Below, piece after piece: positions 1 to 64,000 of a stretch of DNA of 64,000 nt (positions are counted from its first letter, which is position 1; each line of letters begins with the position of its first letter). The stretch is from Clostridia bacterium (GTDB lineage: Bacteria; Bacillota; Clostridia; Oscillospirales; CAG-272), in the NCBI GenBank assembly GCA_017482055.1, contig JAFUOH010000001.1, positions 124,001 through 188,000 of the forward strand. Direction: 5' to 3'. Under the pieces are notes generated by a model. It was not told the origin of the DNA, made no database searches, and saw only the letters and a program-made list of their open reading frames with translations. The position numbers were made by a program, and so were the translations under genes.

Positions 1-792
1 AAGGCTGACGTCGTAAACGTCGCGGCTCATGACACCGCAAGCGCCGTGCTTGCCGTTCCCGCAAAGAGCGACGACTTCATCTTTTTAAGCTCGGGAACAT
101 GGTCGATAATGGGCTCCGAGGTGAAGGATCCAATTATTTCCGATGCATCGTTCAAATATAATTTCACCAATGAGGGCGGCGTTGAAAATACCATCCGCTT
201 TTCAAAGAATATCACCGGTCTGTGGCTCAAGGAGGAGTCCAAGCGCCAGTGGGCACGTGAGGGTAAGGATTATACCCACGACCAACTGTCCGATATGGCA
301 CTGGCGTCGAAGCCGTTTCAGTCGCTTATCGACCCTGATAACGCACTGTTCGCAACTCCGGGCAACCTTCCCCGCCGTATTGCGGAATACTGCAAGACCA
401 CAAATCAGCACGTCCCCGAAAACGAGGGCGAGATCATGCGTTGTATTTTTGAATCGCTGGCACTGCGTTACCGCTACACTGTGGAGTGCATAGACGAACT
501 GAAGGGTCACAAGACTCCCTTCATCAATATCGTCGGCGGCGGCACCAGAGAAGTTATCCTTAATCAGTTTGCCTCCGATGCCTGCGGTCGTCCCGTTTAC
601 ACAGGACCTGTCGAAGCAACCGCTATGGGCAACATCGCAGCACAGGCTATTGCGGCAGGTGAAATTAAGAATGTTGCCGAAGCGCGTGAGATCATCGCCG
701 CTTCCACCGATATCGGCTGCTATGAGCCTAAGAATACCGAGGCATGGGATGAAGCATACGAGCGCTTCAAGAAGCTTATTCATAAGGCGTAA
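1..792 (+). CDS. rhaB: Rhamnulokinase, C-terminal part (partial at window edge)
   Basis: The frame is open from the first base, so the gene begins before the window; about 263 residues are present. It shows the FGGY-kinase signature of RhaB: HDTASAV followed by SSGTWS (ATP/sugar-binding subdomain), NEGGVENTIRF, and the GGGTRE and GPVEATAMGN segments of the C-terminal ATPase fold. Family knowledge: it phosphorylates L-rhamnulose to rhamnulose 1-phosphate in the cytoplasm, the second step of rhamnose catabolism. L-rhamnose isomerase (first step) lies 1.1 kb downstream on the same strand, which supports the call. No aldolase (rhaD) is in the window. A fuculokinase is the main alternative, but the rhaA neighbour argues for RhaB. 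Confidence 0.93.
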   Translation, partial: KADVVNVAAHDTASAVLAVPAKSDDFIFLSSGTWSIMGSEVKDPIISDASFKYNFTNEGGVENTIRFSKNITGLWLKEESKRQWAREGKDYTHDQLSDMALASKPFQSLIDPDNALFATPGNLPRRIAEYCKTTNQHVPENEGEIMRCIFESLALRYRYTVECIDELKGHKTPFINIVGGGTREVILNQFASDACGRPVYTGPVEATAMGNIAAQAIAAGEIKNVAEAREIIAASTDIGCYEPKNTEAWDEAYERFKKLIHKA

Positions 793-804
793 ATATACTT
801 TATA

Positions 805-1832
805 ATGATACTTGATATCAAACAGCTCACTTTGGAGCAGAAGCCGGGCATGGTATTATGCGCAAGACGCCTTGTTGACAATGATCCCGACAGCTTGGAG
901 TTTACGATAGAGCTTATAAAAAAGCGTGCGCTGGGCTGTGTGCAGTTCCCGTCGTTTAAGAGCGATGTTATTTAAAGGGTGCTTGCAGAGGCTGATTACC
1001 CTATTCTCGTTTTTTGTGATACAGAGATGGGCTTTCCGACCTCCGAGCTTCCCAAGGTGGATCCCGATTTCCCCGCATCGCTGTCAAAGAAATGTATCGA
1101 CATCATCAGGAACAAGGGATTTGACGGCGTATGCTTCACCGACTCCTTTGCCATGATGGGCGTTTTGCGGAAATACGTCGAGGAAAACATCAACGGCATG
1201 GCGATTGCGGCAGGCAACGATATCATACTCCCCAACTACCGCACACCTACACGTAAAGTCTCCGCAATGCTCAAAAAGAATTTTGAGGACGGCGCTTTCA
1301 CTATGGAACGCCTGGACGAAGCCGTCAGACGCGTGCTTGCGGCACAGGAATACTACGAAAAGCACAAGGTGAATGCAAATCCCGCCACGGCTGAGGACAA
1401 AGAGCTTCTTCGCAGCGTGTCAAGGGATTGTATCACCGCCGTAACGGATGAGGGTGTTGAAGCGGCACTTGGCGGCAGCAATGAGGATAAGCTGTTTGTT
1501 ACCGTAACCGAGCAGGATGCGGGACAAGATGTCCACAATCCGGAAGTAACCGCTGACGGCTTGTATCATCCCGATAAGATCGCGAAAAAGATACACAGTG
1601 AGTTCCCCGGGTGCGGGTGTAACTTTTATCCCCGAATTTTCCGGCAACAAGGACAATGACCGTGTGCTGACTGAGGCTACCGGGTACAAGGAAGTGATAT
1701 TTATAACTTTCTGCGCGACCGCGCCCTATCGAGGCCAAGGGTAAGCTTCCGTTTGACGTGAAGCTAAAACAAAATCAAATTAAGGAGAAAAGTCTGAAAA
1801 ATGGATCATTTTCAGACAATGGAGGTTTGTAA
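805..1832 (+). pseudogene. Decayed GH3 family glycosidase (beta-hexosaminidase type)
   Basis: Starting at ATG 805 the translation has GH3 hallmarks: PILVFCDTEMGFP, then CIDIIRNKGFDGVCFTDSF (nucleophile-like Asp region) and AAGNDIILPNY. It is broken in several ways visible in the sequence. TAA at 973-975 interrupts VI*RVLAEADYP. The stretch normally separating the CDTE and KGFDGVCFTDS blocks (over 100 residues in the family) is missing, with ELPKVDPDFP at the join. A one-base shift near 1605-1612 moves the frame to GAGVTFIPEFSGN. A second join near 1725-1730 links FITFCATAP directly to the C-terminal IEAKGKLPFDVKL in a third frame, which ends at 1832. It sits between rhaB and rhaA, so it was probably once part of a rhamnoside-use operon. 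Sequencing error could explain one indel but not the two internal deletions. Confidence 0.8.
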
Positions 1833-1882
1833 CTTTCGCGCCTTGCGCCACGAATTCCTTGCGGGAATCGTCACAAACCTCC
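1792..1882 (+). other. Hairpin plus multi-branched inverted-repeat structure before rhaA
   Basis: A 9-bp inverted repeat (GTCTGAAAA 1792-1800 / TTTTCAGAC 1809-1817) is followed by a perfect 10-bp closing stem, GGAGGTTTGT 1821-1830 with ACAAACCTCC 1873-1882. Inside it lie two small hairpins, GCGC-CTT-GCGC and ATTCC-TTGCG-GGAAT. The whole looks like a branched RNA or a small palindromic repeat unit. It ends 10 bases before the rhaA ribosome binding site. It could be a leader regulating rhaA, a MITE/REP-like repeat, or structure in a short coding sequence. No second copy was found in the window by eye. Confidence 0.5.
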
Positions 1883-1893
1883 CAAATAGTTAG
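1801..1893 (+). CDS. Possible 30-residue leader peptide upstream of rhaA
   Basis: An ATG at 1801, 13 bases after AAGGAG (1782-1787), opens a 30-codon frame ending TAG at 1891-1893, immediately before the rhaA Shine-Dalgarno. The peptide includes RALRHEFLAGIV and ends TNLPNS, which reads like a genuine protein segment rather than random codons. The frame overlaps the tail of the decayed GH3 gene and coincides exactly with the multi-branched inverted-repeat structure. I do not recognise a family. It may be chance, a leader peptide, or a small protein carried by a repeat element. Confidence 0.3.
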   Translation: MDHFQTMEVCNFRALRHEFLAGIVTNLPNS

Positions 1894-1905
1894 AAAGGAA
1901 TAGTC

Positions 1906-3162
1906 ATGACTATGAGTACACAGAAGGCATACGAGCTCGCGAAGGAATTATATGCTTCTATCGGCGTTGACACGGACAAGGCGATTGAGCGACTTAGCGA
2001 GATTCCGGTTTCCATGCACTGCTGGCAGGGCGACGATGTTCGTGGCTTCGAGAATCCCGACGGTGACTTAACTGGCGGTATTCAGACCACGGGCAACTAT
2101 CCCGGCAGAGCTGCCACAATAGATCAACTACGCGCAGACTACGCAAAAGCGACCTCGCTTATCCCGGGTAAGAAGCGTATTAGCCTCCACGCCATCTATC
2201 TTGACGCAAACGGCGAAAAGGTAGACCGCGACAAGATCGAGCCGAAGCATTTCACCTCTTGGGTACAGTGGGCAAAGGAGCAAAAGATCGGAATCGACTT
2301 CAACCCCACTTGCTTCTCTCATCCGCTGAGCGCAGACGGTTTTACGCTCTCTCACCATGATGACGGTATCCGCGCATTCTGGGTAGAGCATTCTATACGC
2401 TCCCGTGAGATCGCCGAGTACATAGGAAAGGAAATGGGTGAGCCTTCGGTAACCAACCACTGGATCCCCGACGGCTTCAAGGATATCCCCGTTGACCGCT
2501 ACGGCTACCGCGAGCGCCTTCTCGATTCCTATGATAAGATATTCAAGGGGCAGAAGCGCGAGTACAATCTCAACGCGGTGGAATCTAAGGTATTTGGTAT
2601 CGGCGCGGAATCCTGTACTATCGGTTCACTTGAAATGTGTATGGGTTATGCGATCAAGAACAACCTATTGCTTACCCTTGACACAGGTCACTTCCATCCC
2701 ACAGAGGTGGTTTCCGACAAAATCTCGTCGGCACTGCTGTTCCTTGATGATATCCTGCTTCACGTATCCCGCCCTGTTCGCTGGGACTCCGACCATGTCG
2801 TCATCTTTGACGACGAGCTGAAATATATCGCTCAGGAGATCACCCGTCACAATTTCGACAAGCGAGTACACATCGGTCTCGACTTCTTCGATGCCTCCAT
2901 CAATCGAATCGCGGCGTGGGTCATCGGTACACGAAACATGCAGAAGGCGCTGTTGTACGCACTGCTTGAGCCGTCTGAAAAGCTGATGCAACTGGAGCTT
3001 GAGGGCGACTACACCTCCCGTCTCGCACTCCTTGAGGAACTCAAATCCTACCCCTTCGCGGCGGTTTGGGACTACTACTGCGAGAAATCCGGTGTTCCCG
3101 TTCGCGACGAGTGGCTTAAGGAAGTCAAAAAGTACGAAAAAGACATGCTTGCACAGAGATAA
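1906..3162 (+). CDS. rhaA: L-rhamnose isomerase
   Basis: 418 residues, the usual length for RhaA. It converts L-rhamnose to L-rhamnulose, a cytoplasmic metal-dependent TIM-barrel enzyme. Recognised from [13 protein letters not shown] near the N-terminus, the [12 protein letters not shown] segment, [27 protein letters not shown] and the metal-binding region [11 protein letters not shown]. Start ATG 1906 follows GAAAGGA at 1893-1899; ATG 1912 is a possible alternative. It is the intact partner of the partial rhaB upstream; between them are a degraded glycosidase and a structured short ORF. A strong terminator follows. Confidence 0.96.
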
Positions 3163-3165
3163 AGC

Positions 3166-3200
3166 ACACGCCGCACCTGCCAATGGCAGGTGCGGCGTGT
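3166..3200. terminator. Bidirectional intrinsic terminator between rhaA and XRE-TPR gene
   Basis: Perfect 16-bp inverted repeat (3166-3181 with 3185-3200) with a three-base AAT loop, followed by TTTCATTCATT. It lies exactly between two convergent genes. Confidence 0.85.
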
Positions 3201-3201
3201 T

Positions 3202-3825
3202 TCATTCATTGTCACCGAGAAAAATGATTCGAATCTGCCGATCAAGCTCGTCGGCGTCCATGCCTTTTTGAATAAGCGGCTGTATGACCTCTCGGCTCTC
3301 TCTTGCATGGGGAAGTTTAGCGGCGAGCGCCTCGGCTTTGTCCTTTTTGCCGCATTTCAAGTACAAAAAGCAAAGTGCGGCGCGGGTCGTTGCTTTCTGC
3401 TTTTCGTTTGTTGACAGTGGAAGCCCCTTTTCCATAAGCGCCGCCGCTTCCTCCGCCTTACCTTGAAGCGCCAAAACCTCCGCAAGTCCGAGAAGCATTT
3501 CGGCATCGCTCGGATAGATGAGCAGTGCATCGCGGTATACATTTTCCGCGGCGGTAAGCTCACCGCCCTGCATAAAATCGTGCGCGGCTTTGTGAATACC
3601 GTACAACGTTTTGTCAGCACGGATGGTGTCCATGCCCATAAGCAGATCGACGCTTGTTTCAAAAATATTGGCGAGTGCGGGTAAAAACGTGATGTCGGGA
3701 TAAGTTTCGCTCCGCTCCCACTTGGAGACGCTTTGCGGCGTGATGTGGAGATATTCTGCCACATCCTCTTGGGTGAGATTTTTTAGAATGCGGTATTTTT
3801 TTATATTTTCCGCCAAATATAACAT
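3202..3825 (-). CDS. XRE-family helix-turn-helix regulator with TPR-like C-terminus
   Basis: 207 residues. The N-terminus (about residues 5-60) is a classic Cro/C1-type HTH: YRILKNLTQEDVAEYLHIT, then PQSVSKWERSETYPD. The C-terminal part has paired-helix repeats (AENVYRDALLIYP, EMLLGLAEVLALQGKAEEA) typical of tetratricopeptide repeats. The start at 3825 is chosen because AGGAGG (3832-3837 on plus coordinates) precedes that ATG; an upstream in-frame extension is unlikely. Its own promoter lies at 3877-3905. Target genes are unknown; it converges on rhaA but nothing ties it to rhamnose use. Such regulators are common in Clostridia as stand-alone genes. Confidence 0.85.
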   Translation of the reverse strand: MLYLAENIKKYRILKNLTQEDVAEYLHITPQSVSKWERSETYPDITFLPALANIFETSVDLLMGMDTIRADKTLYGIHKAAHDFMQGGELTAAENVYRDALLIYPSDAEMLLGLAEVLALQGKAEEAAALMEKGLPLSTNEKQKATTRAALCFLYLKCGKKDKAEALAAKLPHARESREVIQPLIQKGMDADELDRQIRIIFLGDNE

Positions 3826-3876
3826 GAAAGTCCTCCTGTGTGCTTTTTTTGTAAGCCGCGCGCTGCCCACGTAAAT

Positions 3877-3905
3877 ATTATATCATATGCAGACCGAGTA
3901 CACAA
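3877..3905 (-). promoter_or_regulatory. Promoter of XRE-TPR gene
   Basis: Reading on the minus strand: TTGTGT (3905-3900), 17-base spacer, TATAAT (3882-3877). Confidence 0.65.
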
Positions 3906-3944
3906 TAGCGCAGTTTTTTAGTTTGATTCGCCCGCCGGGCGAGC

Positions 3945-4766
3945 TTATTCACCACCCGCCGCATATTTCCTTGGCGTGATACCGACCATGGTGCGGAAAA
4001 GCTTAATAAAATACGAAGGGTTCTCAAAGCCGCAGGAGTAGCAGACCTCGGTGACGGAGAGCCCTTTTTTCAGTTGTGCGCAAGCGTAGTTGATGCGCAG
4101 ACAGTTGAGGTAGCTCACATAGGTCACACCGGTCTCCGCCTTGAATTTCTGACAGAAATAATTTTTGTTATAGCCAAAGACTGCCGCGGCTTCCTCCAAC
4201 GTCGGACTGTCGGTGAAGTTTTGCTCCGACCATTCGATGATGCGCCGTATGTCATCACTTCTGTGCGCAGCGAAAGTCTCCGGCTGCGACTCGCCAAGCT
4301 CCGTCAGCCACTTAAAAAAGCCCAGCGTCGATGTGAGCACCGTAAATATCGACTCCGATTCAAAATATGTGCGCTCGATGCTTCCGACCACATCGGGATC
4401 GTCTATATAATAGGGAAGTGATTCAAACGAATGCCCGCATCCCTCAAGCACCGATTCAAGATCAAGATATTGCTTCAGCGTAAGGTGATTTATCTTCAAA
4501 ACCGACACATATCCGTCACTTTTTTGATATTCTATGGAATGAACAGCGTTCGGTGGGATGTAATACGCAAGATGATCGGTCACCTTACAATGCTTGCCGC
4601 CGATGTGAATATCACCTACAGCGCCGTGGTTTACTATGATCTCAACAGTATCGGCATAGTGCGGCGGAGTTACGATTTCTGTTTGAAATCTGAGTATATT
4701 GGCATCCCAATGCTTCTTGCGTTTAAACTCCTTATGCTCCTTGAAGGCTGTGATAACACGCTTCAT
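3945..4766 (-). CDS. AraC family transcriptional regulator
   Basis: 273 residues. The N-terminal half is cupin-like (TPPHYADTVEIIVNHGAVGDIHIG, YYIPPNAVHSIEY), the usual sugar-sensing domain. The last about 100 residues hold the two AraC helix-turn-helix motifs: TLEEAAAVFGYNKNYFCQKF and LSVTEVCYSCGFENPSYFIK. ATG at 4766 is preceded by GGAGG with good spacing. It is divergent from the oxidoreductase/solute-binding gene set starting at 4909, so it is the likely regulator of that set. Related in layout to the AraC gene at 52.7 kb but clearly a different paralogue. Confidence 0.92.
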   Translation of the reverse strand: MKRVITAFKEHKEFKRKKHWDANILRFQTEIVTPPHYADTVEIIVNHGAVGDIHIGGKHCKVTDHLAYYIPPNAVHSIEYQKSDGYVSVLKINHLTLKQYLDLESVLEGCGHSFESLPYYIDDPDVVGSIERTYFESESIFTVLTSTLGFFKWLTELGESQPETFAAHRSDDIRRIIEWSEQNFTDSPTLEEAAAVFGYNKNYFCQKFKAETGVTYVSYLNCLRINYACAQLKKGLSVTEVCYSCGFENPSYFIKLFRTMVGITPRKYAAGGE

Positions 4767-4815
4767 TGTGAACCTCCATATTGGTATATTTATCTCAGTA
4801 TATCATATAATTCTG

Positions 4816-4829
4816 AATATTGCAATATT
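4816..4829. promoter_or_regulatory. 14-bp palindrome upstream of oxidoreductase promoter
   Basis: AATATTGCAATATT is a perfect palindrome located about 19 bases upstream of the -35 element at 4848. It lies between the divergent AraC gene and its presumed target operon, so it is a plausible operator. It could also be chance in AT-rich DNA. Confidence 0.35.
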
Positions 4830-4847
4830 TCGCCTTAAGATTGTTGC

Positions 4848-4876
4848 TTGTTATCGCATTATTTTTACTGTATAAT
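4848..4876 (+). promoter_or_regulatory. Promoter of Gfo/Idh/MocA operon
   Basis: TTGTTA (4848-4853), 17-base spacer, TATAAT (4871-4876). GGAGG and ATG 4909 follow. Confidence 0.75.
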
Positions 4877-4908
4877 ACTAATATAATAACATTATTGGAG
4901 GTAACATC

Positions 4909-5991
4909 ATGCAAAAACACAGAATAGGAATTATCGGATGCGGGGGTATCGCAAACGGCAAGCATATGCCATCCATCAAAAAGCTTGGTGATTGCGAGAT
5001 GGTCGCGTTCTGCGACCTTATCGAGGAAAGAGCTAAAAAAGCGGCAAAGGATTTCGGTACTTCCGACGCGAAGGTGTATACCGATTACCGCGAGCTGCTC
5101 GCCGATTCCACCATCGACAGCGTGCGTGTGCTGACGCAGAATCGCTGTCACTGTGAGATAACCGTTGCGGCGCTTGAGGCAGGCAAGCACGTTCTTGTGG
5201 AAAAGCCCATGTGCATCACCCCCCGGGAGGCAAAGCTGATGCTTGATGCACGCGACCGATCCGGAAAGCTTCTTGCTGTGGGTTATCAGTTCAAATTTTC
5301 GAACGAGGCTCAGTATGTACGAGCCGAAACAGAGGCGGGCAATTTCGGGGAGATCTATTTCGGAAAATGCCGCTCGCTGAGACGACGCGGCGTGCCGACA
5401 TGGGGCGTGTTCACTCAGAAGGAGGAACAGGGTGCAGGACCTCTTTTCGATATAGGTACTCATGCGCTTGATATGATGCTCTATGTCATGGACAACTATG
5501 AGCCGAGGATGGTCGTCGGCTCAATGTACGACAAGATGAAGGATGAGCCTCGTTGTGCAAATCCCTTCGGCGAATGGGATGTTGACAAGTTTGACGTTGA
5601 AACCTCGGCATTTGCCTTCATTACGATGAAAAACGGTGCTACGATCATTCTTGAGTGCAGTTGGCTTCTCAACACTCTTGAGGGATACGGCCCCAAATTC
5701 CTGCTTGCGGGAACAAAGGCAGGTGCTGACACATTCACGGGCAAGCTTCTCGTAAACACAGTGAAGCACAACCGCCAGACCGTTGAGGAACCCGACTTCA
5801 AGGCAGGCGGCATTGCTTTCTATGACGGCGTTTCGGTAGATCAGAACTACCTTGAGCAGCGCAACTTCATCGACGCTGTTCTCGGAAAAGCGGAGCTTGT
5901 CAACACCGCGGACAGAGCCGCTGTGGTTACAAACATTCTTGCTGCGATTAAGGAATCGTCAGAGAGCGGCAAGCCCGTATATTTTGACTGA
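4909..5991 (+). CDS. Gfo/Idh/MocA family NAD(P)-dependent oxidoreductase
   Basis: 360 residues. The N-terminal Rossmann fold is shown by IGIIGCGGIANGKHMPSI (GxGxxA) and VAFCD; the family motif EKPM with preceding GKHVLVEKP is present, and the C-terminal alpha/beta domain has GAGPLFDIGTHALDMMLYVM, where the conserved Asp and His sit. Such enzymes oxidise or epimerise sugars and inositols; the substrate cannot be read from sequence. RBS GGAGG precedes ATG 4909. First gene of a set with a second family member and a solute-binding lipoprotein, opposite an AraC regulator, consistent with sugar or sugar-acid use. Confidence 0.93.
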   Translation: MQKHRIGIIGCGGIANGKHMPSIKKLGDCEMVAFCDLIEERAKKAAKDFGTSDAKVYTDYRELLADSTIDSVRVLTQNRCHCEITVAALEAGKHVLVEKPMCITPREAKLMLDARDRSGKLLAVGYQFKFSNEAQYVRAETEAGNFGEIYFGKCRSLRRRGVPTWGVFTQKEEQGAGPLFDIGTHALDMMLYVMDNYEPRMVVGSMYDKMKDEPRCANPFGEWDVDKFDVETSAFAFITMKNGATIILECSWLLNTLEGYGPKFLLAGTKAGADTFTGKLLVNTVKHNRQTVEEPDFKAGGIAFYDGVSVDQNYLEQRNFIDAVLGKAELVNTADRAAVVTNILAAIKESSESGKPVYFD

Positions 5992-6005
5992 TTGGAGGAA
6001 TGAAA

Positions 6006-7010
6006 ATGTTCAGAGTTGCACTTGTGAGCCGTTGGCACGGTCATTCACACAAGCCCGATGAGCGATATGTAAAGGAATTTTTGAAGCAGCCTGACTGCTC
6101 TGTTGTTGCGGTTTGGGACAAAGACCCGACCGTAGCGGAGGAATGGGCAAAGGAATACGGTGTCAACGCCGAGCCTACCCTTGAGGCGCTCCTTGTGCGC
6201 GAGGATGTGGACGGCATCCTCGTCACTTCTGCGCCACAGGATCACAGGGAGATCTTCATAAAGGCGGCGGAGCATAAGAAGCACATATTCACCGAAAAGG
6301 TGCTTGCGCTTACCCTTGAAGATGCCTATGCTATCCGCGATGCCATCAAGAAGAACGGTGTTAAGTTCTATATTTCCTTCATGCGCCTTGGCATAAAGCA
6401 GTTTGCTTATGCAAAAAAGCTCATCGACGATGGAACACTCGGCAAACCCGTGCAGTTCCGCTGTCTCTGCGGACACCGCGGCGGACTTAACGGAGATCTT
6501 CCCGAATATTGGTACGATCCCGACGTTTGCGGCGGAGGCGCCATGATCGATCTCGGGTTCAACTCGGCATATCTTGCAAGATACATCATGGGAGACATGG
6601 AATCGGTAAGCTCTAACTTCGGGTATTCCGTTCTTAACAAAAAGGTTGAGGACAACGCCTCATGCAGTGTATCCTTCAAAAGCGGCGCTATCGGCTCCAT
6701 CGACGCTACCTTCACCTCACCTTTAATGAGCGTATTTGAGCTTGCGGTCTACGGTACAGACGGCGCATATTACACCCGCTTCGGCGGCTGTGATATGGCA
6801 CAGCTTCACCTGAACGGCGAGGAGGTGAAGGACATTCCCCTTGACGAGATCCCCGTCATTCTCGATAATCCCGTTGTCGCATGGGTAAAGGCATGTACCG
6901 AGGGCGCTTCCGACGAGATATACGGAATCGATGCGGCGGTGGATATGGTGAAATTCATGGTTGCGGCGTACCGTTCCCACGAAAACGGCGGCAGACACGA
7001 AATGGTTTAA
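6006..7010 (+). CDS. Gfo/Idh/MocA family oxidoreductase, atypical nucleotide loop
   Basis: 334 residues from ATG 6006, chosen because GGAGG at 5994-5998 gives a 7-base spacer; ATG 6000 lies only one base after it. The fold matches the family: AVWDKDPTVAEEWAKEYG after the first beta-alpha unit, HIFTEKV in place of the usual EKP, and GGGAMIDLGFNSAYLARY. The first loop reads VALVSRWHGHSH instead of GxGxxA/G, so cofactor binding may differ. The gene starts 14 bases after the preceding oxidoreductase and is almost certainly co-transcribed with it. Confidence 0.88.
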   Translation: MFRVALVSRWHGHSHKPDERYVKEFLKQPDCSVVAVWDKDPTVAEEWAKEYGVNAEPTLEALLVREDVDGILVTSAPQDHREIFIKAAEHKKHIFTEKVLALTLEDAYAIRDAIKKNGVKFYISFMRLGIKQFAYAKKLIDDGTLGKPVQFRCLCGHRGGLNGDLPEYWYDPDVCGGGAMIDLGFNSAYLARYIMGDMESVSSNFGYSVLNKKVEDNASCSVSFKSGAIGSIDATFTSPLMSVFELAVYGTDGAYYTRFGGCDMAQLHLNGEEVKDIPLDEIPVILDNPVVAWVKACTEGASDEIYGIDAAVDMVKFMVAAYRSHENGGRHEMV

Positions 7011-7047
7011 TTTATATTTAATTTATAATTAAAGGAGAACACAAAAA

Positions 7048-8496
7048 ATGAAAAGAACATTTTCGGCTTTATTGGCGCTTTCTCTTATGTTATCACTCAG
7101 CGCGTGTCAGAGCGATGACGGCACCGCAGATACAACCCCAACCGATACTGATACGCAAACCGTAACCGCCGCAACAACCGAGGTCGATATTTACGCCGAG
7201 CTTCCCACCGGTGATTTTACCGGTGAAGAGTTTGTCTTCGCCAACGAAATCGGTTCCGGAAGCTGGTCAATACTCATGCTCGACTGCGAAAATACCGGCG
7301 AGGTTCTTGACAGCGCTGTATTTAACCGCAACCGCGCTGTGGAGGAAAAGCTCGGCATAACCATCAAGGTGGAGGAATATGCCACCGGTGGAGCTCTGCT
7401 GGATGCACTAAACAGAAATGTCATGGCAAACGAGGATCCATATGATGTCTATGATATCCCCGCAAATGTAGTCGCACCGCTGATACTTCAGGACTATTTT
7501 GTGGATGTTGATACGCTTGGACTTGACCTTGAAAAGCCTTGGTGGAACGACACCGTCATGGACAGCCTCAGCTTCAACGATACCTGCTATTCCATCGCGG
7601 GTGATCTGAGTATTATGCTTTGGGAGGCATCTTACGGTCTTGTATACAATAAGGATATGGCAGAAAGGCTTGGCATCCCGGACCAATATGAGCTTGTAAA
7701 GGATGGCAAATTTACGCTTGACTCAGTATATGAGGCTATGAGCCTTGCATATCAGGATGACGGAAACTCCGAGGTAGACAGCGCTGACACTTTCGGCATG
7801 ACCGGAAATCTCCGTCTGATGACATATTCCATGATAGCGGGAGGAGAATCGATCATTCCCAAGGACAGTGACGGACTTCCGTATTTTGAAGCTCCCAGTG
7901 AACGTCTGATTGAAATGTATGAAAAGATCTTCGATGTATACTTCGATAACACCAACGTATGCCTTGCCAACAAGCTGGTATTTAAGGATAAAAGCAAAAA
8001 CTGGCATTCCATATTCACCGACGGCCAGGCGTTATATTATTTCGAACCCATAGGTTCAAATGTTAAGTTGAGAGATGTGAACTTCGATTTCGTTTTTCTC
8101 CCAATGCCGAAATATGATGAAGCACAGGCAGAGTATATCACTCCGATCCTTCAGTTCGCGCATACAATGCACGTAACCAAGGCGAATGATAACCATGAAA
8201 TGATCAGTGTTGTGCTTGAAAATCTTGCGGCGGAATCTCACAGAAATGTACGCCCCGCATATTTTGAAAAGGTGCTTGAGGGTAAGCGTACAAGTGATGA
8301 CAGGGATATTGAAATGTTTGATATCATCTTTGACAATCAGGTGTTCAATCCCGCCGCTGTTTACAATTGGGGCAAGATGGCAGACACGCTGAATAACACC
8401 GCACTGTCCGGCAAGAGAGAGATCACATCAAGCATCGCATCCATCACATCCGTGATACAGTCCGATATCAAAGCAACCATTGAATATTACAGTTAA
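7048..8496 (+). CDS. Extracellular solute-binding lipoprotein (ABC importer type)
   Basis: 482 residues. It has a lipoprotein signal peptide (MKRTFSALLALSLMLS, lipobox LSAC, Cys about residue 20) and a Thr/Asp-rich linker. The body resembles carbohydrate-binding family 1 proteins, e.g. NRAVEEKLGITIKVEEY near the N-terminal lobe and DLEKPWWNDTVMDSL. AAAGGAG precedes ATG 7048. It follows the oxidoreductases by 37 bases, but no permease or ATPase genes follow; a terminator does. It must therefore rely on membrane components encoded elsewhere, or act as a receptor. The lipoprotein at 55.1-56.6 kb is a diverged paralogue sharing the KPWWN region. Confidence 0.9.
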   Translation: MKRTFSALLALSLMLSLSACQSDDGTADTTPTDTDTQTVTAATTEVDIYAELPTGDFTGEEFVFANEIGSGSWSILMLDCENTGEVLDSAVFNRNRAVEEKLGITIKVEEYATGGALLDALNRNVMANEDPYDVYDIPANVVAPLILQDYFVDVDTLGLDLEKPWWNDTVMDSLSFNDTCYSIAGDLSIMLWEASYGLVYNKDMAERLGIPDQYELVKDGKFTLDSVYEAMSLAYQDDGNSEVDSADTFGMTGNLRLMTYSMIAGGESIIPKDSDGLPYFEAPSERLIEMYEKIFDVYFDNTNVCLANKLVFKDKSKNWHSIFTDGQALYYFEPIGSNVKLRDVNFDFVFLPMPKYDEAQAEYITPILQFAHTMHVTKANDNHEMISVVLENLAAESHRNVRPAYFEKVLEGKRTSDDRDIEMFDIIFDNQVFNPAAVYNWGKMADTLNNTALSGKREITSSIASITSVIQSDIKATIEYYS

Positions 8497-8512
8497 ACAT
8501 AACCCTACAGCT

Positions 8513-8549
8513 AAAAATCACCGTTTCGCTTTCTGAAACGGTGATTTTT
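8513..8549 (+). terminator. Intrinsic terminator after solute-binding gene
   Basis: Stem AAAAATCACCGTTTC / GAAACGGTGATTTTT with a 7-base loop, ending in a T run. Confidence 0.85.
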
Positions 8550-8571
8550 GCGCCCATAGCTCCGTCTGTGC

Positions 8572-8600
8572 TTGACTTTTGCGCATCGGTGTGGTAGAAT
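8572..8600 (+). promoter_or_regulatory. Promoter of GH43 remnant
   Basis: TTGACT (8572-8577), 17-base spacer, TAGAAT (8595-8600); ATG 8632 follows after GAGGTAAGG. Confidence 0.65.
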
Positions 8601-8631
8601 AATGGTAAATACTATATGTGAGGTAAGGCAT

Positions 8632-8922
8632 ATGAAAACCCGTGATATTAATATCCGCGACCCGTTCATCCTCGTTGACGGTGGCAAATATTATATGTAC
8701 GGTTCCCGCGGCGCGTCCTGCTGGGGGAATACCGAAAATCCCGACTGCGGCTTTGACGTTTATATCAGCGACGACCTTGAAAACTGGAGCGAGCCCATAT
8801 GTATCTTCGAAAAGCTTGACGGTACACTGACCTTTACCTGCCATCAGCCCAATAAGAATCCCCTTGAACGCCCGCAGTTCGTTGCCATTGCCGAGCGCGA
8901 GGATTCACTTTTTGTAATATGA
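8632..8922 (+). pseudogene. GH43-like glycosidase remnant with internal deletion
   Basis: 96 codons from ATG 8632. The first part matches the N-terminal blade of GH43 beta-xylosidase/arabinosidase proteins: NIRDPFILVDGGKYYMYGS with the catalytic-base Asp of RDPF, then GFDVYISDDLENW. It then jumps directly into what looks like the C-terminal end of the same family (LTFTCHQPNKNPLERPQFV). Complete members are about 300 residues or more, so roughly 200 residues of propeller, including other catalytic residues, are absent with the frame kept. The promoter, RBS and terminator are all intact. Most likely a non-functional remnant; a short expressed protein cannot be excluded. Confidence 0.72.
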
Positions 8923-8930
8923 CCCGGTTT

Positions 8931-8965
8931 CGTGACCTCCGCTCTCGGAGGTCACGATATTTTTC
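8931..8965 (+). terminator. Intrinsic terminator after GH43 remnant
   Basis: CGTGACCTCC / GGAGGTCACG stem with 6-base loop (8931-8956), then ATATTTTTC. Confidence 0.8.
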
Positions 8966-8994
8966 TTGACAATTTCCCGCGCACATGGTACAAT
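8966..8994 (+). promoter_or_regulatory. Promoter of small Cys-rich protein
   Basis: TTGACA (8966-8971), 17-base spacer, TACAAT (8989-8994), directly abutting the preceding terminator. Confidence 0.75.
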
Positions 8995-9025
8995 AGTAAT
9001 ATCCCAAAGTGAAAGGATAATACCT

Positions 9026-9220
9026 ATGAAAAAAGACTCCGATACCCCGCGGATATGCGAGTTCTGCCGCTTTGCAAGCGAAATAAGAGCGACCGAGGAT
9101 ATGCTGTGTACCCATCGTGGCGTTGTCGATAAAGAATACACCTGCCGCAAGTTTATTTATGACCCGTTGAAGCGTGTTCCCCGCGCACTTCCCGAGCTCG
9201 TTTCGCTTGAAGATATTTAA
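9026..9220 (+). CDS. Small Cys-rich conserved hypothetical protein
   Basis: 64 residues from ATG 9026 after GAAAGGA. Four cysteines are arranged as ICEFCRF, a Cys in DMLCTHRG, and YTCRKF, suggesting a zinc-ribbon or other small metal site. It also has RKFIYDPLKRVPRALPELV at the C-terminal side. No membrane segment or signal peptide. I believe similar short proteins occur in Oscillospirales genomes but cannot name a family. It has its own promoter and stands alone between the GH43 remnant and the DAHP synthase gene. Confidence 0.7.
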   Translation: MKKDSDTPRICEFCRFASEIRATEDMLCTHRGVVDKEYTCRKFIYDPLKRVPRALPELVSLEDI

Positions 9221-9302
9221 TCTACAAAAAAACGGAAGAATATGTATATATTTTACACGAAATGTTAGAATATTGTCAATTTTTCATTTTTCTCTTGCAA
9301 TT

Positions 9303-9330
9303 TTGACGTGACCGTGGTAAAATGTATAAT
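9303..9330 (+). promoter_or_regulatory. Promoter of DAHP synthase gene
   Basis: TTGACG (9303-9308), 16-base spacer, TATAAT (9325-9330). The transcript leader is short (about 40 bases), leaving no room for a riboswitch or T-box. Confidence 0.7.
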
Positions 9331-9375
9331 GTATTAAAATTTTAACTATCTAAAATGATTGCGAGGAAAATATAA

Positions 9376-10395
9376 ATGATCATTATCATTAAACCCAACA
9401 CAAAAAAGGAGCTTGTATCAAGCTTTGTGGCAGAGCTTGAAAAGACTCCCGGTCTGCAGGCGCACCTTGTAGACGGTCTGCATACAACGATCATCGGTCT
9501 TGTCGGCGATACCTCCAAGATCGACATAGATAATCTGCGCACCAACGATATCGTTGAGGAAGTAAAGCGCGTACAGGAGCCCTATAAGAACGCTAACCGC
9601 AAGTTCCATCCCGATGATACAGTTGTTGATATCGGTAAAGGCATCAAGATCGGCGGCGGACATTTCCAGGTCATCAGCGGTCCTTGCTCGGTGGAGTGCG
9701 AGGAGCAGATCTGCGAGATCGCACGCCGTGTAAAGTCTGCCGGCTCCACCATGCTCCGAGGCGGCGCGTTCAAGCCGCGTACATCTCCCTATGCATTCCA
9801 GGGACTGAAAGCCGAGGGCATTGAGCTGCTTCTGGAGGCAAACAAAGCAACAGGTCTGCCGATCGTCACTGAGATCATGGATGCGGCACATCTCCCGTTG
9901 TTTGAGAATGTTGACGTTATTCAGGTCGGCGCGAGAAATATGCAGAATTTCGAGCTGTTAAAGGAGCTCGGTCATACCCGCAAGCCCATTCTTTTAAAGC
10001 GCGGTCTTGCAAACACCATCGAAGAGCTGCTTATGAGTGCCGAGTACATAATGGCAGGCGGCAACGAGAATGTTATCCTCTGCGAACGCGGTATCCGCAC
10101 CTTCGAGACAACTACCCGCAACACATTTGACGTATCGGCGATCCCTGTACTTAAGAAGCTGTCGCATCTTCCCGTTGTTGCCGACCCCAGCCATGCGGGC
10201 GGTATCAACTGGCTCGTTGAGCCTCTTGCACTTGCCGCAGTTGCCGCAGGCGCAGACGGTCTCATGATCGAGGTTCACAATAATCCCGCAAAGGCGCTGT
10301 CCGATGGCAAGCAGTCGCTGACTCCCGATGAGTTTGACGATGTTATGGTCAAGATCAAGAATATTCTCGCCGCTATGGGCAGAAGCATTGGCTGA
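9376..10395 (+). CDS. aroF: 3-deoxy-7-phosphoheptulonate (DAHP) synthase, type I-beta
   Basis: 339 residues. It condenses phosphoenolpyruvate with erythrose 4-phosphate, the first shikimate step. About the first 70 residues form a ferredoxin-like regulatory domain (MIIIIKPNTKKELVSSFV; TIIGLVGDTSKID). The TIM-barrel follows: QVISGPCSVECEEQ, LRGGAFKPRTSPYAFQG, VTEIMDAAH, VGARNMQNFELL, LKRGLANTIEE and the metal-site region VADPSHAGG. The domain order is that of the Bacillus/Thermotoga subtype. GAGGAAA precedes ATG 9376. It stands alone between a promoter and a terminator. Confidence 0.95.
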   Translation: MIIIIKPNTKKELVSSFVAELEKTPGLQAHLVDGLHTTIIGLVGDTSKIDIDNLRTNDIVEEVKRVQEPYKNANRKFHPDDTVVDIGKGIKIGGGHFQVISGPCSVECEEQICEIARRVKSAGSTMLRGGAFKPRTSPYAFQGLKAEGIELLLEANKATGLPIVTEIMDAAHLPLFENVDVIQVGARNMQNFELLKELGHTRKPILLKRGLANTIEELLMSAEYIMAGGNENVILCERGIRTFETTTRNTFDVSAIPVLKKLSHLPVVADPSHAGGINWLVEPLALAAVAAGADGLMIEVHNNPAKALSDGKQSLTPDEFDDVMVKIKNILAAMGRSIG

Positions 10396-10410
10396 TTTGT
10401 GTAAATATGA

Positions 10411-10436
10411 AAAACGGGCTGAACAGCCCGTTTTTT
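10411..10436 (+). terminator. Intrinsic terminator after aroF
   Basis: AAAACGGGCT / AGCCCGTTTT stem with GAAC loop and T run. Confidence 0.88.
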
Positions 10437-10440
10437 GTGT

Positions 10441-11223
10441 TTATATCCTAAGCAGCCGCTTGGCGTTGCCTGCTAATATCATTTCCTTTTCGGTATCGGT
10501 GAGAGTATTGTCAAAGAGAATTGCGCCGACATACATTCCCGGGGCGCATGTGGGGTAATCCGAGCCGAAAAGCAGTCTTTCTGAGCCGACCTCGTCGATA
10601 AGATGGCGGACAGCACCGTAACGGAATATACCTGTACCCGACAGGTCGAGGTAATAATTATCGCTCATTCGCATTCGGTCGATATGCCGCATTAATGCGG
10701 CGTATTCACCGGGGTGCGCAGCGACAAAGGTCACATTAGGATGTGCCTTCACCATTGCATCCATCTCGTCATCCCCGCTTGAATGGAAGTTGACGATCAT
10801 ATCATATTTTTCCGCCTCGTCGAGGATCACCGAAAAGCCCTCGCAGGAATAATCCTTCCAACCGTCGCAGTACGGTACGAGCTCGCCTATGAGTCTTACG
10901 TCCGCTTTATGCATGCGGTGTATCTCCGCTATCGACTCTTCTATAAAGGCCGGATGTACATGGAAGCCGGGGATGTAAAAATCGCCGTAATGGTCACGTA
11001 GTGACAGTGCGATATCGTTGTTGTGCTTTAAGCGTTCCCAGGTCGAGTCGAAGTGATGTCCCTTTCCTTCTATGACCGAGCCGCATATTTTCGACACACC
11101 GAGCTGCCCAAACACTTCTTTTGTGTAGTCGGGACTCATCTTAAGATTTTCCTTGTGCTTGCAGATGTTGTTGTCATCCTCAATGAAGGGATGGGTGTGA
11201 AAATCAATTATTTCCAAATCCAT
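10441..11223 (-). CDS. Amidohydrolase family (PF04909-type) metal-dependent hydrolase
   Basis: 260 residues from ATG 11223 (plus coordinate). TIM-barrel amidohydrolase signs: IDFHTHPF (HxH metal ligands) at the N-terminus, GFHVHPAF, IVNFHSSGDDE, FVAAHPGEY and the C-terminal GSDYPTCAPG Asp. Members include decarboxylases and lactonases; the substrate is not readable. The start is uncertain: no clear Shine-Dalgarno precedes 11223, and a GTG at 11331 in the same frame lies almost at the predicted transcription start. The extra 36 residues are unlike the family, so 11223 is preferred. Confidence 0.82.
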   Translation of the reverse strand: MDLEIIDFHTHPFIEDDNNICKHKENLKMSPDYTKEVFGQLGVSKICGSVIEGKGHHFDSTWERLKHNNDIALSLRDHYGDFYIPGFHVHPAFIEESIAEIHRMHKADVRLIGELVPYCDGWKDYSCEGFSVILDEAEKYDMIVNFHSSGDDEMDAMVKAHPNVTFVAAHPGEYAALMRHIDRMRMSDNYYLDLSGTGIFRYGAVRHLIDEVGSERLLFGSDYPTCAPGMYVGAILFDNTLTDTEKEMILAGNAKRLLRI

Positions 11224-11339
11224 ATTAATTACCGTGGCTTTCGTGTCGGCGAAAGCTTCCTTGTGTGGGGATTTTAGACGGTTTTGCACGGCGAAAGCAG
11301 CAAAAACCAATGTGTGAAAAGTATTTTTCACGCTATACT

Positions 11340-11368
11340 ATTGTAGCATAATTGTTTTATAATGTCAA
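11340..11368 (-). promoter_or_regulatory. Promoter of amidohydrolase gene
   Basis: On the minus strand: TTGACA (11368-11363), 17-base spacer, TACAAT (11345-11340). It predicts a leader of about 110 bases before ATG 11223. Confidence 0.75.
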
Positions 11369-11615
11369 GACTATGCTGTCAAAACCAAAAAACAATAATA
11401 TTTGGGGAAAAGAAAAGAGTGCAAATGACGAGTTTTTTCCAAAAAATATTCCAAGACCGTTCGTTATGCGAGCGGTTTTGTATTTTGTTTAAAAAATTGT
11501 GATTTTGTAGAAAAATGTGCAACATCGAAAAATACAACTTTGTTTGATGCCTCATAACCAAATTGGAGATAAATAACAAAATTAACAAACAAAGCTTTAA
11601 ATGCATTAAATAGCA
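11369..11615. other. AT-rich non-coding stretch between divergent genes
   Basis: Together with the two flanking promoters this is a gap of about 400 bases between the amidohydrolase and the SLH protein. It contains AT-rich DNA with an inverted pair GACCGTTCGTTATGCGAGCGG near 11456-11476 and no convincing coding frame (stretches open on the minus strand lack ribosome sites and protein-like sequence). Confidence 0.5.
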
Positions 11616-11644
11616 TTGACGGGAACGGGGAATTGTGATATAAT
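11616..11644 (+). promoter_or_regulatory. Promoter of SLH surface protein gene
   Basis: TTGACG (11616-11621), 17-base spacer, TATAAT (11639-11644). Confidence 0.75.
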
Positions 11645-11655
11645 AATCGTGCGGA

Positions 11656-11699
11656 TATATACACATTGGTATATGATGCTATATACTAATGTGCATATA
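11656..11699 (+). promoter_or_regulatory. 5'-end hairpin in the SLH protein mRNA leader
   Basis: Nearly perfect inverted repeat: TATACACATT ... TATAT with ATATA ... AATGTG (11656-11699). It starts within a few bases of the predicted transcription start (about 11651), about 40 bases ahead of the start codon. 5'-terminal stems of this sort stabilise mRNAs of abundant surface-layer proteins; that role is an inference. Confidence 0.45.
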
Positions 11700-11735
11700 C
11701 CGTAAATTTATTTTATTAATAGTGAGGGGAAAACT

Positions 11736-14081
11736 ATGAAGAAAAGCTTTTTAAAACTGATTTCGGTCATGACTGTGTGCATAATGGCAGCGTTTGCTTT
11801 TGCAGCGGCATTACCGATCTCGGCGGCTGAGGCGGAGGACTATAAGGTCACCGTAACCGTGCATGCTGTAGATACAGCCGGCACTCCGGTGTCCGGTATT
11901 TCGTTTGATATCACCACCTACCCTGCTGAAGGTGCCGGTGGCGAAACACCGACTGTCAAGACTGTCACCACCGAAGCAAACGGTTCAGTAACAGTCACAC
12001 TGCAGAAAAGTGTCCTCAGCAATATTGTTGACTGTACGATTTCGTCTGAAAGCAGTACGGACTATACTTGGGGCGGCGCCACCAATGATCCAAATAATCC
12101 GGTACGTACTGCGGAAATCTCCGGCGAAGGTGCTAAAAAGGGCGATAAAAACCACAATGAGGTCGCTGATATAAGCGGTGCTGTAGGCGATGTAAGCATT
12201 GCTTTTACGATTAAGGTAGAGTCTAACGACAGCAGCATCGAAGGTCACTCTATCACCTACAAGCCTAACACCGAAGCTGAGGTCGCCGGTATGCCTTCGG
12301 ACACCGATACCGTATACAACAACGACGGTTCGCATGAGTTCGCTCTTCCCGAAACTGCTCCTGCTCGTACGGGTTATAAGTTCCTCGGCTGGGCTGAGTC
12401 CGAGAGCGGAACAGTGATTGATAGTACTACGTATAATGCCGCGGGCACGGCTGCTCTGTACGCTATATGGCAGGCAGAGACATACACTGTAACTTTTGAT
12501 GTAAATGAAGGTGACGCACTTACCCCCGGTACCATGGACGTTACCTACGATGCCGCTTACGGTGGGCTGCCTGCTCCCACCAGAACGGGTTATACCTTTG
12601 ATGGATGGAAGGACGCAAGTGACAACGCGGTAACCGCGGATACCGTCTACACCGTTGCAGACGATTCCACCTTGACCGCACAGTGGATCGCTGTCACCTA
12701 CACCGTAAAGCTTGATGCAAACGGCGGTACGGGTAGTATGGACGATATGGGCTGGGACTATGACCGCGGTTATGCACTCCCCGAAAGCACCTTTACCAGA
12801 GTCGGTCACACCTTCGGCGGTTGGAATACCGCTGCCGACGGTACCGGTGAAGCTTATGCCGATAAGCAGAGCGGTGTCAAGAATCTTGCGGACGAAGCAG
12901 GCGAGGTGGTTACCCTCTATGCACAGTGGACTCCCAACGTATACAAGGTAAAGCTCGTGCTTAATGGCGGCGAAGTCGTTGAGGATGATGTTACCGAGTA
13001 CACCTACGGTGTGGGTGTCAGACTGCCCGACGAGGTGGAAAAGAAGGGCTACGAGTTCATGGGTTGGTATGACAACAAGAACTTAAGCGGCAGAAACGTG
13101 ACCAAGATCACCGCTACCGATATCGGCGATAAGGTATTCTACGCTGATTGGGATAACAAGATCAACGAGGGTATCCTCGCTGTTATTGCCAAGAAGAATA
13201 CCAAGCACGATGTGGAGATCATTGACGATATCGCAAACGGTGAGGTAGAGACCTCCCACGACGATGCATACAGGAATGCTACAGTTACCGTTACCGTAAC
13301 TCCCAACGAGAATTACGAGCTTGCCGATGTGACCGTGGTGGACAGCAACGGAGATGTCATTGAGCTTACCAAAGAGGAGGACGGTACATACACCTTCAAG
13401 ATGCCCGGCAGAGACGTATCCGTCAGTGCCGAATTTACCGAGATAACAACGGAAAATGAAGAAGAAAAGCCTGTTGATACTACTGAGCCTGTTGAGGGCA
13501 GCACGGAGTGCTTGAGAAATGAGAGCTGCCCCTTGGCATCCTATGTCGATCTTGACCGCAGCGAATGGTATCATGACGGTCTCCACTATGTATTGGCAAA
13601 TAAGCTGATGGACGGCAATGCCGACGGCTCCTTTGGCGTAAGCGGTGATACCACACGTTCTATGATAGTTACTGCGCTGTGGCGCCATGAAGGCTCACCT
13701 GTAGTCAACTATGCTATGAGCTTTGCCGACGTTGCTTCCGATGTTTCCTATGCCGAGGCTATCCGCTGGGCGGCTGCAGTAGGTGTTGTTGAGGGTTACA
13801 GCGATATCGCGTTCGGACCCGATGATGCCGTTACCCGTGAGCAGATGGCGACGATCATGTGGCGTTATACCAAGCTCAAGGGCGGTGACGTGTCTGCGTA
13901 TAAGGACACCTCGCTCTCATATGCTGACGCTGCAAATATTGGCGAATGGGCACTTGATGCTATGAAGTGGGCTTGTGGTACGGGCATGATCGAAGGTGTC
14001 CCCGGCAGCCTGATAGTGCCTCAGGGAAGCTCGACACGAGTTCAGACTGCTACTATCCTTTATCGCTACTTCACAAAATAA
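11736..14081 (+). CDS. S-layer-homology surface protein with InlB-type B repeats
   Basis: 781 residues, exported. A signal peptide (MKKSFLKLISVMTVCIMAAF, cleavage near ISAAEA) is followed by an Ig-like N-terminal region with Thr-rich strands. Four Listeria/Bacteroides-type (Flg_new) repeats follow, recognisable by GYKFLGWAES, GYTFDGWKD, GHTFGGWNT and GYEFMGWYDN, each ending in an aromatic xxW. A further beta domain (NENYELADVTVVDSNGDVI ... MPGRDVSVSAEF) precedes three S-layer-homology units (YVDLDRSEWYHDGLHYVLAN; FADVASDVSYAEAIRWA; YADAANIGEWALDAMKWA). The SLH domains would anchor it to cell-wall polymers; the repeats suggest an adhesin or stalk. Own promoter and terminator; GGGG-rich RBS. 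Confidence 0.93.
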   Translation: MKKSFLKLISVMTVCIMAAFAFAAALPISAAEAEDYKVTVTVHAVDTAGTPVSGISFDITTYPAEGAGGETPTVKTVTTEANGSVTVTLQKSVLSNIVDCTISSESSTDYTWGGATNDPNNPVRTAEISGEGAKKGDKNHNEVADISGAVGDVSIAFTIKVESNDSSIEGHSITYKPNTEAEVAGMPSDTDTVYNNDGSHEFALPETAPARTGYKFLGWAESESGTVIDSTTYNAAGTAALYAIWQAETYTVTFDVNEGDALTPGTMDVTYDAAYGGLPAPTRTGYTFDGWKDASDNAVTADTVYTVADDSTLTAQWIAVTYTVKLDANGGTGSMDDMGWDYDRGYALPESTFTRVGHTFGGWNTAADGTGEAYADKQSGVKNLADEAGEVVTLYAQWTPNVYKVKLVLNGGEVVEDDVTEYTYGVGVRLPDEVEKKGYEFMGWYDNKNLSGRNVTKITATDIGDKVFYADWDNKINEGILAVIAKKNTKHDVEIIDDIANGEVETSHDDAYRNATVTVTVTPNENYELADVTVVDSNGDVIELTKEEDGTYTFKMPGRDVSVSAEFTEITTENEEEKPVDTTEPVEGSTECLRNESCPLASYVDLDRSEWYHDGLHYVLANKLMDGNADGSFGVSGDTTRSMIVTALWRHEGSPVVNYAMSFADVASDVSYAEAIRWAAAVGVVEGYSDIAFGPDDAVTREQMATIMWRYTKLKGGDVSAYKDTSLSYADAANIGEWALDAMKWACGTGMIEGVPGSLIVPQGSSTRVQTATILYRYFTK

Positions 14082-14090
14082 AGCATAACA

Positions 14091-14120
14091 AAAAATCCTC
14101 TCCGACGGAGAGGATTTTTT
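14091..14120. terminator. Bidirectional terminator between SLH gene and DUF4340 gene
   Basis: AAAAATCCTCTCC / GGAGAGGATTTTT with a three-base GAC loop, flanked by A and T runs, between convergent genes. Confidence 0.9.
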
Positions 14121-14123
14121 GTG

Positions 14124-15731
14124 TTAACTATGCGCTTCCGAGTCTATCTCGGTGTTGGTCATGACCTTTTCACAGTCGGATATTATCTTGGTAGCCATGT
14201 CACGCAGGACGTAGAATTGTCCTTCGCCGTTTACTGTGTAATACGCGCGCCTGGTGGAGTAGGGGTAGAATTTATACTCGGTGATCTTACCTGCACGGGT
14301 CTCGATAGTAAGTGTGAGATAAGGTTCGCTTGCTTTGAGCGCTGTCACTTCATCCTCGGATATGTCATCGGTGGCATAACCCTGGAGATATATCGACAGG
14401 AGCGCCTTGTAGAATTGGCGATAATTCTGTACTTCGGGCTTAAAGTCGGTCTCGCGCTCGGTTACAACGAGCTCCTGTGCCTCACCTACGAGGTCGTAGA
14501 TGCGTGTAGCAGTCTCACTTTCGACGGTGATAGTGGCAACATCGTTGATGTTCATCATAAATATGGGTGTATCGACCCATTTGATGAGATCCCATTCAAG
14601 CCATGCCATTGTTGTACCGTCAAGCTCGGTGACGAGGTCGAACAGCGGAGAATATGCGTAATAGTTGCCGTTTTCGTTCTTTTCGCTGAATACCACGAAC
14701 TGTTCGATTTCCTGATACTCATAGTAGATGCTGAATGCGGGATCAAGAAGACCGTATTCGGTGAGTTCCTCCTCTGTGGGAGCGTATGCCAGCGTGCTCG
14801 TGCCCGTAAAGTTGGTCAGAACCTCAAGAACGGTGGTGTAGCTTGTAGTGTTTACGGCATAACCGGCAGGATAGATCATCTGATAAGCGCTGGTAGATGC
14901 CGCAGCTTCCTTGGCTTCCTCATCAAGATATGTGAGCATGATATTTACGTCGTCACCCTGCATCACAGCGAAGTTCTTTATGGTGAAGTAGTCGTTTGTA
15001 TTCATCGGAAGAGTCAGCATGGCGGTGATCATGTTTTCAAGGGGCATGAGTACCGTGTTGCCGATGGTGGTATCGAGCACATATACCGCGTTTCTGTCCT
15101 TGTAGCGTACGTAGTAGCCGCCGCCGCTGGGGATAAGGTCGCCGATGTATACAGTGTGCTCCTCACCCTCATGGGTAGTGAGCGTATACCACGCGGGATT
15201 CTGGTCCTCTGCAAGACCGTATTCGGACATATCCTCACAGTCCATGGTCACACGCTCCATTGAGAGCGTGTAGCCCGTACTTACCACAAGGGAGGAGAAA
15301 AGCTCCTTGCTGTAAGGCGCTGCGGGATGATCGATCACATAAAATGCCTCGTCGGTCTCATCGTAGTAGAAGCCGTACTCGCCGTACTCGTTGTGTATCT
15401 CGATAGACTTAATATCTTTGCGCTCATAATGGTCAAAGATGAGGATGCGGTCATTTGTGCCCAGCACCTCGCCCTCAAGCAGTTCTACGGTCTCCTCGGT
15501 CACTTCCTCGACGTAGTTTACGATGGGAAGCACCACAAAGAAGTAGGCACAGATGGCGGCAACGACTATGATCGCCATTATAAATATGAGACGCCCCTGC
15601 TTTTTCAGCGCGCTTGCACGGCGCTTCTGATCAAGTGTGGGCTTTGGCTCCTCGGGAGCGGAGAATATTGTTGACTTCTCCGCTTCCTCGGTGTTGCCGT
15701 TTTGAATATCGTTCTTATCTTGTTCTGTCAT
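14124..15731 (-). CDS. DUF4340 domain membrane protein of GldA/F/G ABC system
   Basis: 535 residues. A cytoplasmic charged N-terminus (RRASALKKQG) precedes one membrane segment (LIFIMAIIVVAAICAYFFVV). The extracytoplasmic part has the DUF4340 pattern, e.g. YEFYPYSTRRAYYTVNGEGQ-like end and VLGTNDRILIFDHYERKDIK near the start. ATG 15731 follows AGGAGAAAG and overlaps the stop of the GldG-like gene as ATGA, so translation is coupled. It is the last gene of a four-gene operon; this protein type regularly accompanies GldG-like proteins in Clostridia. The specific role is unknown. Confidence 0.85.
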   Translation of the reverse strand: MTEQDKNDIQNGNTEEAEKSTIFSAPEEPKPTLDQKRRASALKKQGRLIFIMAIIVVAAICAYFFVVLPIVNYVEEVTEETVELLEGEVLGTNDRILIFDHYERKDIKSIEIHNEYGEYGFYYDETDEAFYVIDHPAAPYSKELFSSLVVSTGYTLSMERVTMDCEDMSEYGLAEDQNPAWYTLTTHEGEEHTVYIGDLIPSGGGYYVRYKDRNAVYVLDTTIGNTVLMPLENMITAMLTLPMNTNDYFTIKNFAVMQGDDVNIMLTYLDEEAKEAAASTSAYQMIYPAGYAVNTTSYTTVLEVLTNFTGTSTLAYAPTEEELTEYGLLDPAFSIYYEYQEIEQFVVFSEKNENGNYYAYSPLFDLVTELDGTTMAWLEWDLIKWVDTPIFMMNINDVATITVESETATRIYDLVGEAQELVVTERETDFKPEVQNYRQFYKALLSIYLQGYATDDISEDEVTALKASEPYLTLTIETRAGKITEYKFYPYSTRRAYYTVNGEGQFYVLRDMATKIISDCEKVMTNTEIDSEAHS

Positions 15732-17197
15732 GCGTGCTTTCTCCTGATCCAGATAATGATGCCTGCGATAAATACGCATGCGGGAATAGCGATAGCCAGT
15801 GTCCATGTCCACGCGCCTGCCTCGGATTCGAGAATGTCGAGGGATTCGTCCTCAAACACCTTAAATTTAAGGTCAATCGGCACCTGAACCTTACCCATAG
15901 CGCGCATCATTGTATAAATGATATCGCTGTTGGCGTAGGTGGGTGAGAGGAATGTGTCCGCGGTGAAATACTTGGAGCCGATAGCGAAAACATAGGAGTA
16001 GTGGGGGGTATTGTCAATGTAGCGTGTCTCACGGCTGAACGCTACGAGAGGAAATTGACCTTCCTCGACTACCTTTCCGTCAACGTACTTCTGTGCCTTG
16101 TCGGATGTATAGATAGCTGTAGAGGTCTGACGGTTGTTGTTGTAGTCCCAAAGGAGGTTGATGGGACTTGCATAGTTGACTATTGTCTTGGGAGCAGTAC
16201 CTACAGACACTATATCGCTTACAAGCGATGCGCCGAGAGAGTTTTCTTCGAGAGAGTACTGACCCGAGAGGGCATAGTGGTTGGTGTCAATGGAGTTTGA
16301 CGGATCTTTCAGTACGGAATCGTCAAATTCGATACCCCATTCAACGAGAAATTCCTCAAGCTCGGGAAGCTCGGCTGTATCGGGGTCCATGAATACCATC
16401 AGATTGCCGAAGCCGTCAAGGAAGTCGTCGATTTTTTCGATTTCGGACTTTCTGCCCGCTGTCGCCTCGGAGATACCTTCAAAATCATAGAGGGGATTTG
16501 AGATGACGATAAGGCGTGCATCCTCGTGAATTTCTTCTGTGGTGAGGTCGATGGTGCGAAGCTCGTAGCCCGCGTCATAGAACAACTCCTGCATGGAGGT
16601 GGATATGGACTCGCCGTGAGTATAAGTAAAGTAAGCGATGGGGGTCTCAGCCTGCGTACACTGCACCATAGCGGTGATAAGTTTCTTTTCTCCGTTGAAC
16701 GCCCATACGGTAGTGTTGTCGGTATCGATCACGAACAGCGCTTCCAACGCAAATACGCGGAACTCGGAGCCGCTTTCAACGATTACGGTCTGCGAGTTGA
16801 TGGAATCCGCCGCGGAGTTCTTGTATTTGATGACCGAGGTGGGGTTCTTGACGGGATCGAGATAATCGTAGGTGATGTTGTCGTACTCGGAAGCCATTTC
16901 CTTTACAAGCTCGAATACCATCTTCTGGGCGGTGTTGGATTCAAGCTCGTCGTAGGGAGCGCAGAAGTGTATTTGTATGTCCGCTTCGATGTCGTCGAGC
17001 ATCTCGCGCCCAGCATCGGTGAGTCCGTAAATACCCTCGGCGGTGAGATCGACATACCAGTTGTTTTTGTAAGCGAACGCAGAGAAAATGACGTTTGCGA
17101 TGACTACGGCGGCAATGACCACTACGGTGAGAAGTATGGATATGGAGCCGTGCTTTACTTTTTTGCCCATTTCAAGGGCTTTTTGATTTCTGTTCAT
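15728..17197 (-). CDS. GldG-family ABC transporter auxiliary protein
   Basis: 489 residues. N-terminal membrane segment (SISILLTVVVIAAVVIANVI), a large extracytoplasmic domain (DLTAEGIYGLTDAGREML; ITYDYLDPVKNP; VFMDPDTAELPELEEFL), and a C-terminal membrane segment (WTLAIAIPACVFIAGIIIW) followed by RRKHA. This is the domain order of GldG-like proteins. Start 17197 is chosen for the GGGAGG 9 bases upstream. It lies 22 bases after the permease gene and overlaps the DUF4340 gene by 4 bases. The complex is predicted to be an ABC exporter or cell-envelope machine, substrate unknown. Confidence 0.88.
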   Translation of the reverse strand: MNRNQKALEMGKKVKHGSISILLTVVVIAAVVIANVIFSAFAYKNNWYVDLTAEGIYGLTDAGREMLDDIEADIQIHFCAPYDELESNTAQKMVFELVKEMASEYDNITYDYLDPVKNPTSVIKYKNSAADSINSQTVIVESGSEFRVFALEALFVIDTDNTTVWAFNGEKKLITAMVQCTQAETPIAYFTYTHGESISTSMQELFYDAGYELRTIDLTTEEIHEDARLIVISNPLYDFEGISEATAGRKSEIEKIDDFLDGFGNLMVFMDPDTAELPELEEFLVEWGIEFDDSVLKDPSNSIDTNHYALSGQYSLEENSLGASLVSDIVSVGTAPKTIVNYASPINLLWDYNNNRQTSTAIYTSDKAQKYVDGKVVEEGQFPLVAFSRETRYIDNTPHYSYVFAIGSKYFTADTFLSPTYANSDIIYTMMRAMGKVQVPIDLKFKVFEDESLDILESEAGAWTWTLAIAIPACVFIAGIIIWIRRKHA

Positions 17198-17219
17198 GAT
17201 AAATTCCTCCCTTCTCAAA

Positions 17220-17930
17220 TCACGACCAACGGCGCTTTTCGTATACGCGCACGGTGAGGAACATGAAGATGAAGCAGATGGAGAAGTAGTAGAGGAGCGA
17301 AGCTATGTCAAGGATGCCGTAGCCGAAGTTGCTGTAACGGCTGAATACGGATATCCAGGTGAGCGCAACTCTGATAGCGTACACATCAATAAAGCTGGAG
17401 AGGAAGCCAATAACCAGCATAAAGAGGATAACACCGATGGTGCCGACAGCGGCTACGATCTGATTTTCGGTCAGCGCCGAGATAAAAAGACCGATGGCGA
17501 TGAACGCCGCGCCGATCAGCAGAATACCCACAGAGCTTGAAATAAGCGTTGCGGTGTTGGGTGTGCCGTACTTATAAAGCAGGGAGAAGTTGATAAGGCT
17601 GCCGAACACAAAGGTGCCTGCAAACATGGTGAAGGCGGCGAAGAATTTGCCCGCCACCATTCCCATAAGGCTTATGGGAGATGTAAGCAGCAGCTGTTCG
17701 GTACGCGCTTTGCGCTCCTCGGAGAACAGCTTCATGGTAAGTATGGGAACGAGCACGATAAATGCCCACATAACGAATGTAAAATATGAGGACACGCTGC
17801 TGTCGATGCCCATCAAGAGCGTACAGAATGTGAATATAAACGCATTGACCGCAAGGAACATCGCGACAAACACATAACCGACGGGCGAGGTAAAATACGC
17901 CTGCATCTCACGCTTGTATATAGCTAACAT
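17220..17930 (-). CDS. ABC-2 type permease (GldF-like)
   Basis: 236 residues with six hydrophobic segments. It opens with MLAIYKREMQAYFTSPVGYVF, the typical start of ABC-2 permeases, and has MKLFSEERKARTEQLLLTSP, the conserved cytoplasmic loop thought to contact the ATPase. Its start codon overlaps the stop of the ATPase gene by one base (TGATG). Together with neighbours it forms the membrane channel of a GldAFG-type transporter. Confidence 0.93.
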   Translation of the reverse strand: MLAIYKREMQAYFTSPVGYVFVAMFLAVNAFIFTFCTLLMGIDSSVSSYFTFVMWAFIVLVPILTMKLFSEERKARTEQLLLTSPISLMGMVAGKFFAAFTMFAGTFVFGSLINFSLLYKYGTPNTATLISSSVGILLIGAAFIAIGLFISALTENQIVAAVGTIGVILFMLVIGFLSSFIDVYAIRVALTWISVFSRYSNFGYGILDIASLLYYFSICFIFMFLTVRVYEKRRWS

Positions 17931-18949
17931 CAGTTATTGTCCTCCTTGTTTTCAAATTCGGGCAGCTTGATATCAAACTGCGGTACCTCACGGGACTTTT
18001 TCGGAGTCTGCTCCTTTTTATCCACCAGCGAGATAAAGATATCCTCAAGATTGGTACCCTGAGATTCAAGACCGATAAGCGGCCAGTTGTTTTTTGCCAA
18101 CATAAAGAAAAGCGTCTTTCTGATATCTACACCTGAGCTGCTTTCGATGGCGTATAAGAAGCTGTCGTTTTCACGCTCGCCGACAGCCTCGGCACGAGTG
18201 ATCTCGGGAAGTGCGCGAAGCTCGCGGAGTATATCTCGCTGAGGACCGCAGATGCGGGCGTTGAGACGGCGGCTGCCCTCCAGCATGTTGATGATGCTCT
18301 CTGTCTTTTCATCGGCGATAAGCTTGCCCGAGTTTATAATAAGTATACGGTCGCATACCGCCTGTACCTCGGTGAGGATATGTGTGGAGAGGATGACGGT
18401 ATGGGTCTCGCCGAGCGTTCTAATGAGCGAGCGGATCTCGATTATCTCCTTCGGGTCGAGGCCTACGGTAGGCTCGTCCAGGATGATAACTGCGGGATTG
18501 CCCACAAGCGCCTGTGCAATGCCCACACGCTGCTTGTAGCCCTTTGAAAGATTCTTGATAAGGCGGTTTTTGTTGTAATCGTCGATTATCTTGACTACGC
18601 GGCAGATCTCTTCAAGGTGCTTCTTGCGGTTGAGACGACAGCCCTTGAGATCGTAAACGAAATTAAGGTATTCGCGAACGGTCATGTCAAGGTAAAGCGG
18701 CGGCTGTTCGGGAAGATAGCCGATGAGCTTCTTGGCTTCCATCGGATCCTCTAAAATATTGATGCCTCCGATCTCGGCTGTACCGAGTGTGGACGACATA
18801 TAGCCCGTGATGATATTCATGGTGGTGGACTTGCCCGCACCGTTCGGTCCGAGGAAGCCGACTATCTCGCCTTTCCCGATGGAGAAAGTGATGTCATCGA
18901 CAGCATATTTGCTTCCGAACCGTTTGACCAGGTTCTTTACTTCTATCAT
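17930..18949 (-). CDS. ABC transporter ATP-binding protein (GldA-like)
   Basis: 339 residues. Walker A GPNGAGKST about residue 40, signature NLSKGYKQRVGIAQAL, Walker B VIILDEPTVGLDP and the H-loop LSTHILTEV are intact. The C-terminal about 110 residues extend beyond the ATPase core, as in DrrA/GldA-like proteins. ATG 18949 is chosen because GGGGGA lies 8 bases upstream; a TTG five codons earlier is possible. First gene of the minus-strand operon ABC ATPase-permease-GldG-DUF4340. Confidence 0.94.
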   Translation of the reverse strand: MIEVKNLVKRFGSKYAVDDITFSIGKGEIVGFLGPNGAGKSTTMNIITGYMSSTLGTAEIGGINILEDPMEAKKLIGYLPEQPPLYLDMTVREYLNFVYDLKGCRLNRKKHLEEICRVVKIIDDYNKNRLIKNLSKGYKQRVGIAQALVGNPAVIILDEPTVGLDPKEIIEIRSLIRTLGETHTVILSTHILTEVQAVCDRILIINSGKLIADEKTESIINMLEGSRRLNARICGPQRDILRELRALPEITRAEAVGERENDSFLYAIESSSGVDIRKTLFFMLAKNNWPLIGLESQGTNLEDIFISLVDKKEQTPKKSREVPQFDIKLPEFENKEDNN

Positions 18950-19179
18950 TGGTTTTTCCCCCAATTTTATTTTGGTGATATGTATGATATTGCTAAAATA
19001 GGCTGAAAAGCCTTTCAGCAGGCTGATGGTGCCCTATAAAGGCACGACAAAAGTATACCATAATAATTTGAACAAATCTTGAACAATTGTGCCGTTCACA
19101 TAATAAATCGGAAAAGTTTCCGTATATCGTCACTTTGCTGCGCCCAATGTTCACAAAGCTGTCACATACGAGTGTGAAT

Positions 19180-19980
19180 TTAAAGTGAGATCACAGACAG
19201 CATGGTGCCGCGCTTCCCGTGTGAATAACGGTGCGAGAAGAACAGCTCGGGATGACAGCAGGTACACAGCTCCGATGTGTCTATGCGGGATTCATCGAGC
19301 CCGGCTTCGAGAAGTATTCTGCGGTTCATACCCACGATATCTGCGTGGAGCTGTCCGTCTTTTTGGCGGATGAACTCATGAGCCATATCGGAACCCGTAA
19401 GTGCGGTGACGGATTCGCGAAAATCCTCGCCCACCTCGTAGCAGCAGAAATGTATCGCCGCTCCGACAGCAGCGCGGATATTACGTGTATCTGCGCCAAG
19501 AGCGCACATTTTTCTCACGCATTCCGCCGCAATGCCCGATGCAGTGCCGCGCCAACCCGCGTGTACCGCTCCGATGACATGTGCCTCCGGGTCACAGAAA
19601 AGTATCGGCACACAGTCGGCGGTCTTAACTCCGAGCGTTATACCCGGTTGATCGGTGACATATCCGTCGCACTCTTTGTCGGTTTTTGTAAAATATCCCT
19701 CGCCTCGCATGCAGCTGTCGGCGTATACCACTTTTGATGAATGTATCTGGTGACGACTTATGATGCTTTCGGGAGCGATATCAAGTGCGGCTCCGAGGAG
19801 ACGGAGATTTTCGAGCACGACTGCTTCGCTGTCACCGCGCCCGAAGGCAAGGTTGAGCGAGGCGGTATGGGTCTCGCGGCTGATACCTCCTACGCGGGTC
19901 GCAAAGCCGTGAGGAACCGAAATAATGTCTGATTTTAAGTATTTAACGCCGTTTTCGGCTGTGATGAGTCTGAATGCCAT
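19180..19980 (-). CDS. pgeF: Peptidoglycan editing factor / laccase-domain protein PgeF
   Basis: 266 residues, matching the YfiH/DUF152 family. Recognised by ISVPHGFATRVGGIS at the N-terminus, ISRHQIHSSKV, LGVKTADCVPILF (His/Cys metal-site motif), VIGAVHAGWRGT and AAIHFCCYEVG. Family knowledge: a copper/zinc-binding cytoplasmic enzyme that hydrolyses mis-incorporated residues from UDP-MurNAc precursors; older annotations call it polyphenol oxidase. GAGGT precedes ATG 19980, 7 bases after truB. It is the last gene of the rbfA-nrnA-truB operon, a place more often taken by ribF. Confidence 0.94.
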   Translation of the reverse strand: MAFRLITAENGVKYLKSDIISVPHGFATRVGGISRETHTASLNLAFGRGDSEAVVLENLRLLGAALDIAPESIISRHQIHSSKVVYADSCMRGEGYFTKTDKECDGYVTDQPGITLGVKTADCVPILFCDPEAHVIGAVHAGWRGTASGIAAECVRKMCALGADTRNIRAAVGAAIHFCCYEVGEDFRESVTALTGSDMAHEFIRQKDGQLHADIVGMNRRILLEAGLDESRIDTSELCTCCHPELFFSHRYSHGKRGTMLSVISL

Positions 19981-19987
19981 CGATACC

Positions 19988-20890
19988 TCACAAAGAGAAC
20001 AGTTTTATTACCTTTATCGCACTTCCCGCTTCATATTCGCGCACTTCGGCAAGAGCATAGAAGCCGCCCGCACCGTATAAGCGCATGCGGGTGCCTACGG
20101 CATGCGCAGTACCTATCTTTTTCTGATATATCTCGTTGCCGTCCCGGGACAGCTTTTCAAAAAACGGCGGCAGCTTGACACTCGGCAACTCGGAAAACAG
20201 CGATTCGATCGGGAGCAGCAGTGCTTGCCGTTCTTCGATCGTCATTTTATCAAGCGCTTCGAGAGTTGTACAGGCTTCAAGCGCAAATCCACCGCTTGCA
20301 AGACGTGTGAGCGAGCTCATGACTCCCCCGCAGCCCAGCTCTGCACCGATGTCGGCACAGAGGGTGCGGATATAGGTGCCCTTAGAGCAGTGAACTGTGA
20401 GTATGTAGTCCCGTTCGGAGTCGCCTGCTTCCGCTTCAAGTGAATATATCGTTACGGGGCGTGCTTCACGCTCGACGCTGACACCGCGGCGTGCCAGATC
20501 GACTAATTTCTGTCCGTCCACCTTAAGCGCCGAATACATCGGCGGTACCTGCATGATGTCCCCCGCGAATTTCTTGCAGGCGTTGTAAACATCAACACTG
20601 CTCGGAATGCGGTCGGATTCGGTCAGTACCTCACCGGAGGTGTCCTCGGTGTCGGTGGTGATGCCGAGCCGCAGCCCCGCACGGTATTTTTTGCTGTCGG
20701 AAACAAGCAGATCGGCGGCTTTGGTGGCTCTGCCGATGAGAATTGGCAGAACGCCTGTAGCCATGGGATCCAGCGTGCCTGTGTGTCCGACTTTTTTTGT
20801 GCCGAACAGTCGTCGCATACGGTTGACGCAGTCGTGGGACGTAAGCCCTTCGGGCTTGTTTAGAAGTATAACTCCCGATGGCTCGGTCAT
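19988..20890 (-). CDS. truB: tRNA pseudouridine(55) synthase
   Basis: 300 residues. It makes pseudouridine 55 in the T-loop of tRNAs. Key motifs: GVILLNKPEGLTSHDCVNRM, KVGHTGTLDPMATGVLPI with the catalytic Asp, KYRAGLRLGITTDTED, PPMYSALKVDGQKL and CSKGTYIRTLCADIG. A PUA-like tail follows. Its start overlaps the nrnA stop by 4 bases (ATGA), showing translational coupling. Confidence 0.97.
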   Translation of the reverse strand: MTEPSGVILLNKPEGLTSHDCVNRMRRLFGTKKVGHTGTLDPMATGVLPILIGRATKAADLLVSDSKKYRAGLRLGITTDTEDTSGEVLTESDRIPSSVDVYNACKKFAGDIMQVPPMYSALKVDGQKLVDLARRGVSVEREARPVTIYSLEAEAGDSERDYILTVHCSKGTYIRTLCADIGAELGCGGVMSSLTRLASGGFALEACTTLEALDKMTIEERQALLLPIESLFSELPSVKLPPFFEKLSRDGNEIYQKKIGTAHAVGTRMRLYGAGGFYALAEVREYEAGSAIKVIKLFSL

Positions 20891-21927
20891 AGTGCGTCCG
20901 CTCCTTCAAATGCTCCCGCCGCGTCAAGCTCACAAAGCTCGCGCTCAATGACCTCGATAAGTGCCGCCTCGGCAAGCTTTTCGTTGTCGGCGTTAAGCGT
21001 ACAGCCCGCCGCTCTCTTGTGACCGCCGCCGCCGAATACGGCGCACAGCTTTGCCACATCAGCGACACGGTTGGAGCGCATGGAGACCTTGTAGAGCGTG
21101 GGATGATCGGGACTTTGCTTTATGGACATGCCGATCTCCACGCCTTCGATACCGCGGGTGAGAGAGATGATGTCCTCGATATCCTCGCGTGACACGTCGT
21201 TTTCCTTCATCATTGCTTGGGTGAAGTTGATGACCGCCACGCGGCTGTTATTGTAAAAATGCAGAGCATTCAGAGCCGCACGGGTTGCGCGTATCTGAGA
21301 AATCGGACGTGAATCGTATAGACGGCGCGCTATCTCCGAATGATTGATGCCGGCGCGATGAAGCTCGGCAATACGCATATGGGTCTCGGCGGTGACCGCC
21401 TCAAATTTGAAGCTGCCCGTGTCGGTACATATCGCCGCCCAAAGCGCTGTCGCTGCAGAGCGATCAAGAACATCGTGACCGCGTGACTTGAACTCACGGA
21501 AAATGTCAACAATGATTTCACCGCAGGCTCCCACGTCGCCGACATAGGTCTCCTTTGCAAACGGGGAACCGAGCTCATGGTGGTCGATGGCGAGGTCTAC
21601 CTTATCACCATATTCGGGCTCGATGAGGTCAAGCAGCTTTGAGGTGGAAACATCCACGGATACGATATATTCGGGGGTGAAGTCGTTGGGAAGCGTTTCG
21701 GGACGCAGGGAATCCACTCCGAAAATGAATTTGAGGCGCTTCGGGATGGTGTCATCCGAGTTTATGACTTCTGCGCGCTTACCGAGAGAACGGAGAAGTG
21801 TACGCAGTGCAAACGCGCTTCCGAGGGTATCGCCGTCAGGACGCATGTGGGTGAGGATGAGCACATTCTGCGCCGCTTCAAGTCGGTCGCAGACCTCTTT
21901 AAAGGTGATATTGGATAGCTCACTCAT
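20887..21927 (-). CDS. nrnA: Bifunctional oligoribonuclease / pAp phosphatase (DHH family)
   Basis: 346 residues. DHH phosphoesterase signs: ILTHMRPDGDTLGSAFAL (motif I), VDVSTSKLLDL, DLAIDHHELGSPFA (the DHH motif proper), AICTDTGSF, and a C-terminal DHHA1 domain with SMRSNRVADVAKLCAVFGGGGHKRAAG. It degrades short RNA oligomers and dephosphorylates 3',5'-pAp. It overlaps rbfA by 8 bases and truB by 4, as in many Firmicutes. Confidence 0.95.
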   Translation of the reverse strand: MSELSNITFKEVCDRLEAAQNVLILTHMRPDGDTLGSAFALRTLLRSLGKRAEVINSDDTIPKRLKFIFGVDSLRPETLPNDFTPEYIVSVDVSTSKLLDLIEPEYGDKVDLAIDHHELGSPFAKETYVGDVGACGEIIVDIFREFKSRGHDVLDRSAATALWAAICTDTGSFKFEAVTAETHMRIAELHRAGINHSEIARRLYDSRPISQIRATRAALNALHFYNNSRVAVINFTQAMMKENDVSREDIEDIISLTRGIEGVEIGMSIKQSPDHPTLYKVSMRSNRVADVAKLCAVFGGGGHKRAAGCTLNADNEKLAEAALIEVIERELCELDAAGAFEGADAL

Positions 21928-22294
21928 TGGTCTGCTCCTCGTCCTCTGCGATTTCGGTAAATTCGATCTTGTTGAGCAGTGAGTTTATGTGTGCGCCGTA
22001 TGCTATAGAGTCGTCGGTGACAAAGGAAAGCTCGGGTGTCTGGCGAAGATTCAGAGTCTCCGCAAGTCGCTTGCGGATATAGCCCGAAGCGCTCTTTAAG
22101 CCCTTGCCCACTTCTTTGGTGTCGCCGCTCATCACGGAATAATAGATCTTTGCAAATTTTAAGTCGGGTGTAACATCCGCCGCAGTAACACTTACGAAAG
22201 CATCAGATACACGCGGGTCTTTTATTTCGCGCAGAATGCTTGAGAGCTCTTTTACCATCTCCTCGTTGATTCTGCCTCGTCTGTATTTTGCCAT
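21920..22294 (-). CDS. rbfA: 30S ribosome-binding factor A
   Basis: 124 residues from ATG 22294, where CGGAGGAC gives a good ribosome site; a longer in-frame extension has no protein-like sequence. Family signs: YRRGRINEEMVKELSSILREIKDPRV, VTPDLKFAKIYYSV and RKRLAETLNLRQTPELSFV with the KH-like fold. Function: late maturation of 16S rRNA. First gene of the operon; nusA and infB, which normally precede it, are not here. Confidence 0.95.
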   Translation of the reverse strand: MAKYRRGRINEEMVKELSSILREIKDPRVSDAFVSVTAADVTPDLKFAKIYYSVMSGDTKEVGKGLKSASGYIRKRLAETLNLRQTPELSFVTDDSIAYGAHINSLLNKIEFTEIAEDEEQTNE

Positions 22295-22434
22295 AAAGTC
22301 CTCCGATGTTGTGATAATAAAAGTTAATACTAATATTTTATCATATGTCGGCGCAAATATAAAGGCTCTTTTGTAAATTTCTTTGGTAAAATTCGATTTT
22401 TTTAGTGCAAGATGCGGAAACATATCAATATCTA

Positions 22435-22463
22435 TTGAAATATTCATATTTTCATGGTATCAT
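22435..22463 (+). promoter_or_regulatory. Promoter of aconitase-family gene
   Basis: TTGAAA (22435-22440), 17-base spacer, TATCAT (22458-22463); CGGAGGATG and ATG 22507 follow. Confidence 0.65.
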
Positions 22464-22506
22464 ATTAAGGTAATGAGATAAAATTCCACTTTCGGAGGAT
22501 GATAAA

Positions 22507-24798
22507 ATGGTAGAACTCATACACGGCGGCGCATATCTCGCATACGGCAGCACCATCATCGAGGATGACGGAAATGCTGCGGTACAGCTTACGGCGCTTG
22601 GCAAGGGCGGCATATCAAAGGAAGAAGCAAAGAAAAACACGATGGCTTACGAGATCCTTACCGCTCACAATACAGGAAAGAGCGAAGATGATCTCCGTAT
22701 CAAATTCGATGCGATGGCATCGCATGATATAACCTACGTGGGTATAATTCAGACCGCGCGTGCGAGCGGACTTGAAAAATTCCCGCTCCCATACGTTTTG
22801 ACCAACTGCCATAACAGCCTTTGCGCTGTCGGCGGTACAATAAATGAGGACGACCATGTATTCGGTCTGTCCGCGGCACAGAAATACGGCGGTATCTATG
22901 TTCCCGCACATATTGCGGTCATCCACTCCTACATGCGTGAGATGATGAGCGGCTGCGGACGTATGATTCTGGGCTCCGACTCCCACACCCGTTACGGCGC
23001 ACTGGGCACCATGGCTATAGGTGAGGGCGGTCCCGAGCTTGTAAAGCAGCTCCTCTGCCGTACCTATGATATCAAGCGTCCCGAGGTCATCGCAGTACAC
23101 ATGACAGGTAAGCCGCAGATCGGCGTCGGTCCGCAGGACGTAGCGCTTGCAATTATCGGCGCGGTATTTAAAAACGGCTTTGTAAAAAATAAGGTGCTTG
23201 AGTTCGTGGGCGACGGTATCGCAAACCTTCCTATCGAGTTCCGTAACGGCATTGATGTTATGACTACCGAGACTACATGCCTCTCCTCCATCTGGATCAC
23301 CGATGAGGAGACTAAGCGCTATTTCGATCTCCACGGCAGATCCGATGCCTATAAGAAGCTGGCTCCCGGCTCGCTTGCATACTATGACGGCGTGGTCAAG
23401 GTAGACCTTTCGAGCGTGGAGCCCATGATCGCGCTTCCGTTCCATCCGTCAAACACCTATACTGTAAGAAACCTTATTGACAACGCTTCGGATATCCTTC
23501 GCGAAGTAGAGTTGAGCGTCGCAGAGCAGCTTGACAACCCGAATATCAAGCTTTCACTCACAGACAAGATCACAAAGGACGGTATCAAGGTAGACCAGGG
23601 CGTTATCGCAGGCTGTGCCGGCGGTACGTTTGACAATCTTGTTGCGGCGGCAGATATTCTTGCAGGACAGTCCACAGGCTGCGGTGCGTTCAATCTGTCC
23701 GCATATCCCGCAAGCCAACCCGCATATATCGAGCTTGTTAGAAACGGATCTGCGGCAAAGCTGATGGAAGCCGGTGTAACATTGAGAACCGCGTTCTGCG
23801 GTCCCTGTTTCGGTGCAGGAGATGTTCCTGCAAACGGAGGTCTTTCCATCCGTCATTCAACGAGAAACTTCCCCAACCGTGAGGGCTCAAAGCCCGGCAA
23901 CGGTCAGATTGCGGCAGTTGCACTCATGGATGCTCGTTCCATTGCGGCTACCGCGCGTAATGGCGGTATCCTCACTCCCGCTACCGAGATCGAGGTTGAA
24001 TACACCACTCCCGATTACAAATTCGACTCCACCGTATACGATCACCGCGTATACAAGGGCTACGGTAAGGCAGACACTGCGGCTGAGCTTGTGATCGGTC
24101 CCAATATCGCCGACTGGCCCGTAATGTCCGAGCTTACCGAGGATCTGCTTCTTCGCGTGGCATCGGTCATCACCGACCCCGTAACCACTACCGACGAGCT
24201 TATTCCCTCGGGCGAGACCTCATCCTACCGCTCCAATCCCTTAAAGCTGTCCGAATTTGCTCTGTCGAGAAAGGATCCGGCGTACGTGAGCCGCGCAAAG
24301 GCTGTACAGTCCTTCGAGAAGGCAAGACAGAACGGTGAAAATACTGCAGACGGCGAGCTCGCTCCTGTATTTGCAAAGCTGCGTGAGATCAAGCCCGGGG
24401 TCGATTCAAAGAACGTGGGTATCGGAAGCGTGGTTTACGCCAACAAGCCCGGTGACGGCTCTGCCCGTGAGCAGGCGGCATCCTGTCAGAAGGTGCTGGG
24501 CGGCTGGGCAAATATTGCGATTGAATACGCTACCAAGCGTTACCGCTCCAACCTCATCAACTGGGGTATGCTGCCGTTCATCTACGACAGCGCAGACGAT
24601 TTCGAGGTAGGCGATCACATCTATGTGCCCGATGTGCGGTCGGCAGTGGAAGCGGCGAAGTATGAGTTCCCCGCGTACATCATCAAGGCGGACGGCTCTG
24701 TCAAGGCGATCACCCTTAAGATGGGCGAGCTCACCGACGACGAGCGTACCATCATCCTCTGCGGCTGTCTTATCAACTACTACAAGGCAGGAAACTGA
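22507..24798 (+). CDS. Aconitase-family hydratase (YbhJ-like)
   Basis: 763 residues. Aconitase fold: [22 protein letters not shown] (substrate and cluster region), the three expected [4Fe-4S] cysteines at about C370 (VIAGCAGGT) and C431/C434 (FCGPCFGAG), and the [11 protein letters not shown] motif with active-site Ser/Arg. The C-terminal swivel domain has [21 protein letters not shown]. The overall sequence departs from AcnA/AcnB and resembles the uncharacterised E. coli YbhJ group, so citrate may not be the substrate. No other TCA-cycle gene is nearby. Own promoter; GGAGGATGATAAA precedes the start. Confidence 0.87.
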
Positions 24799-24909
24799 TC
24801 AAGCACATTGCCAAAAGTAAACTAAATATGAATTTTTGCAAAGCGGCGACACTTTTCGGCTCGTTATTCGTCAAACATAATGAATAAACCTCAAAGGAGG
24901 ATGTGCATT

Positions 24910-26181
24910 ATGAAGATTAAACTCGCGATAGTATTGCTGCTTTGCACTGCTTGTACCGTTATACCGTCATGCAAAACGGTGAGTGAGAAAACTGCCGCAG
25001 ATAGCGGTACGCTGTTTCTCATCAACACTGTTACGCCGCACGAGGCGCGCAGTACAGTCATTCCGATTACGGAATCACAGGCGTCTGACGCTGATTCAAT
25101 CGCTGTCATACTTACCGCACCCTATATAAACAGGTATACTCTTGACGGCAGTCTCGATTTTGATGCGTTTGTGGAATATCTGTCCGAATACTACACTGAA
25201 TTGTACGGTGATCCACTTGTTATCTGCGTAACCGATATGATTGATTACGGCGATTCCACAGACGGTCGCGGTGTGGTGACGGTATTGGCGGAATATCATT
25301 CCTATGTGTCTCTCGAAAGCGGCAGAAACGCCGACACCCTGCGCGGTGGATGCAATTTTTTCTTTAGCTACGACGTGTCAAGCGGTGCGGACTTTTCTCC
25401 GAGACCTTTTGTTGAAGATACTTATCTTCACAGCATAAAAGAGGCAATCGGCAACGATTTTTCCGAATATACGGCAACTGTTGATACCCGCGGATATGTT
25501 CAGCTTGTCAAAGCGGGACATTCGGTGATTACGACTCCCGCAAAGTTTTGTTGGGAGCTGGGGGATTTTGCCGATCTGTGTAAATTCCGCATTGACGGCG
25601 ATAACATTGTGCTTGTGATACGAGAAAACAACGGCGAGTACGGCGACGGAGATTGGACCGATGTGCTTGCCTATGCGTCCTCGGACGGCGGCGTGACATG
25701 GACGTCCTATTCCCTTGATTATACGCCAACTACCACTTCCAACATATTCGAGGTGACCTCTCTGGTACTCAATATGATCGACGATATGCGTGGTACCGCG
25801 ATACTTTCCACTCCCCGCTGTGAGGTGTTCTTCTACGTTACAGAGGACGGAGGTGTAACATGGGAGAAGCGGCGCAATTTCAAGCTCCTTAATTACCGCA
25901 TCGACGGACTTCATGCGGGAGGGCTCATAGATGATGAGCTCGGATTCATCTCGTTTATCGCCCGCGAGGGTGAAAATCCCAATGTATACATTACATATGA
26001 CGGCGGACGCACATGGACGCTGATGGATATTTCCGCACCCGATGGAATATCCGATGCGGGTGCATACGCTGACATGGCGTATATCAGAAACGGTACTGTC
26101 GTTATTCCGATATTATACGCAGACGGCGAGAGAAACTACATATCCCGTGACAATGGTGTAACGTGGGAATGGGATAGGTAA
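24910..26181 (+). CDS. Lipoprotein with Asp-box (BNR) repeats
   Basis: 423 residues from ATG 24910, 9 bases after AAGGAGG. Signal peptide KLAIVLLLCTACTVIPSC with lipobox IPSC. The C-terminal half has four Asp-box motifs: SSDGGVTW, TEDGGVTWEK, TYDGGRTWT and SRDNGVTW, typical of beta-propeller proteins including sialidases and photosystem-assembly-like propellers. Sialidase catalytic residues (RIP motif) are not evident, so an enzymatic role is not claimed. It is followed by the M3 peptidase gene after 45 bases. Location: outer face of the membrane. Confidence 0.82.
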   Translation: MKIKLAIVLLLCTACTVIPSCKTVSEKTAADSGTLFLINTVTPHEARSTVIPITESQASDADSIAVILTAPYINRYTLDGSLDFDAFVEYLSEYYTELYGDPLVICVTDMIDYGDSTDGRGVVTVLAEYHSYVSLESGRNADTLRGGCNFFFSYDVSSGADFSPRPFVEDTYLHSIKEAIGNDFSEYTATVDTRGYVQLVKAGHSVITTPAKFCWELGDFADLCKFRIDGDNIVLVIRENNGEYGDGDWTDVLAYASSDGGVTWTSYSLDYTPTTTSNIFEVTSLVLNMIDDMRGTAILSTPRCEVFFYVTEDGGVTWEKRRNFKLLNYRIDGLHAGGLIDDELGFISFIAREGENPNVYITYDGGRTWTLMDISAPDGISDAGAYADMAYIRNGTVVIPILYADGERNYISRDNGVTWEWDR

Positions 26182-26226
26182 TATTTGACAATAATATAAT
26201 AAAAAATCAAACGGAGGTATACTGAC

Positions 26227-27906
26227 ATGAAATTCAAGGATATGCCCTACGAGCGTGTCGATCTCGAAGCACTGGGCGCCGAGATGGACAAGCTCACCGA
26301 AAAGGTAAAGAACGCCAAGGACGGTGCGACGGTGCTCGAAGCGTTCCGTGAGCAGGAGAAATTAAGCGTTCACGCGCAGACCATGATCTCCATCGCTTCG
26401 GTGCGCAACTCCATCGACACTCGCGACAAGTTTTACGAGGCAGAGCAGGAGTTTTACGATATGGCACTGCCCGCATTCCAGGAGCATTCACAGAATCTGA
26501 TGCTGGCTATTTTGGAGTCGCCTTACAGAAGCGCGGTGTCCGATGTGGCAGGTGAGCTGATGTTCAAGAATATGGAGATGGAATTAAAGACCTTCTCCCC
26601 CGAGGTCATCGACCTGCTTGGACGCGAAAACAAGCTGGTGTCCGACTATCAGAAGCTTGTTGCTTCCGCAAAGATCGACTTTGACGGAAAGACCCTCAAC
26701 ATTTCACAGCTTGCGGCGTACAAGGAAAATCCCGATCGCGAGGTGCGCCATGGTGCGTACAAGGCGGAAAGCGGTTTTTATATGTCTCATGCCGACGAGC
26801 TCGATAATATCTTTGATGAGCTTGTAAAGGTACGTACCGAGATCGCTCACAAGCTCGGATTCAAGAGCTTTACCGAGCTTGCTTACATGCGCCGCACAAG
26901 AAACTGTTATGATCCCCAAATGGTGGCAAACTTCCGTCGTCAGGTCGTGACCGATCTTGTGCCGATAGTTAAGGAGTTAAAGCGCCGCCAGGCGGAGCGC
27001 ATCGGACTTACTCCCGACGAGATGCGCATCTATGACGATCCGTTCAGCTTCAAGGAGGGTAATCCCAAGCCCATGGGCACGCCCGACGATATTATGGCGG
27101 CGGGCAAGCAGATGTATGAGGAAATGTCTCCTCAGACGGGTGAGTTTATCAACTTCATGTATGAAAACGAGCTGCTTGATGTGCTTGCCAAGGAAGGCAA
27201 GGCAGTGGGCGGATACTGCACCGAGTTCCCCGAGTATAAGGCTCCGTTTATTTTCTCAAACTTCAACGGTACCTCGGGCGATGTAGATGTTCTTACTCAT
27301 GAGGCGGGTCACGCATTCGCGGGCTATACAACCCGCAATTTCGAGTTCATGGAAAACGCTCAGCCTACTATGGAATCCTGCGAATGCCATTCCATGTCCA
27401 TGGAATTTTTTGCATGGAAGTGGCTGCACCTGTTCTACGGCGATGATACTCCGAGAGCAAAATATATGCATCTCGAATCTGCACTGATATTCATTCCTTA
27501 CGGATGCATGGTTGACCATTTCCAGCATATTGTTTACGATAACCCCGAGCTTACTCCTGCCGAACGTCATGAAGAATGGTTAAAGCTCGAAAAAATGTAT
27601 CGTCCGTATATGCAGTTCGGCGATGTTGATTTCTATGCAGGCGGCAGAGGTTGGCAGAGACAGCTTCACATCTACCACTATCCCTTCTATTATATCGACT
27701 ACTGCCTTGCGCAGACCGTATCCCTTGAATTCTGGAGCATGTCTCAGAAGGATTACGCCGACGCATGGGAACGCTACTATAAGTTCGTATGCGAGGGCGG
27801 CAAAAAGACCTTTGTCGGTCTGTGCGAGACCGCGGACATTATCGTTCCCTTTGAGGATGGTGCGCTGAAGTCTATCTGTGAGACTGCGGCGGAGTATTTG
27901 AAGTGA
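26227..27906 (+). CDS. pepF: M3 family oligoendopeptidase (PepF/thimet-like)
   Basis: 559 residues. The zinc motif HEAGHAF is present (H358, E359, H362), with a downstream ESCECHSMSMEFF segment supplying the third ligand. The N-terminal helical domain and YHYPFYYIDYCLAQTVSLEFW near the C-terminus are typical of the Clostridia PepF branch. It hydrolyses short peptides, in the cytoplasm as no signal peptide is present. CGGAGGTATACTGAC precedes ATG 26227. A small lipoprotein gene begins one base after its stop. Confidence 0.95.
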   Translation: MKFKDMPYERVDLEALGAEMDKLTEKVKNAKDGATVLEAFREQEKLSVHAQTMISIASVRNSIDTRDKFYEAEQEFYDMALPAFQEHSQNLMLAILESPYRSAVSDVAGELMFKNMEMELKTFSPEVIDLLGRENKLVSDYQKLVASAKIDFDGKTLNISQLAAYKENPDREVRHGAYKAESGFYMSHADELDNIFDELVKVRTEIAHKLGFKSFTELAYMRRTRNCYDPQMVANFRRQVVTDLVPIVKELKRRQAERIGLTPDEMRIYDDPFSFKEGNPKPMGTPDDIMAAGKQMYEEMSPQTGEFINFMYENELLDVLAKEGKAVGGYCTEFPEYKAPFIFSNFNGTSGDVDVLTHEAGHAFAGYTTRNFEFMENAQPTMESCECHSMSMEFFAWKWLHLFYGDDTPRAKYMHLESALIFIPYGCMVDHFQHIVYDNPELTPAERHEEWLKLEKMYRPYMQFGDVDFYAGGRGWQRQLHIYHYPFYYIDYCLAQTVSLEFWSMSQKDYADAWERYYKFVCEGGKKTFVGLCETADIIVPFEDGALKSICETAAEYLK

Positions 27907-27907
27907 T

Positions 27908-28339
27908 ATGAAAAAACGTGTCATTGCAATACTGCTCGTTGTGCTGTGCCTTGCGGCTGTGGGCTGCGGCAGATTTGTAAACGGCAGTGAGACTTCCGAA
28001 AAGCAGTCCGCCGATACGGGTTATCTGAGCGGCGAGATACAGCGAGCGCTGGTGTATTATAACGGCTGTGTGTATGGATATGATTTTTACGACTATCTCC
28101 AGGACGGTCAGATACTCACTGACGAGCTTCCCGAGGGCTTTGAATATTCGGGCAGCACCGAGGGCGAGGATCCCAACCGCATCCCCTATGAGGAGCTTAC
28201 CACTGCACAGATGTCCGACGGATGTGAGATATATTCAAGCACTGCCACATTTTCGGTGATATATGTGAAATATCCTGCCGAAAGCGATTACCGTCGGTTC
28301 ATAGACGTGACCGACTGGGTCGAGGAACAGAATAAATAA
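27908..28339 (+). CDS. Small lipoprotein of unknown function
   Basis: 143 residues. Signal peptide KKRVIAILLVVLCLAAVGC gives a lipobox AVGC; the mature part is acidic, with YYNGCVYGYDFYDYL and no recognised domain. ATG 27908 is one base after the peptidase stop, with GGCGGAG inside the peptidase gene as the ribosome site, so the two are translationally linked. A terminator follows. The link to the peptidase suggests a related envelope function but nothing more can be said. Confidence 0.78.
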   Translation: MKKRVIAILLVVLCLAAVGCGRFVNGSETSEKQSADTGYLSGEIQRALVYYNGCVYGYDFYDYLQDGQILTDELPEGFEYSGSTEGEDPNRIPYEELTTAQMSDGCEIYSSTATFSVIYVKYPAESDYRRFIDVTDWVEEQNK

Positions 28340-28342
28340 AAG

Positions 28343-28385
28343 AAAGCTCTCTTTGACCGGTAGTAGCGGTCAAAGAGAGCTTTTT
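28343..28385. terminator. Bidirectional terminator after small lipoprotein gene
   Basis: 17-bp stem (28343-28359 with 28367-28383), 7-base loop, then TTTTT; between convergent genes. Confidence 0.9.
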
Positions 28386-28387
28386 GA

Positions 28388-28939
28388 TTAAAGATACTGT
28401 TTGATAAAGCTTGCAACAACCTCGGCGCAGGCGTCGATTCCTGCGGGGGAGAGGTGCACGTTGTCCTCACATATGTAGGTGTCGATGTGCGGCTCAACTA
28501 CCGAATGCAAGTCGTTTATCACAACTCCCAGCTTTTCAAGCTCGGGCATCACCAATGCGTTGTATTTTACGATGTCCGCGTTGTCCTCGGTAGCTTCGGG
28601 ACAGGGGCGCACGGGTGTGGTAGTGGCAAATATGACGGTTTTCGCCTTCTTTTTTAGTATCCGCGCGATACGGAGCATGGTCTCGACGTAAATGTCGGCG
28701 GACACAAGATTTCCGTCGCCGTAGCGGTCGGAGACGTCCCACAGACCGTTGTTCCAGTGGATGATATCCGCGCCGTCGATACCCTCCTCCCAGGTCCTGA
28801 TATTGCGCAGTGTGTAGAACGAGAAGCGGCAGTTATCGGTAGGCTGCCACACCTCGCAGATATTCGATAACAGCTCGGGCACCTTGGTGCCGTAGCCCGC
28901 CAGTCGAATAGAATCACCTAAAAGTACGATTTTTTTCAT
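28388..28939 (-). CDS. SGNH/GDSL-family hydrolase
   Basis: 183 residues. Block I is KKIVLLGDSIRLAGYG with the nucleophile Ser; the block with the oxyanion Asn reads IIHWNNGLWDV; block V is EDNVHLSPAG with the catalytic Asp and His. Such enzymes remove acetyl or other acyl groups, often from polysaccharides. No signal peptide is seen, so it acts inside the cell unless exported otherwise. GGAGGAAAAG precedes ATG 28939. It follows the MATE gene but has its own promoter. Confidence 0.88.
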   Translation of the reverse strand: MKKIVLLGDSIRLAGYGTKVPELLSNICEVWQPTDNCRFSFYTLRNIRTWEEGIDGADIIHWNNGLWDVSDRYGDGNLVSADIYVETMLRIARILKKKAKTVIFATTTPVRPCPEATEDNADIVKYNALVMPELEKLGVVINDLHSVVEPHIDTYICEDNVHLSPAGIDACAEVVASFIKQYL

Positions 28940-28977
28940 TTTTCTTTTCCTCCAAAAAAATTTCTGCTACGATATCA

Positions 28978-29006
28978 TTATATCATAGCAGAAATAAAAT
29001 TTCAAT
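28978..29006 (-). promoter_or_regulatory. Promoter of SGNH hydrolase, overlapped by an inverted repeat
   Basis: On the minus strand: TTGAAA (29006-29001), 17-base spacer, TATAAT (28983-28978). A 9-bp inverted repeat, TTTCTGCTA / TAGCAGAAA (28962-28970 with 28987-28995), surrounds the -10 box and is followed by a run of seven T on the minus strand. It may be an operator, or the terminator of the upstream MATE gene sharing DNA with the promoter. Confidence 0.6.
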
Positions 29007-29047
29007 AGAGAAAAATGTCTATTTCGCATTAAATAAGCGAAATTCGG

Positions 29048-30439
29048 TCATCTTCCAACGTGCTTTATGACCTTGTTATAGATTCGCACAAGAAAAAATG
29101 TCGAAAGCGCTACGGAAGCAAGCTCCGCAATGGGGAAGGACAGCCATACAAGGTTGATATTGTCCGTCAGCGACAACAAAAACGCCACGGGAAGCAGTAT
29201 ACCCAGCTGACGGGTCGCAGAGGTGATAAGGCTGTACACGCCGTTTCCCAGCGCCTGGAATACAGAGCTTACGGTGATACAGAAGCCCGCAAAGATAAAG
29301 GACAGCGAGATTAGCCTGAGTGCCGGCACGCCGATCTCGATCATTTTTTCCGAAGCCTCAAACAGCATCAGCAGCTTGTCCGGGATAAGCCACATGAGCG
29401 CGATGCCGACAAACATTATCGCCACCGCGTAAATACAGGAGATCTTGATGGTTTTCATCATACGATCACGCTTGCCGGCACCGAAATTGTAGCTGACGAT
29501 CGGCACGACGCCGTTATTGAGACCAAATACGGGCATGAAGATGAAGCTTTGAAGCTTGAAATATGCGCCGAACACGGTGACCGCTGTCTCTCCGATGGCT
29601 TCAAATCCAAGCAGGATGGTGTTCATGCCCACTGTCATAAGTGATCCGATGGACTGCATGATGATGGATGGTACACCGATCTTGTATATCGAACCGATGC
29701 TTTCAAGGTCGGGACGGTATTTAAATGGGTTTACCGTTACCTCGGGGTTTAACTTCATGTTGAGGATAAGTCCGAGTATGGCGGCGATGATCTGACCCAT
29801 GACGGTTGCGATAGCTGCGCCTGCAATGCCCATTGCGGGAATACCGAGGGCAGGCACACCGAAAATGAAGATTGGGTCGAAGATTATGTTGATTATCGCA
29901 CCCACGCCCTGTGTTATCATGGAGAGCACTGTTTTACCCGTGGACTGCATCAGGCGCTCGAAGATGAACTGTCCAAAGAGACCGCAGGAGGCGCAGAGTA
30001 CGATCTGCAAATAGACGATGGCTCCCTCGGCTATGACTGCGTTGTCGGTCTGCATATTGATGAATATCGGAGCAAAGAAGATACCGAGCAGCAGGAACAG
30101 TATATAGCTGCACAGAGCGAGGAACAGACCGTTGTTTGCAATGCGGTTGGCACCCTCGAAATTCTTCTCGCCCAGCCGTTTTGACAACAGCGCATTTACG
30201 CCGACCACAGTACCGCCGCCGACGGCGATCATGAGTGTCTGCATGGGAAACGCCAATGATACCGCGCCAAGCATTTGCTCGCCTATCTCGGGGATACGGG
30301 AGACGAAAATGCTGTCAACGATATTGTAGAGCGCCTGTACCAGCATCGACGCCATCATGGGCAGGCTCATGGTCAGAACAAGCTTGTTTATGGGCATGGT
30401 ACCCATTTTGTTTTCTCTTGGTGTTTTTGTGTTTTCCAT
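29048..30439 (-). CDS. MATE family multidrug/metabolite efflux transporter
   Basis: 463 residues with about twelve hydrophobic segments. NorM/DinF-type signs: PMMASMLVQALYNIVDSIFV near the N-terminus, GGGTVVGVNALLSKRLGE, and the repeat-related SLPM and PSIIMQSIGSLMTVGMN segments of the second half. It is expected to exchange cations for organic compounds at the cytoplasmic membrane. Only a weak AGGT ribosome site precedes ATG 30439; ATG 12 codons later is an alternative. It lies just after the terminator of the decarboxylase operon. Confidence 0.93.
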   Translation of the reverse strand: MENTKTPRENKMGTMPINKLVLTMSLPMMASMLVQALYNIVDSIFVSRIPEIGEQMLGAVSLAFPMQTLMIAVGGGTVVGVNALLSKRLGEKNFEGANRIANNGLFLALCSYILFLLLGIFFAPIFINMQTDNAVIAEGAIVYLQIVLCASCGLFGQFIFERLMQSTGKTVLSMITQGVGAIINIIFDPIFIFGVPALGIPAMGIAGAAIATVMGQIIAAILGLILNMKLNPEVTVNPFKYRPDLESIGSIYKIGVPSIIMQSIGSLMTVGMNTILLGFEAIGETAVTVFGAYFKLQSFIFMPVFGLNNGVVPIVSYNFGAGKRDRMMKTIKISCIYAVAIMFVGIALMWLIPDKLLMLFEASEKMIEIGVPALRLISLSFIFAGFCITVSSVFQALGNGVYSLITSATRQLGILLPVAFLLSLTDNINLVWLSFPIAELASVALSTFFLVRIYNKVIKHVGR

Positions 30440-30462
30440 AGTTTGTGTACCTAATTAATGAC

Positions 30463-30498
30463 TATAAAACACGAGGCGGCGCGGGAAGCGTCGCCTCG
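30463..30498 (-). terminator. Intrinsic terminator after oadA
   Basis: CGAGGCG / CGCCTCG stem (30472-30478 with 30492-30498) with an inner GC-rich part; minus strand continues TGTTTTATAG. Confidence 0.65.
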
Positions 30499-30506
30499 GT
30501 ATTTAA

Positions 30507-31904
30507 TTAAACGGTGTGTATCTTGTTTTCGGCATCTGCGTGGTCGGCATCAATGCCGTACTGCTGATTCTTTCTCCACTCAAAGAACTTGGTCGCAACC
30601 TGTTCAAAGAGTGCATAAGAGAGCACGTCCTCGTCCTGAATAGCCCAAGGCTTAACCTTCTCACGAAGCTCTTCAAGCTCAGGCTTTAAGTCGTCTGCGG
30701 GACGGTAGGTGATGGGCTTTGCGTCGCCGATTATCTGCTTCTGGAACTCGGGCTTGATGGGCATGGGAGACTTACCGTACTCACCGCGAACAAGTCCCTT
30801 GAATTCCTTGGTAACATTCTTGTAGCGCTCGCCCATGATAACGTTGAATACTGCCTGAGTACCGACGATCTGGCTGGAGGGAGTTACGAGCGGCGGATAG
30901 CCTGCATCGGCACGTACGCGCGGTACTTCTTCAAGCACTTCGATAAATTTGTCGGATTTACCTGCCTGCTTGAGCTGAGAAACAAGGTTGGAGAGCATTC
31001 CGCCGGGGACCTGATAGAGCAGTGCGTTTACGTCTACCTTCAGCACCTTGGGGTCAAGCAAACCGCTCTCCATGTACTTCTCGCGAAGCGGCATGAAGTG
31101 CTTGCTGATCTCGTCAAGCTTTGCAAGATCGAGACCCGTGTCGTACTCTGTACCCGCCAGGGATGCTACCAGCGGCTCTGTAGGCGGCTGAGAGGTACCC
31201 ATAGCCATGGGGGATATAGCGGTGTCCACTACGTCAACGCCTGCCTCGATCGCCTTTATAAGGGTCATGGAAGCAACGCCTGCGGTGTAGTGGGTGTGAA
31301 GCTGAATCGGAACCTTTACGGTCTCCTTGATAGCCTTTACGAGATCGTATGCGTCATAGGGCTTTAAGAGACCTGCCATGTCCTTGATGCATATGGAGTC
31401 AGCGCCCATCTCTTCGAGCTGGCGAGCGTATTTGGTGTAGTACTCGGTGTCATATACGGGACCGGTGGTGTAGGAGATAGCTGCCTGAACATGACCGCCT
31501 TCCTTCTTGGTCGCGTTGATCGCGGTCTTTAAGTTGCGGGGATCATTGAGCGCGTCGAAGATACGGAGAATGTCGATACCGTTTGCGATGGACTTCTGTA
31601 CGAAGTATTCAACCACATCGTCAGCGTAGTGACGGTAGCCGAGGATATTCTGACCGCGGAACAGCATCTGCAGCTTGGTATTTTTGACTTTATCGCGGAT
31701 CTTGCGGAGTCTCTCCCAGGGATCCTCGTTTAAGAATCTCATGCAGGAGTCGAATGTAGCGCCGCCCCATGCTTCGAGAGAATGGTAGCCGATGGCATCC
31801 ATTTTTTCAAGAATGGGAAGCATTTCTTCGGTCGTCATACGAGTCGCAACAAGAGACTGATGCGAGTCACGCAGGACGGTTTCGGTAATTTTTACTTTAG
31901 CCAT
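30507..31904 (-). CDS. oadA: Oxaloacetate decarboxylase alpha / carboxyltransferase 5S-type subunit
   Basis: 465 residues. HMGL-like TIM barrel: ETVLRDSHQSLVATRM, LEAWGGATFDSCMRFL, EDPWERLR, FRGQNILGYRHY, CIKDMAGLLKPYDA with the metal-binding region HTHYTAGVASMT, and AMGTSQPPTEPL. It ends without the biotinyl domain found in long OadA proteins (about 590 residues); the separate biotin carrier gene upstream supplies it. Function: transfers CO2 between oxaloacetate/pyruvate and biotin. Last gene of the five-gene operon. Confidence 0.95.
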   Translation of the reverse strand: MAKVKITETVLRDSHQSLVATRMTTEEMLPILEKMDAIGYHSLEAWGGATFDSCMRFLNEDPWERLRKIRDKVKNTKLQMLFRGQNILGYRHYADDVVEYFVQKSIANGIDILRIFDALNDPRNLKTAINATKKEGGHVQAAISYTTGPVYDTEYYTKYARQLEEMGADSICIKDMAGLLKPYDAYDLVKAIKETVKVPIQLHTHYTAGVASMTLIKAIEAGVDVVDTAISPMAMGTSQPPTEPLVASLAGTEYDTGLDLAKLDEISKHFMPLREKYMESGLLDPKVLKVDVNALLYQVPGGMLSNLVSQLKQAGKSDKFIEVLEEVPRVRADAGYPPLVTPSSQIVGTQAVFNVIMGERYKNVTKEFKGLVRGEYGKSPMPIKPEFQKQIIGDAKPITYRPADDLKPELEELREKVKPWAIQDEDVLSYALFEQVATKFFEWRKNQQYGIDADHADAENKIHTV

Positions 31905-31948
31905 TAATGTGTTTCCTCCATTATATCAGATTTATGTAAGGTTCGATA

Positions 31949-33190
31949 TTATTTGAACATCGAGAGGAATACTCCCGCTGCCACTGCGGAGCCGATAACG
32001 CCTGCCACGTTGGGACCCATTGCATGCATGAGCAGGAAGTTTGCGGGATTAGCCTTCTGACCCTCCACCTGTGCCACACGTGCCGCCATAGGTACGGCAG
32101 AAACGCCTGCGGAGCCGATGAGGGGGTTGATCTTGCCCTTGGTGACCCAGCACATGATCTTACCGGTGATAAGACCGCCGCAGGTGGAAATAATGAATGC
32201 GGTGAGACCGAGGAGAATGATCTTGATCGTGTCCCAAGCAAGAAAGTTTTCCGCATTTGCGGTAGCACCGACGGAAACACCGAGGAAGATAGTAACGATA
32301 TTCATGAGCTCGTTCTGAGCGGTCTTGGAAAGTCTGTCGGTAACGCCGCATACATTGAGGAGGTTACCGAGCATTAAGAAGCCAACCAACGGTGCCGCAT
32401 CGGGAACGATGATGGCAACGACAACGGTAACAAGTATCGGGAAGATAAGCAGCTCAATACGGGATACGGGACGAAGCGCGGTCATAACGATCTCACGTTC
32501 TTTTTTTGTTGTTAGCAGTCTCATAAAGGGAGGCTGAATGATCGGAATGAGCGCCATGTAGGAATATGCGGCAATAGCGATAGCGCCGAGAAGCTCGGGA
32601 GCCAGCGTTTTGGTGACGAGGATAGCCGTAGGACCGTCCGCACCGCCGATGATGCCAATGGAAGCCGCCTGCATGGGGGTGAATCCGAGCAGCAGCGCGC
32701 CAAAGAACGCTACGAATACGCCGAGCTGTGCGCCTGCACCCATAAGAAGGCTCTTAGGGTTGGCGATAAGCGCGGTGAAGTCGGTCATCGCACCGACACC
32801 CATGAAGATGAGCGACGGATAAATACCGAGCTTGACACCAAGGTAGAGGATGTCTATGAGACCACCGCTGTTTATAACGGTTTTAAGCATGGTCGCCATC
32901 GGAACATGACCTTCCGACGCCGCCAGCTGTTCTGCGGTGATAAGACCGTTCTCAATGTAATATTCATCGAAGAAGAACTCCGTATGAATGAGGTTTGCGC
33001 CGGGAAGGTTGGCGAGCATCATACCGAACGCGATGGGAAGCAGGAGCAGGGGCTCGAACTTCTTGGCGATCGCAAGGTAGATAAGGACAAAGGAAATGCC
33101 CCACATGATGAGCGTTTTCCACCAGTCCCCTTCGCCGAGCAGGCGCATAACGCCTGTGGTACCTATAAAATTGTTTATTGTTTCTAACAT
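31949..33190 (-). CDS. oadB: Sodium-translocating decarboxylase beta subunit
   Basis: 413 residues with nine or more membrane segments. Family signs: FEPLLLLPIAFGMMLANLPG, GVGAMTDFTALIANPKSLLMGAGAQLG, SIGIIGGADGPTAI (the conserved Asp region of the sodium pathway), and GSAGVSAVPMAARVAQVEGQ near the C-terminus. It decarboxylates carboxybiotin and pumps Na+ out of the cell. It lies between the biotin carrier and oadA genes. Confidence 0.97.
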   Translation of the reverse strand: MLETINNFIGTTGVMRLLGEGDWWKTLIMWGISFVLIYLAIAKKFEPLLLLPIAFGMMLANLPGANLIHTEFFFDEYYIENGLITAEQLAASEGHVPMATMLKTVINSGGLIDILYLGVKLGIYPSLIFMGVGAMTDFTALIANPKSLLMGAGAQLGVFVAFFGALLLGFTPMQAASIGIIGGADGPTAILVTKTLAPELLGAIAIAAYSYMALIPIIQPPFMRLLTTKKEREIVMTALRPVSRIELLIFPILVTVVVAIIVPDAAPLVGFLMLGNLLNVCGVTDRLSKTAQNELMNIVTIFLGVSVGATANAENFLAWDTIKIILLGLTAFIISTCGGLITGKIMCWVTKGKINPLIGSAGVSAVPMAARVAQVEGQKANPANFLLMHAMGPNVAGVIGSAVAAGVFLSMFK

Positions 33191-33219
33191 AACACTGCCT
33201 CTTTAAACTAAGCCGGCAC

Positions 33220-33642
33220 TTAGTTCATAGTAACGAGAACGTCGCCGGAGTTTACGGATGCGCCCTTCTGTACGTTTACGGAAGCAACGGTGCCGTCCTG
33301 CGGAGCGGGGATATCGTTTTCCATCTTCATCGCTTCAAGCACGCAGATAACATCGCCCTTCTTAACTGCCTGACCAACGGTAACGTTTACCTTAAGAATG
33401 TTACCGGGCATGGGAGCGGATACGGATACTGCGCCTGCAGAGCCTGCGGGAGCGGCTGCTTTAGGAGCGGCGGGAGCAGCAGGAGCTGCTTTGGGAGCTG
33501 CAGGAGCAGCGGCGGGTGCAGCAACGGGAGCCGCTGCGGGAGCGGGAGCTGCAGCGGCAGCAGGGGCTGCTGCGCCTGCGCCGAGCTCTTCAACTTCTAC
33601 TTCATATACATTACCGTTAACGGTTACACTGAATCTTCTCAT
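33220..33642 (-). CDS. Biotin carboxyl carrier protein of decarboxylase
   Basis: 140 residues. A short N-terminal region (MRRFSVTVNGNVYEVEVEEL) is followed by an Ala/Pro-rich flexible linker of about 50 residues. The C-terminal biotinyl domain has PMPGNILKVNVTVGQ and EAMKMEND, with the biotinylated Lys about residue 106. It shuttles CO2 from the carboxyltransferases to OadB. It resembles the MmdC/GcdC-type or transcarboxylase 1.3S carriers. 21 bases after the OadG-type gene. Confidence 0.96.
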   Translation of the reverse strand: MRRFSVTVNGNVYEVEVEELGAGAAAPAAAAAPAPAAAPVAAPAAAPAAPKAAPAAPAAPKAAAPAGSAGAVSVSAPMPGNILKVNVTVGQAVKKGDVICVLEAMKMENDIPAPQDGTVASVNVQKGASVNSGDVLVTMN

Positions 33643-33663
33643 TGTATAATCTCCTTTATAATA

Positions 33664-34032
33664 TTACTTTTTAGCCGTACGTCTGAAGGATACGACTCTG
33701 AAAGAGGTCTGAGGCTGATCCATCATCGAAGCGATGGCTGCGGTGATGACTGCTACGAGCTCTGCATCATCAGGCTCGTTGTAGATAGGGGTAAGCTCGG
33801 GCTCTGAAACTGCCGCAGGAGCGGGCGCAGGTGCCGGAGCTGACGCCTTTTCTCCCTTGGTGTCAGACTTGAAAAATACAAGCTTGAACACGCCGAGTAC
33901 CGCCCAGAGAATTATAAGCACCGCGAATACGACGCCCATGCCGAGAAGGGTGGTCTGGAGACCGTACATGATCTTATCGGTCATGGTTTCAAGAACAACG
34001 GTATCGGAAAGGAAAATCGGATTGATACTCAT
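33664..34032 (-). CDS. oadG: OadG-family small membrane subunit
   Basis: 122 residues from ATG 34032, preceded by AGGAGGT; the extra upstream codons are not protein-like. One membrane segment (LQTTLLGMGVVFAVLIILWAVL) near the N-terminus is followed by a cytoplasmic Ala/Pro linker and VAVITAAIASMMDQPQTSFRVVSFR at the C-terminus, the OAD gamma pattern. It tethers the soluble subunits to OadB. It overlaps the region just after the mmdA stop (34047). Confidence 0.88.
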   Translation of the reverse strand: MSINPIFLSDTVVLETMTDKIMYGLQTTLLGMGVVFAVLIILWAVLGVFKLVFFKSDTKGEKASAPAPAPAPAAVSEPELTPIYNEPDDAELVAVITAAIASMMDQPQTSFRVVSFRRTAKK

Positions 34033-34046
34033 TATACTACCTCCTA

Positions 34047-35531
34047 TTATAAAGGAAGGTTGTTGTGGAGCTTCACAGCGCACAGTGCGTTCTTGGCGCC
34101 GAGCATTTCAAATGCGGCGGATGCACGCTGACGGAGCTCGTCAAGACAGATGATGTCGTCGATCTCGCCTGCCTTTGCAGCGACAACGGGGGACGCCATT
34201 ACGCTGTCCCACTCGGCTTCGACTTCACCGCGCTTTGCATTGTCGGTAACCTTGTCGTTCCATGCGAAAGCGACTGCGCTCTTTGTAGGCATTGCGCTGA
34301 TCTTTGCGGTCTCACAAGCCAGCGCGATGTCTGCGCCGATAGCCTTGGAGCCCATAATGGTGTAAGCCGCGCCGTATGCCTTGCCGAGAACAACGGTTAC
34401 TTTGGCGTTGTTACTGGATGCGTATGCGGAAGCGAGCTTTGCGAGTGCCGCGCCGTACTGAGCTTTTTCGGCTTCAACGGATACTTCATAGCCCTCGGTA
34501 TCAACGAGAGTGAGCAGCGGGATCTTGAAGCAGTCACAGAAGGAAACGAATCTTGCCGCCTTCTTAGCCGCGCCGCCGCAGATCTTGCCGCCGATGTGTG
34601 CGGGATTATTTGCAACTACGCCGACTACCATTCCGTTTAAGGTGATGAAACCGGTGAGCATGGACTTGGCGTACTGTGCGCCGAGCTCAAGGAATGCCGC
34701 GTCATCGGAGATGGCGGAAATAACGTCTGCCATCTTGTAGCCCTCGGATGCGATGATGGAAGCAACATCGGGGGTGAGACGGTTGATCTCATCGGTGGTA
34801 GCCGAGTAAGCGGTACCGTCTGCGTTGTTCTGAGGGATGTAGGAAAGGAGCTTTCTCACATAAGCAAGCGCATCGGTGTCGGTGTCGCATACTACGCTGA
34901 TCTGACCACTCTTTGCCGCGGTCTCGATCTTGCCGAGCTCAGCCTTCTTATCGAGCTCATTAAGGACGAAGGGGGGATTTACATAGAATGCGCCGGTCTT
35001 TGCTCCGATGGTGATATCGAACATAGAAGCCACAGTAGCCATAGCGCCGCCGCAGTTACCTGCGATAACAGCGATCTGAGGAATGATGCCCGATGCGTCG
35101 GAGACCTTCTTCATGATCTTGCCGTAGCCTGCAAGAGCCTCAACGCCCTCCATAACATAGGCGCCCGCACTGTCGAAAATACCGATAACAGGTGCGCCGT
35201 TTTTGATCGCAAGGTCGTAAAGATCACAGATCTTCTTTGCGTGCATAGCGCCTACAGCACCCTTCATTCTGGAAAAGTCCTGAGCGAATGCGAATACGAG
35301 TCTGCCGTCAATAGCACCGTAGCCGGTGACTACGCCTTCAAGCTCGCCATTGTCATTGCCGCCGAATTCCGCGGCAAGCTTGTGTGCGAACGCGCCGGTC
35401 TCGGCGAATGTGCCCGCGTCAAAAAGCGCTGTGATGCGGCTTTTTGCGGTGGATGCTTCACCATCGGCGATCGCACGCAGCTCTGCAGCCGAGATGACCT
35501 TCGGCATGCCGTTTTGCGTTTTGTTCTCCAT
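34047..35531 (-). CDS. mmdA: Acyl-CoA carboxyltransferase / methylmalonyl-CoA decarboxylase alpha
   Basis: 494 residues, with two crotonase-like halves. N-half: LVFAFAQDFSRMKGAVGAMHAKKI and GIFDSAGAYVMEGVEALAGYG; C-half: ISDDAAFLELGAQYAKSMLTGF, VVANNPAHIGGKICGGAAKKAARFVSFCDCF and VDTEGYEVSVEAE. This is the MmdA/GcdA/12S carboxyltransferase family. The second half is somewhat diverged, and the acyl-CoA used (methylmalonyl, malonyl or other) cannot be fixed. First gene of the operon mmdA-oadG-biotin carrier-oadB-oadA. CGGAGGTAAATAA precedes ATG 35531. Confidence 0.9.
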   Translation of the reverse strand: MENKTQNGMPKVISAAELRAIADGEASTAKSRITALFDAGTFAETGAFAHKLAAEFGGNDNGELEGVVTGYGAIDGRLVFAFAQDFSRMKGAVGAMHAKKICDLYDLAIKNGAPVIGIFDSAGAYVMEGVEALAGYGKIMKKVSDASGIIPQIAVIAGNCGGAMATVASMFDITIGAKTGAFYVNPPFVLNELDKKAELGKIETAAKSGQISVVCDTDTDALAYVRKLLSYIPQNNADGTAYSATTDEINRLTPDVASIIASEGYKMADVISAISDDAAFLELGAQYAKSMLTGFITLNGMVVGVVANNPAHIGGKICGGAAKKAARFVSFCDCFKIPLLTLVDTEGYEVSVEAEKAQYGAALAKLASAYASSNNAKVTVVLGKAYGAAYTIMGSKAIGADIALACETAKISAMPTKSAVAFAWNDKVTDNAKRGEVEAEWDSVMASPVVAAKAGEIDDIICLDELRQRASAAFEMLGAKNALCAVKLHNNLPL

Positions 35532-35587
35532 TTATTTACCTCCGAGTTAAATTGATCTTATAATATTTTTGGGAATCGGGGTGTTAC

Positions 35588-35613
35588 TATGTCAAAAACA
35601 TCACAGCTTGACA
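35588..35613. promoter_or_regulatory. Inverted repeat in the mmdA leader
   Basis: TATGTCAA (35588-35595) and TTGACA (35608-35613) form an inverted repeat with a 12-base centre, within the predicted leader of the mmdA operon. It could be a regulator site or an RNA stem; no regulator is nearby. Confidence 0.35.
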
Positions 35614-35644
35614 CATAAATACCATTCTTCCCCATTATAAATAT

Positions 35645-35673
35645 ATTATAAACCAAAATCTCGAATTTTGCAA
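35645..35673 (-). promoter_or_regulatory. Promoter of the mmdA-oadA operon
   Basis: On the minus strand: TTGCAA (35673-35668), 17-base spacer, TATAAT (35650-35645). The -35 lies inside the near-palindrome TTGCAATATGCAA (35668-35680), a possible operator. Confidence 0.65.
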
Positions 35674-35820
35674 TATGCAATTTGCTTTTTTTACATAAAA
35701 ATTTCATATGGCAATATGTCCTTTTGACCAATAGCGCGTAATGTTTACAATAATCGGGTTTATTCCTTGAGGAAAGCGTGGTACAATTATAGTAAAATAC
35801 AAAGTATAAGGATGATGACC

Positions 35821-36621
35821 ATGATCATAGATTTTCACACTCACGCTTTTCCCGATAAGGTCGCCGAAAAGGCAATACCGAAGCTGGCGGGCATCGGCGG
35901 CATTGATGCATACGGCGACGGCACGGTGTCGAGCCTTATCTCCCAAATGAACGAGTGGAGTATCGACCGCGCGGTCATACTTAATATTGCAACCAATCCA
36001 AAGCAGCAGACCAATGTCAACAATTTTGCCATTGAGGTGAATTCTTCCTCCGATCGTCTGTATGCCCTCGGTTCGCTGAATCCCTTCAGCGAAAACATAG
36101 CTGAGGAAGCGCGACGTCTTGCGGGAGCGGGCATACGCGGTATCAAGATACATCCCGACTATATGGGAGTGCTTGTGGACGATGAAAAATTCGATCCCGT
36201 CTACAAAGCCTGCATTGAAAATGATCTGTTTCTCATAACCCATTCGGGTTGGGACTTTATTTCCCCCGATCTCATCCACTGCACACCGGAGCGGATACTG
36301 AATGTCCTTAAAAAATTCCCCGAGCTTAAGTTTATAGCGGCACATATGGGTGCCTGCAAGCTTTGGGACGAGGCGGAACGACTGCTCATCGGAAAGGATC
36401 TGTGGATCGAGACCTCTCTTGCGCCGATGTTCGGGCTTGACACGATACAGTATGCACGCATGCTTAATAATCATGATCCCGAAAAGATACTGTTCGGCAG
36501 TGATTTCCCGTGGTATGGCATGAATCTGGAGCAGGACTATGTGGAATCCCTCGGACTTTCGGAGGGGCTGAAGCGGAAGATCTACAGCGAAAACGCGCTT
36601 TCACTGTTGGGGGATAAATAA
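35821..36621 (+). CDS. Amidohydrolase family (PF04909-type) hydrolase
   Basis: 266 residues. Metal-site motifs: MIIDFHTHAFPDKVAEKA, GIKIHPDYMG, LITHSGWDF, FIAAHMGACKLWDEAE and LFGSDFPWYG. The TIM-barrel layout is that of amidohydrolase_2 proteins, which include decarboxylases and lactonases. Start 35821 (third of three nearby ATGs) is chosen for the 9-base distance from AAGGA. Followed one base after its stop by the DUF3842 gene, so the two are co-transcribed. It is a distant relative of the amidohydrolase at 10.4 kb. Substrate unknown. Confidence 0.88.
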   Translation: MIIDFHTHAFPDKVAEKAIPKLAGIGGIDAYGDGTVSSLISQMNEWSIDRAVILNIATNPKQQTNVNNFAIEVNSSSDRLYALGSLNPFSENIAEEARRLAGAGIRGIKIHPDYMGVLVDDEKFDPVYKACIENDLFLITHSGWDFISPDLIHCTPERILNVLKKFPELKFIAAHMGACKLWDEAERLLIGKDLWIETSLAPMFGLDTIQYARMLNNHDPEKILFGSDFPWYGMNLEQDYVESLGLSEGLKRKIYSENALSLLGDK

Positions 36622-36622
36622 A

Positions 36623-37042
36623 ATGAAGAAGATAGTAATAATAGACGGTCAGGGCGGCAGGATCGGCACACAGCTTATTGCCGCACTGCATGAGCGAGAT
36701 GCCGCGGCTGAGATTATCGCCATCGGTACCAACAGTATTGCAACCGCCAATATGTTAAAAAGCGCTCCCGATGCGGCGGCGACGGGGGAGAATCCCGTGG
36801 TGGTAGCGTGTCGTGATGCGGACGTTATCGCGGGGCCGCTGGGGATTGTAATAGCCGATTCACTGTACGGCGAGATCACGCCAAAGATGGCGAGGTCGGT
36901 AGGGCAAAGCCGTGCCGCACGGGTGCTGATACCCATGAGCAAATGTGACAACGTGGTCGTAGGAGTCGGCGAAGTGACTCTCGGTGAGCTGATACGCGAA
37001 GCGGCAGAGACGATTTTGAGCAAAATTAAGCATATTGAGTAA
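36623..37042 (+). CDS. DUF3842 family protein
   Basis: 139 residues. It begins KKIVIIDGQGGRIGTQLIAAL, a Rossmann-like glycine loop, and has AIGTNSIATANMLKSAPDAAATGENPVV and IPMSKCDNVVVGVGE, the pattern I recognise for DUF3842. A nucleotide- or NAD-binding role is plausible but unproven. ATG 36623 lies one base after the amidohydrolase stop, with GGGGGAT as ribosome site. The next gene has its own promoter. Confidence 0.85.
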   Translation: MKKIVIIDGQGGRIGTQLIAALHERDAAAEIIAIGTNSIATANMLKSAPDAAATGENPVVVACRDADVIAGPLGIVIADSLYGEITPKMARSVGQSRAARVLIPMSKCDNVVVGVGEVTLGELIREAAETILSKIKHIE

Positions 37043-37056
37043 AATTCGCGCACCTC

Positions 37057-37085
37057 TTGACAAACAGTGCGGTATATGATATAAT
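37057..37085 (+). promoter_or_regulatory. Promoter of the ECF transporter-kinase operon
   Basis: Consensus TTGACA (37057-37062), 17-base spacer, TATAAT (37080-37085). It leaves a leader of about 145 bases before ATG 37236. Confidence 0.85.
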
Positions 37086-37091
37086 ATCCCC

Positions 37092-37230
37092 ATAATGCGG
37101 CATGAAGCTGCGGCAGGGCATCGGCTCTGAACTCCGCCAAGCGGATATATCAATACATACGAACTAATACCATGAAGGTATCGGCGGCGATGCGTGCGCA
37201 TCACCGTCCGATACCTGTTTTGTTTGGAGG
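37092..37230 (+). ncRNA. Structured leader with attenuator-like hairpin (candidate riboswitch)
   Basis: The leader holds a hairpin TCCGC-CAA-GCGGA (37133-37145), then ATACC (37167-37171) that can pair with GGTAT (37177-37181). The same GGTATCGG also starts a long stem with CCGATACC (37208-37215), continued inside by CGG/CCG and GATGC/GCATC and followed by TGTTTTGTTT and the ribosome site. Two mutually exclusive pairings before a U-rich run are the layout of a transcription attenuator. It does not match any riboswitch consensus I know (cobalamin, THF, TPP, preQ1, FMN were considered). Ligand unknown. Confidence 0.5.
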
Positions 37231-37235
37231 TCATA

Positions 37236-37766
37236 ATGAAAAAACATTACCGTACCCTTGTTTTTGCCGCCATGTGCTTAGCCCTTGCTATCGTATTGCC
37301 GTTTTTCACCGGACAGATCCCCGAGATCGGACAGATGCTCTCACCCATGCATATCCCCGCATTGCTGTGCGGATACATATGCGGTCCTGTGTGGGCATTT
37401 GCCGTCGGCGGAGTCGCTCCGCTTCTGCGAAGTGCCATCTTCGGTATGCCGCCGTTTCCGAGTGTCGCCCTTCCTATGGCGTTTGAACTTGCGGCGTACG
37501 GACTCGCGGCGGGACTGTTATACCGCCTGCTCCCGAAGCGCATACCATACATATACGTTTCGCTTATCGGCGCAATGGTATGCGGACGTGTGGTCTGGGG
37601 CATTGCAAAGCTGATTCTGACCGCAGCACAGGCGGGACAGTTTACCTTTGCGGCGTTCATCGCGGGCGCTGTTACCGGCTCTGTACCGGGCATTATCTGT
37701 CATATTATACTGATACCGCTCATTGTTATCGCGCTGAAGCGAGCGAAGCTGCTCGCGGACAATTAA
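37236..37766 (+). CDS. ECF transporter S component (vitamin-type uptake)
   Basis: 176 residues with about six membrane segments, the size of ECF S components. Characteristic stretches are LVFAAMCLALAIVLPFFTG, MHIPALLCGYICGPVWAFAVGG and APLLRSAIFGMPPFP, followed by MAFELAAYGLAAGLLYRLLP. ATG 37236 follows TTTGGAGG. Energising EcfAA'T genes are not in the window, as expected for group II systems that share a module. The leader upstream suggests control by its substrate or product. The vitamin is not identifiable from sequence alone; the downstream kinase suggests a compound phosphorylated after entry. Confidence 0.9.
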   Translation: MKKHYRTLVFAAMCLALAIVLPFFTGQIPEIGQMLSPMHIPALLCGYICGPVWAFAVGGVAPLLRSAIFGMPPFPSVALPMAFELAAYGLAAGLLYRLLPKRIPYIYVSLIGAMVCGRVVWGIAKLILTAAQAGQFTFAAFIAGAVTGSVPGIICHIILIPLIVIALKRAKLLADN

Positions 37767-37776
37767 AGGAGCCGCC

Positions 37777-38853
37777 ATGACCGACTTTAAAGAAATCCTC
37801 ATCTCACATGCCGCCGCGTACCCGCTCATGAAGCCCTGCGACGGGGTGAAGCTCGTCTATCAGGCGACTTTCGGCGGCGGGCACATGATCTCCGACGCAG
37901 ATGCGGCGCATCGACGCATCATCACGGAATATGCCGCCATACCTCACACAGCCGCGCCCATGCGGGTAGAATCGCTCGGCGACACCGCGAGGGTATACCT
38001 TGACGGCGAGCTCTCGCAATATGAGCTTTCATTGATAGCGCGGATGTTTTGCGCCTCCGCAAAGCGTTACGCGCGCGGATACGTGGATGCCGACGAGACG
38101 ACAAGACTGAAATTTGACGAACGGCTTTGTATGCTCGGCGAGGTATGCAAAGAGGGACATTTTGCGTTTACACCTGCGGAGCTTAATGCATATATCTCCG
38201 AATACCGCGCGGCAGGCTGTCCCGCGGTGAGCCACAGCGACGTCTATCGCGATTCATATTTACCCGCATATCGAGTAATCGACAGCTATTACGTGCGGCT
38301 TATTCCCGCCCTTGTTCGGCTCACGGCACTGCTTCCATCCTCGGAACGTGTCGTGGTTGCCATTGACGGGCGCTGCGCCTCCGGCAAATCCACCGCCGCA
38401 CGGCTGATTGCCGACGTTTTTTCCGCCGAGACCGTGCATATGGACGATTTCTTCCTGCCGCCCGAGCTGCGCACTCCCGAGCGGCTATCGGAGGTTGGCG
38501 GCAATCTTCACCGCGAGCGGTTTGTTTCTGAGGTGCTCCCGCATCTTAGGGATACGGGCGGATTTTCATACCGTGTGTTCGAGTGCTCGACCTTTTCCTA
38601 TGCCGACAAGCCGCGGTATGTTGCGCCATCAAAGCTCATCATCTGCGAGGGATCATACGCACTCCATCCCGCATTCGGGAAATATTACGACATGGCGATC
38701 TTCTCGGATGTGGATCCCGATGAGCAGTGCAGGCGTATTCTTCTGCGAAACGGCGAGTATATGCTGACCCGCTTCAAAAACGAATGGATCCCCATGGAAG
38801 AACGCTATTTTGAGGCATTCGGAATAAAAGATAAATGCGACCTTACAATATGA
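37777..38853 (+). CDS. P-loop uridine-kinase-like protein with extra N-terminal domain
   Basis: 358 residues in two parts. The N-terminal about 170 residues form a domain I cannot name, with YPLMKPCDGVKLVYQATFGGGH and repeated Tyr/Arg-rich helices. The C-terminal part is a uridine kinase/phosphoribulokinase-type fold: VVAIDGRCASGKSTAARLI (Walker A), VHMDDFFLPPELRTP (substrate Asp-Asp), LIICEGSYALHP and RILLRNGEYML. It begins 11 bases after the ECF S component and is surely co-transcribed. Inference: it phosphorylates the imported compound (nucleoside or vitamin), trapping it in the cell. The RBS AAAGGAG is clear. Confidence 0.85.
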   Translation: MTDFKEILISHAAAYPLMKPCDGVKLVYQATFGGGHMISDADAAHRRIITEYAAIPHTAAPMRVESLGDTARVYLDGELSQYELSLIARMFCASAKRYARGYVDADETTRLKFDERLCMLGEVCKEGHFAFTPAELNAYISEYRAAGCPAVSHSDVYRDSYLPAYRVIDSYYVRLIPALVRLTALLPSSERVVVAIDGRCASGKSTAARLIADVFSAETVHMDDFFLPPELRTPERLSEVGGNLHRERFVSEVLPHLRDTGGFSYRVFECSTFSYADKPRYVAPSKLIICEGSYALHPAFGKYYDMAIFSDVDPDEQCRRILLRNGEYMLTRFKNEWIPMEERYFEAFGIKDKCDLTI

Positions 38854-38866
38854 GGTCGCATTTTTT
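38833..38866 (+). terminator. Intrinsic terminator overlapping the end of the kinase gene
   Basis: AATGCGACCT (38834-38843) and AGGTCGCATT (38853-38862) with a T run after. The stem's left arm encodes the last residues and the stop codon lies in the loop. Confidence 0.82.
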
Positions 38867-38941
38867 ACATAGACCGCAATTTTGGAGTTGAAATTTTTTC
38901 TTATCTCTGTTATCATAAATACAGCGAGGGGAGGGAGTCGT

Positions 38942-41578
38942 ATGTTTGAGGTGCTTTCATATATACATGAAAATATCACAAATCAGGTGAGTGCCGCCGA
39001 AACCGCGGAGCATTTCGGATATTCAAAGTGGTATTTCTGCAAGAAATTCCACGAGTTTTCCGGCATGACGTTTACGGAATATGTACGGCGCTACCGCATT
39101 CAGCTTGCGGCTATCGATATCCTCGCGGGAAAAAAGGTCACAGACGTGGCGTTTGATTACGGATACGACACCCCGGGAGGCTTTAATAAGGCGTTTTTGA
39201 AGGAATACGGCTGTATGCCGAGAGTATATAAAAAGCAGGCAAAGGAATGCCAGCTTTACTATGAAAGGAGAAAGAATTCAATGTATAAGCTGACGGATCG
39301 CTGTATGATGCTTCGCGATGAAGCTGTAAACGGTAAGCGCTATACGGACAAATACTGCGCCGAGCGGAATGTATACTTTTCAATCGGACTTTCCGAGGCG
39401 ATGGCTAAGGGGCTCACACCCGATGAATGTATGGCGGGCGGAGTCGTGAATGTGCTGGAAAAGTTTACGCCGTTTATAGCTCCGAGTGAGCTTATCTGCG
39501 GCTTTAACTTCGGTGATGCGCCTGACAAGGGTGAGTCGAATATGCCCCAAAACGATGAGGCGGGTATATCACTTATGAGGGAGAACGGTATTTCCGAGGA
39601 GGATATCGGAAAGTTTTTCTCGGGTATCTGCGATTTGCCGCTTCCCAAAACCATTATGGGACAGGGCTTTACAAGAGAGTGTGATGTGCTGACACTTACC
39701 GAGGTCGAAAAAGCCGCCAAAGCCGAGCGCTCGTCTCTCGGGCGCAATACCAATGCCAATCATACCGTGATAGGCTACGAAAAGGTTCTGAAATATGGCT
39801 TTGAAGGTCTTTATAAGCAGGTGTGCGAATATGAGGCGAAAAACGGAAGCTCACCGCTTTATACATCCGCGAAAAGCATCTGTCTTGCCGCCATGAAAAT
39901 GGGCGAAAAATATGCCGCAGAGGCAGAACGGCTGATAGCAGAGAATGATGCGGCGTACAGGCGTCAGGACCTTGAATTTATCGCCAAAACCTGCAGACGT
40001 GTGCCGAGACATCCTGCCGGGACCTTTGCCGAGGCGGTGCAGTCGCTTTGGTTTGCGCATATTATAAACACCTGGGAGGATCTGATAAATGCAAATTCAC
40101 TCGGAAGGCTGGATCAGATACTGTATCCATATTACAAGTCGGATGTAGAGAAGGGTGTCATTACAAGGGAAGAAGCCTTCGAGCTTATCGGATGCCTTTG
40201 GGTCAAGCTGTACAGGGACTACGATGTCCAGCAGTCCTGTGTGGGCGGTACCTTCCCCGACGGCACAAGTGCGGTCAACGAGCTGTCTTACATGATGCTG
40301 GATGCTACGGAACAGCTTGATTTCATCCGCTGTCTCTCGGTGCGCTTCGGTAAAAATACCGAGAAGGAATTTATAAAGCGCGCACTTGAGGTGGTAGGTC
40401 ATGTTCAGAAGGGTGTGCCGTTCTTCTTCAACGATGACGTAATGATTCCCGCGCTTATTGAAAAGGGCATATCGCGGGAGGATGCGTATAACTACACCCA
40501 GCTCGGATGCGTTGAAACCGTGATACCCGGCAGGTCCAATCCCCACGCCGTTGCTGGAGAGACCAATCTTCTGAAGGCAATCGAATTTGTGCTTAACAAC
40601 GGCTGCAGTATGGTCGGCGATCGCTGTGCGACGGGAATCCCGACAGGCGAGCTTTCTATGTTTGACACATACGAAAAATTCCACGAGGCGGTCATGGTAC
40701 AGGTGGACAATATAATCGACCTTGCCTGCTCCATCGTCAAAAAGCTGACCGACGGCATTGCTTCACCCAAGCCCTACAAATCACTGCTTACCGACGGCTG
40801 TCTTGAATCGGGTAAGGATTTCAACAGCGGGGGCGCGGTGTACGATTACCACCAGATAATGCTTGGCGGTATTCCCAACCTTGCCGATTCACTGACGGTC
40901 ATAAAGAAATTTGTTTACACCGACAAAAAATACACATTACATGACATAAAGTCCATCCTTGAAGCAGACTATCCCGATGAGCGGGTAAGGCTTGAATTTC
41001 TTAATAAAGCCGCTAAATTCGGCAACGATATTGATGAGGTGGATGATATAGCCGTACAGATCACCGAGCACGCCTGCGATATGCTTGATGCGCTTTCGGA
41101 AAAATACGGGCTGTCGTTCCACGCACAGCCGTTTACCTTCCTCTGGATGCTGGATTACGGCAGAAACAGTGCGGCATCTCCCGACGGACGCCGTGCGGGT
41201 GAGCCGATAGCATACAGTGTATCGCCTATGCAGGGACGGGATTTCAACGGTCTTACAGCTGTGCTCAATTCCATCTCAAAGCTTCCCACAAAGCGTACCG
41301 CAGGCACTACATCCGCAATCGTTGAGGTGGATCCCAAGCTGTTCGGTGACCGCAACATTGATACGCTGGCGGATATACTCATCGCGGCGGGCAAAAAGGG
41401 ACTGAGCAATGTGCAGTTCAATACGGTGGATGCAGATACACTGAGAGACGCAAAGGCACATCCCGAAAAATATAACAATTTGGCGGTTCGGGTCTCGGGC
41501 TTCAGCCAGAAATTCAATCTTCTTAACAGTGATCTCCAGGATCATATAATCGGAAGGACGAAGCACTCATGTCTGTAA
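38942..41578 (+). CDS. AraC-type HTH fused to glycyl radical enzyme
   Basis: 878 residues in one frame from ATG 38942, after a strong GGGGAGGGAG. Residues about 1-110 are a complete AraC double HTH: VSAAETAEHFGYSKWYFCKKF and VTDVAFDYGYDTPGGFNKAFL. From about residue 114 on it is a glycyl radical enzyme of normal length (765 residues) with the active-site GCVE Cys (C523) and the radical motif RVSGFSQKF (Gly 853, 25 residues from the end). The Cys-x-Glu type points to a dehydratase or C-C/C-N lyase, not pyruvate formate-lyase; the substrate is unknown. A second ribosome site precedes an internal in-frame ATG at 39281, so the enzyme may also be made alone. Activating enzyme follows with 10-base overlap. 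Confidence 0.85.
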   Translation: MFEVLSYIHENITNQVSAAETAEHFGYSKWYFCKKFHEFSGMTFTEYVRRYRIQLAAIDILAGKKVTDVAFDYGYDTPGGFNKAFLKEYGCMPRVYKKQAKECQLYYERRKNSMYKLTDRCMMLRDEAVNGKRYTDKYCAERNVYFSIGLSEAMAKGLTPDECMAGGVVNVLEKFTPFIAPSELICGFNFGDAPDKGESNMPQNDEAGISLMRENGISEEDIGKFFSGICDLPLPKTIMGQGFTRECDVLTLTEVEKAAKAERSSLGRNTNANHTVIGYEKVLKYGFEGLYKQVCEYEAKNGSSPLYTSAKSICLAAMKMGEKYAAEAERLIAENDAAYRRQDLEFIAKTCRRVPRHPAGTFAEAVQSLWFAHIINTWEDLINANSLGRLDQILYPYYKSDVEKGVITREEAFELIGCLWVKLYRDYDVQQSCVGGTFPDGTSAVNELSYMMLDATEQLDFIRCLSVRFGKNTEKEFIKRALEVVGHVQKGVPFFFNDDVMIPALIEKGISREDAYNYTQLGCVETVIPGRSNPHAVAGETNLLKAIEFVLNNGCSMVGDRCATGIPTGELSMFDTYEKFHEAVMVQVDNIIDLACSIVKKLTDGIASPKPYKSLLTDGCLESGKDFNSGGAVYDYHQIMLGGIPNLADSLTVIKKFVYTDKKYTLHDIKSILEADYPDERVRLEFLNKAAKFGNDIDEVDDIAVQITEHACDMLDALSEKYGLSFHAQPFTFLWMLDYGRNSAASPDGRRAGEPIAYSVSPMQGRDFNGLTAVLNSISKLPTKRTAGTTSAIVEVDPKLFGDRNIDTLADILIAAGKKGLSNVQFNTVDADTLRDAKAHPEKYNNLAVRVSGFSQKFNLLNSDLQDHIIGRTKHSCL
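39264..39283 (+). promoter_or_regulatory. Internal ribosome binding site and start for the enzyme part
   Basis: AAAGGAG (39264-39270), 10-base spacer, ATG 39281-39283, in frame with the upstream HTH. Translation from here gives MYKLTDRCMMLRDEAV..., which is where glycyl radical enzymes of this size normally begin. Confidence 0.65.
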
Positions 41579-42483
41579 GCGGGGTTATATCGAATATTTC
41601 CCGCGGATCGCTTCATGACGGTGTCGGAGTACGGACGGTGGTTTACTTCAAAGGCTGTCCCATGCGGTGCAAATGGTGTCACAACCCCGAAACCTTTGAA
41701 AAACGGTGTGATATAATGTTTGCCGCGGAAAAGTGCATCGGATGCGGTGAATGTGCGCGCGTTTGCCCCGAGTGTCATGTTATCGTGGATGGTGTGCTGA
41801 AATTCCGCCGCGAGGGCTGTGCGGGATGCGGCAGATGCGCTGATGCCTGCATGGCGGGAGCGCTTTCTGTGTGCGGTGAAAGATACACCGCCGAGGAGAT
41901 ATTCGCGAAGGTGATGAAGGATTCGCACTATTATAGAGAGAGCGGAGGCGGAGTCACGCTTTCGGGCGGTGAATGCCTCACCCAGGCGGACTTTGCGGTG
42001 GCGATCCTTGAAAAATGCCGCTCTGAGGGTATAAATACCGCCATTGAGAGTGCATTCTGCGTTCCGTTTGCCAACGTGCAAAAGGTGCTTCCGTATACCG
42101 ATCACATTTTCGCCGATCTGAAGCATCATGATGCGGAGCTTCACAAAAGATACACGGGGGTATCAAACGATCTGATAATTGATAACCTCCGAAAAGTATC
42201 ACAGCTTCATAAAAGCATGACAGTACGGATACCGCTCATCCCCGGCGTGAACGACAGTATCGGAGATATGAGCGGATTTGCTGGAATTATTCGCACATTC
42301 GGTGACGGTATCAAGGACGTGGAGCTTTTGCGGTACAACTACCTTGCGGGCGCCAAATATGAGAATTTCGGGCTTGAATATGTATCCTTCAGTGAGCGCG
42401 CGCAGTCGGACACGCAGACGAATGCTTTGACGGCGGCTCTTAATAGGGCGCTTGATGGCAAATGTACGGCCTTCTGCCGATGA
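41569..42483 (+). CDS. Glycyl-radical enzyme activating protein (radical SAM)
   Basis: 304 residues. The radical SAM motif is CPMRCKWCHNPE (CxxxCxxC, about residues 30-37). Two ferredoxin-like clusters follow, CIGCGECARVCPECH and CAGCGRCADACMAG, as in the activases of dehydratase-type glycyl radical enzymes (PFL activase lacks them). SAM-binding region GGGVTLSGGECLTQ is present. ATG 41569 overlaps the enzyme gene by 10 bases, GGAAGGA precedes it. It installs the glycyl radical on the upstream enzyme using S-adenosylmethionine. Confidence 0.95.
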   Translation: MSVSGVISNISRGSLHDGVGVRTVVYFKGCPMRCKWCHNPETFEKRCDIMFAAEKCIGCGECARVCPECHVIVDGVLKFRREGCAGCGRCADACMAGALSVCGERYTAEEIFAKVMKDSHYYRESGGGVTLSGGECLTQADFAVAILEKCRSEGINTAIESAFCVPFANVQKVLPYTDHIFADLKHHDAELHKRYTGVSNDLIIDNLRKVSQLHKSMTVRIPLIPGVNDSIGDMSGFAGIIRTFGDGIKDVELLRYNYLAGAKYENFGLEYVSFSERAQSDTQTNALTAALNRALDGKCTAFCR

Positions 42484-42511
42484 TCAGGCTCAGCAGTTAT
42501 ATGAAAAATGT

Positions 42512-42550
42512 AAAAGGAACCGATTCATAACGCATCGGTTCCTTTTCGTA
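42512..42550. terminator. Bidirectional terminator after the activase gene
   Basis: AAAAGGAACCGAT (42512-42524) / ATCGGTTCCTTTT (42534-42546), 9-base loop; between convergent genes. Confidence 0.88.
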
Positions 42551-42559
42551 TTATTCGGT

Positions 42560-43390
42560 TTATGCCTGCTCTGCTTCATCCATCCAGCGGTTGAATGCCG
42601 CGAGAGTGGCGTCGGCATCGGGATAGCATCCCGCAAGCTCGGGACGCCAGGGAAGCTCCCATTCAAGGGAAATATATCCGTCGTAATCTGCCGCATCAAG
42701 CAGGGAGAGTACCTTCCCAAGCGGCATATCGCCCTCGCCGAGAGCGGTGTGGCGGTACTGAGTGAGGGTCTTGTCCTCCTGCCGTACCGCGTCCTTGATG
42801 TGAATGTGGGAAAGACGGTCTCCGATGATTTTTACGGATTCCTCCACGGGCTCATGAAATTCGATGGAATGGACCACATCCCACAAAACCTTCAGGTTAT
42901 CATCACCCACAAGGTCGCAAAGCCGGCATATGGATTTTGCGGTAGACAACGCGTTGTGGGTCTCAGCCCAGACCTCCACATTTTTCGCCTTGGCGTAAGC
43001 GCACATTTCTCGAAGTGTTACGGCGATGCCGTCGAAATTCTGTACGGGCACCTCGTCGAAGGTCTTGATGCTTCCGCCCGCAAAGATGCGAATGGCTTTT
43101 GCGCCTAACGCCGCCGCAAGGTCGATGCACCGCTCGGCACGCTCCAAAGCCTTGTCGTTTTTATCCGCCACGCCTACCGACGTCGCAAGATCGACTATAA
43201 CGCATCCCGCTGCCGCAAATTTGGTCTTGACCTCCTCTGCACGGTCGATGCCGTAGCCGCAGACAGTGTCATCCTTTTCAAGTCTTATCTCAAGTGCGCG
43301 GATGTTGGCTTTTTGCGCATACATAAGCGTTTCATCTAAGTCCGCGCCCATACAGGTGAGTGTGCTGAACGCGCGCTTGTACCGCTTCAT
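42560..43390 (-). CDS. Sugar phosphate isomerase/epimerase family protein (TIM barrel)
   Basis: 276 residues from ATG 43390, one base after the upstream stop, with GAGG inside that gene's end as ribosome site. AP-endonuclease-2 fold signs: ALEIRLEKDDTVCGYG, IRIFAGGSIKTFDE, VWAETHNALSTAKSIC, LKVLWDVVHSIEF, LSHIHIKDAVRQED and GYISLEWELPWRPEL, with Glu/Asp/His metal ligands. It probably isomerises a keto-sugar or inositol derivative. Last gene of a minus-strand operon. Confidence 0.9.
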   Translation of the reverse strand: MKRYKRAFSTLTCMGADLDETLMYAQKANIRALEIRLEKDDTVCGYGIDRAEEVKTKFAAAGCVIVDLATSVGVADKNDKALERAERCIDLAAALGAKAIRIFAGGSIKTFDEVPVQNFDGIAVTLREMCAYAKAKNVEVWAETHNALSTAKSICRLCDLVGDDNLKVLWDVVHSIEFHEPVEESVKIIGDRLSHIHIKDAVRQEDKTLTQYRHTALGEGDMPLGKVLSLLDAADYDGYISLEWELPWRPELAGCYPDADATLAAFNRWMDEAEQA

Positions 43391-43391
43391 G

Positions 43392-44822
43392 TTATGCCTC
43401 GGTATTAGCTTCGGTCTCGGTGGTCGCCTCATCCTCGGCTGCGGTACCTGCTTCGGCTTCCGCCTTTTCAGCTTCCGCCGCTGCCGCAGCTGCTTCCTCC
43501 TCGGTGAGCCACTTAGCGTAGAGGTTTACGGACTCGTAAATTTCTGTGGTGAAATCAAACTTTTCGGTAAGCTCCTTGTCTGTATACCAGCCGTCGAATA
43601 CCATACCTTCCTTTGCCTCGGGAACATATTCCTCGGCGGTCTCACCCTTCTTTACGCGGGTGTACTCTACCTGCTCTTCACCGTCGTAGTATATCACGCG
43701 GCGGGTGAGCAGCATCAGCATGAAGAAGCCGGAAAGACGTCTCTCGCCGTCGCCTGTGTTGTCTTCATAGATGAAGCTTTCGGAGGTCAGCGAATATCCG
43801 TCAGGCCAAGTTGCGACGCAATAATATTCCTTGCCGTCAACGCCGTTGGTAAGTCTTGCGGAGGTTGCACCGTCTACGGGAACATATTCCGGGATGAGGA
43901 CTTCGATCTTGGCGGTGAATTCGCCGTCGCGATTAAAGCAGTGTACATTGTGCGCTCTTCTTGTAGCGTCAGTGACGGTTCCATAATGGTAACTGCTGTC
44001 AGACGTAAATGTAAGAGAAGGAGTATTCCCATATCCGTATATCACATTATAATCCTGCACAGTGACATCGGAATCAGCTGAAACCCTAACTACCCAATCA
44101 AGCAAAAGGTCAATAGTGATTGCAACTTCGCTAAAATTCGAAGTGCTGTTATTATAAACGGATTCAAACACGCCATCGCTATTGGTGGGTGTTCCCTTGT
44201 CTAGGCGATACTGATGGTTGACCCATTCAGAATATTTACCGGTCTCGTCCTTGAAATATGTATTCCATGTTGATGCTACTTCGTTAATATTCTTCACCGG
44301 CACAACGATTTCGCCCTTTTCATACCACTGATAGGTTACGCCTTCGGGATAGTTTACCTTGATCGACGGGTCGGCTGCGGTAGGCTGCTTGGTGATCGCG
44401 CGACCGTCCTTCCAGATGGGTTCGTGGATGAAGTTAGTATTGGAGTGCGCACCTACAGCATAGTCCGAAAAATCTTGGGGGGAATATGTTTCGAAATTAC
44501 CGCAGTCTATGTTCCATGTTTTCCAAGAGAGAAGCTCGGACGCGTATTTGGGCTTGCTTGCTATAAAATTTTCATCGGCTACCAACGTATCGAGCGTTGT
44601 AGTGTAATCTACGGAGTATTTATCAGTGTATGTTTCAAAGTACTTGGCTTTTTGGGTGTCATCCATATTGTCTATATTATCAATATCAGCACGTGTAAGT
44701 GCAGCAGTGCCCTTGTACACATACACATTCGCGTATTCTTCCGCCGCCGCGGGTACGATCATCGCCGCGATAAGCGCAATCGCCATCCACAACGAAATAA
44801 GGCCTTTTAATTTGTGTTTCAT
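43392..44822 (-). CDS. Secreted protein with one InlB B-repeat and acidic Ala/Glu tail
   Basis: 476 residues. Signal peptide KLKGLISLWMAIALIAAMIV, cleavage near PAAAEE. The central 300 residues match nothing I can name. Near the C-terminus is one Flg_new repeat (GMVFDGWYTDKELTEKFDF ... LYAKW), then an Ala/Glu/Thr-rich tail of about 40 residues without an anchor. GGAGAAAATC precedes ATG 44822, 17 bases after the GT2 gene stop. A surface or secreted role is likely; attachment could be non-covalent. Confidence 0.8.
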   Translation of the reverse strand: MKHKLKGLISLWMAIALIAAMIVPAAAEEYANVYVYKGTAALTRADIDNIDNMDDTQKAKYFETYTDKYSVDYTTTLDTLVADENFIASKPKYASELLSWKTWNIDCGNFETYSPQDFSDYAVGAHSNTNFIHEPIWKDGRAITKQPTAADPSIKVNYPEGVTYQWYEKGEIVVPVKNINEVASTWNTYFKDETGKYSEWVNHQYRLDKGTPTNSDGVFESVYNNSTSNFSEVAITIDLLLDWVVRVSADSDVTVQDYNVIYGYGNTPSLTFTSDSSYHYGTVTDATRRAHNVHCFNRDGEFTAKIEVLIPEYVPVDGATSARLTNGVDGKEYYCVATWPDGYSLTSESFIYEDNTGDGERRLSGFFMLMLLTRRVIYYDGEEQVEYTRVKKGETAEEYVPEAKEGMVFDGWYTDKELTEKFDFTTEIYESVNLYAKWLTEEEAAAAAAEAEKAEAEAGTAAEDEATTETEANTEA

Positions 44823-44839
44823 AAGATTTTCTCCTCACT

Positions 44840-45520
44840 TTAAAGTTTGAAAAATAATATCAGTTTCAAATGCCGCCATCCGTCGCGGAAGGTGTGCAGA
44901 TGAGAATGACCGTTTCTTTTGTCCCGCCGAAGTACGGTGGGGATCTCGCAGATGTCCGCGCCCGACAGCGCGAATCTGCCTATCATTTCCGTGGCAAATT
45001 CCATGCCCTTGCAGGAAAGTCCCAGCGACAGCGCCGCCTCACGGTCAAAGCCGCGGAGTCCGCAGTGAAAGTCGCCGATATGGGTGTTGTATCGAAGCCG
45101 TGCGATAAGGGAGAGCGCAGGCACGCCGAGCTTGTGCAGAAAAGGCATGGCGCCCTTTTCTATCCCGCCCTTGAAGCGGTTTCCCATAACAAGCTTATGC
45201 CCACAGCGAAGCTTTGCCACAAATCCGTCAAGGCTTGAAAAATCGTAGCTGCCGTCGCAGTCGCCCATGATGATGTATTTGCCCCGTGCGGCGTTTATGC
45301 CGCCGATAAGTGCGCTTCCGTAGCCCTTTTCGGGAACGGTGGTGACCCGTGCGCCGAGGCTTGCGGCGAGTGTCGCCGAGCTGTCGGTGCTTCCGTTGTC
45401 GGCGATCAGCACCTCACCCGAAATGCCGCTTTTTTTTAGGTAATCCATAGCCTCGTTTACCGAGAAGGCAAGCGTCTTTTCCTCGTTGAGACAAGGCATC
45501 AGTATTGTCAGCTCTATCAT
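44840..45520 (-). CDS. Family 2 glycosyltransferase (dolichyl-phosphate-mannose-synthase-like)
   Basis: 226 residues. GT-A fold: MIELTILMPCLNEEKTLAFSV, VLIADNGSTDSSATLAASLG, ARGKYIIMGDCDGSYDFSSL with the metal-binding DCDGSYD, and GDFHCGLRGFDREAALSLGL. It lacks the C-terminal membrane segments of GtrB/Dpm-like relatives, ending HLKLILFFKL. Its start overlaps the upstream membrane protein gene by 4 bases. It probably makes a polyprenyl-phosphate sugar for use by the membrane partner. Confidence 0.92.
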   Translation of the reverse strand: MIELTILMPCLNEEKTLAFSVNEAMDYLKKSGISGEVLIADNGSTDSSATLAASLGARVTTVPEKGYGSALIGGINAARGKYIIMGDCDGSYDFSSLDGFVAKLRCGHKLVMGNRFKGGIEKGAMPFLHKLGVPALSLIARLRYNTHIGDFHCGLRGFDREAALSLGLSCKGMEFATEMIGRFALSGADICEIPTVLRRDKRNGHSHLHTFRDGWRHLKLILFFKL

Positions 45521-46839
45521 TTGAGCTTACCCCGACCGCCCTTTTTTACGGGCAGGCTGATATTCAGGAGCACCGCCGAAAGCAGTGCCGCTATGGATGA
45601 AATAAGCGCACGGTAGGTGAAAAATTCGTGTATCAGTGAGTGGTTGTTAAGCATCATGTAACGACCAAAAATGACAGAACCGAGTATGATAAGCAGTACG
45701 GTTGCACATTTTTGGTCGGCTTGCTTGCTTCTGAAAAGATACAGCACCGAGAAGATGACCGCCGCGGTGAGTGCCAACCCCACGAGCATATGCGGAACGT
45801 CTATGCGCTCCTCGCCTCCGAAAATAGTGGAAAGATTGGCGATGAGTGCAAGGGGTATGCGCGCTATGCCGCTTTCAAAGCCGAGATACGAGGTATCGCC
45901 TGCGATACGTTCGCCTGCGGATGATAGGGCGGTGACGAGCTTGTTCTCGCCCGTCACAAGCGATGCAAGCGTCCATTTTGATACAAATGTCGCGGCGTAT
46001 GATAACAGCCACGCAGCGCCGCAGGAAAAATACAGAATAAGATTCGGCTTAAGCTCCCCGAGACGTTTTTCTTTAGCACGCACCGCAGTCACAAGCACTA
46101 ACGGTAGGAGTATCGACACGGTCTCGCAGGTGAGAAAGTCGAAAAACGCTATCAGTACACCGCCGAGCACCGACAGGTATATGAGAAAGCTGTCCCGTTT
46201 TCGCTCGAAAAAGAGGTACAAAACGCACATCAGATAGCCGATGACAAAAGCGGGGATGTATTCGAGACTGAGGCGCACGTTCCAAACAGACACTGCCGCA
46301 GAGGACAGTATAAGCACTGCCGCAATGTCGCAGTGACGTGCCTTTATAAGCATTGCAGCCGCTAAAAGTGCCAAAAGCACCACCGCCGCAAAGCCGATGA
46401 GCTTGATTCCATCGACGTCCGTGAAAAGGTGGAAAAGGCGAATGAACATCGCCGAGCCGTGCCAATATCTGGTGTAGTCAACGTTGTATTCCGTGTCCGA
46501 GTCGATAAGCGACAGGTAGAAGCCTATACTCTCTCCCAAGCTCTCGCCGTCGTAATATTTGGTATCCAGCGCGGACACAAGCGGGGCGCCACGCCCCATG
46601 TTCATGCTGAGCTGGAGCAGTATCGTGTCGGCATAATTGTCGCTGATCGCATTGAGTGCCGCACCGTTCTCGAAAGTAAATGCGTCCTTATCCTTATAGC
46701 TAAAGGCGCTTTTTAACATATTATCCTGTATTGCGCTGTTCGGGATCATAGCCGACAGTATCAGCATGAAAAGCAGCGCGGCAAGTGTCACACAAAACAC
46801 ACCTATACAGCATGCGGCGGTTTTTAACTTTTGCATCAT
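45517..46839 (-). CDS. Polytopic membrane protein, possible GT-C-type transferase
   Basis: 440 residues with about ten membrane segments. A large first external loop carries YADTILLQLSMNMGRG and YNVDYTRYWHGSAMFIR, then KLIGFAAVVLLALLAAAMLI and many further helices. The layout (large first loop, coupling to a GT2 synthase by 4-base overlap) suggests a lipid-linked sugar transferase or a flippase, but no family motif is certain. It is the first gene of the operon with its own promoter. Confidence 0.7.
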   Translation of the reverse strand: MMQKLKTAACCIGVFCVTLAALLFMLILSAMIPNSAIQDNMLKSAFSYKDKDAFTFENGAALNAISDNYADTILLQLSMNMGRGAPLVSALDTKYYDGESLGESIGFYLSLIDSDTEYNVDYTRYWHGSAMFIRLFHLFTDVDGIKLIGFAAVVLLALLAAAMLIKARHCDIAAVLILSSAAVSVWNVRLSLEYIPAFVIGYLMCVLYLFFERKRDSFLIYLSVLGGVLIAFFDFLTCETVSILLPLVLVTAVRAKEKRLGELKPNLILYFSCGAAWLLSYAATFVSKWTLASLVTGENKLVTALSSAGERIAGDTSYLGFESGIARIPLALIANLSTIFGGEERIDVPHMLVGLALTAAVIFSVLYLFRSKQADQKCATVLLIILGSVIFGRYMMLNNHSLIHEFFTYRALISSIAALLSAVLLNISLPVKKGGRGKLK

Positions 46840-46880
46840 TACCTACTTCATAACATGAATAACCACTATTACACATGGAA

Positions 46881-46910
46881 ATTATATCATAATTCGACCC
46901 GCTGTGTCAA
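46881..46910 (-). promoter_or_regulatory. Promoter of the membrane protein-GT2 operon
   Basis: On the minus strand: TTGACA (46910-46905), 18-base spacer, TATAAT (46886-46881). Confidence 0.72.
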
Positions 46911-47160
46911 TAGTTTTTCTGATTTTTTATACTTGTTTTTTCAGCGATAACCATGGGTAAACCTCAAAGTGAATTTTGCCGCATTATAATGTTTTAACAG
47001 CGCTTACAATTATTGTTGAATTGTGATGTTGCAATATAATTAAACTAATCCGATTCGACAATGTGTTCCCGCTTGAAACGACCCAAAGCGACATGTGCAT
47101 CATGCATAAATTGCGGGGGTAACGTCAATTATTTGCGTTGTGGAATTTTTGAACAAATAC
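46911..47160. other. Non-coding stretch between divergent promoters
   Basis: About 250 bases without a supportable gene. It contains a possible additional plus-strand promoter (TTGTTG, 16 bases, TATAAT near 47014-47041) and little else. No strong hairpin or repeat was found by eye. Confidence 0.4.
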
Positions 47161-47189
47161 TTGACAACGATATACAATGATTGTATAAT
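47161..47189 (+). promoter_or_regulatory. Promoter of FAD oxidoreductase gene
   Basis: TTGACA (47161-47166), 17-base spacer, TATAAT (47184-47189). The 110-base leader holds small hairpins TTCCCG/CGGGAA (about 47207-47226) and AGCGG/CCGCT (about 47257-47270). Confidence 0.8.
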
Positions 47190-47300
47190 ATAATCATACT
47201 CCTTCCCGGAATAAAATCATCGGGAACACAAAAAGTAATTGGGAGTTAAACCAAAGCGGTAGTCCGCTATGATGATCTTACATAAAGGACGGAAATTTAG

Positions 47301-48485
47301 ATGGATGTAATAAAAACAGAGCGTACTGTGACAAAAAAGGGAAGCTTTGACGTGATCGTGGTCGGCGGCGGAATCGCGGGAGTTTCGGCTGCGGTAAGCG
47401 CCGCAAGAGCCGGTGTTACGGCTCTGCTTATCGAAAAGAGCATAAATCTCGGCGGACTTGCAACGGGAGGTCTTATATCTTGGTATGAGCCGCTTTGCGA
47501 CGGAAAAGGACAGAAAATGATGTGCGGTATGGCGGAGGAGCTTATAAGGCTTTCCTGCCGCTACGGATTTGACAATCTTCCAACCGCATGGGACGGAGAC
47601 GGAAGAAATAAGCAGAGAAATGAGCGATATTCCACCTTTTATTCTCCCGGAATCTTTTCGGCGGCGCTGGACAGCTTTGTTACAGACAGCGGAGCACAGC
47701 TTCGCTTTGACACGCTTGCGACTTATCCCGTAATGAACGGTGCTCACTGCGAGGGAGTCGTTGTTGAAAGCGCAGATGGATGCGAGTTTTTTGAGGGTAA
47801 GCTCGTCATAGACGCCACAGGCGACGCGTCGGTCATGCACCGCGCGGGCGTTCCTACCGTTGACGGAAAGAATTATATGACATACATCTCCCACTGGTTT
47901 ACACACGATGACGCGAAGAAGCTTGCCGAGGATGGCGATATCTGCGCTTTCAGAAGATGGCTGAACGCCGGAAGCGATATGCTGGGTAACGGTCATCCCG
48001 AGGGAATGAAGCAGGTTTCGGGTACAACGGCGGATGAGATCACCGAATATGTTATTACGGGAAAGAAGCGTATGCTCGAGCGAGTTGCAGAGCTTGACAA
48101 GAATAGCTTTGATATTATGATGATACCCACCATGCCGCAGTTCAGAACTGTTCGCAGAATCGTGGGAAATACAGAGTTCTGTGCGGTTGATGGGCAGGAA
48201 TTCTCCGATTCTATCGGTGCCTGCGGCGATTTCCGTCCGAGCGGTATAGGAAAGCATTATCAGGTGCCATTCGGAGCACTTTGGAATAACAGCTTCCCAA
48301 ATCTGCTGGCGGCAGGAAGGATCATCTCCGCACCTGCGGGTGACGGCTGGGAGGTATCCCGTGTCATACCCGTTTGTGCGCTGACAGGTGAGGCGGCAGG
48401 AAAAGCTGCGGCACTATGCGTAAAGGCGAGCAAGACACTCGACAAGCTGAACGCAGCCGATATTGAGGCGATAAGAGTCAACTGA
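47301..48485 (+). CDS. FAD-dependent oxidoreductase (PF12831-like)
   Basis: 394 residues. FAD-binding DVIVVGGGIAGVSAAVSAARAG and the second glycine-rich stretch INLGGLATGGLISW, then KLVIDATGDASVMHRAG and, at the C-terminal end, GRIISAPAGDGWEVSRVIP with the final FAD contacts. The family includes putative dehydrogenases of sugars or steroids; substrate unknown. AAAGGACGG precedes ATG 47301. Own promoter, terminator after it. Confidence 0.93.
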   Translation: MDVIKTERTVTKKGSFDVIVVGGGIAGVSAAVSAARAGVTALLIEKSINLGGLATGGLISWYEPLCDGKGQKMMCGMAEELIRLSCRYGFDNLPTAWDGDGRNKQRNERYSTFYSPGIFSAALDSFVTDSGAQLRFDTLATYPVMNGAHCEGVVVESADGCEFFEGKLVIDATGDASVMHRAGVPTVDGKNYMTYISHWFTHDDAKKLAEDGDICAFRRWLNAGSDMLGNGHPEGMKQVSGTTADEITEYVITGKKRMLERVAELDKNSFDIMMIPTMPQFRTVRRIVGNTEFCAVDGQEFSDSIGACGDFRPSGIGKHYQVPFGALWNNSFPNLLAAGRIISAPAGDGWEVSRVIPVCALTGEAAGKAAALCVKASKTLDKLNAADIEAIRVN

Positions 48486-48503
48486 TGATCACACAAAAAT
48501 AAG

Positions 48504-48548
48504 ATCGGAGCGGATCACAAGTGCGTTGATCTGCTCCGATGTTCGTTA
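48504..48548 (+). terminator. Hairpin terminator after FAD oxidoreductase
   Basis: ATCGGAGCGGATCA (48504-48517) / TGATCTGCTCCGAT (48527-48540) with one G-T mismatch pair; followed by GTTCGTTAT, a weak T tail. Confidence 0.65.
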
Positions 48549-48570
48549 TATGCTTTCACTAACCCTGAAA

Positions 48571-48606
48571 ACAAAAGAACCCAACGACGTATACACGTCG
48601 TTGGGT
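48571..48606 (-). terminator. Terminator downstream of tRNA-Ser
   Basis: ACCCAACGACGT (48579-48590) / ACGTCGTTGGGT (48595-48606), 4-base loop; the minus strand continues TTCTTTTGTTTTC. Confidence 0.82.
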
Positions 48607-48608
48607 AA

Positions 48609-48699
48609 TGGCGGAGAAGCAGAGATTCGAACTCTGGAGACCCGTTAAGGCCTACACGATTTCCAATCGTGCGCCCTCGACCAACTAGGCGACTTCTCC
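48609..48699 (-). tRNA. tRNA-Ser (GGA anticodon)
   Basis: Acceptor GGAGAAG / CTTCTCC with discriminator G and encoded CCA (48611-48609 on minus). The anticodon arm shows ACGATT-GGA-AATCGT (anticodon at 48662-48664), a long variable arm (class II) and GTTCGAATC in the T arm. Reads TCC/TCT serine codons. Confidence 0.95.
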
Positions 48700-48720
48700 G
48701 TATTGGTTGAATACCTCAGT

Positions 48721-48749
48721 ATTATATCATATATTTTGCGCTTTGTCAA
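48721..48749 (-). promoter_or_regulatory. Promoter of tRNA-Ser
   Basis: On the minus strand: TTGACA (48749-48744), 17-base spacer, TATAAT (48726-48721), about 22 bases before the tRNA. Confidence 0.85.
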
Positions 48750-48853
48750 GAGGTTTTGAAAATATTTTTGCACGAGGTGAAAAATATTTTAAATCAATGA
48801 AATCGCGCGGTCGCTTCTCATTGGAAGCGACCATATCGCGAATGTATTGACTA

Positions 48854-49570
48854 TCAATCCTCTACCATAATCATCGCTTCGACATTAGTGGAGCCGTCGG
48901 TGCGGATCGTGCGGAAATAATACGTGCCGTCAACCTCACTCATGTATACCTTAAGCGTTTCTCCCTGCTTTGCCTCGGCGGCGAAGCTGATACCAACGCT
49001 GAGTACACGCTTTTTGGCAATATGGGGGATGAAGCAGCAGAGCATGTCGGGGTAGTTGGTGTTGTTCATGTGACGATTGGCGTCAATGTCGCTGTATACT
49101 ATAGTCCGCTCGCCCACAAGGGAGAGTGACAGCTCACGGGGGATATGTACACGGCGGGGAGAATCAAGCTCCAGCGGCTCATCGGTTTCAAAACCGAGAG
49201 TGACATCCTCCACACGGTATATCTTACGGTCACTTATTCCGATAAGTCCCCACACGGATGCCGCTTCGGCTATAAGCTCGTCTTGGCGACGGATCTGATA
49301 GCAGCGGTTGAAGCTGACTCCGCGGCTGTCGCACGCCCAGGAGCTTACAGATATATCCTCATATGCGTGGAGATCACCGTATATGCTCATGTTAATGCGG
49401 CTGAGTATGAACGCTCTGTCCTCGCTGACAAGCTGTTCGGCTGTGGGACCGAGCGCGCGGAGCTGGAGATTTGCGGTTTCCTGCATGTAACGGAGTATCA
49501 GCGAGGGACGCATCTTACCCGACTCATCGCAGTCGTGGGAATTTACACGGAAATTTTCGATCCATTTCAT
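48854..49570 (-). CDS. Acyl-ACP thioesterase
   Basis: 238 residues, two hot-dog folds. N-half: FRVNSHDCDESGKMRPSLIL and MQETANLQLRALG; C-half: YSDIDANRHMNNTNYPDML with the catalytic Asn/His pair and CDSRGVSFNRCYQI between. It releases fatty acids from acyl carrier protein in the cytoplasm, supporting fatty acid supply or secretion. AAAGG precedes ATG 49570; it follows the terminator of the fba gene. Confidence 0.93.
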   Translation of the reverse strand: MKWIENFRVNSHDCDESGKMRPSLILRYMQETANLQLRALGPTAEQLVSEDRAFILSRINMSIYGDLHAYEDISVSSWACDSRGVSFNRCYQIRRQDELIAEAASVWGLIGISDRKIYRVEDVTLGFETDEPLELDSPRRVHIPRELSLSLVGERTIVYSDIDANRHMNNTNYPDMLCCFIPHIAKKRVLSVGISFAAEAKQGETLKVYMSEVDGTYYFRTIRTDGSTNVEAMIMVED

Positions 49571-49596
49571 GGCTGTAACCTTTCATAAAAATATGC

Positions 49597-49635
49597 TGAA
49601 AACATCGGTGCCAAAGCACTGCTTGGCACCGATGT
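49597..49635 (-). terminator. Intrinsic terminator after fba
   Basis: ACATCGGTGCCAA (49602-49614) / TTGGCACCGATGT (49623-49635); the minus strand continues TTTTCAGC. Confidence 0.8.
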
Positions 49636-49652
49636 CATTGTTTCGATAGGAA

Positions 49653-50612
49653 TTAGAGGGTATTCGCGGAACCGAGAACGTTCTGGATTTTGTGAGCTAC
49701 CATCTTCTTTACCTCGGTACGAGCTACGGAGAGGTAAGTTCTGGGGTCGAATACGGAAGGATCGTCGGTCATAACGCGTCTGATACCTGCGGTCATTGCA
49801 AGACGGATATCGGAGTCGATATTGATCTTGCACACTGCGAGGGTTGCAGCCTTGCGGAGCTGTTCTTCCGGAATACCTACAGCGTCAGGCAGCTTGCCGC
49901 CGATGGAGTTGATCTCCTGAACGTACTCCTGGGGAACGGAAGAAGCACCGTGGAGAACGATCGGGAACTCGGGGATGCGCTTTGCGATCTCTTCGAGAAT
50001 ATCAAAACGAAGCGGAGGGGGAACGAGGATACCCTTCTCATTTCTGGTGCACTGCTTGGGAGTGAACTTGTATGCACCGTGAGAGGTACCGATGGAGATA
50101 GCGAGAGAGTCAACGCCTGTGCGGGATACGAATTCCTCAACCTCTTCGGGTCTTGTGTAGGAGGAATGCTCAGCTACAACATCATCCTCAACGCCTGCGA
50201 GGACACCTAATTCACCCTCGACAACTACGCCGCGCTCATGAGCGTACTCAACGACCTTCTTGGTCAGAGCAATGTTGTCCTCGAAGGAATGGTGAGAGCC
50301 GTCGATCATAACGGAGGTAAAGCCGCCGTCGATGCACGCCTTGCAGATCTCGAAATCTGCACCGTGGTCAAGGTGGAGAGCGAGGTCGATATCGGCATCT
50401 GCGATAGCAGCCTTAGCGAGAGCCATAAGGTACTCCTGCTTAGCGTACTTTCTCGCACCTGCGGAGACCTGAAGGATAACGGGAGAACGAAGCTCGCCCG
50501 CAGCCTCGGTGATCGCCTGAACGATCTCCATGTTGTTGATGTTGAAAGCACCGATAGCGTAACCGCCGGCATATGCTTTCTTAAACATTTCTTTTGTGTT
50601 TACAAGTGCCAT
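49653..50612 (-). CDS. fba: Class II fructose-bisphosphate aldolase
   Basis: 319 residues. Zn-site motifs LALHLDHGADFEICKACID and VEGELGVLAGVED, substrate region SLAISIGTSHGAYKF and FPIVLHGASSVPQ are all intact. It cleaves fructose 1,6-bisphosphate in glycolysis; the GatY/KbaY tagatose group is similar, but length and motifs fit Fba. Promoter at 50655-50683 and terminator at 49602 make it a single-gene unit. Near the tRNA-Ser gene, with high-expression-type promoter. Confidence 0.95.
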   Translation of the reverse strand: MALVNTKEMFKKAYAGGYAIGAFNINNMEIVQAITEAAGELRSPVILQVSAGARKYAKQEYLMALAKAAIADADIDLALHLDHGADFEICKACIDGGFTSVMIDGSHHSFEDNIALTKKVVEYAHERGVVVEGELGVLAGVEDDVVAEHSSYTRPEEVEEFVSRTGVDSLAISIGTSHGAYKFTPKQCTRNEKGILVPPPLRFDILEEIAKRIPEFPIVLHGASSVPQEYVQEINSIGGKLPDAVGIPEEQLRKAATLAVCKINIDSDIRLAMTAGIRRVMTDDPSVFDPRTYLSVARTEVKKMVAHKIQNVLGSANTL

Positions 50613-50654
50613 GTTTTTACACGCTCCTATAGAATTTTATATTTTAACTCTATT

Positions 50655-50683
50655 ATTATACCCCAAGCACGCATATAAATCAA
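50655..50683 (-). promoter_or_regulatory. Promoter of fba
   Basis: On the minus strand: TTGATT (50683-50678), 17-base spacer, TATAAT (50660-50655). Confidence 0.78.
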
Positions 50684-50733
50684 GAGCTTTTACGAAATAT
50701 TATGTAAAATTTTCTTGTATGCGTGAGTATCTG

Positions 50734-52686
50734 TCACTTTAACTTCCGCTTAATTGAATTGTCAAACAGGTGCAGATCAAACTCGGGGGCGAGCTCGGGC
50801 TCGATTTTTGACAGCGCGTCCATCATTTCGCGGTACTTTTCCTGCGCCGCAGCGTTGTCACCCAGGGACCTTGCAAGCAAGGTGTCCGCGTAGCGTCGGA
50901 CGTAGTCGGTGTGCCTGTAAAGCAGCATCCACGAGCGGGCGTGGGTGGGATCTTCCATACCCATATGTGCTCTCGCCACAGGCTCGAATTCGCAGGCTGT
51001 CACCATGGCACGGCGGAAATTCTCCTGCATTTCGGCGCTGCCGACCCATCCGCGGTGCTTCACCCTTTTGTTTTTTCCGAGCTCGTCGTCAAGGTTGGTG
51101 ATGTCTGTTTTTACCTGCAGCACGTCGGGACTCATGAGGTGCGATATTTCGCACAGGTAATCCTTGGCAAGCTTATAGTCCTCGCCGTAAGCGCCTTCGA
51201 AATATTCCTCGGCGAAGGCGTCAAAATCGGTGGCGGTGTCGTACATTCCCGCGGCGAAGGCGGACATTGCAAGCCCGTTTGGGAAGAAGGAGCGCTGTGT
51301 CTGGTCGCTGATTATGCCGTCAAAGCCGAAGGCGCCGATATTTTTGCAGTCCTGCAGGAGCAGCTCCGAAAGGCGCATATAACCGGGGTCGTCGAAGTGG
51401 TGGGTGTACATATGATACTCGTACACAAGCTTACGTCCGTCAAAGGCACGCTTCCACTCGTCGATCATGCGCAGAGTCATGGGAAAGGAGTTGGCAAGCC
51501 TGTAGTCGTTTTTGACATATTCGGGGGTAGCACCTGTGTATGGCGTATCGTCGTAGGGCTTTGAATAATCACGACCCGTGACCGCCGTCAGCATGATAAA
51601 GCGGTCGGGATTTTTGATCTTCTCATAAAGCGGCGCCCACATGGTGTCGACATAGAGAATAAACACTACCTTGGTGGCAAAACCCTCTGCCGTGAGCGCT
51701 TCATCAAGCTCGTTAAGCATCGCCACATACAGATCGGACACGCGGTGAGGCTTACAGCTCTCGCATTCGCATTGATTGTTGGTGGAGTCGGACAGCCAGA
51801 CGTGAAGAAAGTCGATGAAGGGCTTCTCTTTGACGTAGGAGACCAGCCAGTCGAGCAGCTTTTTGCGTACATCCGCTCTGGAATAACACAGCTGGGTGAA
51901 GTTGGGTGAGCGGCTGAAAAGTCCGCGCTTACCCTTTACAAGCGCGGTGTCGGCGACCGCTTCATCTGAGAGGTGATACTCCACCGAGCGGTCGATGTAG
52001 TGTACACCGTAGGGCTCAAGCAGATAGCCGTGACCGAGGGCGTGGTGCTGGAGCCCCACTTTCTTGATAAGCCGGTCGAGCTCCTTCACATACTCGCGCA
52101 CCTGTTCAAAGGAGACCTTTTCGTCCTCCAAAACGGTGTTCGACAGATGCTTGTACCAGCGGCTAATGTAGTTGTAGGGCACCACCTGCTCCATCATGAA
52201 CATGTTCATGCCCACCTTGGGCGACCATATAATGGTGTCGCGGACATGCTCGAAGCTTACCGCGCCCTCGATGCACTCACCGCGAAAGGGGTAGGACGCC
52301 GCGTGACGGTATTTGCAGGAAAAATCGGACATGCCGCGCTTCGGAATATATTCTCCGTCCTTGCCGGGGCGGATAAAGCGGCAGCCTGCATGTTTCAGGT
52401 AAACATAGACCGAAAGCAGTATGCTTCGGATATTGCTGCCCGCAATGTACCCCTCTCCGTTCTTCACGTCTACGTACATAATGTCATCGGTAACGGGGTC
52501 CTTCACCTCAGGCGTTCCGAGACCGAGGTCCGACATGAGCGCAAGTACTATAGCGCCGTCCGTGTCACGGCTGTGGGTGTACTCGATACCTGTGCAGAAG
52601 CCCTCGCACATCATGTCAAGATACTTTTTTAACTCCTGTGCCGCGTAAACGGAAGTCTCGTCCTTGTGTAACGTTCTTATTACCAT
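50734..52686 (-). CDS. DUF4838 domain protein, putative glycoside hydrolase
   Basis: 650 residues with no signal peptide. The N-terminal about 120 residues resemble the non-catalytic domain of GH20/GH67-like enzymes (SVYAAQELKKYLDMMC, RSILLSVYVYLKHAGCRF), and the rest matches the DUF4838 pattern, with HVWLSDSTNNQCECESCKPH and FILYVDTMWAPLYEKI. The CECESC cluster is a recurring feature of the family. It likely acts on oligosaccharides taken up by the cell; specificity is unknown. 19 bases after the AraC gene in one operon, divergent from the fucosidase. Confidence 0.85.
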   Translation of the reverse strand: MVIRTLHKDETSVYAAQELKKYLDMMCEGFCTGIEYTHSRDTDGAIVLALMSDLGLGTPEVKDPVTDDIMYVDVKNGEGYIAGSNIRSILLSVYVYLKHAGCRFIRPGKDGEYIPKRGMSDFSCKYRHAASYPFRGECIEGAVSFEHVRDTIIWSPKVGMNMFMMEQVVPYNYISRWYKHLSNTVLEDEKVSFEQVREYVKELDRLIKKVGLQHHALGHGYLLEPYGVHYIDRSVEYHLSDEAVADTALVKGKRGLFSRSPNFTQLCYSRADVRKKLLDWLVSYVKEKPFIDFLHVWLSDSTNNQCECESCKPHRVSDLYVAMLNELDEALTAEGFATKVVFILYVDTMWAPLYEKIKNPDRFIMLTAVTGRDYSKPYDDTPYTGATPEYVKNDYRLANSFPMTLRMIDEWKRAFDGRKLVYEYHMYTHHFDDPGYMRLSELLLQDCKNIGAFGFDGIISDQTQRSFFPNGLAMSAFAAGMYDTATDFDAFAEEYFEGAYGEDYKLAKDYLCEISHLMSPDVLQVKTDITNLDDELGKNKRVKHRGWVGSAEMQENFRRAMVTACEFEPVARAHMGMEDPTHARSWMLLYRHTDYVRRYADTLLARSLGDNAAAQEKYREMMDALSKIEPELAPEFDLHLFDNSIKRKLK

Positions 52687-52705
52687 CAGTGGATGCTCCT
52701 TATAT

Positions 52706-53485
52706 TCAGATCAATCTTAACTTACGGTATTTCTGCGGCGTTTCGCCGTACTTCATCTTAAAGCGTCGGGAAAAATAGAACTGATCGCAGAAACCGAAGC
52801 GCTCACTTATCTGCAGCACGGTCAGATCACTTTTTAAGAGCAGCTGCTCGGCTTCGAACAGTATTACGTCGTCGATATAGCTTCCGATAGTCATTCCGAC
52901 CTCGGCTTTGAATTTTTTTGCAAGAGTGCTTTCGGAAACAAAGGAGTTTGCCGCAAGGTCGCTTATGGCAAGACGCAGATTAAGGTGAGATTTAATGTAG
53001 TCCATGGCGAGCACCACACAGCGGGAATAGTGTGTGGTCTTTAATTTGATGCCGTATTTGTCTATCAGCGTGAGCAGGGAGGTGTATATCTCCTGGCGCA
53101 TCCGCAGACTGTCGATAAGTTCACTGCTGTGAGCGTATCGCAGCATGTCGGCTATAACGCCCTCCTGCGGGGTGTATTCCATCACCGTGTGAGCACATCT
53201 CAGCAGGTCTGTGCCGTTGAAGTCGTTTAAATTGATGTGAAAATAAAGCTGCTCCATGGAGCTTTCACAGGCGTGGCGGAATGAGTAGCCCGTGGGGAAC
53301 AGATAGCATTTGCCGACCTCAAGGCGCATCTTTTCTCCATCCTTCATGATGTACGGAGCACCGCCGACTATATAATAAAGCCTGGCATACATCGGTGACA
53401 CGATGTTGCCTATCCATTCCTCGTTTGTCTTGGCGTGGCCGGAGTCGAGCAAACGAAGCCGCACGTCGTTAATATCATCGTTCAT
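52706..53485 (-). CDS. AraC family regulator (likely fucosidase-locus activator)
   Basis: 259 residues from ATG 53485; a GTG at 53509 with a GGGGGGCGGGA upstream is an equally possible start (267 residues). The N-terminal cupin-like domain (KMRLEVGKCYLFPTGYSFRHAC) precedes the two HTH motifs: LRLAISDLAANSFVSESTLAKKF and LTVLQISERFGFCDQFYFSRRF, ending RKLRLI. It lies between the DUF4838 gene (same operon) and the divergent fucosidase. Direct repeats resembling AraC-type operators sit in the divergent intergenic region and again before the solute-binding gene at 56.6 kb. Confidence 0.92.
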   Translation of the reverse strand: MNDDINDVRLRLLDSGHAKTNEEWIGNIVSPMYARLYYIVGGAPYIMKDGEKMRLEVGKCYLFPTGYSFRHACESSMEQLYFHINLNDFNGTDLLRCAHTVMEYTPQEGVIADMLRYAHSSELIDSLRMRQEIYTSLLTLIDKYGIKLKTTHYSRCVVLAMDYIKSHLNLRLAISDLAANSFVSESTLAKKFKAEVGMTIGSYIDDVILFEAEQLLLKSDLTVLQISERFGFCDQFYFSRRFKMKYGETPQKYRKLRLI

Positions 53486-53535
53486 GGAATAATTTCTGTC
53501 AATTATCACCAGAGTTCCCGCCCCCCTGTCGCGTG

Positions 53536-53574
53536 TATACGGAAATTTACCGAAATATCCATATTTTTACCGAA
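53536..53574 (+). promoter_or_regulatory. Direct-repeat operator upstream of fucosidase promoter
   Basis: TTTACCGAA occurs at 53546-53554 and 53566-53574, 20 bases apart, with a related TATACGGAA at 53536-53544. The first extended repeat reads ACCGAAATATCCATAT. The repeats end 7 bases before the -35 element, the usual position for an AraC-type activator site. Confidence 0.6.
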
Positions 53575-53581
53575 TACTACC

Positions 53582-53610
53582 TTGCGCATGCCTTTTATAT
53601 ACGGTATAAT
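53582..53610 (+). promoter_or_regulatory. Promoter of fucosidase gene
   Basis: TTGCGC (53582-53587, weak), 17-base spacer, TATAAT (53605-53610). A poor -35 next to an operator suggests activator dependence. Confidence 0.65.
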
Positions 53611-53710
53611 ATGAATGACGGCATTATGCTGCGGACGAAATGTCCATATATATATCATACACCAAAACTCACTCGAATGCAAGAGAATTTCAAAAAAAGG
53701 AGTAGATTTT

Positions 53711-55048
53711 ATGTCAAGCTATGTTACCCGCAAAACTCCGGGCGATACTGTCTGGTTTCGTCATGACCGTTTCGGTATGTTCATCCACTGGGGACTTTAC
53801 GCAATGCCCGCAAGACACGAATGGATAAAGTCGCGCGAAATGATATCAGAGGAGCACTATGACAAGTATTTCAAGTACTTCGACCCCGATATGTATGACC
53901 CCAAGGAATGGGCGCGTCAGGCAAAGGCGGCAGGTATGAAGTACGCTGTGCTTACTACAAAGCACCATGAGGGCTTCTGTATGTGGGATACCGCTTACAC
54001 CGACTATAAGTGTACCAACACCAAGGCGGGACGTGACCTTGTGCGCGAATATGTGGACGCTTTCCGTGCCGAGGGGCTTCATGTGGGCTTCTACTACTCC
54101 CTCATCGACTGGCACCACCCCGACTTCCCGCTTGATATGATTCATCCTCGTCGTGAGGACGCGGACGCCGAGGAGTTAAACCGCGGCAGAGACATAAAAA
54201 AGTACGCGGAATATATGCGAAATCAGGTTGAGGAGCTTCTTACAAACTACGGTAAGATCGACATCCTCTGGTTCGACTTCTCGTATGGCAAGCGTAAAAT
54301 TCCCGACGATAAGCCCTGGATGACCATGGCGGCAAAGGGCAAAAACGAATGGGAAGCCGAGGAGCTTATCGCCCTTGCACGCAAATTACAGCCGGGCATA
54401 ATCATCGACAACCGCACCGAGATCGAGCAGGATATCTGGACTCCCGAACAGTTCCAGCCTACCGAGTGGGTGCGCCATGAGGAAACGGGTGAGCTTGTTA
54501 CCTGGGAGGCTTGCCAGACCTTCTCCGGCTCGTGGGGATATTTCCGCGACGAGCAGACCTGGAAATCGCCGGAGATGCTCATTCGCATGCTGATAAACAC
54601 CGTATCTCTCGGTGGCAACCTGCTGATGAACGTCGGACCGACTTCGCGCGGCTACATAGACCATCGTGCCGAAGCGGCGCTTAAGGTCTACGCCGACTGG
54701 ATGAAGTATAACAGCCGCTCGATCTATGGATGCACAATGGCTGAGCCCGAAATACTGGAGCTCGGAGTGCCCGACGACTGCCGCTATACTCAGAGTGAGG
54801 ACGGCAAGCGCCTGTATGTCCATTTGTACGCGTACCCCTTCAAAACACTCTGCCTGCCGGGACTTGGTGGTAAGGTCGATTACGTACAGTTCCTGCATGA
54901 CGGCAGTGAGCTTAAGTTCTCGGGCGCTCCTGTTGAGCATTACACCGCAGGTGCGGAAAACGTCAAGGAAAACGGCGCGCTCCGCATCCAGCTCCCGCCC
55001 GTGAAGCCGGACGTTATCGTGCCTGTAATTGAGGTATTTTTGAAGTAG
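53711..55048 (+). CDS. Alpha-L-fucosidase, GH29
   Basis: 445 residues from ATG 53711 (GGAG 9-13 bases upstream). GH29 signs: WFRHDRFGMFIHWGLYAMPARHEW, YAVLTTKHHEGFCMWDTAYTDY, VGFYYSLIDWHHPDFPL and the catalytic nucleophile segment IDILWFDFSYG. No signal peptide, so it acts on imported fucosylated oligosaccharides. Divergent from the AraC regulator, whose operator lies upstream. Release of fucose here fits the rhamnose/fucose-type catabolism elsewhere in the window. Confidence 0.95.
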   Translation: MSSYVTRKTPGDTVWFRHDRFGMFIHWGLYAMPARHEWIKSREMISEEHYDKYFKYFDPDMYDPKEWARQAKAAGMKYAVLTTKHHEGFCMWDTAYTDYKCTNTKAGRDLVREYVDAFRAEGLHVGFYYSLIDWHHPDFPLDMIHPRREDADAEELNRGRDIKKYAEYMRNQVEELLTNYGKIDILWFDFSYGKRKIPDDKPWMTMAAKGKNEWEAEELIALARKLQPGIIIDNRTEIEQDIWTPEQFQPTEWVRHEETGELVTWEACQTFSGSWGYFRDEQTWKSPEMLIRMLINTVSLGGNLLMNVGPTSRGYIDHRAEAALKVYADWMKYNSRSIYGCTMAEPEILELGVPDDCRYTQSEDGKRLYVHLYAYPFKTLCLPGLGGKVDYVQFLHDGSELKFSGAPVEHYTAGAENVKENGALRIQLPPVKPDVIVPVIEVFLK

Positions 55049-55063
55049 ATCCGATGATGTAAT

Positions 55064-55103
55064 AAAAAGCACCTGCCCGCAGGCACAGCCTGCGGGCAGG
55101 TGC
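55064..55103. terminator. Bidirectional terminator after fucosidase
   Basis: GCACCTGCCCGCAGGC (55069-55084) / GCCTGCGGGCAGGTGC (55088-55103) with ACA loop; a run of A before it serves the minus strand. Confidence 0.9.
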
Positions 55104-55123
55104 GATGTTATTAAATGCGGTAT

Positions 55124-56587
55124 TTATTCGTTGAGTGTTGAAATGTAGTTCTGGATGTAAGAGTTTGCGGTCTGCTCAAGAGAGGCATAGGTGGAGGAGA
55201 AAATATTCTGTCCCGACCGTACTACGTTCGTGAAGATCTTCTCCATGCCGCCGAGCACATTGGCGCCCATGAAATCGGTGTACTGATTCTCAGTAATGAT
55301 ATCGAGCATCTGCGAAGCGCCGTCAAGGTCACCGCGGGTGTATTTGAATTTCAACGTGGTCTCGTAGTATGCCGGCATGACTCGCTTATAGCCCTCGTAT
55401 GCCATATATTCGGTTACGGCGGACACCATTCCGGGGTCGATGACGGTTTTGGGTACCATGCCCCACTGCACAAGCCGTTCTACGGGCGAGTAATAATTTT
55501 CAACGGTGCTGTCGAGCTTGGGTGCGGGTATGATGCCGTAATTAACGTTAGCTTCCCGTATATGTGCCCACGAGCAGATATAGAAGCGGTTTACAAGGAA
55601 CAGAGACTGACCCTGACCGAACATGGTAACATGTTCGTCGTTGTTTGAAGAATTGAACACGCTTTCCGTGTCATTGAAAATAGCAAGCAGCTTTTCCACA
55701 AGCGCAATACTCCGCTCGTTGTTAAGCGCAAGCACCGGATAGCCGTCCTCGTCACGCTCGGTAAAATTCAGTCCCGCCGCGTACGCCATATAGTCTATCT
55801 GCCAGTAACCGACATGTATAAACCCATACGTATCTTCGGCGTCACGCAGCGTATTGCCGTTTTCGTCGTTGTATACATCCTTGCAGAGCTCGGAGAGCTT
55901 GTCCAGGGTCCAGTCTCCGTCAAGCACGATGTCATATATATCCTGCTCCGACAGTCCTTTTACGTTTTTCATCATATCTATATTGAAGAATGTACACACA
56001 GAACGCTCCAGAGCGTTATAGTTGATAGGACCGAACAGTATGCATGGGTCGCCCGCATTTACCGAAACCGATTCGATGTAACTTCTATTCCACCAGGGCT
56101 TGTCAAGATCTACATACGGAAGATCGGCGACGGACATATACAGCCCCTCATATACAGTAGACTGTACGTAGTTTGATACTCCCCATACCATCTCGTAATC
56201 GTCGGAGGCGGCATTTATCGACTGACGTGCAAGACCTGCAATTTCATTGGAGGCGTTATATTGAATATCAAAGGTTATACCGAATCTGTCTTCAACGCTC
56301 AAAAGTCGGTCATATAGAGCTTGGCTAAGGGCGTCGGCATTGTTTTCAATGTCAAATTCGTTGAGATTTTTTCCGAGGTAGTCTCCCGCAGTGGAAAGAA
56401 TTCGGAAATCTGTGCCGTCATAGCGCAGGTCGTTTGGAATATTCGGAGATTCCGAAGCGTAAGTATCCGTTTCGAGGAACGTATCTGCGGTATCCGAGGA
56501 TAAGCGTTCCTTGGCGGTATTACTGCTGCAAGAGGTCAACAGGAGCGCGGCAAGAATAATGAGTGAAAGTGATCGTGCAGGTTTCAT
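55124..56587 (-). CDS. Extracellular solute-binding lipoprotein (ABC importer type)
   Basis: 487 residues. Signal peptide LSLIILAALLLTSC with lipobox LTSC, then a body like that of the 7.0-kb paralogue: VEDRFGITFDIQYNASNEI, VDLDKPWWNRSYIESV and AYEGYKRVMPAYYETTLKFKYTRGD. It probably binds an oligosaccharide for an ABC importer, but no permease genes lie beside it. Its promoter at 56660-56688 is preceded by direct repeats that match those of the fucosidase promoter. GGGAGAAATTCGCAT precedes ATG 56587. Confidence 0.88.
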   Translation of the reverse strand: MKPARSLSLIILAALLLTSCSSNTAKERLSSDTADTFLETDTYASESPNIPNDLRYDGTDFRILSTAGDYLGKNLNEFDIENNADALSQALYDRLLSVEDRFGITFDIQYNASNEIAGLARQSINAASDDYEMVWGVSNYVQSTVYEGLYMSVADLPYVDLDKPWWNRSYIESVSVNAGDPCILFGPINYNALERSVCTFFNIDMMKNVKGLSEQDIYDIVLDGDWTLDKLSELCKDVYNDENGNTLRDAEDTYGFIHVGYWQIDYMAYAAGLNFTERDEDGYPVLALNNERSIALVEKLLAIFNDTESVFNSSNNDEHVTMFGQGQSLFLVNRFYICSWAHIREANVNYGIIPAPKLDSTVENYYSPVERLVQWGMVPKTVIDPGMVSAVTEYMAYEGYKRVMPAYYETTLKFKYTRGDLDGASQMLDIITENQYTDFMGANVLGGMEKIFTNVVRSGQNIFSSTYASLEQTANSYIQNYISTLNE

Positions 56588-56659
56588 ATGCGAATTTCTC
56601 CCTTCGTAGTTGTGTGATATCGGGCGACGGGTTCGTATGCGAAAATACCATCCGCTTTC

Positions 56660-56688
56660 ATTATATCACAAAATCTGCTGATTTTCTA
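56660..56688 (-). promoter_or_regulatory. Promoter of solute-binding gene
   Basis: On the minus strand: TAGAAA (56688-56683, poor), 17-base spacer, TATAAT (56665-56660). The weak -35 suggests need for an activator. Confidence 0.6.
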
Positions 56689-56691
56689 TAC

Positions 56692-56724
56692 GGATATTGC
56701 GGTGTTATATACAGGGATTGCGGT
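56692..56724 (-). promoter_or_regulatory. Direct-repeat operator upstream of solute-binding gene
   Basis: ACCGCAAT is repeated 21 bases apart on the minus strand (56724-56717 and 56703-56696). The promoter-proximal copy reads ACCGCAATATCCGTAT, matching 14 of 16 bases of the fucosidase site ACCGAAATATCCATAT. The repeats lie directly upstream of the -35 element. Confidence 0.6.
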
Positions 56725-56757
56725 TTTCGGCGGCTTACAATATATTTCATATTACTC

Positions 56758-56786
56758 TTGACTTTCGGGTAAAATTATATTAAAAT
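56758..56786 (+). promoter_or_regulatory. Promoter of HTH-serine dehydratase gene
   Basis: TTGACT (56758-56763), 17-base spacer, TAAAAT (56781-56786); GGAGG and ATG 56823 follow. Confidence 0.68.
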
Positions 56787-56822
56787 AATATTGAATATAA
56801 CCTCTGTAGGAGGAAAAATATA

Positions 56823-58265
56823 ATGATAGACAAAAATTTCGCCGAAAAGTTTTCGCGCATGCGAAAAAGCAGCGGCATAACACAGCAGCGCTTAGGTACG
56901 ATGCTGGGAGTAAGTAACCGTGCGGTGTCAAAATGGGAGACGGGGCTTTCACTGCCGTCCACCGAAAACGTATATAAGCTGGCGAAGATATTCAGCGTGC
57001 CCGTAGACCACTTTTTTTCAAAACAGGACGATATTTTGCCGTCCGAGACGAAGCCTACGGGGATGAAGTCGCTTGCGGGAATATACCGTATAGGCTGCGG
57101 ACCGTCAAGCTCGCATACCATAGGTCCCGAGCGGGCGTGCGGCATATTTAAAGAAGCTCACCCCGAGGCGGACAGCTTCAGAGTTATCCTCTATGGCTCA
57201 CTTGCCAAAACGGGTATCGGTCACGGCACCGACAGGGTAATAAAAAAGACTCTCGCGCCAAAGCCCTGTGAGCTGATCTTCAACAAGGGTACGATGGAGC
57301 TTGAACATCCTAATACCATGGATATATACGCCTTCAGAAGCGGACGGCAGGTCGCGCACAGCCGTGTTCTCAGCGTTGGCGGCGGTAAGATCGTTATGGA
57401 CGGCACCGAATACGGCGAGGGGGACGATGTTTATCCCGTGTCATCCTTTGAAAAGATCGCGGAATACTGCAAGCGGGAGAATATCCGTCTGTGGCAGTAT
57501 GTGGAGCGGATCGAGGGTGAGCAGATCATGGAGCATCTTGCCGAGGTCTGGCGTGAGATGAAGCGCAGCATCAACGATGGTATTAATGACGAAGGTATTC
57601 TGCCGGGCGGTCTGGAGGTCAAGAAGCGTGCAAAGCAGCTTTACAACTCCGAGCATATCGACGAGTCTGCCGAGACCCGTGAAAACCGCATGGTCTGCGC
57701 ATTTGCGTTCGCGGTAAGCGAACAGAATGCCTGCGCCGAGCGCATTGTTACTGCGCCCACCTGCGGTGCCTCGGGTGTCGTACCCTCGGTGCTGTATTAT
57801 CAGCAGAAAAAGCGCGGTTATACGGACACCGAAATAGTTCACGCTCTCGCGGCGGGGGGGATCGTGGGCAATCTTATCAAAACCAACGCCTCTATCTCCG
57901 GCAGTGAGTGCGGCTGTCAGGCGGAGGTGGGCAGTGCCTGCGCGATGGCAGCGGCGGCACTGGGCGAGCTGTTCGGACTCAGGCTTGAAAAGATCGAATA
58001 CGCGGCGGAGATCGCCATTGAGCATCATCTCGGACTCACCTGTGACCCCATATGCGGACTGGTACAGATTCCCTGCATCGAGCGCAACGCCGTTGCGGCG
58101 ATGCGCGCCATCAATGCTGTCAGCCTTGCGGGTTTCCTTTACGATTCCCGCAAGATCTCACTTGACAAGGTCATCGAAGTCATGAAGGAAACAGGTCACG
58201 ATATTTCTAAGCAGTACAAGGAGACTGCCGAAGGCGGATTGGCAAAATTAAAGCCTTCGCTTTGA
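56823..58265 (+). CDS. XRE-type HTH fused to Fe-S L-serine dehydratase
   Basis: 480 residues in one frame. Residues about 8-62 are a Cro/C1-type HTH (SRMRKSSGITQQRLGTMLGV, NRAVSKWETGLSLP). From about residue 80 a single-chain L-serine ammonia-lyase follows: IYRIGCGPSSSHTIGP (beta-domain), APTCGASGVVPSV, ISGSECGCQAEVG and TCDPICGLVQIPCIERN, with the cluster cysteines (about C314, C363, C365, C411, C418) intact. It deaminates serine to pyruvate using an oxygen-sensitive [4Fe-4S] cluster. GGAGG 10 bases before ATG 56823 and the continuous frame argue against two genes; no internal ribosome site is evident at residue 81. Confidence 0.9.
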   Translation: MIDKNFAEKFSRMRKSSGITQQRLGTMLGVSNRAVSKWETGLSLPSTENVYKLAKIFSVPVDHFFSKQDDILPSETKPTGMKSLAGIYRIGCGPSSSHTIGPERACGIFKEAHPEADSFRVILYGSLAKTGIGHGTDRVIKKTLAPKPCELIFNKGTMELEHPNTMDIYAFRSGRQVAHSRVLSVGGGKIVMDGTEYGEGDDVYPVSSFEKIAEYCKRENIRLWQYVERIEGEQIMEHLAEVWREMKRSINDGINDEGILPGGLEVKKRAKQLYNSEHIDESAETRENRMVCAFAFAVSEQNACAERIVTAPTCGASGVVPSVLYYQQKKRGYTDTEIVHALAAGGIVGNLIKTNASISGSECGCQAEVGSACAMAAAALGELFGLRLEKIEYAAEIAIEHHLGLTCDPICGLVQIPCIERNAVAAMRAINAVSLAGFLYDSRKISLDKVIEVMKETGHDISKQYKETAEGGLAKLKPSL

Positions 58266-58326
58266 TTTTATGTAAAGTTTGCCGCATCGCGGCAAGTTGA
58301 ATTGTTGTTATGGTTGGAGGGTTATT

Positions 58327-59184
58327 ATGTGGAGACAAAGGTTATGCTTGGGCGTTACGCCGACGCTTGGGCTTGCGGTGGAGGAGCAGATAGCGCTGTT
58401 TGCAAAGACGGGATTTGAGGCGTTTTTTACCGGCTGGGATCACGGTGTTCCCGTTGAAAAGTATAAGGGTGTGGGCGATGAGCTTGGGCTTATATATCAG
58501 TCTATCCACGCACCGTTTCATGGAAAGGCTCTTGCCGCAAACATGTGGCTTCCCGGTGAGGTCGGCAGGATTGCGGCAGGAGAGCTTTGCCGCTGTCTTG
58601 AGGTGTGCTCGGAAAACGAGATCGGTATAATGGTGGCACATGTTTACATAGGCTTCGAATATGAAATGCCCGACGAGGCTGTCAAAGCCTGCGGACTCGA
58701 AAATTTCGGCATTGTTGCGGATCGTGCGGCGGAGCTCGGGGTCAAAGTGGCGTTTGAGAATACCGAGGGTGAGGAATTTTTAGATGTGCTCATGCAGGGC
58801 TTTAAGAATCACCCCGCCGTGGGCTTTTGTTGGGATACGGGACATGAGCAGTGCTACAATCGAGGCAAGGATATGTGTTCGCTCTACGGTGACAAGCTGG
58901 TCGCGACCCATTTAAACGACAATCTGGGTGTATACGATTTCGGCGGCAAGACCCGTCCCCGCGACGATCTGCATCTTCTGCCCTTCGACGGAATAACAAA
59001 TTGGCAGAGTGTTGCCGATAGGTTGGATGCCTGCGGCTTTGACGGTATTATGACCTTCGAGTTAAAAAGAGCGAGCCATGCGGGACGTCATGACAACGAT
59101 ATTTACGCACAGATGTCACCCGAAATGTATGTCGCCGAGGCGTATAAGCGTGCCTGCCGTGTGGCGGCGATGAGGAGAGGTTAA
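58327..59184 (+). CDS. Sugar phosphate isomerase/epimerase family protein (TIM barrel)
   Basis: 285 residues from ATG 58327, chosen for GGAGGG upstream. Fold signs: FEAFFTGWDHGVPVEKY, GLIYQSIHAPFHG, VKVAFENTEGEEFLDVL, VGFCWDTGHEQCYNRG, LVATHLNDNLG and FDGIMTFELKR, with Glu, Asp, His and Glu metal ligands. Likely an isomerase or epimerase of a keto-sugar. 21 bases before the metallo-hydrolase gene, forming an operon that follows the serine dehydratase gene. Confidence 0.9.
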   Translation: MWRQRLCLGVTPTLGLAVEEQIALFAKTGFEAFFTGWDHGVPVEKYKGVGDELGLIYQSIHAPFHGKALAANMWLPGEVGRIAAGELCRCLEVCSENEIGIMVAHVYIGFEYEMPDEAVKACGLENFGIVADRAAELGVKVAFENTEGEEFLDVLMQGFKNHPAVGFCWDTGHEQCYNRGKDMCSLYGDKLVATHLNDNLGVYDFGGKTRPRDDLHLLPFDGITNWQSVADRLDACGFDGIMTFELKRASHAGRHDNDIYAQMSPEMYVAEAYKRACRVAAMRRG

Positions 59185-59205
59185 CAGATAGGGAGGAATC
59201 ACAAA

Positions 59206-59970
59206 ATGAAGATCACATATATCGGTCAGATGTGCTACCTTATCGAGGCGGGCGGCATGCGTATCGTCACCGACCCGTATCTATCATATGCGGTGGACAA
59301 TAAAGACGAGGGCATAGCCCGCAAATACGCGCCGCCGTACACTCTTGCGGAGCTTGCGCCCGACATGATAGTCATCTCTCATCCGCATATAGATCATCTC
59401 GATCCGCAGACACTTGCGCCATTCTACCGTCTGCGCCGCCGCTCCTTTACATTGGTGCCCGCATCCTGTGCCGAGGAGATCGCAAAAATCGGCGGCGAGC
59501 CTGTGCCAATGTCTGCACCCGAGCCCGCGAAGCTCGGTGAATCCTTTCGTCTCGGCGGCGTTATCATAACTGCCATCCCCTGCGCGCACACCGAGCTGCA
59601 CCGTGACGCAGACGGTGACTACATAGAGCTGTCCTACCTCATCGAAGCCGAGGGGAAGAAGGTATTCTTCGGCGGCGATATGAGTATGTATGATGGTTTA
59701 CTTGAAGCGCTGTGTGAGATGTCGCCTGATGTGATGCTTCTGCCCGTCAACGGAAGCGACTGGTTTCGCACCTCGCGCAACATAATCGGCAACCTCGACT
59801 CAAATGAAGCTGCCGAACTCGCCGCGCGAGTCGGCACTCGGATGTTTATCCCGGGACACCACGACCTGTACGATTTCAACGGCTGTCCCAATGAGTGGAT
59901 AGAGTTCTCCGCAGATAAATTCGGCGCGCCGTTGCACAGGCTTGAGCCGTGCGAGAGCGTGGAAGTGTGA
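59206..59970 (+). CDS. MBL-fold metallo-hydrolase (UlaG-like)
   Basis: 254 residues. Metal-site motifs VISHPHIDHLDPQTL, PCAHTELHRD, FFGGDMSMYDG and FIPGHHDLYDFNG. The family includes UlaG (ascorbate-6-phosphate lactonase) and other hydrolases of phosphorylated sugars. GGGAGGAATCACAAA precedes ATG 59206. Its partner, an isomerase/epimerase, fits a sugar-acid route similar to that of ula genes, but the substrate is an inference. Confidence 0.88.
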   Translation: MKITYIGQMCYLIEAGGMRIVTDPYLSYAVDNKDEGIARKYAPPYTLAELAPDMIVISHPHIDHLDPQTLAPFYRLRRRSFTLVPASCAEEIAKIGGEPVPMSAPEPAKLGESFRLGGVIITAIPCAHTELHRDADGDYIELSYLIEAEGKKVFFGGDMSMYDGLLEALCEMSPDVMLLPVNGSDWFRTSRNIIGNLDSNEAAELAARVGTRMFIPGHHDLYDFNGCPNEWIEFSADKFGAPLHRLEPCESVEV

Positions 59971-60017
59971 AAAATAATGACTGTCAGCGCGGTCGGCACT
60001 GACAGTCATTATTTTAT
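59971..60017. terminator. Bidirectional terminator after metallo-hydrolase gene
   Basis: AATAATGACTGTCAG / CTGACAGTCATTATT with an 11-base loop and T/A-rich flanks, between convergent genes. Confidence 0.85.
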
Positions 60018-60025
60018 TTGTATCC

Positions 60026-60751
60026 TTACTTTTCAAGCCCCTTAAGGAACTCAATGCATCTCTTGACTTCCTCGATGCCGGTGGGGTCACAGCCCTCGGA
60101 CTCGACTACCATCTTCATGCCGAGCTCCATCGCCTTTGCGCGAACTGCTGTAACGGGAGCCTCGCCGAGGCCCAGGGAGAGACCCTTGCGGTCGCGGGTG
60201 CCGTCTTTAAGATGTATCACATGTACGCGGTCCTTTAATTTGGTGATGGTTTCAACGGGATCCAGACCTGCACAGAATGCCCAGTAGGTGTCGATCTCAA
60301 AGTCGATATCGGTCTCCTTCTGAAGTATCTCGTGGACGATCTGGCCGTCCTTGTTGGGCTTGAACTCGCCGTCGTGGTTGTGATATGCAAGGGTGATACC
60401 CTCTTTTGCCAGCATTTCCTTGTATTTGTTCAGCTTTTCGACGAGTACAGCAGTCTCAGCGGCGGTCGTGTAGGGCGCGCCGGGGATTATGTAATTCTTA
60501 TTACCGATAGCCTGATGATATTTTATAGTCTCGGCAAAGTTTTCATCAAGATCCTTGAGCGAGCTGTGGGTTCCGCTCAGCTTGAGGCCGTATTCCTTAA
60601 GCATTGCGACTACATCCTCTGCACTGTGACCGAAAAAGCCTGCGGGCTCAACGAATTTGTAGCCCATTTCGGCAACCTGCTTGAGTGCGCTCGAAAAATC
60701 GTCTTTGGTGAGATCGCGCACACTGTATAATTGAAGTCCGTATTCTGTCAT
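60026..60751 (-). CDS. Sugar phosphate isomerase/epimerase family protein (TIM barrel)
   Basis: 241 residues from ATG 60751, with AAGGAGAATAAGATC before it. Fold signs: YGLQLYSVRDLTKDDF, YKFVEPAGFFGHS, ITLAYHNHDGEFKPN, IDFEIDTYWAFCAGLDP and VHVIHLKDGTRD. Similar to IolE/xylose isomerase-like family members that act on inositols or keto-sugars. Separate promoter at 60807-60835 and terminator. Metal ligands are present (Glu, Asp, His). Confidence 0.9.
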   Translation of the reverse strand: MTEYGLQLYSVRDLTKDDFSSALKQVAEMGYKFVEPAGFFGHSAEDVVAMLKEYGLKLSGTHSSLKDLDENFAETIKYHQAIGNKNYIIPGAPYTTAAETAVLVEKLNKYKEMLAKEGITLAYHNHDGEFKPNKDGQIVHEILQKETDIDFEIDTYWAFCAGLDPVETITKLKDRVHVIHLKDGTRDRKGLSLGLGEAPVTAVRAKAMELGMKMVVESEGCDPTGIEEVKRCIEFLKGLEK

Positions 60752-60806
60752 GATCTTATTCTCCTTAATAAAAATAGACTGTAGGAAATTCATACTCCCA
60801 CAGTCT

Positions 60807-60835
60807 ATTGTATCAATTTTCACTCATTTTGTCAA
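60807..60835 (-). promoter_or_regulatory. Promoter of the isomerase/epimerase gene
   Basis: On the minus strand: TTGACA (60835-60830), 17-base spacer, TACAAT (60812-60807). The leader has a stem GACTGTGGGA / TCCTACAGTC near the 5' end. Confidence 0.78.
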
Positions 60836-60857
60836 TACATTTACAGAAATTTGCGTA

Positions 60858-62894
60858 TCAGTGACAATGATGGCAGGAACAGCCCTCGCTGTGGAGATGT
60901 ACCTTCTCAGCCTTGGTGCCTACCTTAACGGTGCCGTAGTATTCCATGAGCTTGATGTACAGACCACCCTGAACGGTACGGTTCTGGAAGCCGATCTTCA
61001 TAGATGTAACCGTGTCGTACCAGTCGGTCATGGGCACACGGCTGGGCATGACGTTGTATGCGGTCCACAGCGGTGCGATGTAGGACTCAAACTCCTCCTT
61101 GGTGGAGCAGAGAGTCGCAGTCCAAACGATCCAGTCGGACTTGGTGTAGCTCTTTCTTGAATCGAGAGGCATACCGTAAGCGTTGAAATGAGTACGGTTT
61201 GCACGTGTCTCGCCGTTCCATACATCCTGGGGAATGAGTCCCGTGCCGAACAGCTTATCCCATACGATATTGTATTTCATGCTGAAGGTGCCCTTTTTGT
61301 CAAACGCCAGACGATAGCTGCCGTCGCCGTTGGAGGCACGGAGCAGCCAGTTGATAGCTATCTTGCGCGCTTCCTCCATGTAGGACTTAGCCTTATCGGC
61401 AAAGCCCAGCTTTTCGCACAGGACAGATATACCCGCAAGACCCATGACTGCCTTCAGCGACAGGTTGCAGTTGTGTGCGAGATGACCTGCGAAGTCGTCG
61501 GTACAGAGCTGATTTTCGGGGTCTACACCGTACTTGATAAGGTAGTTTGCCCACTGCTCGAAGAGGTCAAGGTTTTCCTTGGCAAAATCATAGTTGTCTG
61601 CCGCAACCGAATAGGCGGTTGTCATGACAAGCATATTGCCGCATTCCTCGACAGGCATCTGCATTTCAAATTTAAGCTCGCCGGTCTCCTTGTTAAGACC
61701 GTACACCTGACCGGTGACAAGCGGATACCGTCCTGCGTCGTGCGGTGCAAAATCGTACTTCCATGCATCGGACTTGGCGAATTTCATAACGGGACGCATC
61801 ATTGCGAGCACAAGCTCGGGATTGTATATGAGGAACATGGGGATGGAGGGGTAGCTTACGTCAACAGTCGCCGCACAGCCGTTGGAGAAGCACTCCTTTG
61901 AGATAAACAGCAGCTCGCCGTTTGTATCGACCACCAGCTTGTGTGCGGCGATTACCTGACGGTACGCAAGTCTAAGGAGATCGGAATATTTTTCGCCGCC
62001 TGCCTTGGTGGCATCAACCAGCAGCTTTTCATCGAAAGCGACTGCCTTGCAGAGAAGTGTATCATACTCTGCGTATGCTTCAACAACAGCTTCCTCGATG
62101 GTCTTACCATCCTTGTTCCAAATGGACTTTAACTTGCTGCCGAAATAATCAATGGAATAAATATCGTCGTAGGCGAACTCTATAAGCGCTTCGCCGTCAA
62201 CGGAGGTCTCCATGGTGACTGTGCGCACCGTGCGTTCGGTACCTGCCTTGGGGTCGGTCACCTCGGTGAAGCTGCCCTTTTCGAAGGAAGCTCCCTTTGC
62301 AGCCATGTAGAAGTATCCCCAGTCGATGCGCACGCTGTCGCCCGAGCGCCACAGCACAGGTTGGTCAACGCTGCCCACTTTCACCATGTCGATGCCATCT
62401 CTGCTCAGCGTGTCAACGGTGATGTCAAACTGCCCCACGGTGTCAAGGCACAGCTCCTCGGAAGCGGTAATTTTTGCTTTGCACACATGAGCCTCACCGT
62501 CAGTGGAGGTGACCGCAAGCTTCAGATAGCTTACGGGACGGGTCATAGTGGTGAGATCATCCAGCATAAGGGGGGTGAAAAATGTTGCTGTGAGCTTGAT
62601 GCCCGCACCCTCGAAGGTGTAAGCCGTATACATCGCGGTGATATCAACGTCAGTCTGAGCGAGCTCATCCGCATCGCCTTTACCCATGAAGCGGTAGTCG
62701 ATACCGTCAACATTCAGCACACCGCGAATCATATTGCGTCTGTCGGAGCCGTCGCCGGGGATGACGCCTCTGGTCATCTTACGCTGACCGGTCCAATGAA
62801 CGGTATCGTTTTCTGTAAGTGTGTCGGAATCCGACCACACGGAAAAATATGGGTCAACGGTAATAAGCGGTACAGCAGGTGCACGAAGTTTCAT
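60858..62894 (-). CDS. DUF4965/DUF5127/DUF1793-type (glutaminase-like) protein
   Basis: 678 residues from ATG 62894 after AAAGGA. It starts KLRAPAVPLITVDPYFSVWSDSDTL and has DVSYPSIPMFLIYNPEL, FAPHDAGRYPLVTGQVYG and MPVEECGNMLVMTTAYS, the pattern of the DUF4965/DUF1793 family. The first part is a beta-sandwich and the second an (alpha/alpha)6 domain, as in glycoside hydrolases of unproven specificity. No signal peptide. The last residues are VHLHSEGCSCHHCH, an unusual Cys/His tail. Own promoter at 62959-62987. Confidence 0.85.
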   Translation of the reverse strand: MKLRAPAVPLITVDPYFSVWSDSDTLTENDTVHWTGQRKMTRGVIPGDGSDRRNMIRGVLNVDGIDYRFMGKGDADELAQTDVDITAMYTAYTFEGAGIKLTATFFTPLMLDDLTTMTRPVSYLKLAVTSTDGEAHVCKAKITASEELCLDTVGQFDITVDTLSRDGIDMVKVGSVDQPVLWRSGDSVRIDWGYFYMAAKGASFEKGSFTEVTDPKAGTERTVRTVTMETSVDGEALIEFAYDDIYSIDYFGSKLKSIWNKDGKTIEEAVVEAYAEYDTLLCKAVAFDEKLLVDATKAGGEKYSDLLRLAYRQVIAAHKLVVDTNGELLFISKECFSNGCAATVDVSYPSIPMFLIYNPELVLAMMRPVMKFAKSDAWKYDFAPHDAGRYPLVTGQVYGLNKETGELKFEMQMPVEECGNMLVMTTAYSVAADNYDFAKENLDLFEQWANYLIKYGVDPENQLCTDDFAGHLAHNCNLSLKAVMGLAGISVLCEKLGFADKAKSYMEEARKIAINWLLRASNGDGSYRLAFDKKGTFSMKYNIVWDKLFGTGLIPQDVWNGETRANRTHFNAYGMPLDSRKSYTKSDWIVWTATLCSTKEEFESYIAPLWTAYNVMPSRVPMTDWYDTVTSMKIGFQNRTVQGGLYIKLMEYYGTVKVGTKAEKVHLHSEGCSCHHCH

Positions 62895-62958
62895 AATATA
62901 TATCCTTTCTGAATGAAAAAATTTCATATGTATGAAGACGCAAAACGTCTCTGTATAC

Positions 62959-62987
62959 ATTATATATTATTATTTTCACTCTGTCAA
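62959..62987 (-). promoter_or_regulatory. Promoter of the DUF4965 gene
   Basis: On the minus strand: TTGACA (62987-62982), 17-base spacer, TATAAT (62964-62959). Confidence 0.82.
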
Positions 62988-63038
62988 GGGGCTAAGGTGT
63001 GAGATATTGCCAAAATTGTTGTGTAATATTATCGATCT

Positions 63039-64000
63039 TTATTCACAGCATGCAGGCTGTTTGAGATCACAAGCCTCCAAGCGCTTTGATATCTTTACGA
63101 ACCGTTCATCATCGCGGATGGAGTGGAACCACTTGCCGTCGAGGTCCTCGATATACCATCGCGGCAGTATCCAGGTGTTCCAATCGTATTCGAAGTTAAG
63201 ACACAACTCGCGGTGCTTGAAGCCATCATTTTGCTCTAAACAGTAAAATCGTGCTTTTGCTGTAAAGCCTTCAAGTGCGGGCGATGTGGTACCGATCAAA
63301 AATTCTTCCTTGTTGTCGATAGCCATGATACGCTCGACGAGCGACGCGATATCTTCGAGCACGGTCAGCGCGTTTTCATACTCTCCGAGCTTCGCCAGTG
63401 CCTCTGCATACTGCATACCGATAGTTACGCGGCATTCACAGAACAGATCGACGCCTCCAAAACCGCTTACAATATTCTCATACGATGGCGACAGATCGCA
63501 CACGGCGTTGATATAGTCGAGATTGAGTTTGCAGTGCCACTTTGTATACTCCGGCTCAAATTTACCGAGCCTCGTCCAATTGGCGCGGGCGCTTGTGAGA
63601 TTGTCGATGGTATACCAAAGATGGAACTTGCGTATTGGCTCATGCTTTTCCCAATCGCCGCGTCTGCGGTAGCGGTACAGACGCAGCTTGGCTTCGGTAA
63701 GATCCTCCCGAACGGCATTTTCGCGGATAAACCCGTCGATATGCTCGTCGTCTTCAAGCTCTGCCATGTGGTGAATGATATTGTACTGCTCATACCGCGA
63801 GCAGTGGGTCAGCGCGGCATCGGTAAGAAGCCGGATTTCCGCCATAACATCCTTGTTTTCGTAAAGCTTATTATTCCAGATGGAATTGTACATCTCGAAA
63901 AAGTTGTACTCATGGCATTCACGCATATCCCGTCTGATCTCGCGTATTACCGAGATAAGTGCCGTAATATCCGACTCGTTTGCCGCCTTGACAAAGCGCT
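63039..64000 (-). CDS. Hypothetical TPR-like protein, N-terminus beyond the window
   Basis: At least 320 residues; the frame remains open to the window's end, so the start lies outside. The visible part is helical, with repeated Trp/Tyr-rich helices (LRLYRYRRRGDWEKHEPIRK, YAEALAKLGEYENALTVLEDI) like tetratricopeptide repeats, and ends CDLKQPACCE. It resembles the C-terminal region of HTH-TPR regulators, but the N-terminus would be needed to say so. No other feature is seen. Its last base lies 52 bases before the promoter of the DUF4965 gene. Confidence 0.7.
   Translation of the reverse strand, partial: RFVKAANESDITALISVIREIRRDMRECHEYNFFEMYNSIWNNKLYENKDVMAEIRLLTDAALTHCSRYEQYNIIHHMAELEDDEHIDGFIRENAVREDLTEAKLRLYRYRRRGDWEKHEPIRKFHLWYTIDNLTSARANWTRLGKFEPEYTKWHCKLNLDYINAVCDLSPSYENIVSGFGGVDLFCECRVTIGMQYAEALAKLGEYENALTVLEDIASLVERIMAIDNKEEFLIGTTSPALEGFTAKARFYCLEQNDGFKHRELCLNFEYDWNTWILPRWYIEDLDGKWFHSIRDDERFVKISKRLEACDLKQPACCE

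Follow-up and report, generated by a model that had tools for sequence, protein, structure and literature searches.

Can a single gene encode both an enzyme and the switch that controls it? This question is raised by a locus in a 64,000-nucleotide stretch of DNA from a Clostridia bacterium (the window; GCA_017482055.1, contig JAFUOH010000001.1), in which one unbroken frame joins an AraC-type double helix-turn-helix (HTH) to a glycyl radical enzyme (GRE). A candidate second start lies within this frame, at the point where the enzyme would usually begin.

The fusion gene and its relatives

The initial annotation read the frame as a double HTH followed in frame by a full-length GRE with GCVE and RVSGFSQKF motifs, and this reading is borne out. 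The HTH (residues 1-100) leads through a short linker into a complete GRE (Table 1). Two tandem HTH motifs over ~100 residues, the hallmark of the AraC/XylS family, are matched by the Pfam models HTH_18 (residues 22-99; 68.6 bits, cut-off 33.6) and HTH_AraC (residues 8-48; 26.9 bits, cut-off 26.6). The PFL-like domain (residues 170-733; 414 bits) and the C-terminal glycine radical domain (Gly_radical, residues 759-859; 85.9 bits) that characterise the GRE superfamily both score above their curated cut-offs. An in-frame TTG at 38882, upstream of the predicted -10 element, has no stop between it and the ATG. A stop codon or frameshift near the junction had been named as a sign of chance read-through; the window sequence contains neither.

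Table 1. Features of the HTH-GRE locus in the window.
Feature	Position	Strand	Basis
Likely terminator of the kinase-like gene 37777-38853; hairpin followed by a T run	38836..38860	+	By eye; loop of 9 exceeds the limit of the hairpin scan
Predicted operator CGCAATTTTGGAGTTG, presumed target of the HTH	38875..38890	+	Motif search; ~-48 to -33 from the predicted transcription start
Predicted sigma70 promoter TTGAAA-N17-TATCAT, TG before the -10; operator overlaps the -35	38888..38916	+	Promoter scan; place of the -10 kept in relatives
HTH-GRE fusion gene; long product of 878 aa from ATG 38942	38942..41578	+	Frame, Pfam, relatives
AraC-type double HTH, MarA/SoxS/RamA/Rob-like; recognition helix GYSKWYFCKKF	38942..39241	+	Pfam, PDB comparison
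Internal Shine-Dalgarno AAAGGAGA (39264-39271) and ATG 39281-39283; predicted enzyme-only product of 765 aa	39264..39283	+	Sequence, relatives
GRE domain; C523/E525 (GCVE), G853 (RVSGF)	39281..41578	+	Pfam, alignment
GRE activase; 10-nt overlap with the GRE stop	41569..42483	+	TIGR02494, 317.7 bits (cut-off 174.35)

A search for homologues with the same architecture, which the annotation had suggested, drew on a scan of genome contigs (34 loci) and on searches of 59, 295, 394 and 391 genomes. It yields 28 distinct fused loci, 36-69% identical and all with the same in-frame order of HTH and GRE. This count was made after merging copies, with 16 record pairs that share an identical 800-base middle stretch each taken as one locus. 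The HTH-GRE fusion is a real and conserved architecture, far beyond chance.

All loci with titles come from metagenome assemblies. A host gut (goat, sheep, water deer, water buffalo or yak) is named for 14 of the 22 fused loci of the contig scan, the other titles giving no host; the carriers of the fusion are uncultured Clostridia, many from herbivore guts. The distribution of the gene is patchy. Matches at E <= 1e-90 occur in none of five same-genus genomes and in 21 of 295 family genomes (weaker matches being other GREs), and matches at E <= 1e-130 in 5 of 394 order genomes and 11 of 391 class genomes, the last three counts including the window's own genome and HTH-less relatives.

Several loci call for separate mention. 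L064 lacks the first 393 query residues and may or may not have an HTH; it stands as HTH-less in the first tree and was omitted from the second. L068 starts at a contig edge, which may hide an HTH, and was counted as HTH-less in both trees. The 1065-codon frame of another GRE, L088, was considered as a further N-terminal fusion and rejected, since its N-terminal part has no Pfam match and the extension was taken, by eye, as open-frame noise. Two related fused genes each have a TAG in frame inside the GRE part (L047:7234 and L051:1189), which may reflect sequencing error, decay or stop read-through. In four fused loci the fusion is preceded, within ~1.1 kb and in the same orientation, by a separate AraC-type gene (L038:2370-3170, L039:5030-5833, L041:1992-2786 and L052:4106-4915); those of L038 and L041 combine a cupin or AraC-binding domain with an HTH.

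In a GRE tree of 42 family members (28 fused, and 14 counted as HTH-less) and six other GREs, the family forms a single clade with support of 100/100. Fused and HTH-less genes interleave within it, and the HTH-less L054, L066/L067, L095 and L103 are placed among fused members. By parsimony, the fewest changes are six, and the starred branches of the tree force at least five; six changes would fit one HTH fusion followed by five HTH losses. Support for the order in which the deepest members branch is weak (86/60 and 94/67), and L106 and L107 are on long branches. The HTHs of the three deepest fused members (L104, L106 and L107) reach 109-127 bits on a fusion HTH profile built without them, compared with at most 58 bits for the separate AraC genes at these loci, so that a common origin with the other fused HTHs is likely. 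The HTH also appears to be under purifying selection, with dN/dS values of 0-0.09, in each pair lower than or close to the value for its GRE; five of six close pairs could be estimated, and several dS values are near saturation.

The annotation had also allowed that close relatives might carry the HTH as a separate gene. Searched against the retrieved flanks of 12 loci counted as HTH-less (L064 and L068 being cut, and some flanks short), the fusion HTH profile finds no AraC-type gene at E <= 1e-3, nor does it find one in the flanks of L095, L103 and L105 (L112-L114). Loss of the HTH on joining an upstream operon shows as a trend only: 5 of 26 fused and 6 of 13 HTH-less genes have a same-strand gene no more than 110 nt away (p = 0.13), a count confined to rows with an upstream frame, with L068 among those left out.

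The internal start and the enzyme domain

A strong ribosome site and an ATG at the usual start of the enzyme, and with them the possibility of two products, had been noted at the outset. Many HTH-less relatives do begin at the position of this ATG, which encodes residue 114 of the fusion. Residue 114 is methionine in 25 of 25 fused members outside the three deepest (24 of 24, plus L093). The 19-nt stretch before the internal ATG pairs with the anti-Shine-Dalgarno sequence at a mean of -11.6 kcal/mol, compared with -2.9 over all codons of the same genes. Nearly all of these members have a strong Shine-Dalgarno; the weakest site is that of L055 (-4.8). In L052, L057 and L072 the Shine-Dalgarno is kept although the sequence there differs. 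AGG or AGA make up 43 of 49 arginine codons in the eight codons before the internal ATG, against 307 of 954 elsewhere, a skew whose Fisher value of 5e-15 is overstated because the rows are related. The skew points to selection acting on the nucleotides ahead of the internal ATG.

The three deepest members have R (L104), S (L106) and I (L107) at this position, which means that methionine is not required there by the fold. L104 has an ATG one codon earlier with a weaker Shine-Dalgarno (-7.8). L106 and L107 are fused and have no ATG at the junction, so the long form can stand alone. With the methionine and the Shine-Dalgarno both conserved elsewhere, a second, enzyme-only product from ATG 39281 is likely alongside the fusion.

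In the window GRE, C523, E525 and G853 are intact in the alignment, making catalysis plausible. The active-site cysteine and the radical glycine, C523 and G853, are present in all covered rows (L071 ends before G853), including fused rows with altered catalytic loops. The dedicated radical SAM activase that GREs require is encoded next in the window, and an activase relative is found within 2 kb downstream in 20 of the 28 fused loci and is absent from that range in the other eight. With its complete fold, its GCVE and RVSGF loops and the adjoining activase, the enzyme resembles PFL/glycerol dehydratase-type GREs such as diol dehydratase, HypD and CutC. NANS is specific to the family, the aligned relatives differing at these residues, which have catalytic roles. 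Among the equivalogs of known GREs (HypD, CutC, sulfopropanediol dehydratase, IAD, HPAD and PFL), all GRE models among the best 25 of 33 matches score far below cut-off, with HypD at 367 (cut-off 1100) and CutC at 337 (cut-off 1050). The best PDB matches of the GRE part are a diol dehydratase, an entry named formate C-acetyltransferase, CutC, a glycyl radical protein and HypD; no chain is common to the GRE-part and HTH-part matches listed.

Clues to the substrate were sought by a Pfam scan of chosen neighbours at 16 related loci and the window. Carbohydrate genes are located beside six of the 16 loci: GH92, rhamnosidases and an RpiB-like isomerase at L054, an RpiB-like protein at L064, GH28 in L113 (beside L103), heparinase II/III in L112 (beside L095) and, next to fused members, GH38 in L110 (beside L104) and an MGH1-like gene in L109 (beside L107). 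As only L104 and L107 among these are fused, and both are deep, a sugar-derived substrate is a guess for the window gene. The RpiB/LacAB-like isomerase gene directly adjoins the GRE both in HTH-less L054 (L054:5384-5959) and in L064, where the GRE start is cut (L064:8456-9085). A gene for a URO-D family protein adjoins the GRE in two deep-branching members (L110:6692-7861, beside L104, and L114:8695-9768, beside L105). A putative lipoprotein is common to L049, L061, L065 and L069, and one of these weakly matches solute-binding proteins.

A few members have altered catalytic loops. In L055, GCVE has become GCAG (E525 = Gly), R850 is also glycine and no activase is found within 2 kb downstream; the HTH and the box described below are kept. 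L055 carries 13 changes at positions invariant elsewhere, where the remaining rows outside those that branch deeply have 0-7. The deep branches have 4 (L104), 14 (HTH-less L105, with intact loops), 56 (L106) and 38 (L107). R850 is lost in L106 and L107 (G976:C13 and G976:C16) and E525 in L106; both keep the HTH, and the box is absent. Such a pattern would be expected if the GRE domain can outlast catalysis as a sensor. A run of genes lies ~110 bp from L106, which is transcribed in the direction away from it; the first three proteins of the run have no Pfam match.

A conserved box upstream of the fused genes

The fused genes share a conserved upstream element, RCAAWWWTGGAGTDG. Its 3' end is located exactly 20 nt before a TAnnnT -10 element in 17 of 19 sites; the distance is 21 nt in L052, and L045 has TTTAAT at 20. 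A motif search at width 16 found boxes resembling CGCAATTTTGGAGTTG in 19 of 21 non-redundant fused upstream regions, from which L042, L046, L058 and L060 were omitted as near-copies. The motif scored 195, compared with 54-70 in six resampled sets (40 restarts against 15 for the resampled sets). The most fixed columns are CAA and GGAGT, less than one helical turn apart, and no second half-site is seen upstream of the box in the fused promoters compared.

The promoters of the relatives share TG and TATAAT at the -10 and have no full -35 consensus; their -35 position is formed by the box end, with T and G fixed, and not by TTGACA. The window's TTGAAA is a fair -35. The sigma70 promoter scan returned 7 sites where 5.6 are expected by chance and is on its own no evidence. 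The span of the window box in Table 1 is reckoned from a -10 at 38911-38916.

The box tracks the HTH. It is located directly upstream of the fusion in 24 of 28 fused loci, and in L049 it precedes the immediate upstream neighbour, whose end is 2 nt from the fusion, giving a total of 25 of 28; the box of L104 is weak (13.8 bits, 20 nt to TATATT). It is found upstream of none of 13 HTH-less genes (400 nt each, 8 bits; L068 is outside the 13), and at 15 bits there are no matches in 150 kb of 14 loci without the HTH. The only fused loci without a box, L048, L106 and L107, are also the only rows without Trp33 in the recognition helix (C, Y and A, respectively), a link that rests on three exceptions, two of them from one genome. 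The matrix was built from 19 of the sites, so the fit of those rows is inflated; of the six sites outside it (L042, L046, L058, L060, L049 and L104), four are close relatives of included rows and L104 is weak. With a conserved predicted operator that follows the HTH, action of the fusion on its own promoter, which the annotation had raised, is probable.

The only exact box in the genome to which the window belongs (54% complete) is that of the fusion. None of the 12 one-mismatch boxes in this genome has a -10 of 5-6 matches at 19-21 nt, and one has a -10 of 3/6. In 24 chosen genomes there are 16 exact boxes, nine of them with a -10 of 5-6 matches; all nine are sited before the fusion gene, or before its immediate upstream neighbour in the case of G067. 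Ten genomes without the fusion contain four exact sites, none with a -10. Reversed patterns used as controls match too, and the box by itself is thus not a rare sequence. Across the window's genome and the 24 chosen genomes, nothing firm points to a wider regulon beyond the fusion's own unit, extra sites in L049 and L053 apart. In L053 the box occurs a second time, ahead of a putative lipoprotein gene (L053:1441-1456), and the box of L049 (L049:4449-4464) precedes a putative lipoprotein gene co-directional with the fusion; these may represent a small regulon.

Proposed mechanism and known systems

We propose that one mRNA from the predicted promoter would give rise to two proteins. The long form would bind the box, overlapping the -35 position, via its MarA-like double HTH and control its own two-gene unit of GRE and activase. 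Here, the GRE fold would serve as the dimerising and ligand-sensing domain. The short form would be the enzyme on its own, which the product of the adjoining activase gene would render competent. The MarA-group HTH and the forward box at ~-48 to -33, which fits class II sites, point us to class II activation by the long form, the most likely mode given box position and promoter make-up. The sequence itself shows the fusion, that it is conserved, the signal for an internal start, and a box that is tied to the HTH; that the long form binds DNA, that it activates and does not repress, that it senses a substrate or product of its own enzyme, and how the dimer is made up are what we infer. Architecture and box fit the pattern of trigger enzymes, in which one polypeptide would serve both catalysis and regulation. 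Taken as a whole, this autoregulatory enzyme-transcription factor seems to us reasonably probable.

The same box could also serve repression, with the HTH blocking RNA polymerase at the -35 until a ligand relieves it. Autorepression is common among single-target regulators, and the box does overlap the -35 hexamer TTGAAA. However, the relatives have the box end and not TTGACA at their -35 while keeping TG and TATAAT at the -10, and class II MarA sites are described as forward boxes overlapping the -35, between -36 and -55 (excerpt of PMC12052159), which the box position fits; we regard an autorepressor as unlikely. If the long form were instead the only product, a single bifunctional polypeptide, the internal start would be a relic of the enzyme's old start codon. 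L106 and L107 indicate that the long form can be the sole product, but the methionine in 25 of 25 members, the Shine-Dalgarno-biased arginine codons in the linker and the Shine-Dalgarno kept in L052, L057 and L072 despite differing sequence argue against this, and we give it little credence.

What the long form senses may be judged from the members with altered loops. The HTH could read whether the glycyl radical is intact, the GRE unactivated or the Gly loop cut by oxygen, in which case the enzyme would carry its own signal; all fused rows examined retain Gly853 and Cys523, those with changed loops included. Yet L055 keeps HTH and box despite its altered E525 and R850 and the missing activase, and L106 and L107 keep the HTH, though not the box. 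These members argue against a purely radical-state signal, though Gly853 remains, and lean towards ligand sensing; a radical or oxygen sensor appears improbable to us. Much the same standing goes to a more elaborate, speculative scheme, in which a GRE dimer acts as a transcription factor that reads its own catalytic state (radical present, absent or oxygen-cleaved) and the ratio of long to short form from the two starts tunes mixed enzyme/switch dimers. An assembly or read-through artefact, or a functionless chance fusion, might be suspected from the TAG codons of L047 and L051. It is already refuted by conservation, given 28 distinct loci, purifying selection on the HTH and a box that tracks it, and deserves virtually no weight.

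GREs matter in the anaerobic chemistry of the gut, and the substrates of many are not known. A GRE with its own HTH and box would offer a genetic handle on its substrate, its promoter being a built-in reporter. The family may also capture the conversion of an enzyme into a regulator while intermediates survive: enzyme-only, dual and possibly catalysis-impaired forms. Comparative genomics here points to one gene giving both an enzyme and a switch by two in-frame starts.

The closest solved structures to the fusion HTH are those of RamA (51.5 bits), SoxS (50.0), Rob (44.6) and MarA (32.8), and the recognition segment GYSKW is common to the fusion, RamA, SoxS and Rob. MarA, SoxS and RamA are stand-alone proteins and Rob has a smaller C-terminal domain with a ligand role, whereas the C-terminal partner in the fusion is a whole GRE. 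As in the MarA group, so far as the source excerpts describe it, the fusion has a single box at a class II position; MarA binds DNA as a monomer via its two HTHs (excerpt of PMC8811837).

The initial annotation supposed that such fusions are not a described class. In line with this, the portions of open-licence papers covered by our literature searches describe no fused HTH-GRE architecture, and one paper that matched concerned separate regulators. The joining of a DNA-binding domain to an enzyme domain is itself already known, for example from BirA. The same combination is described in excerpts on BzdR, where an enzyme fold has turned into an effector domain (PMC3602430), and on PutA. What is new is that the partner fold is a GRE and that a second start and a box are conserved: BzdR, PutA and BirA use other folds, whereas the fusion pairs its HTH with a radical enzyme and has a conserved internal start that could release the plain enzyme.
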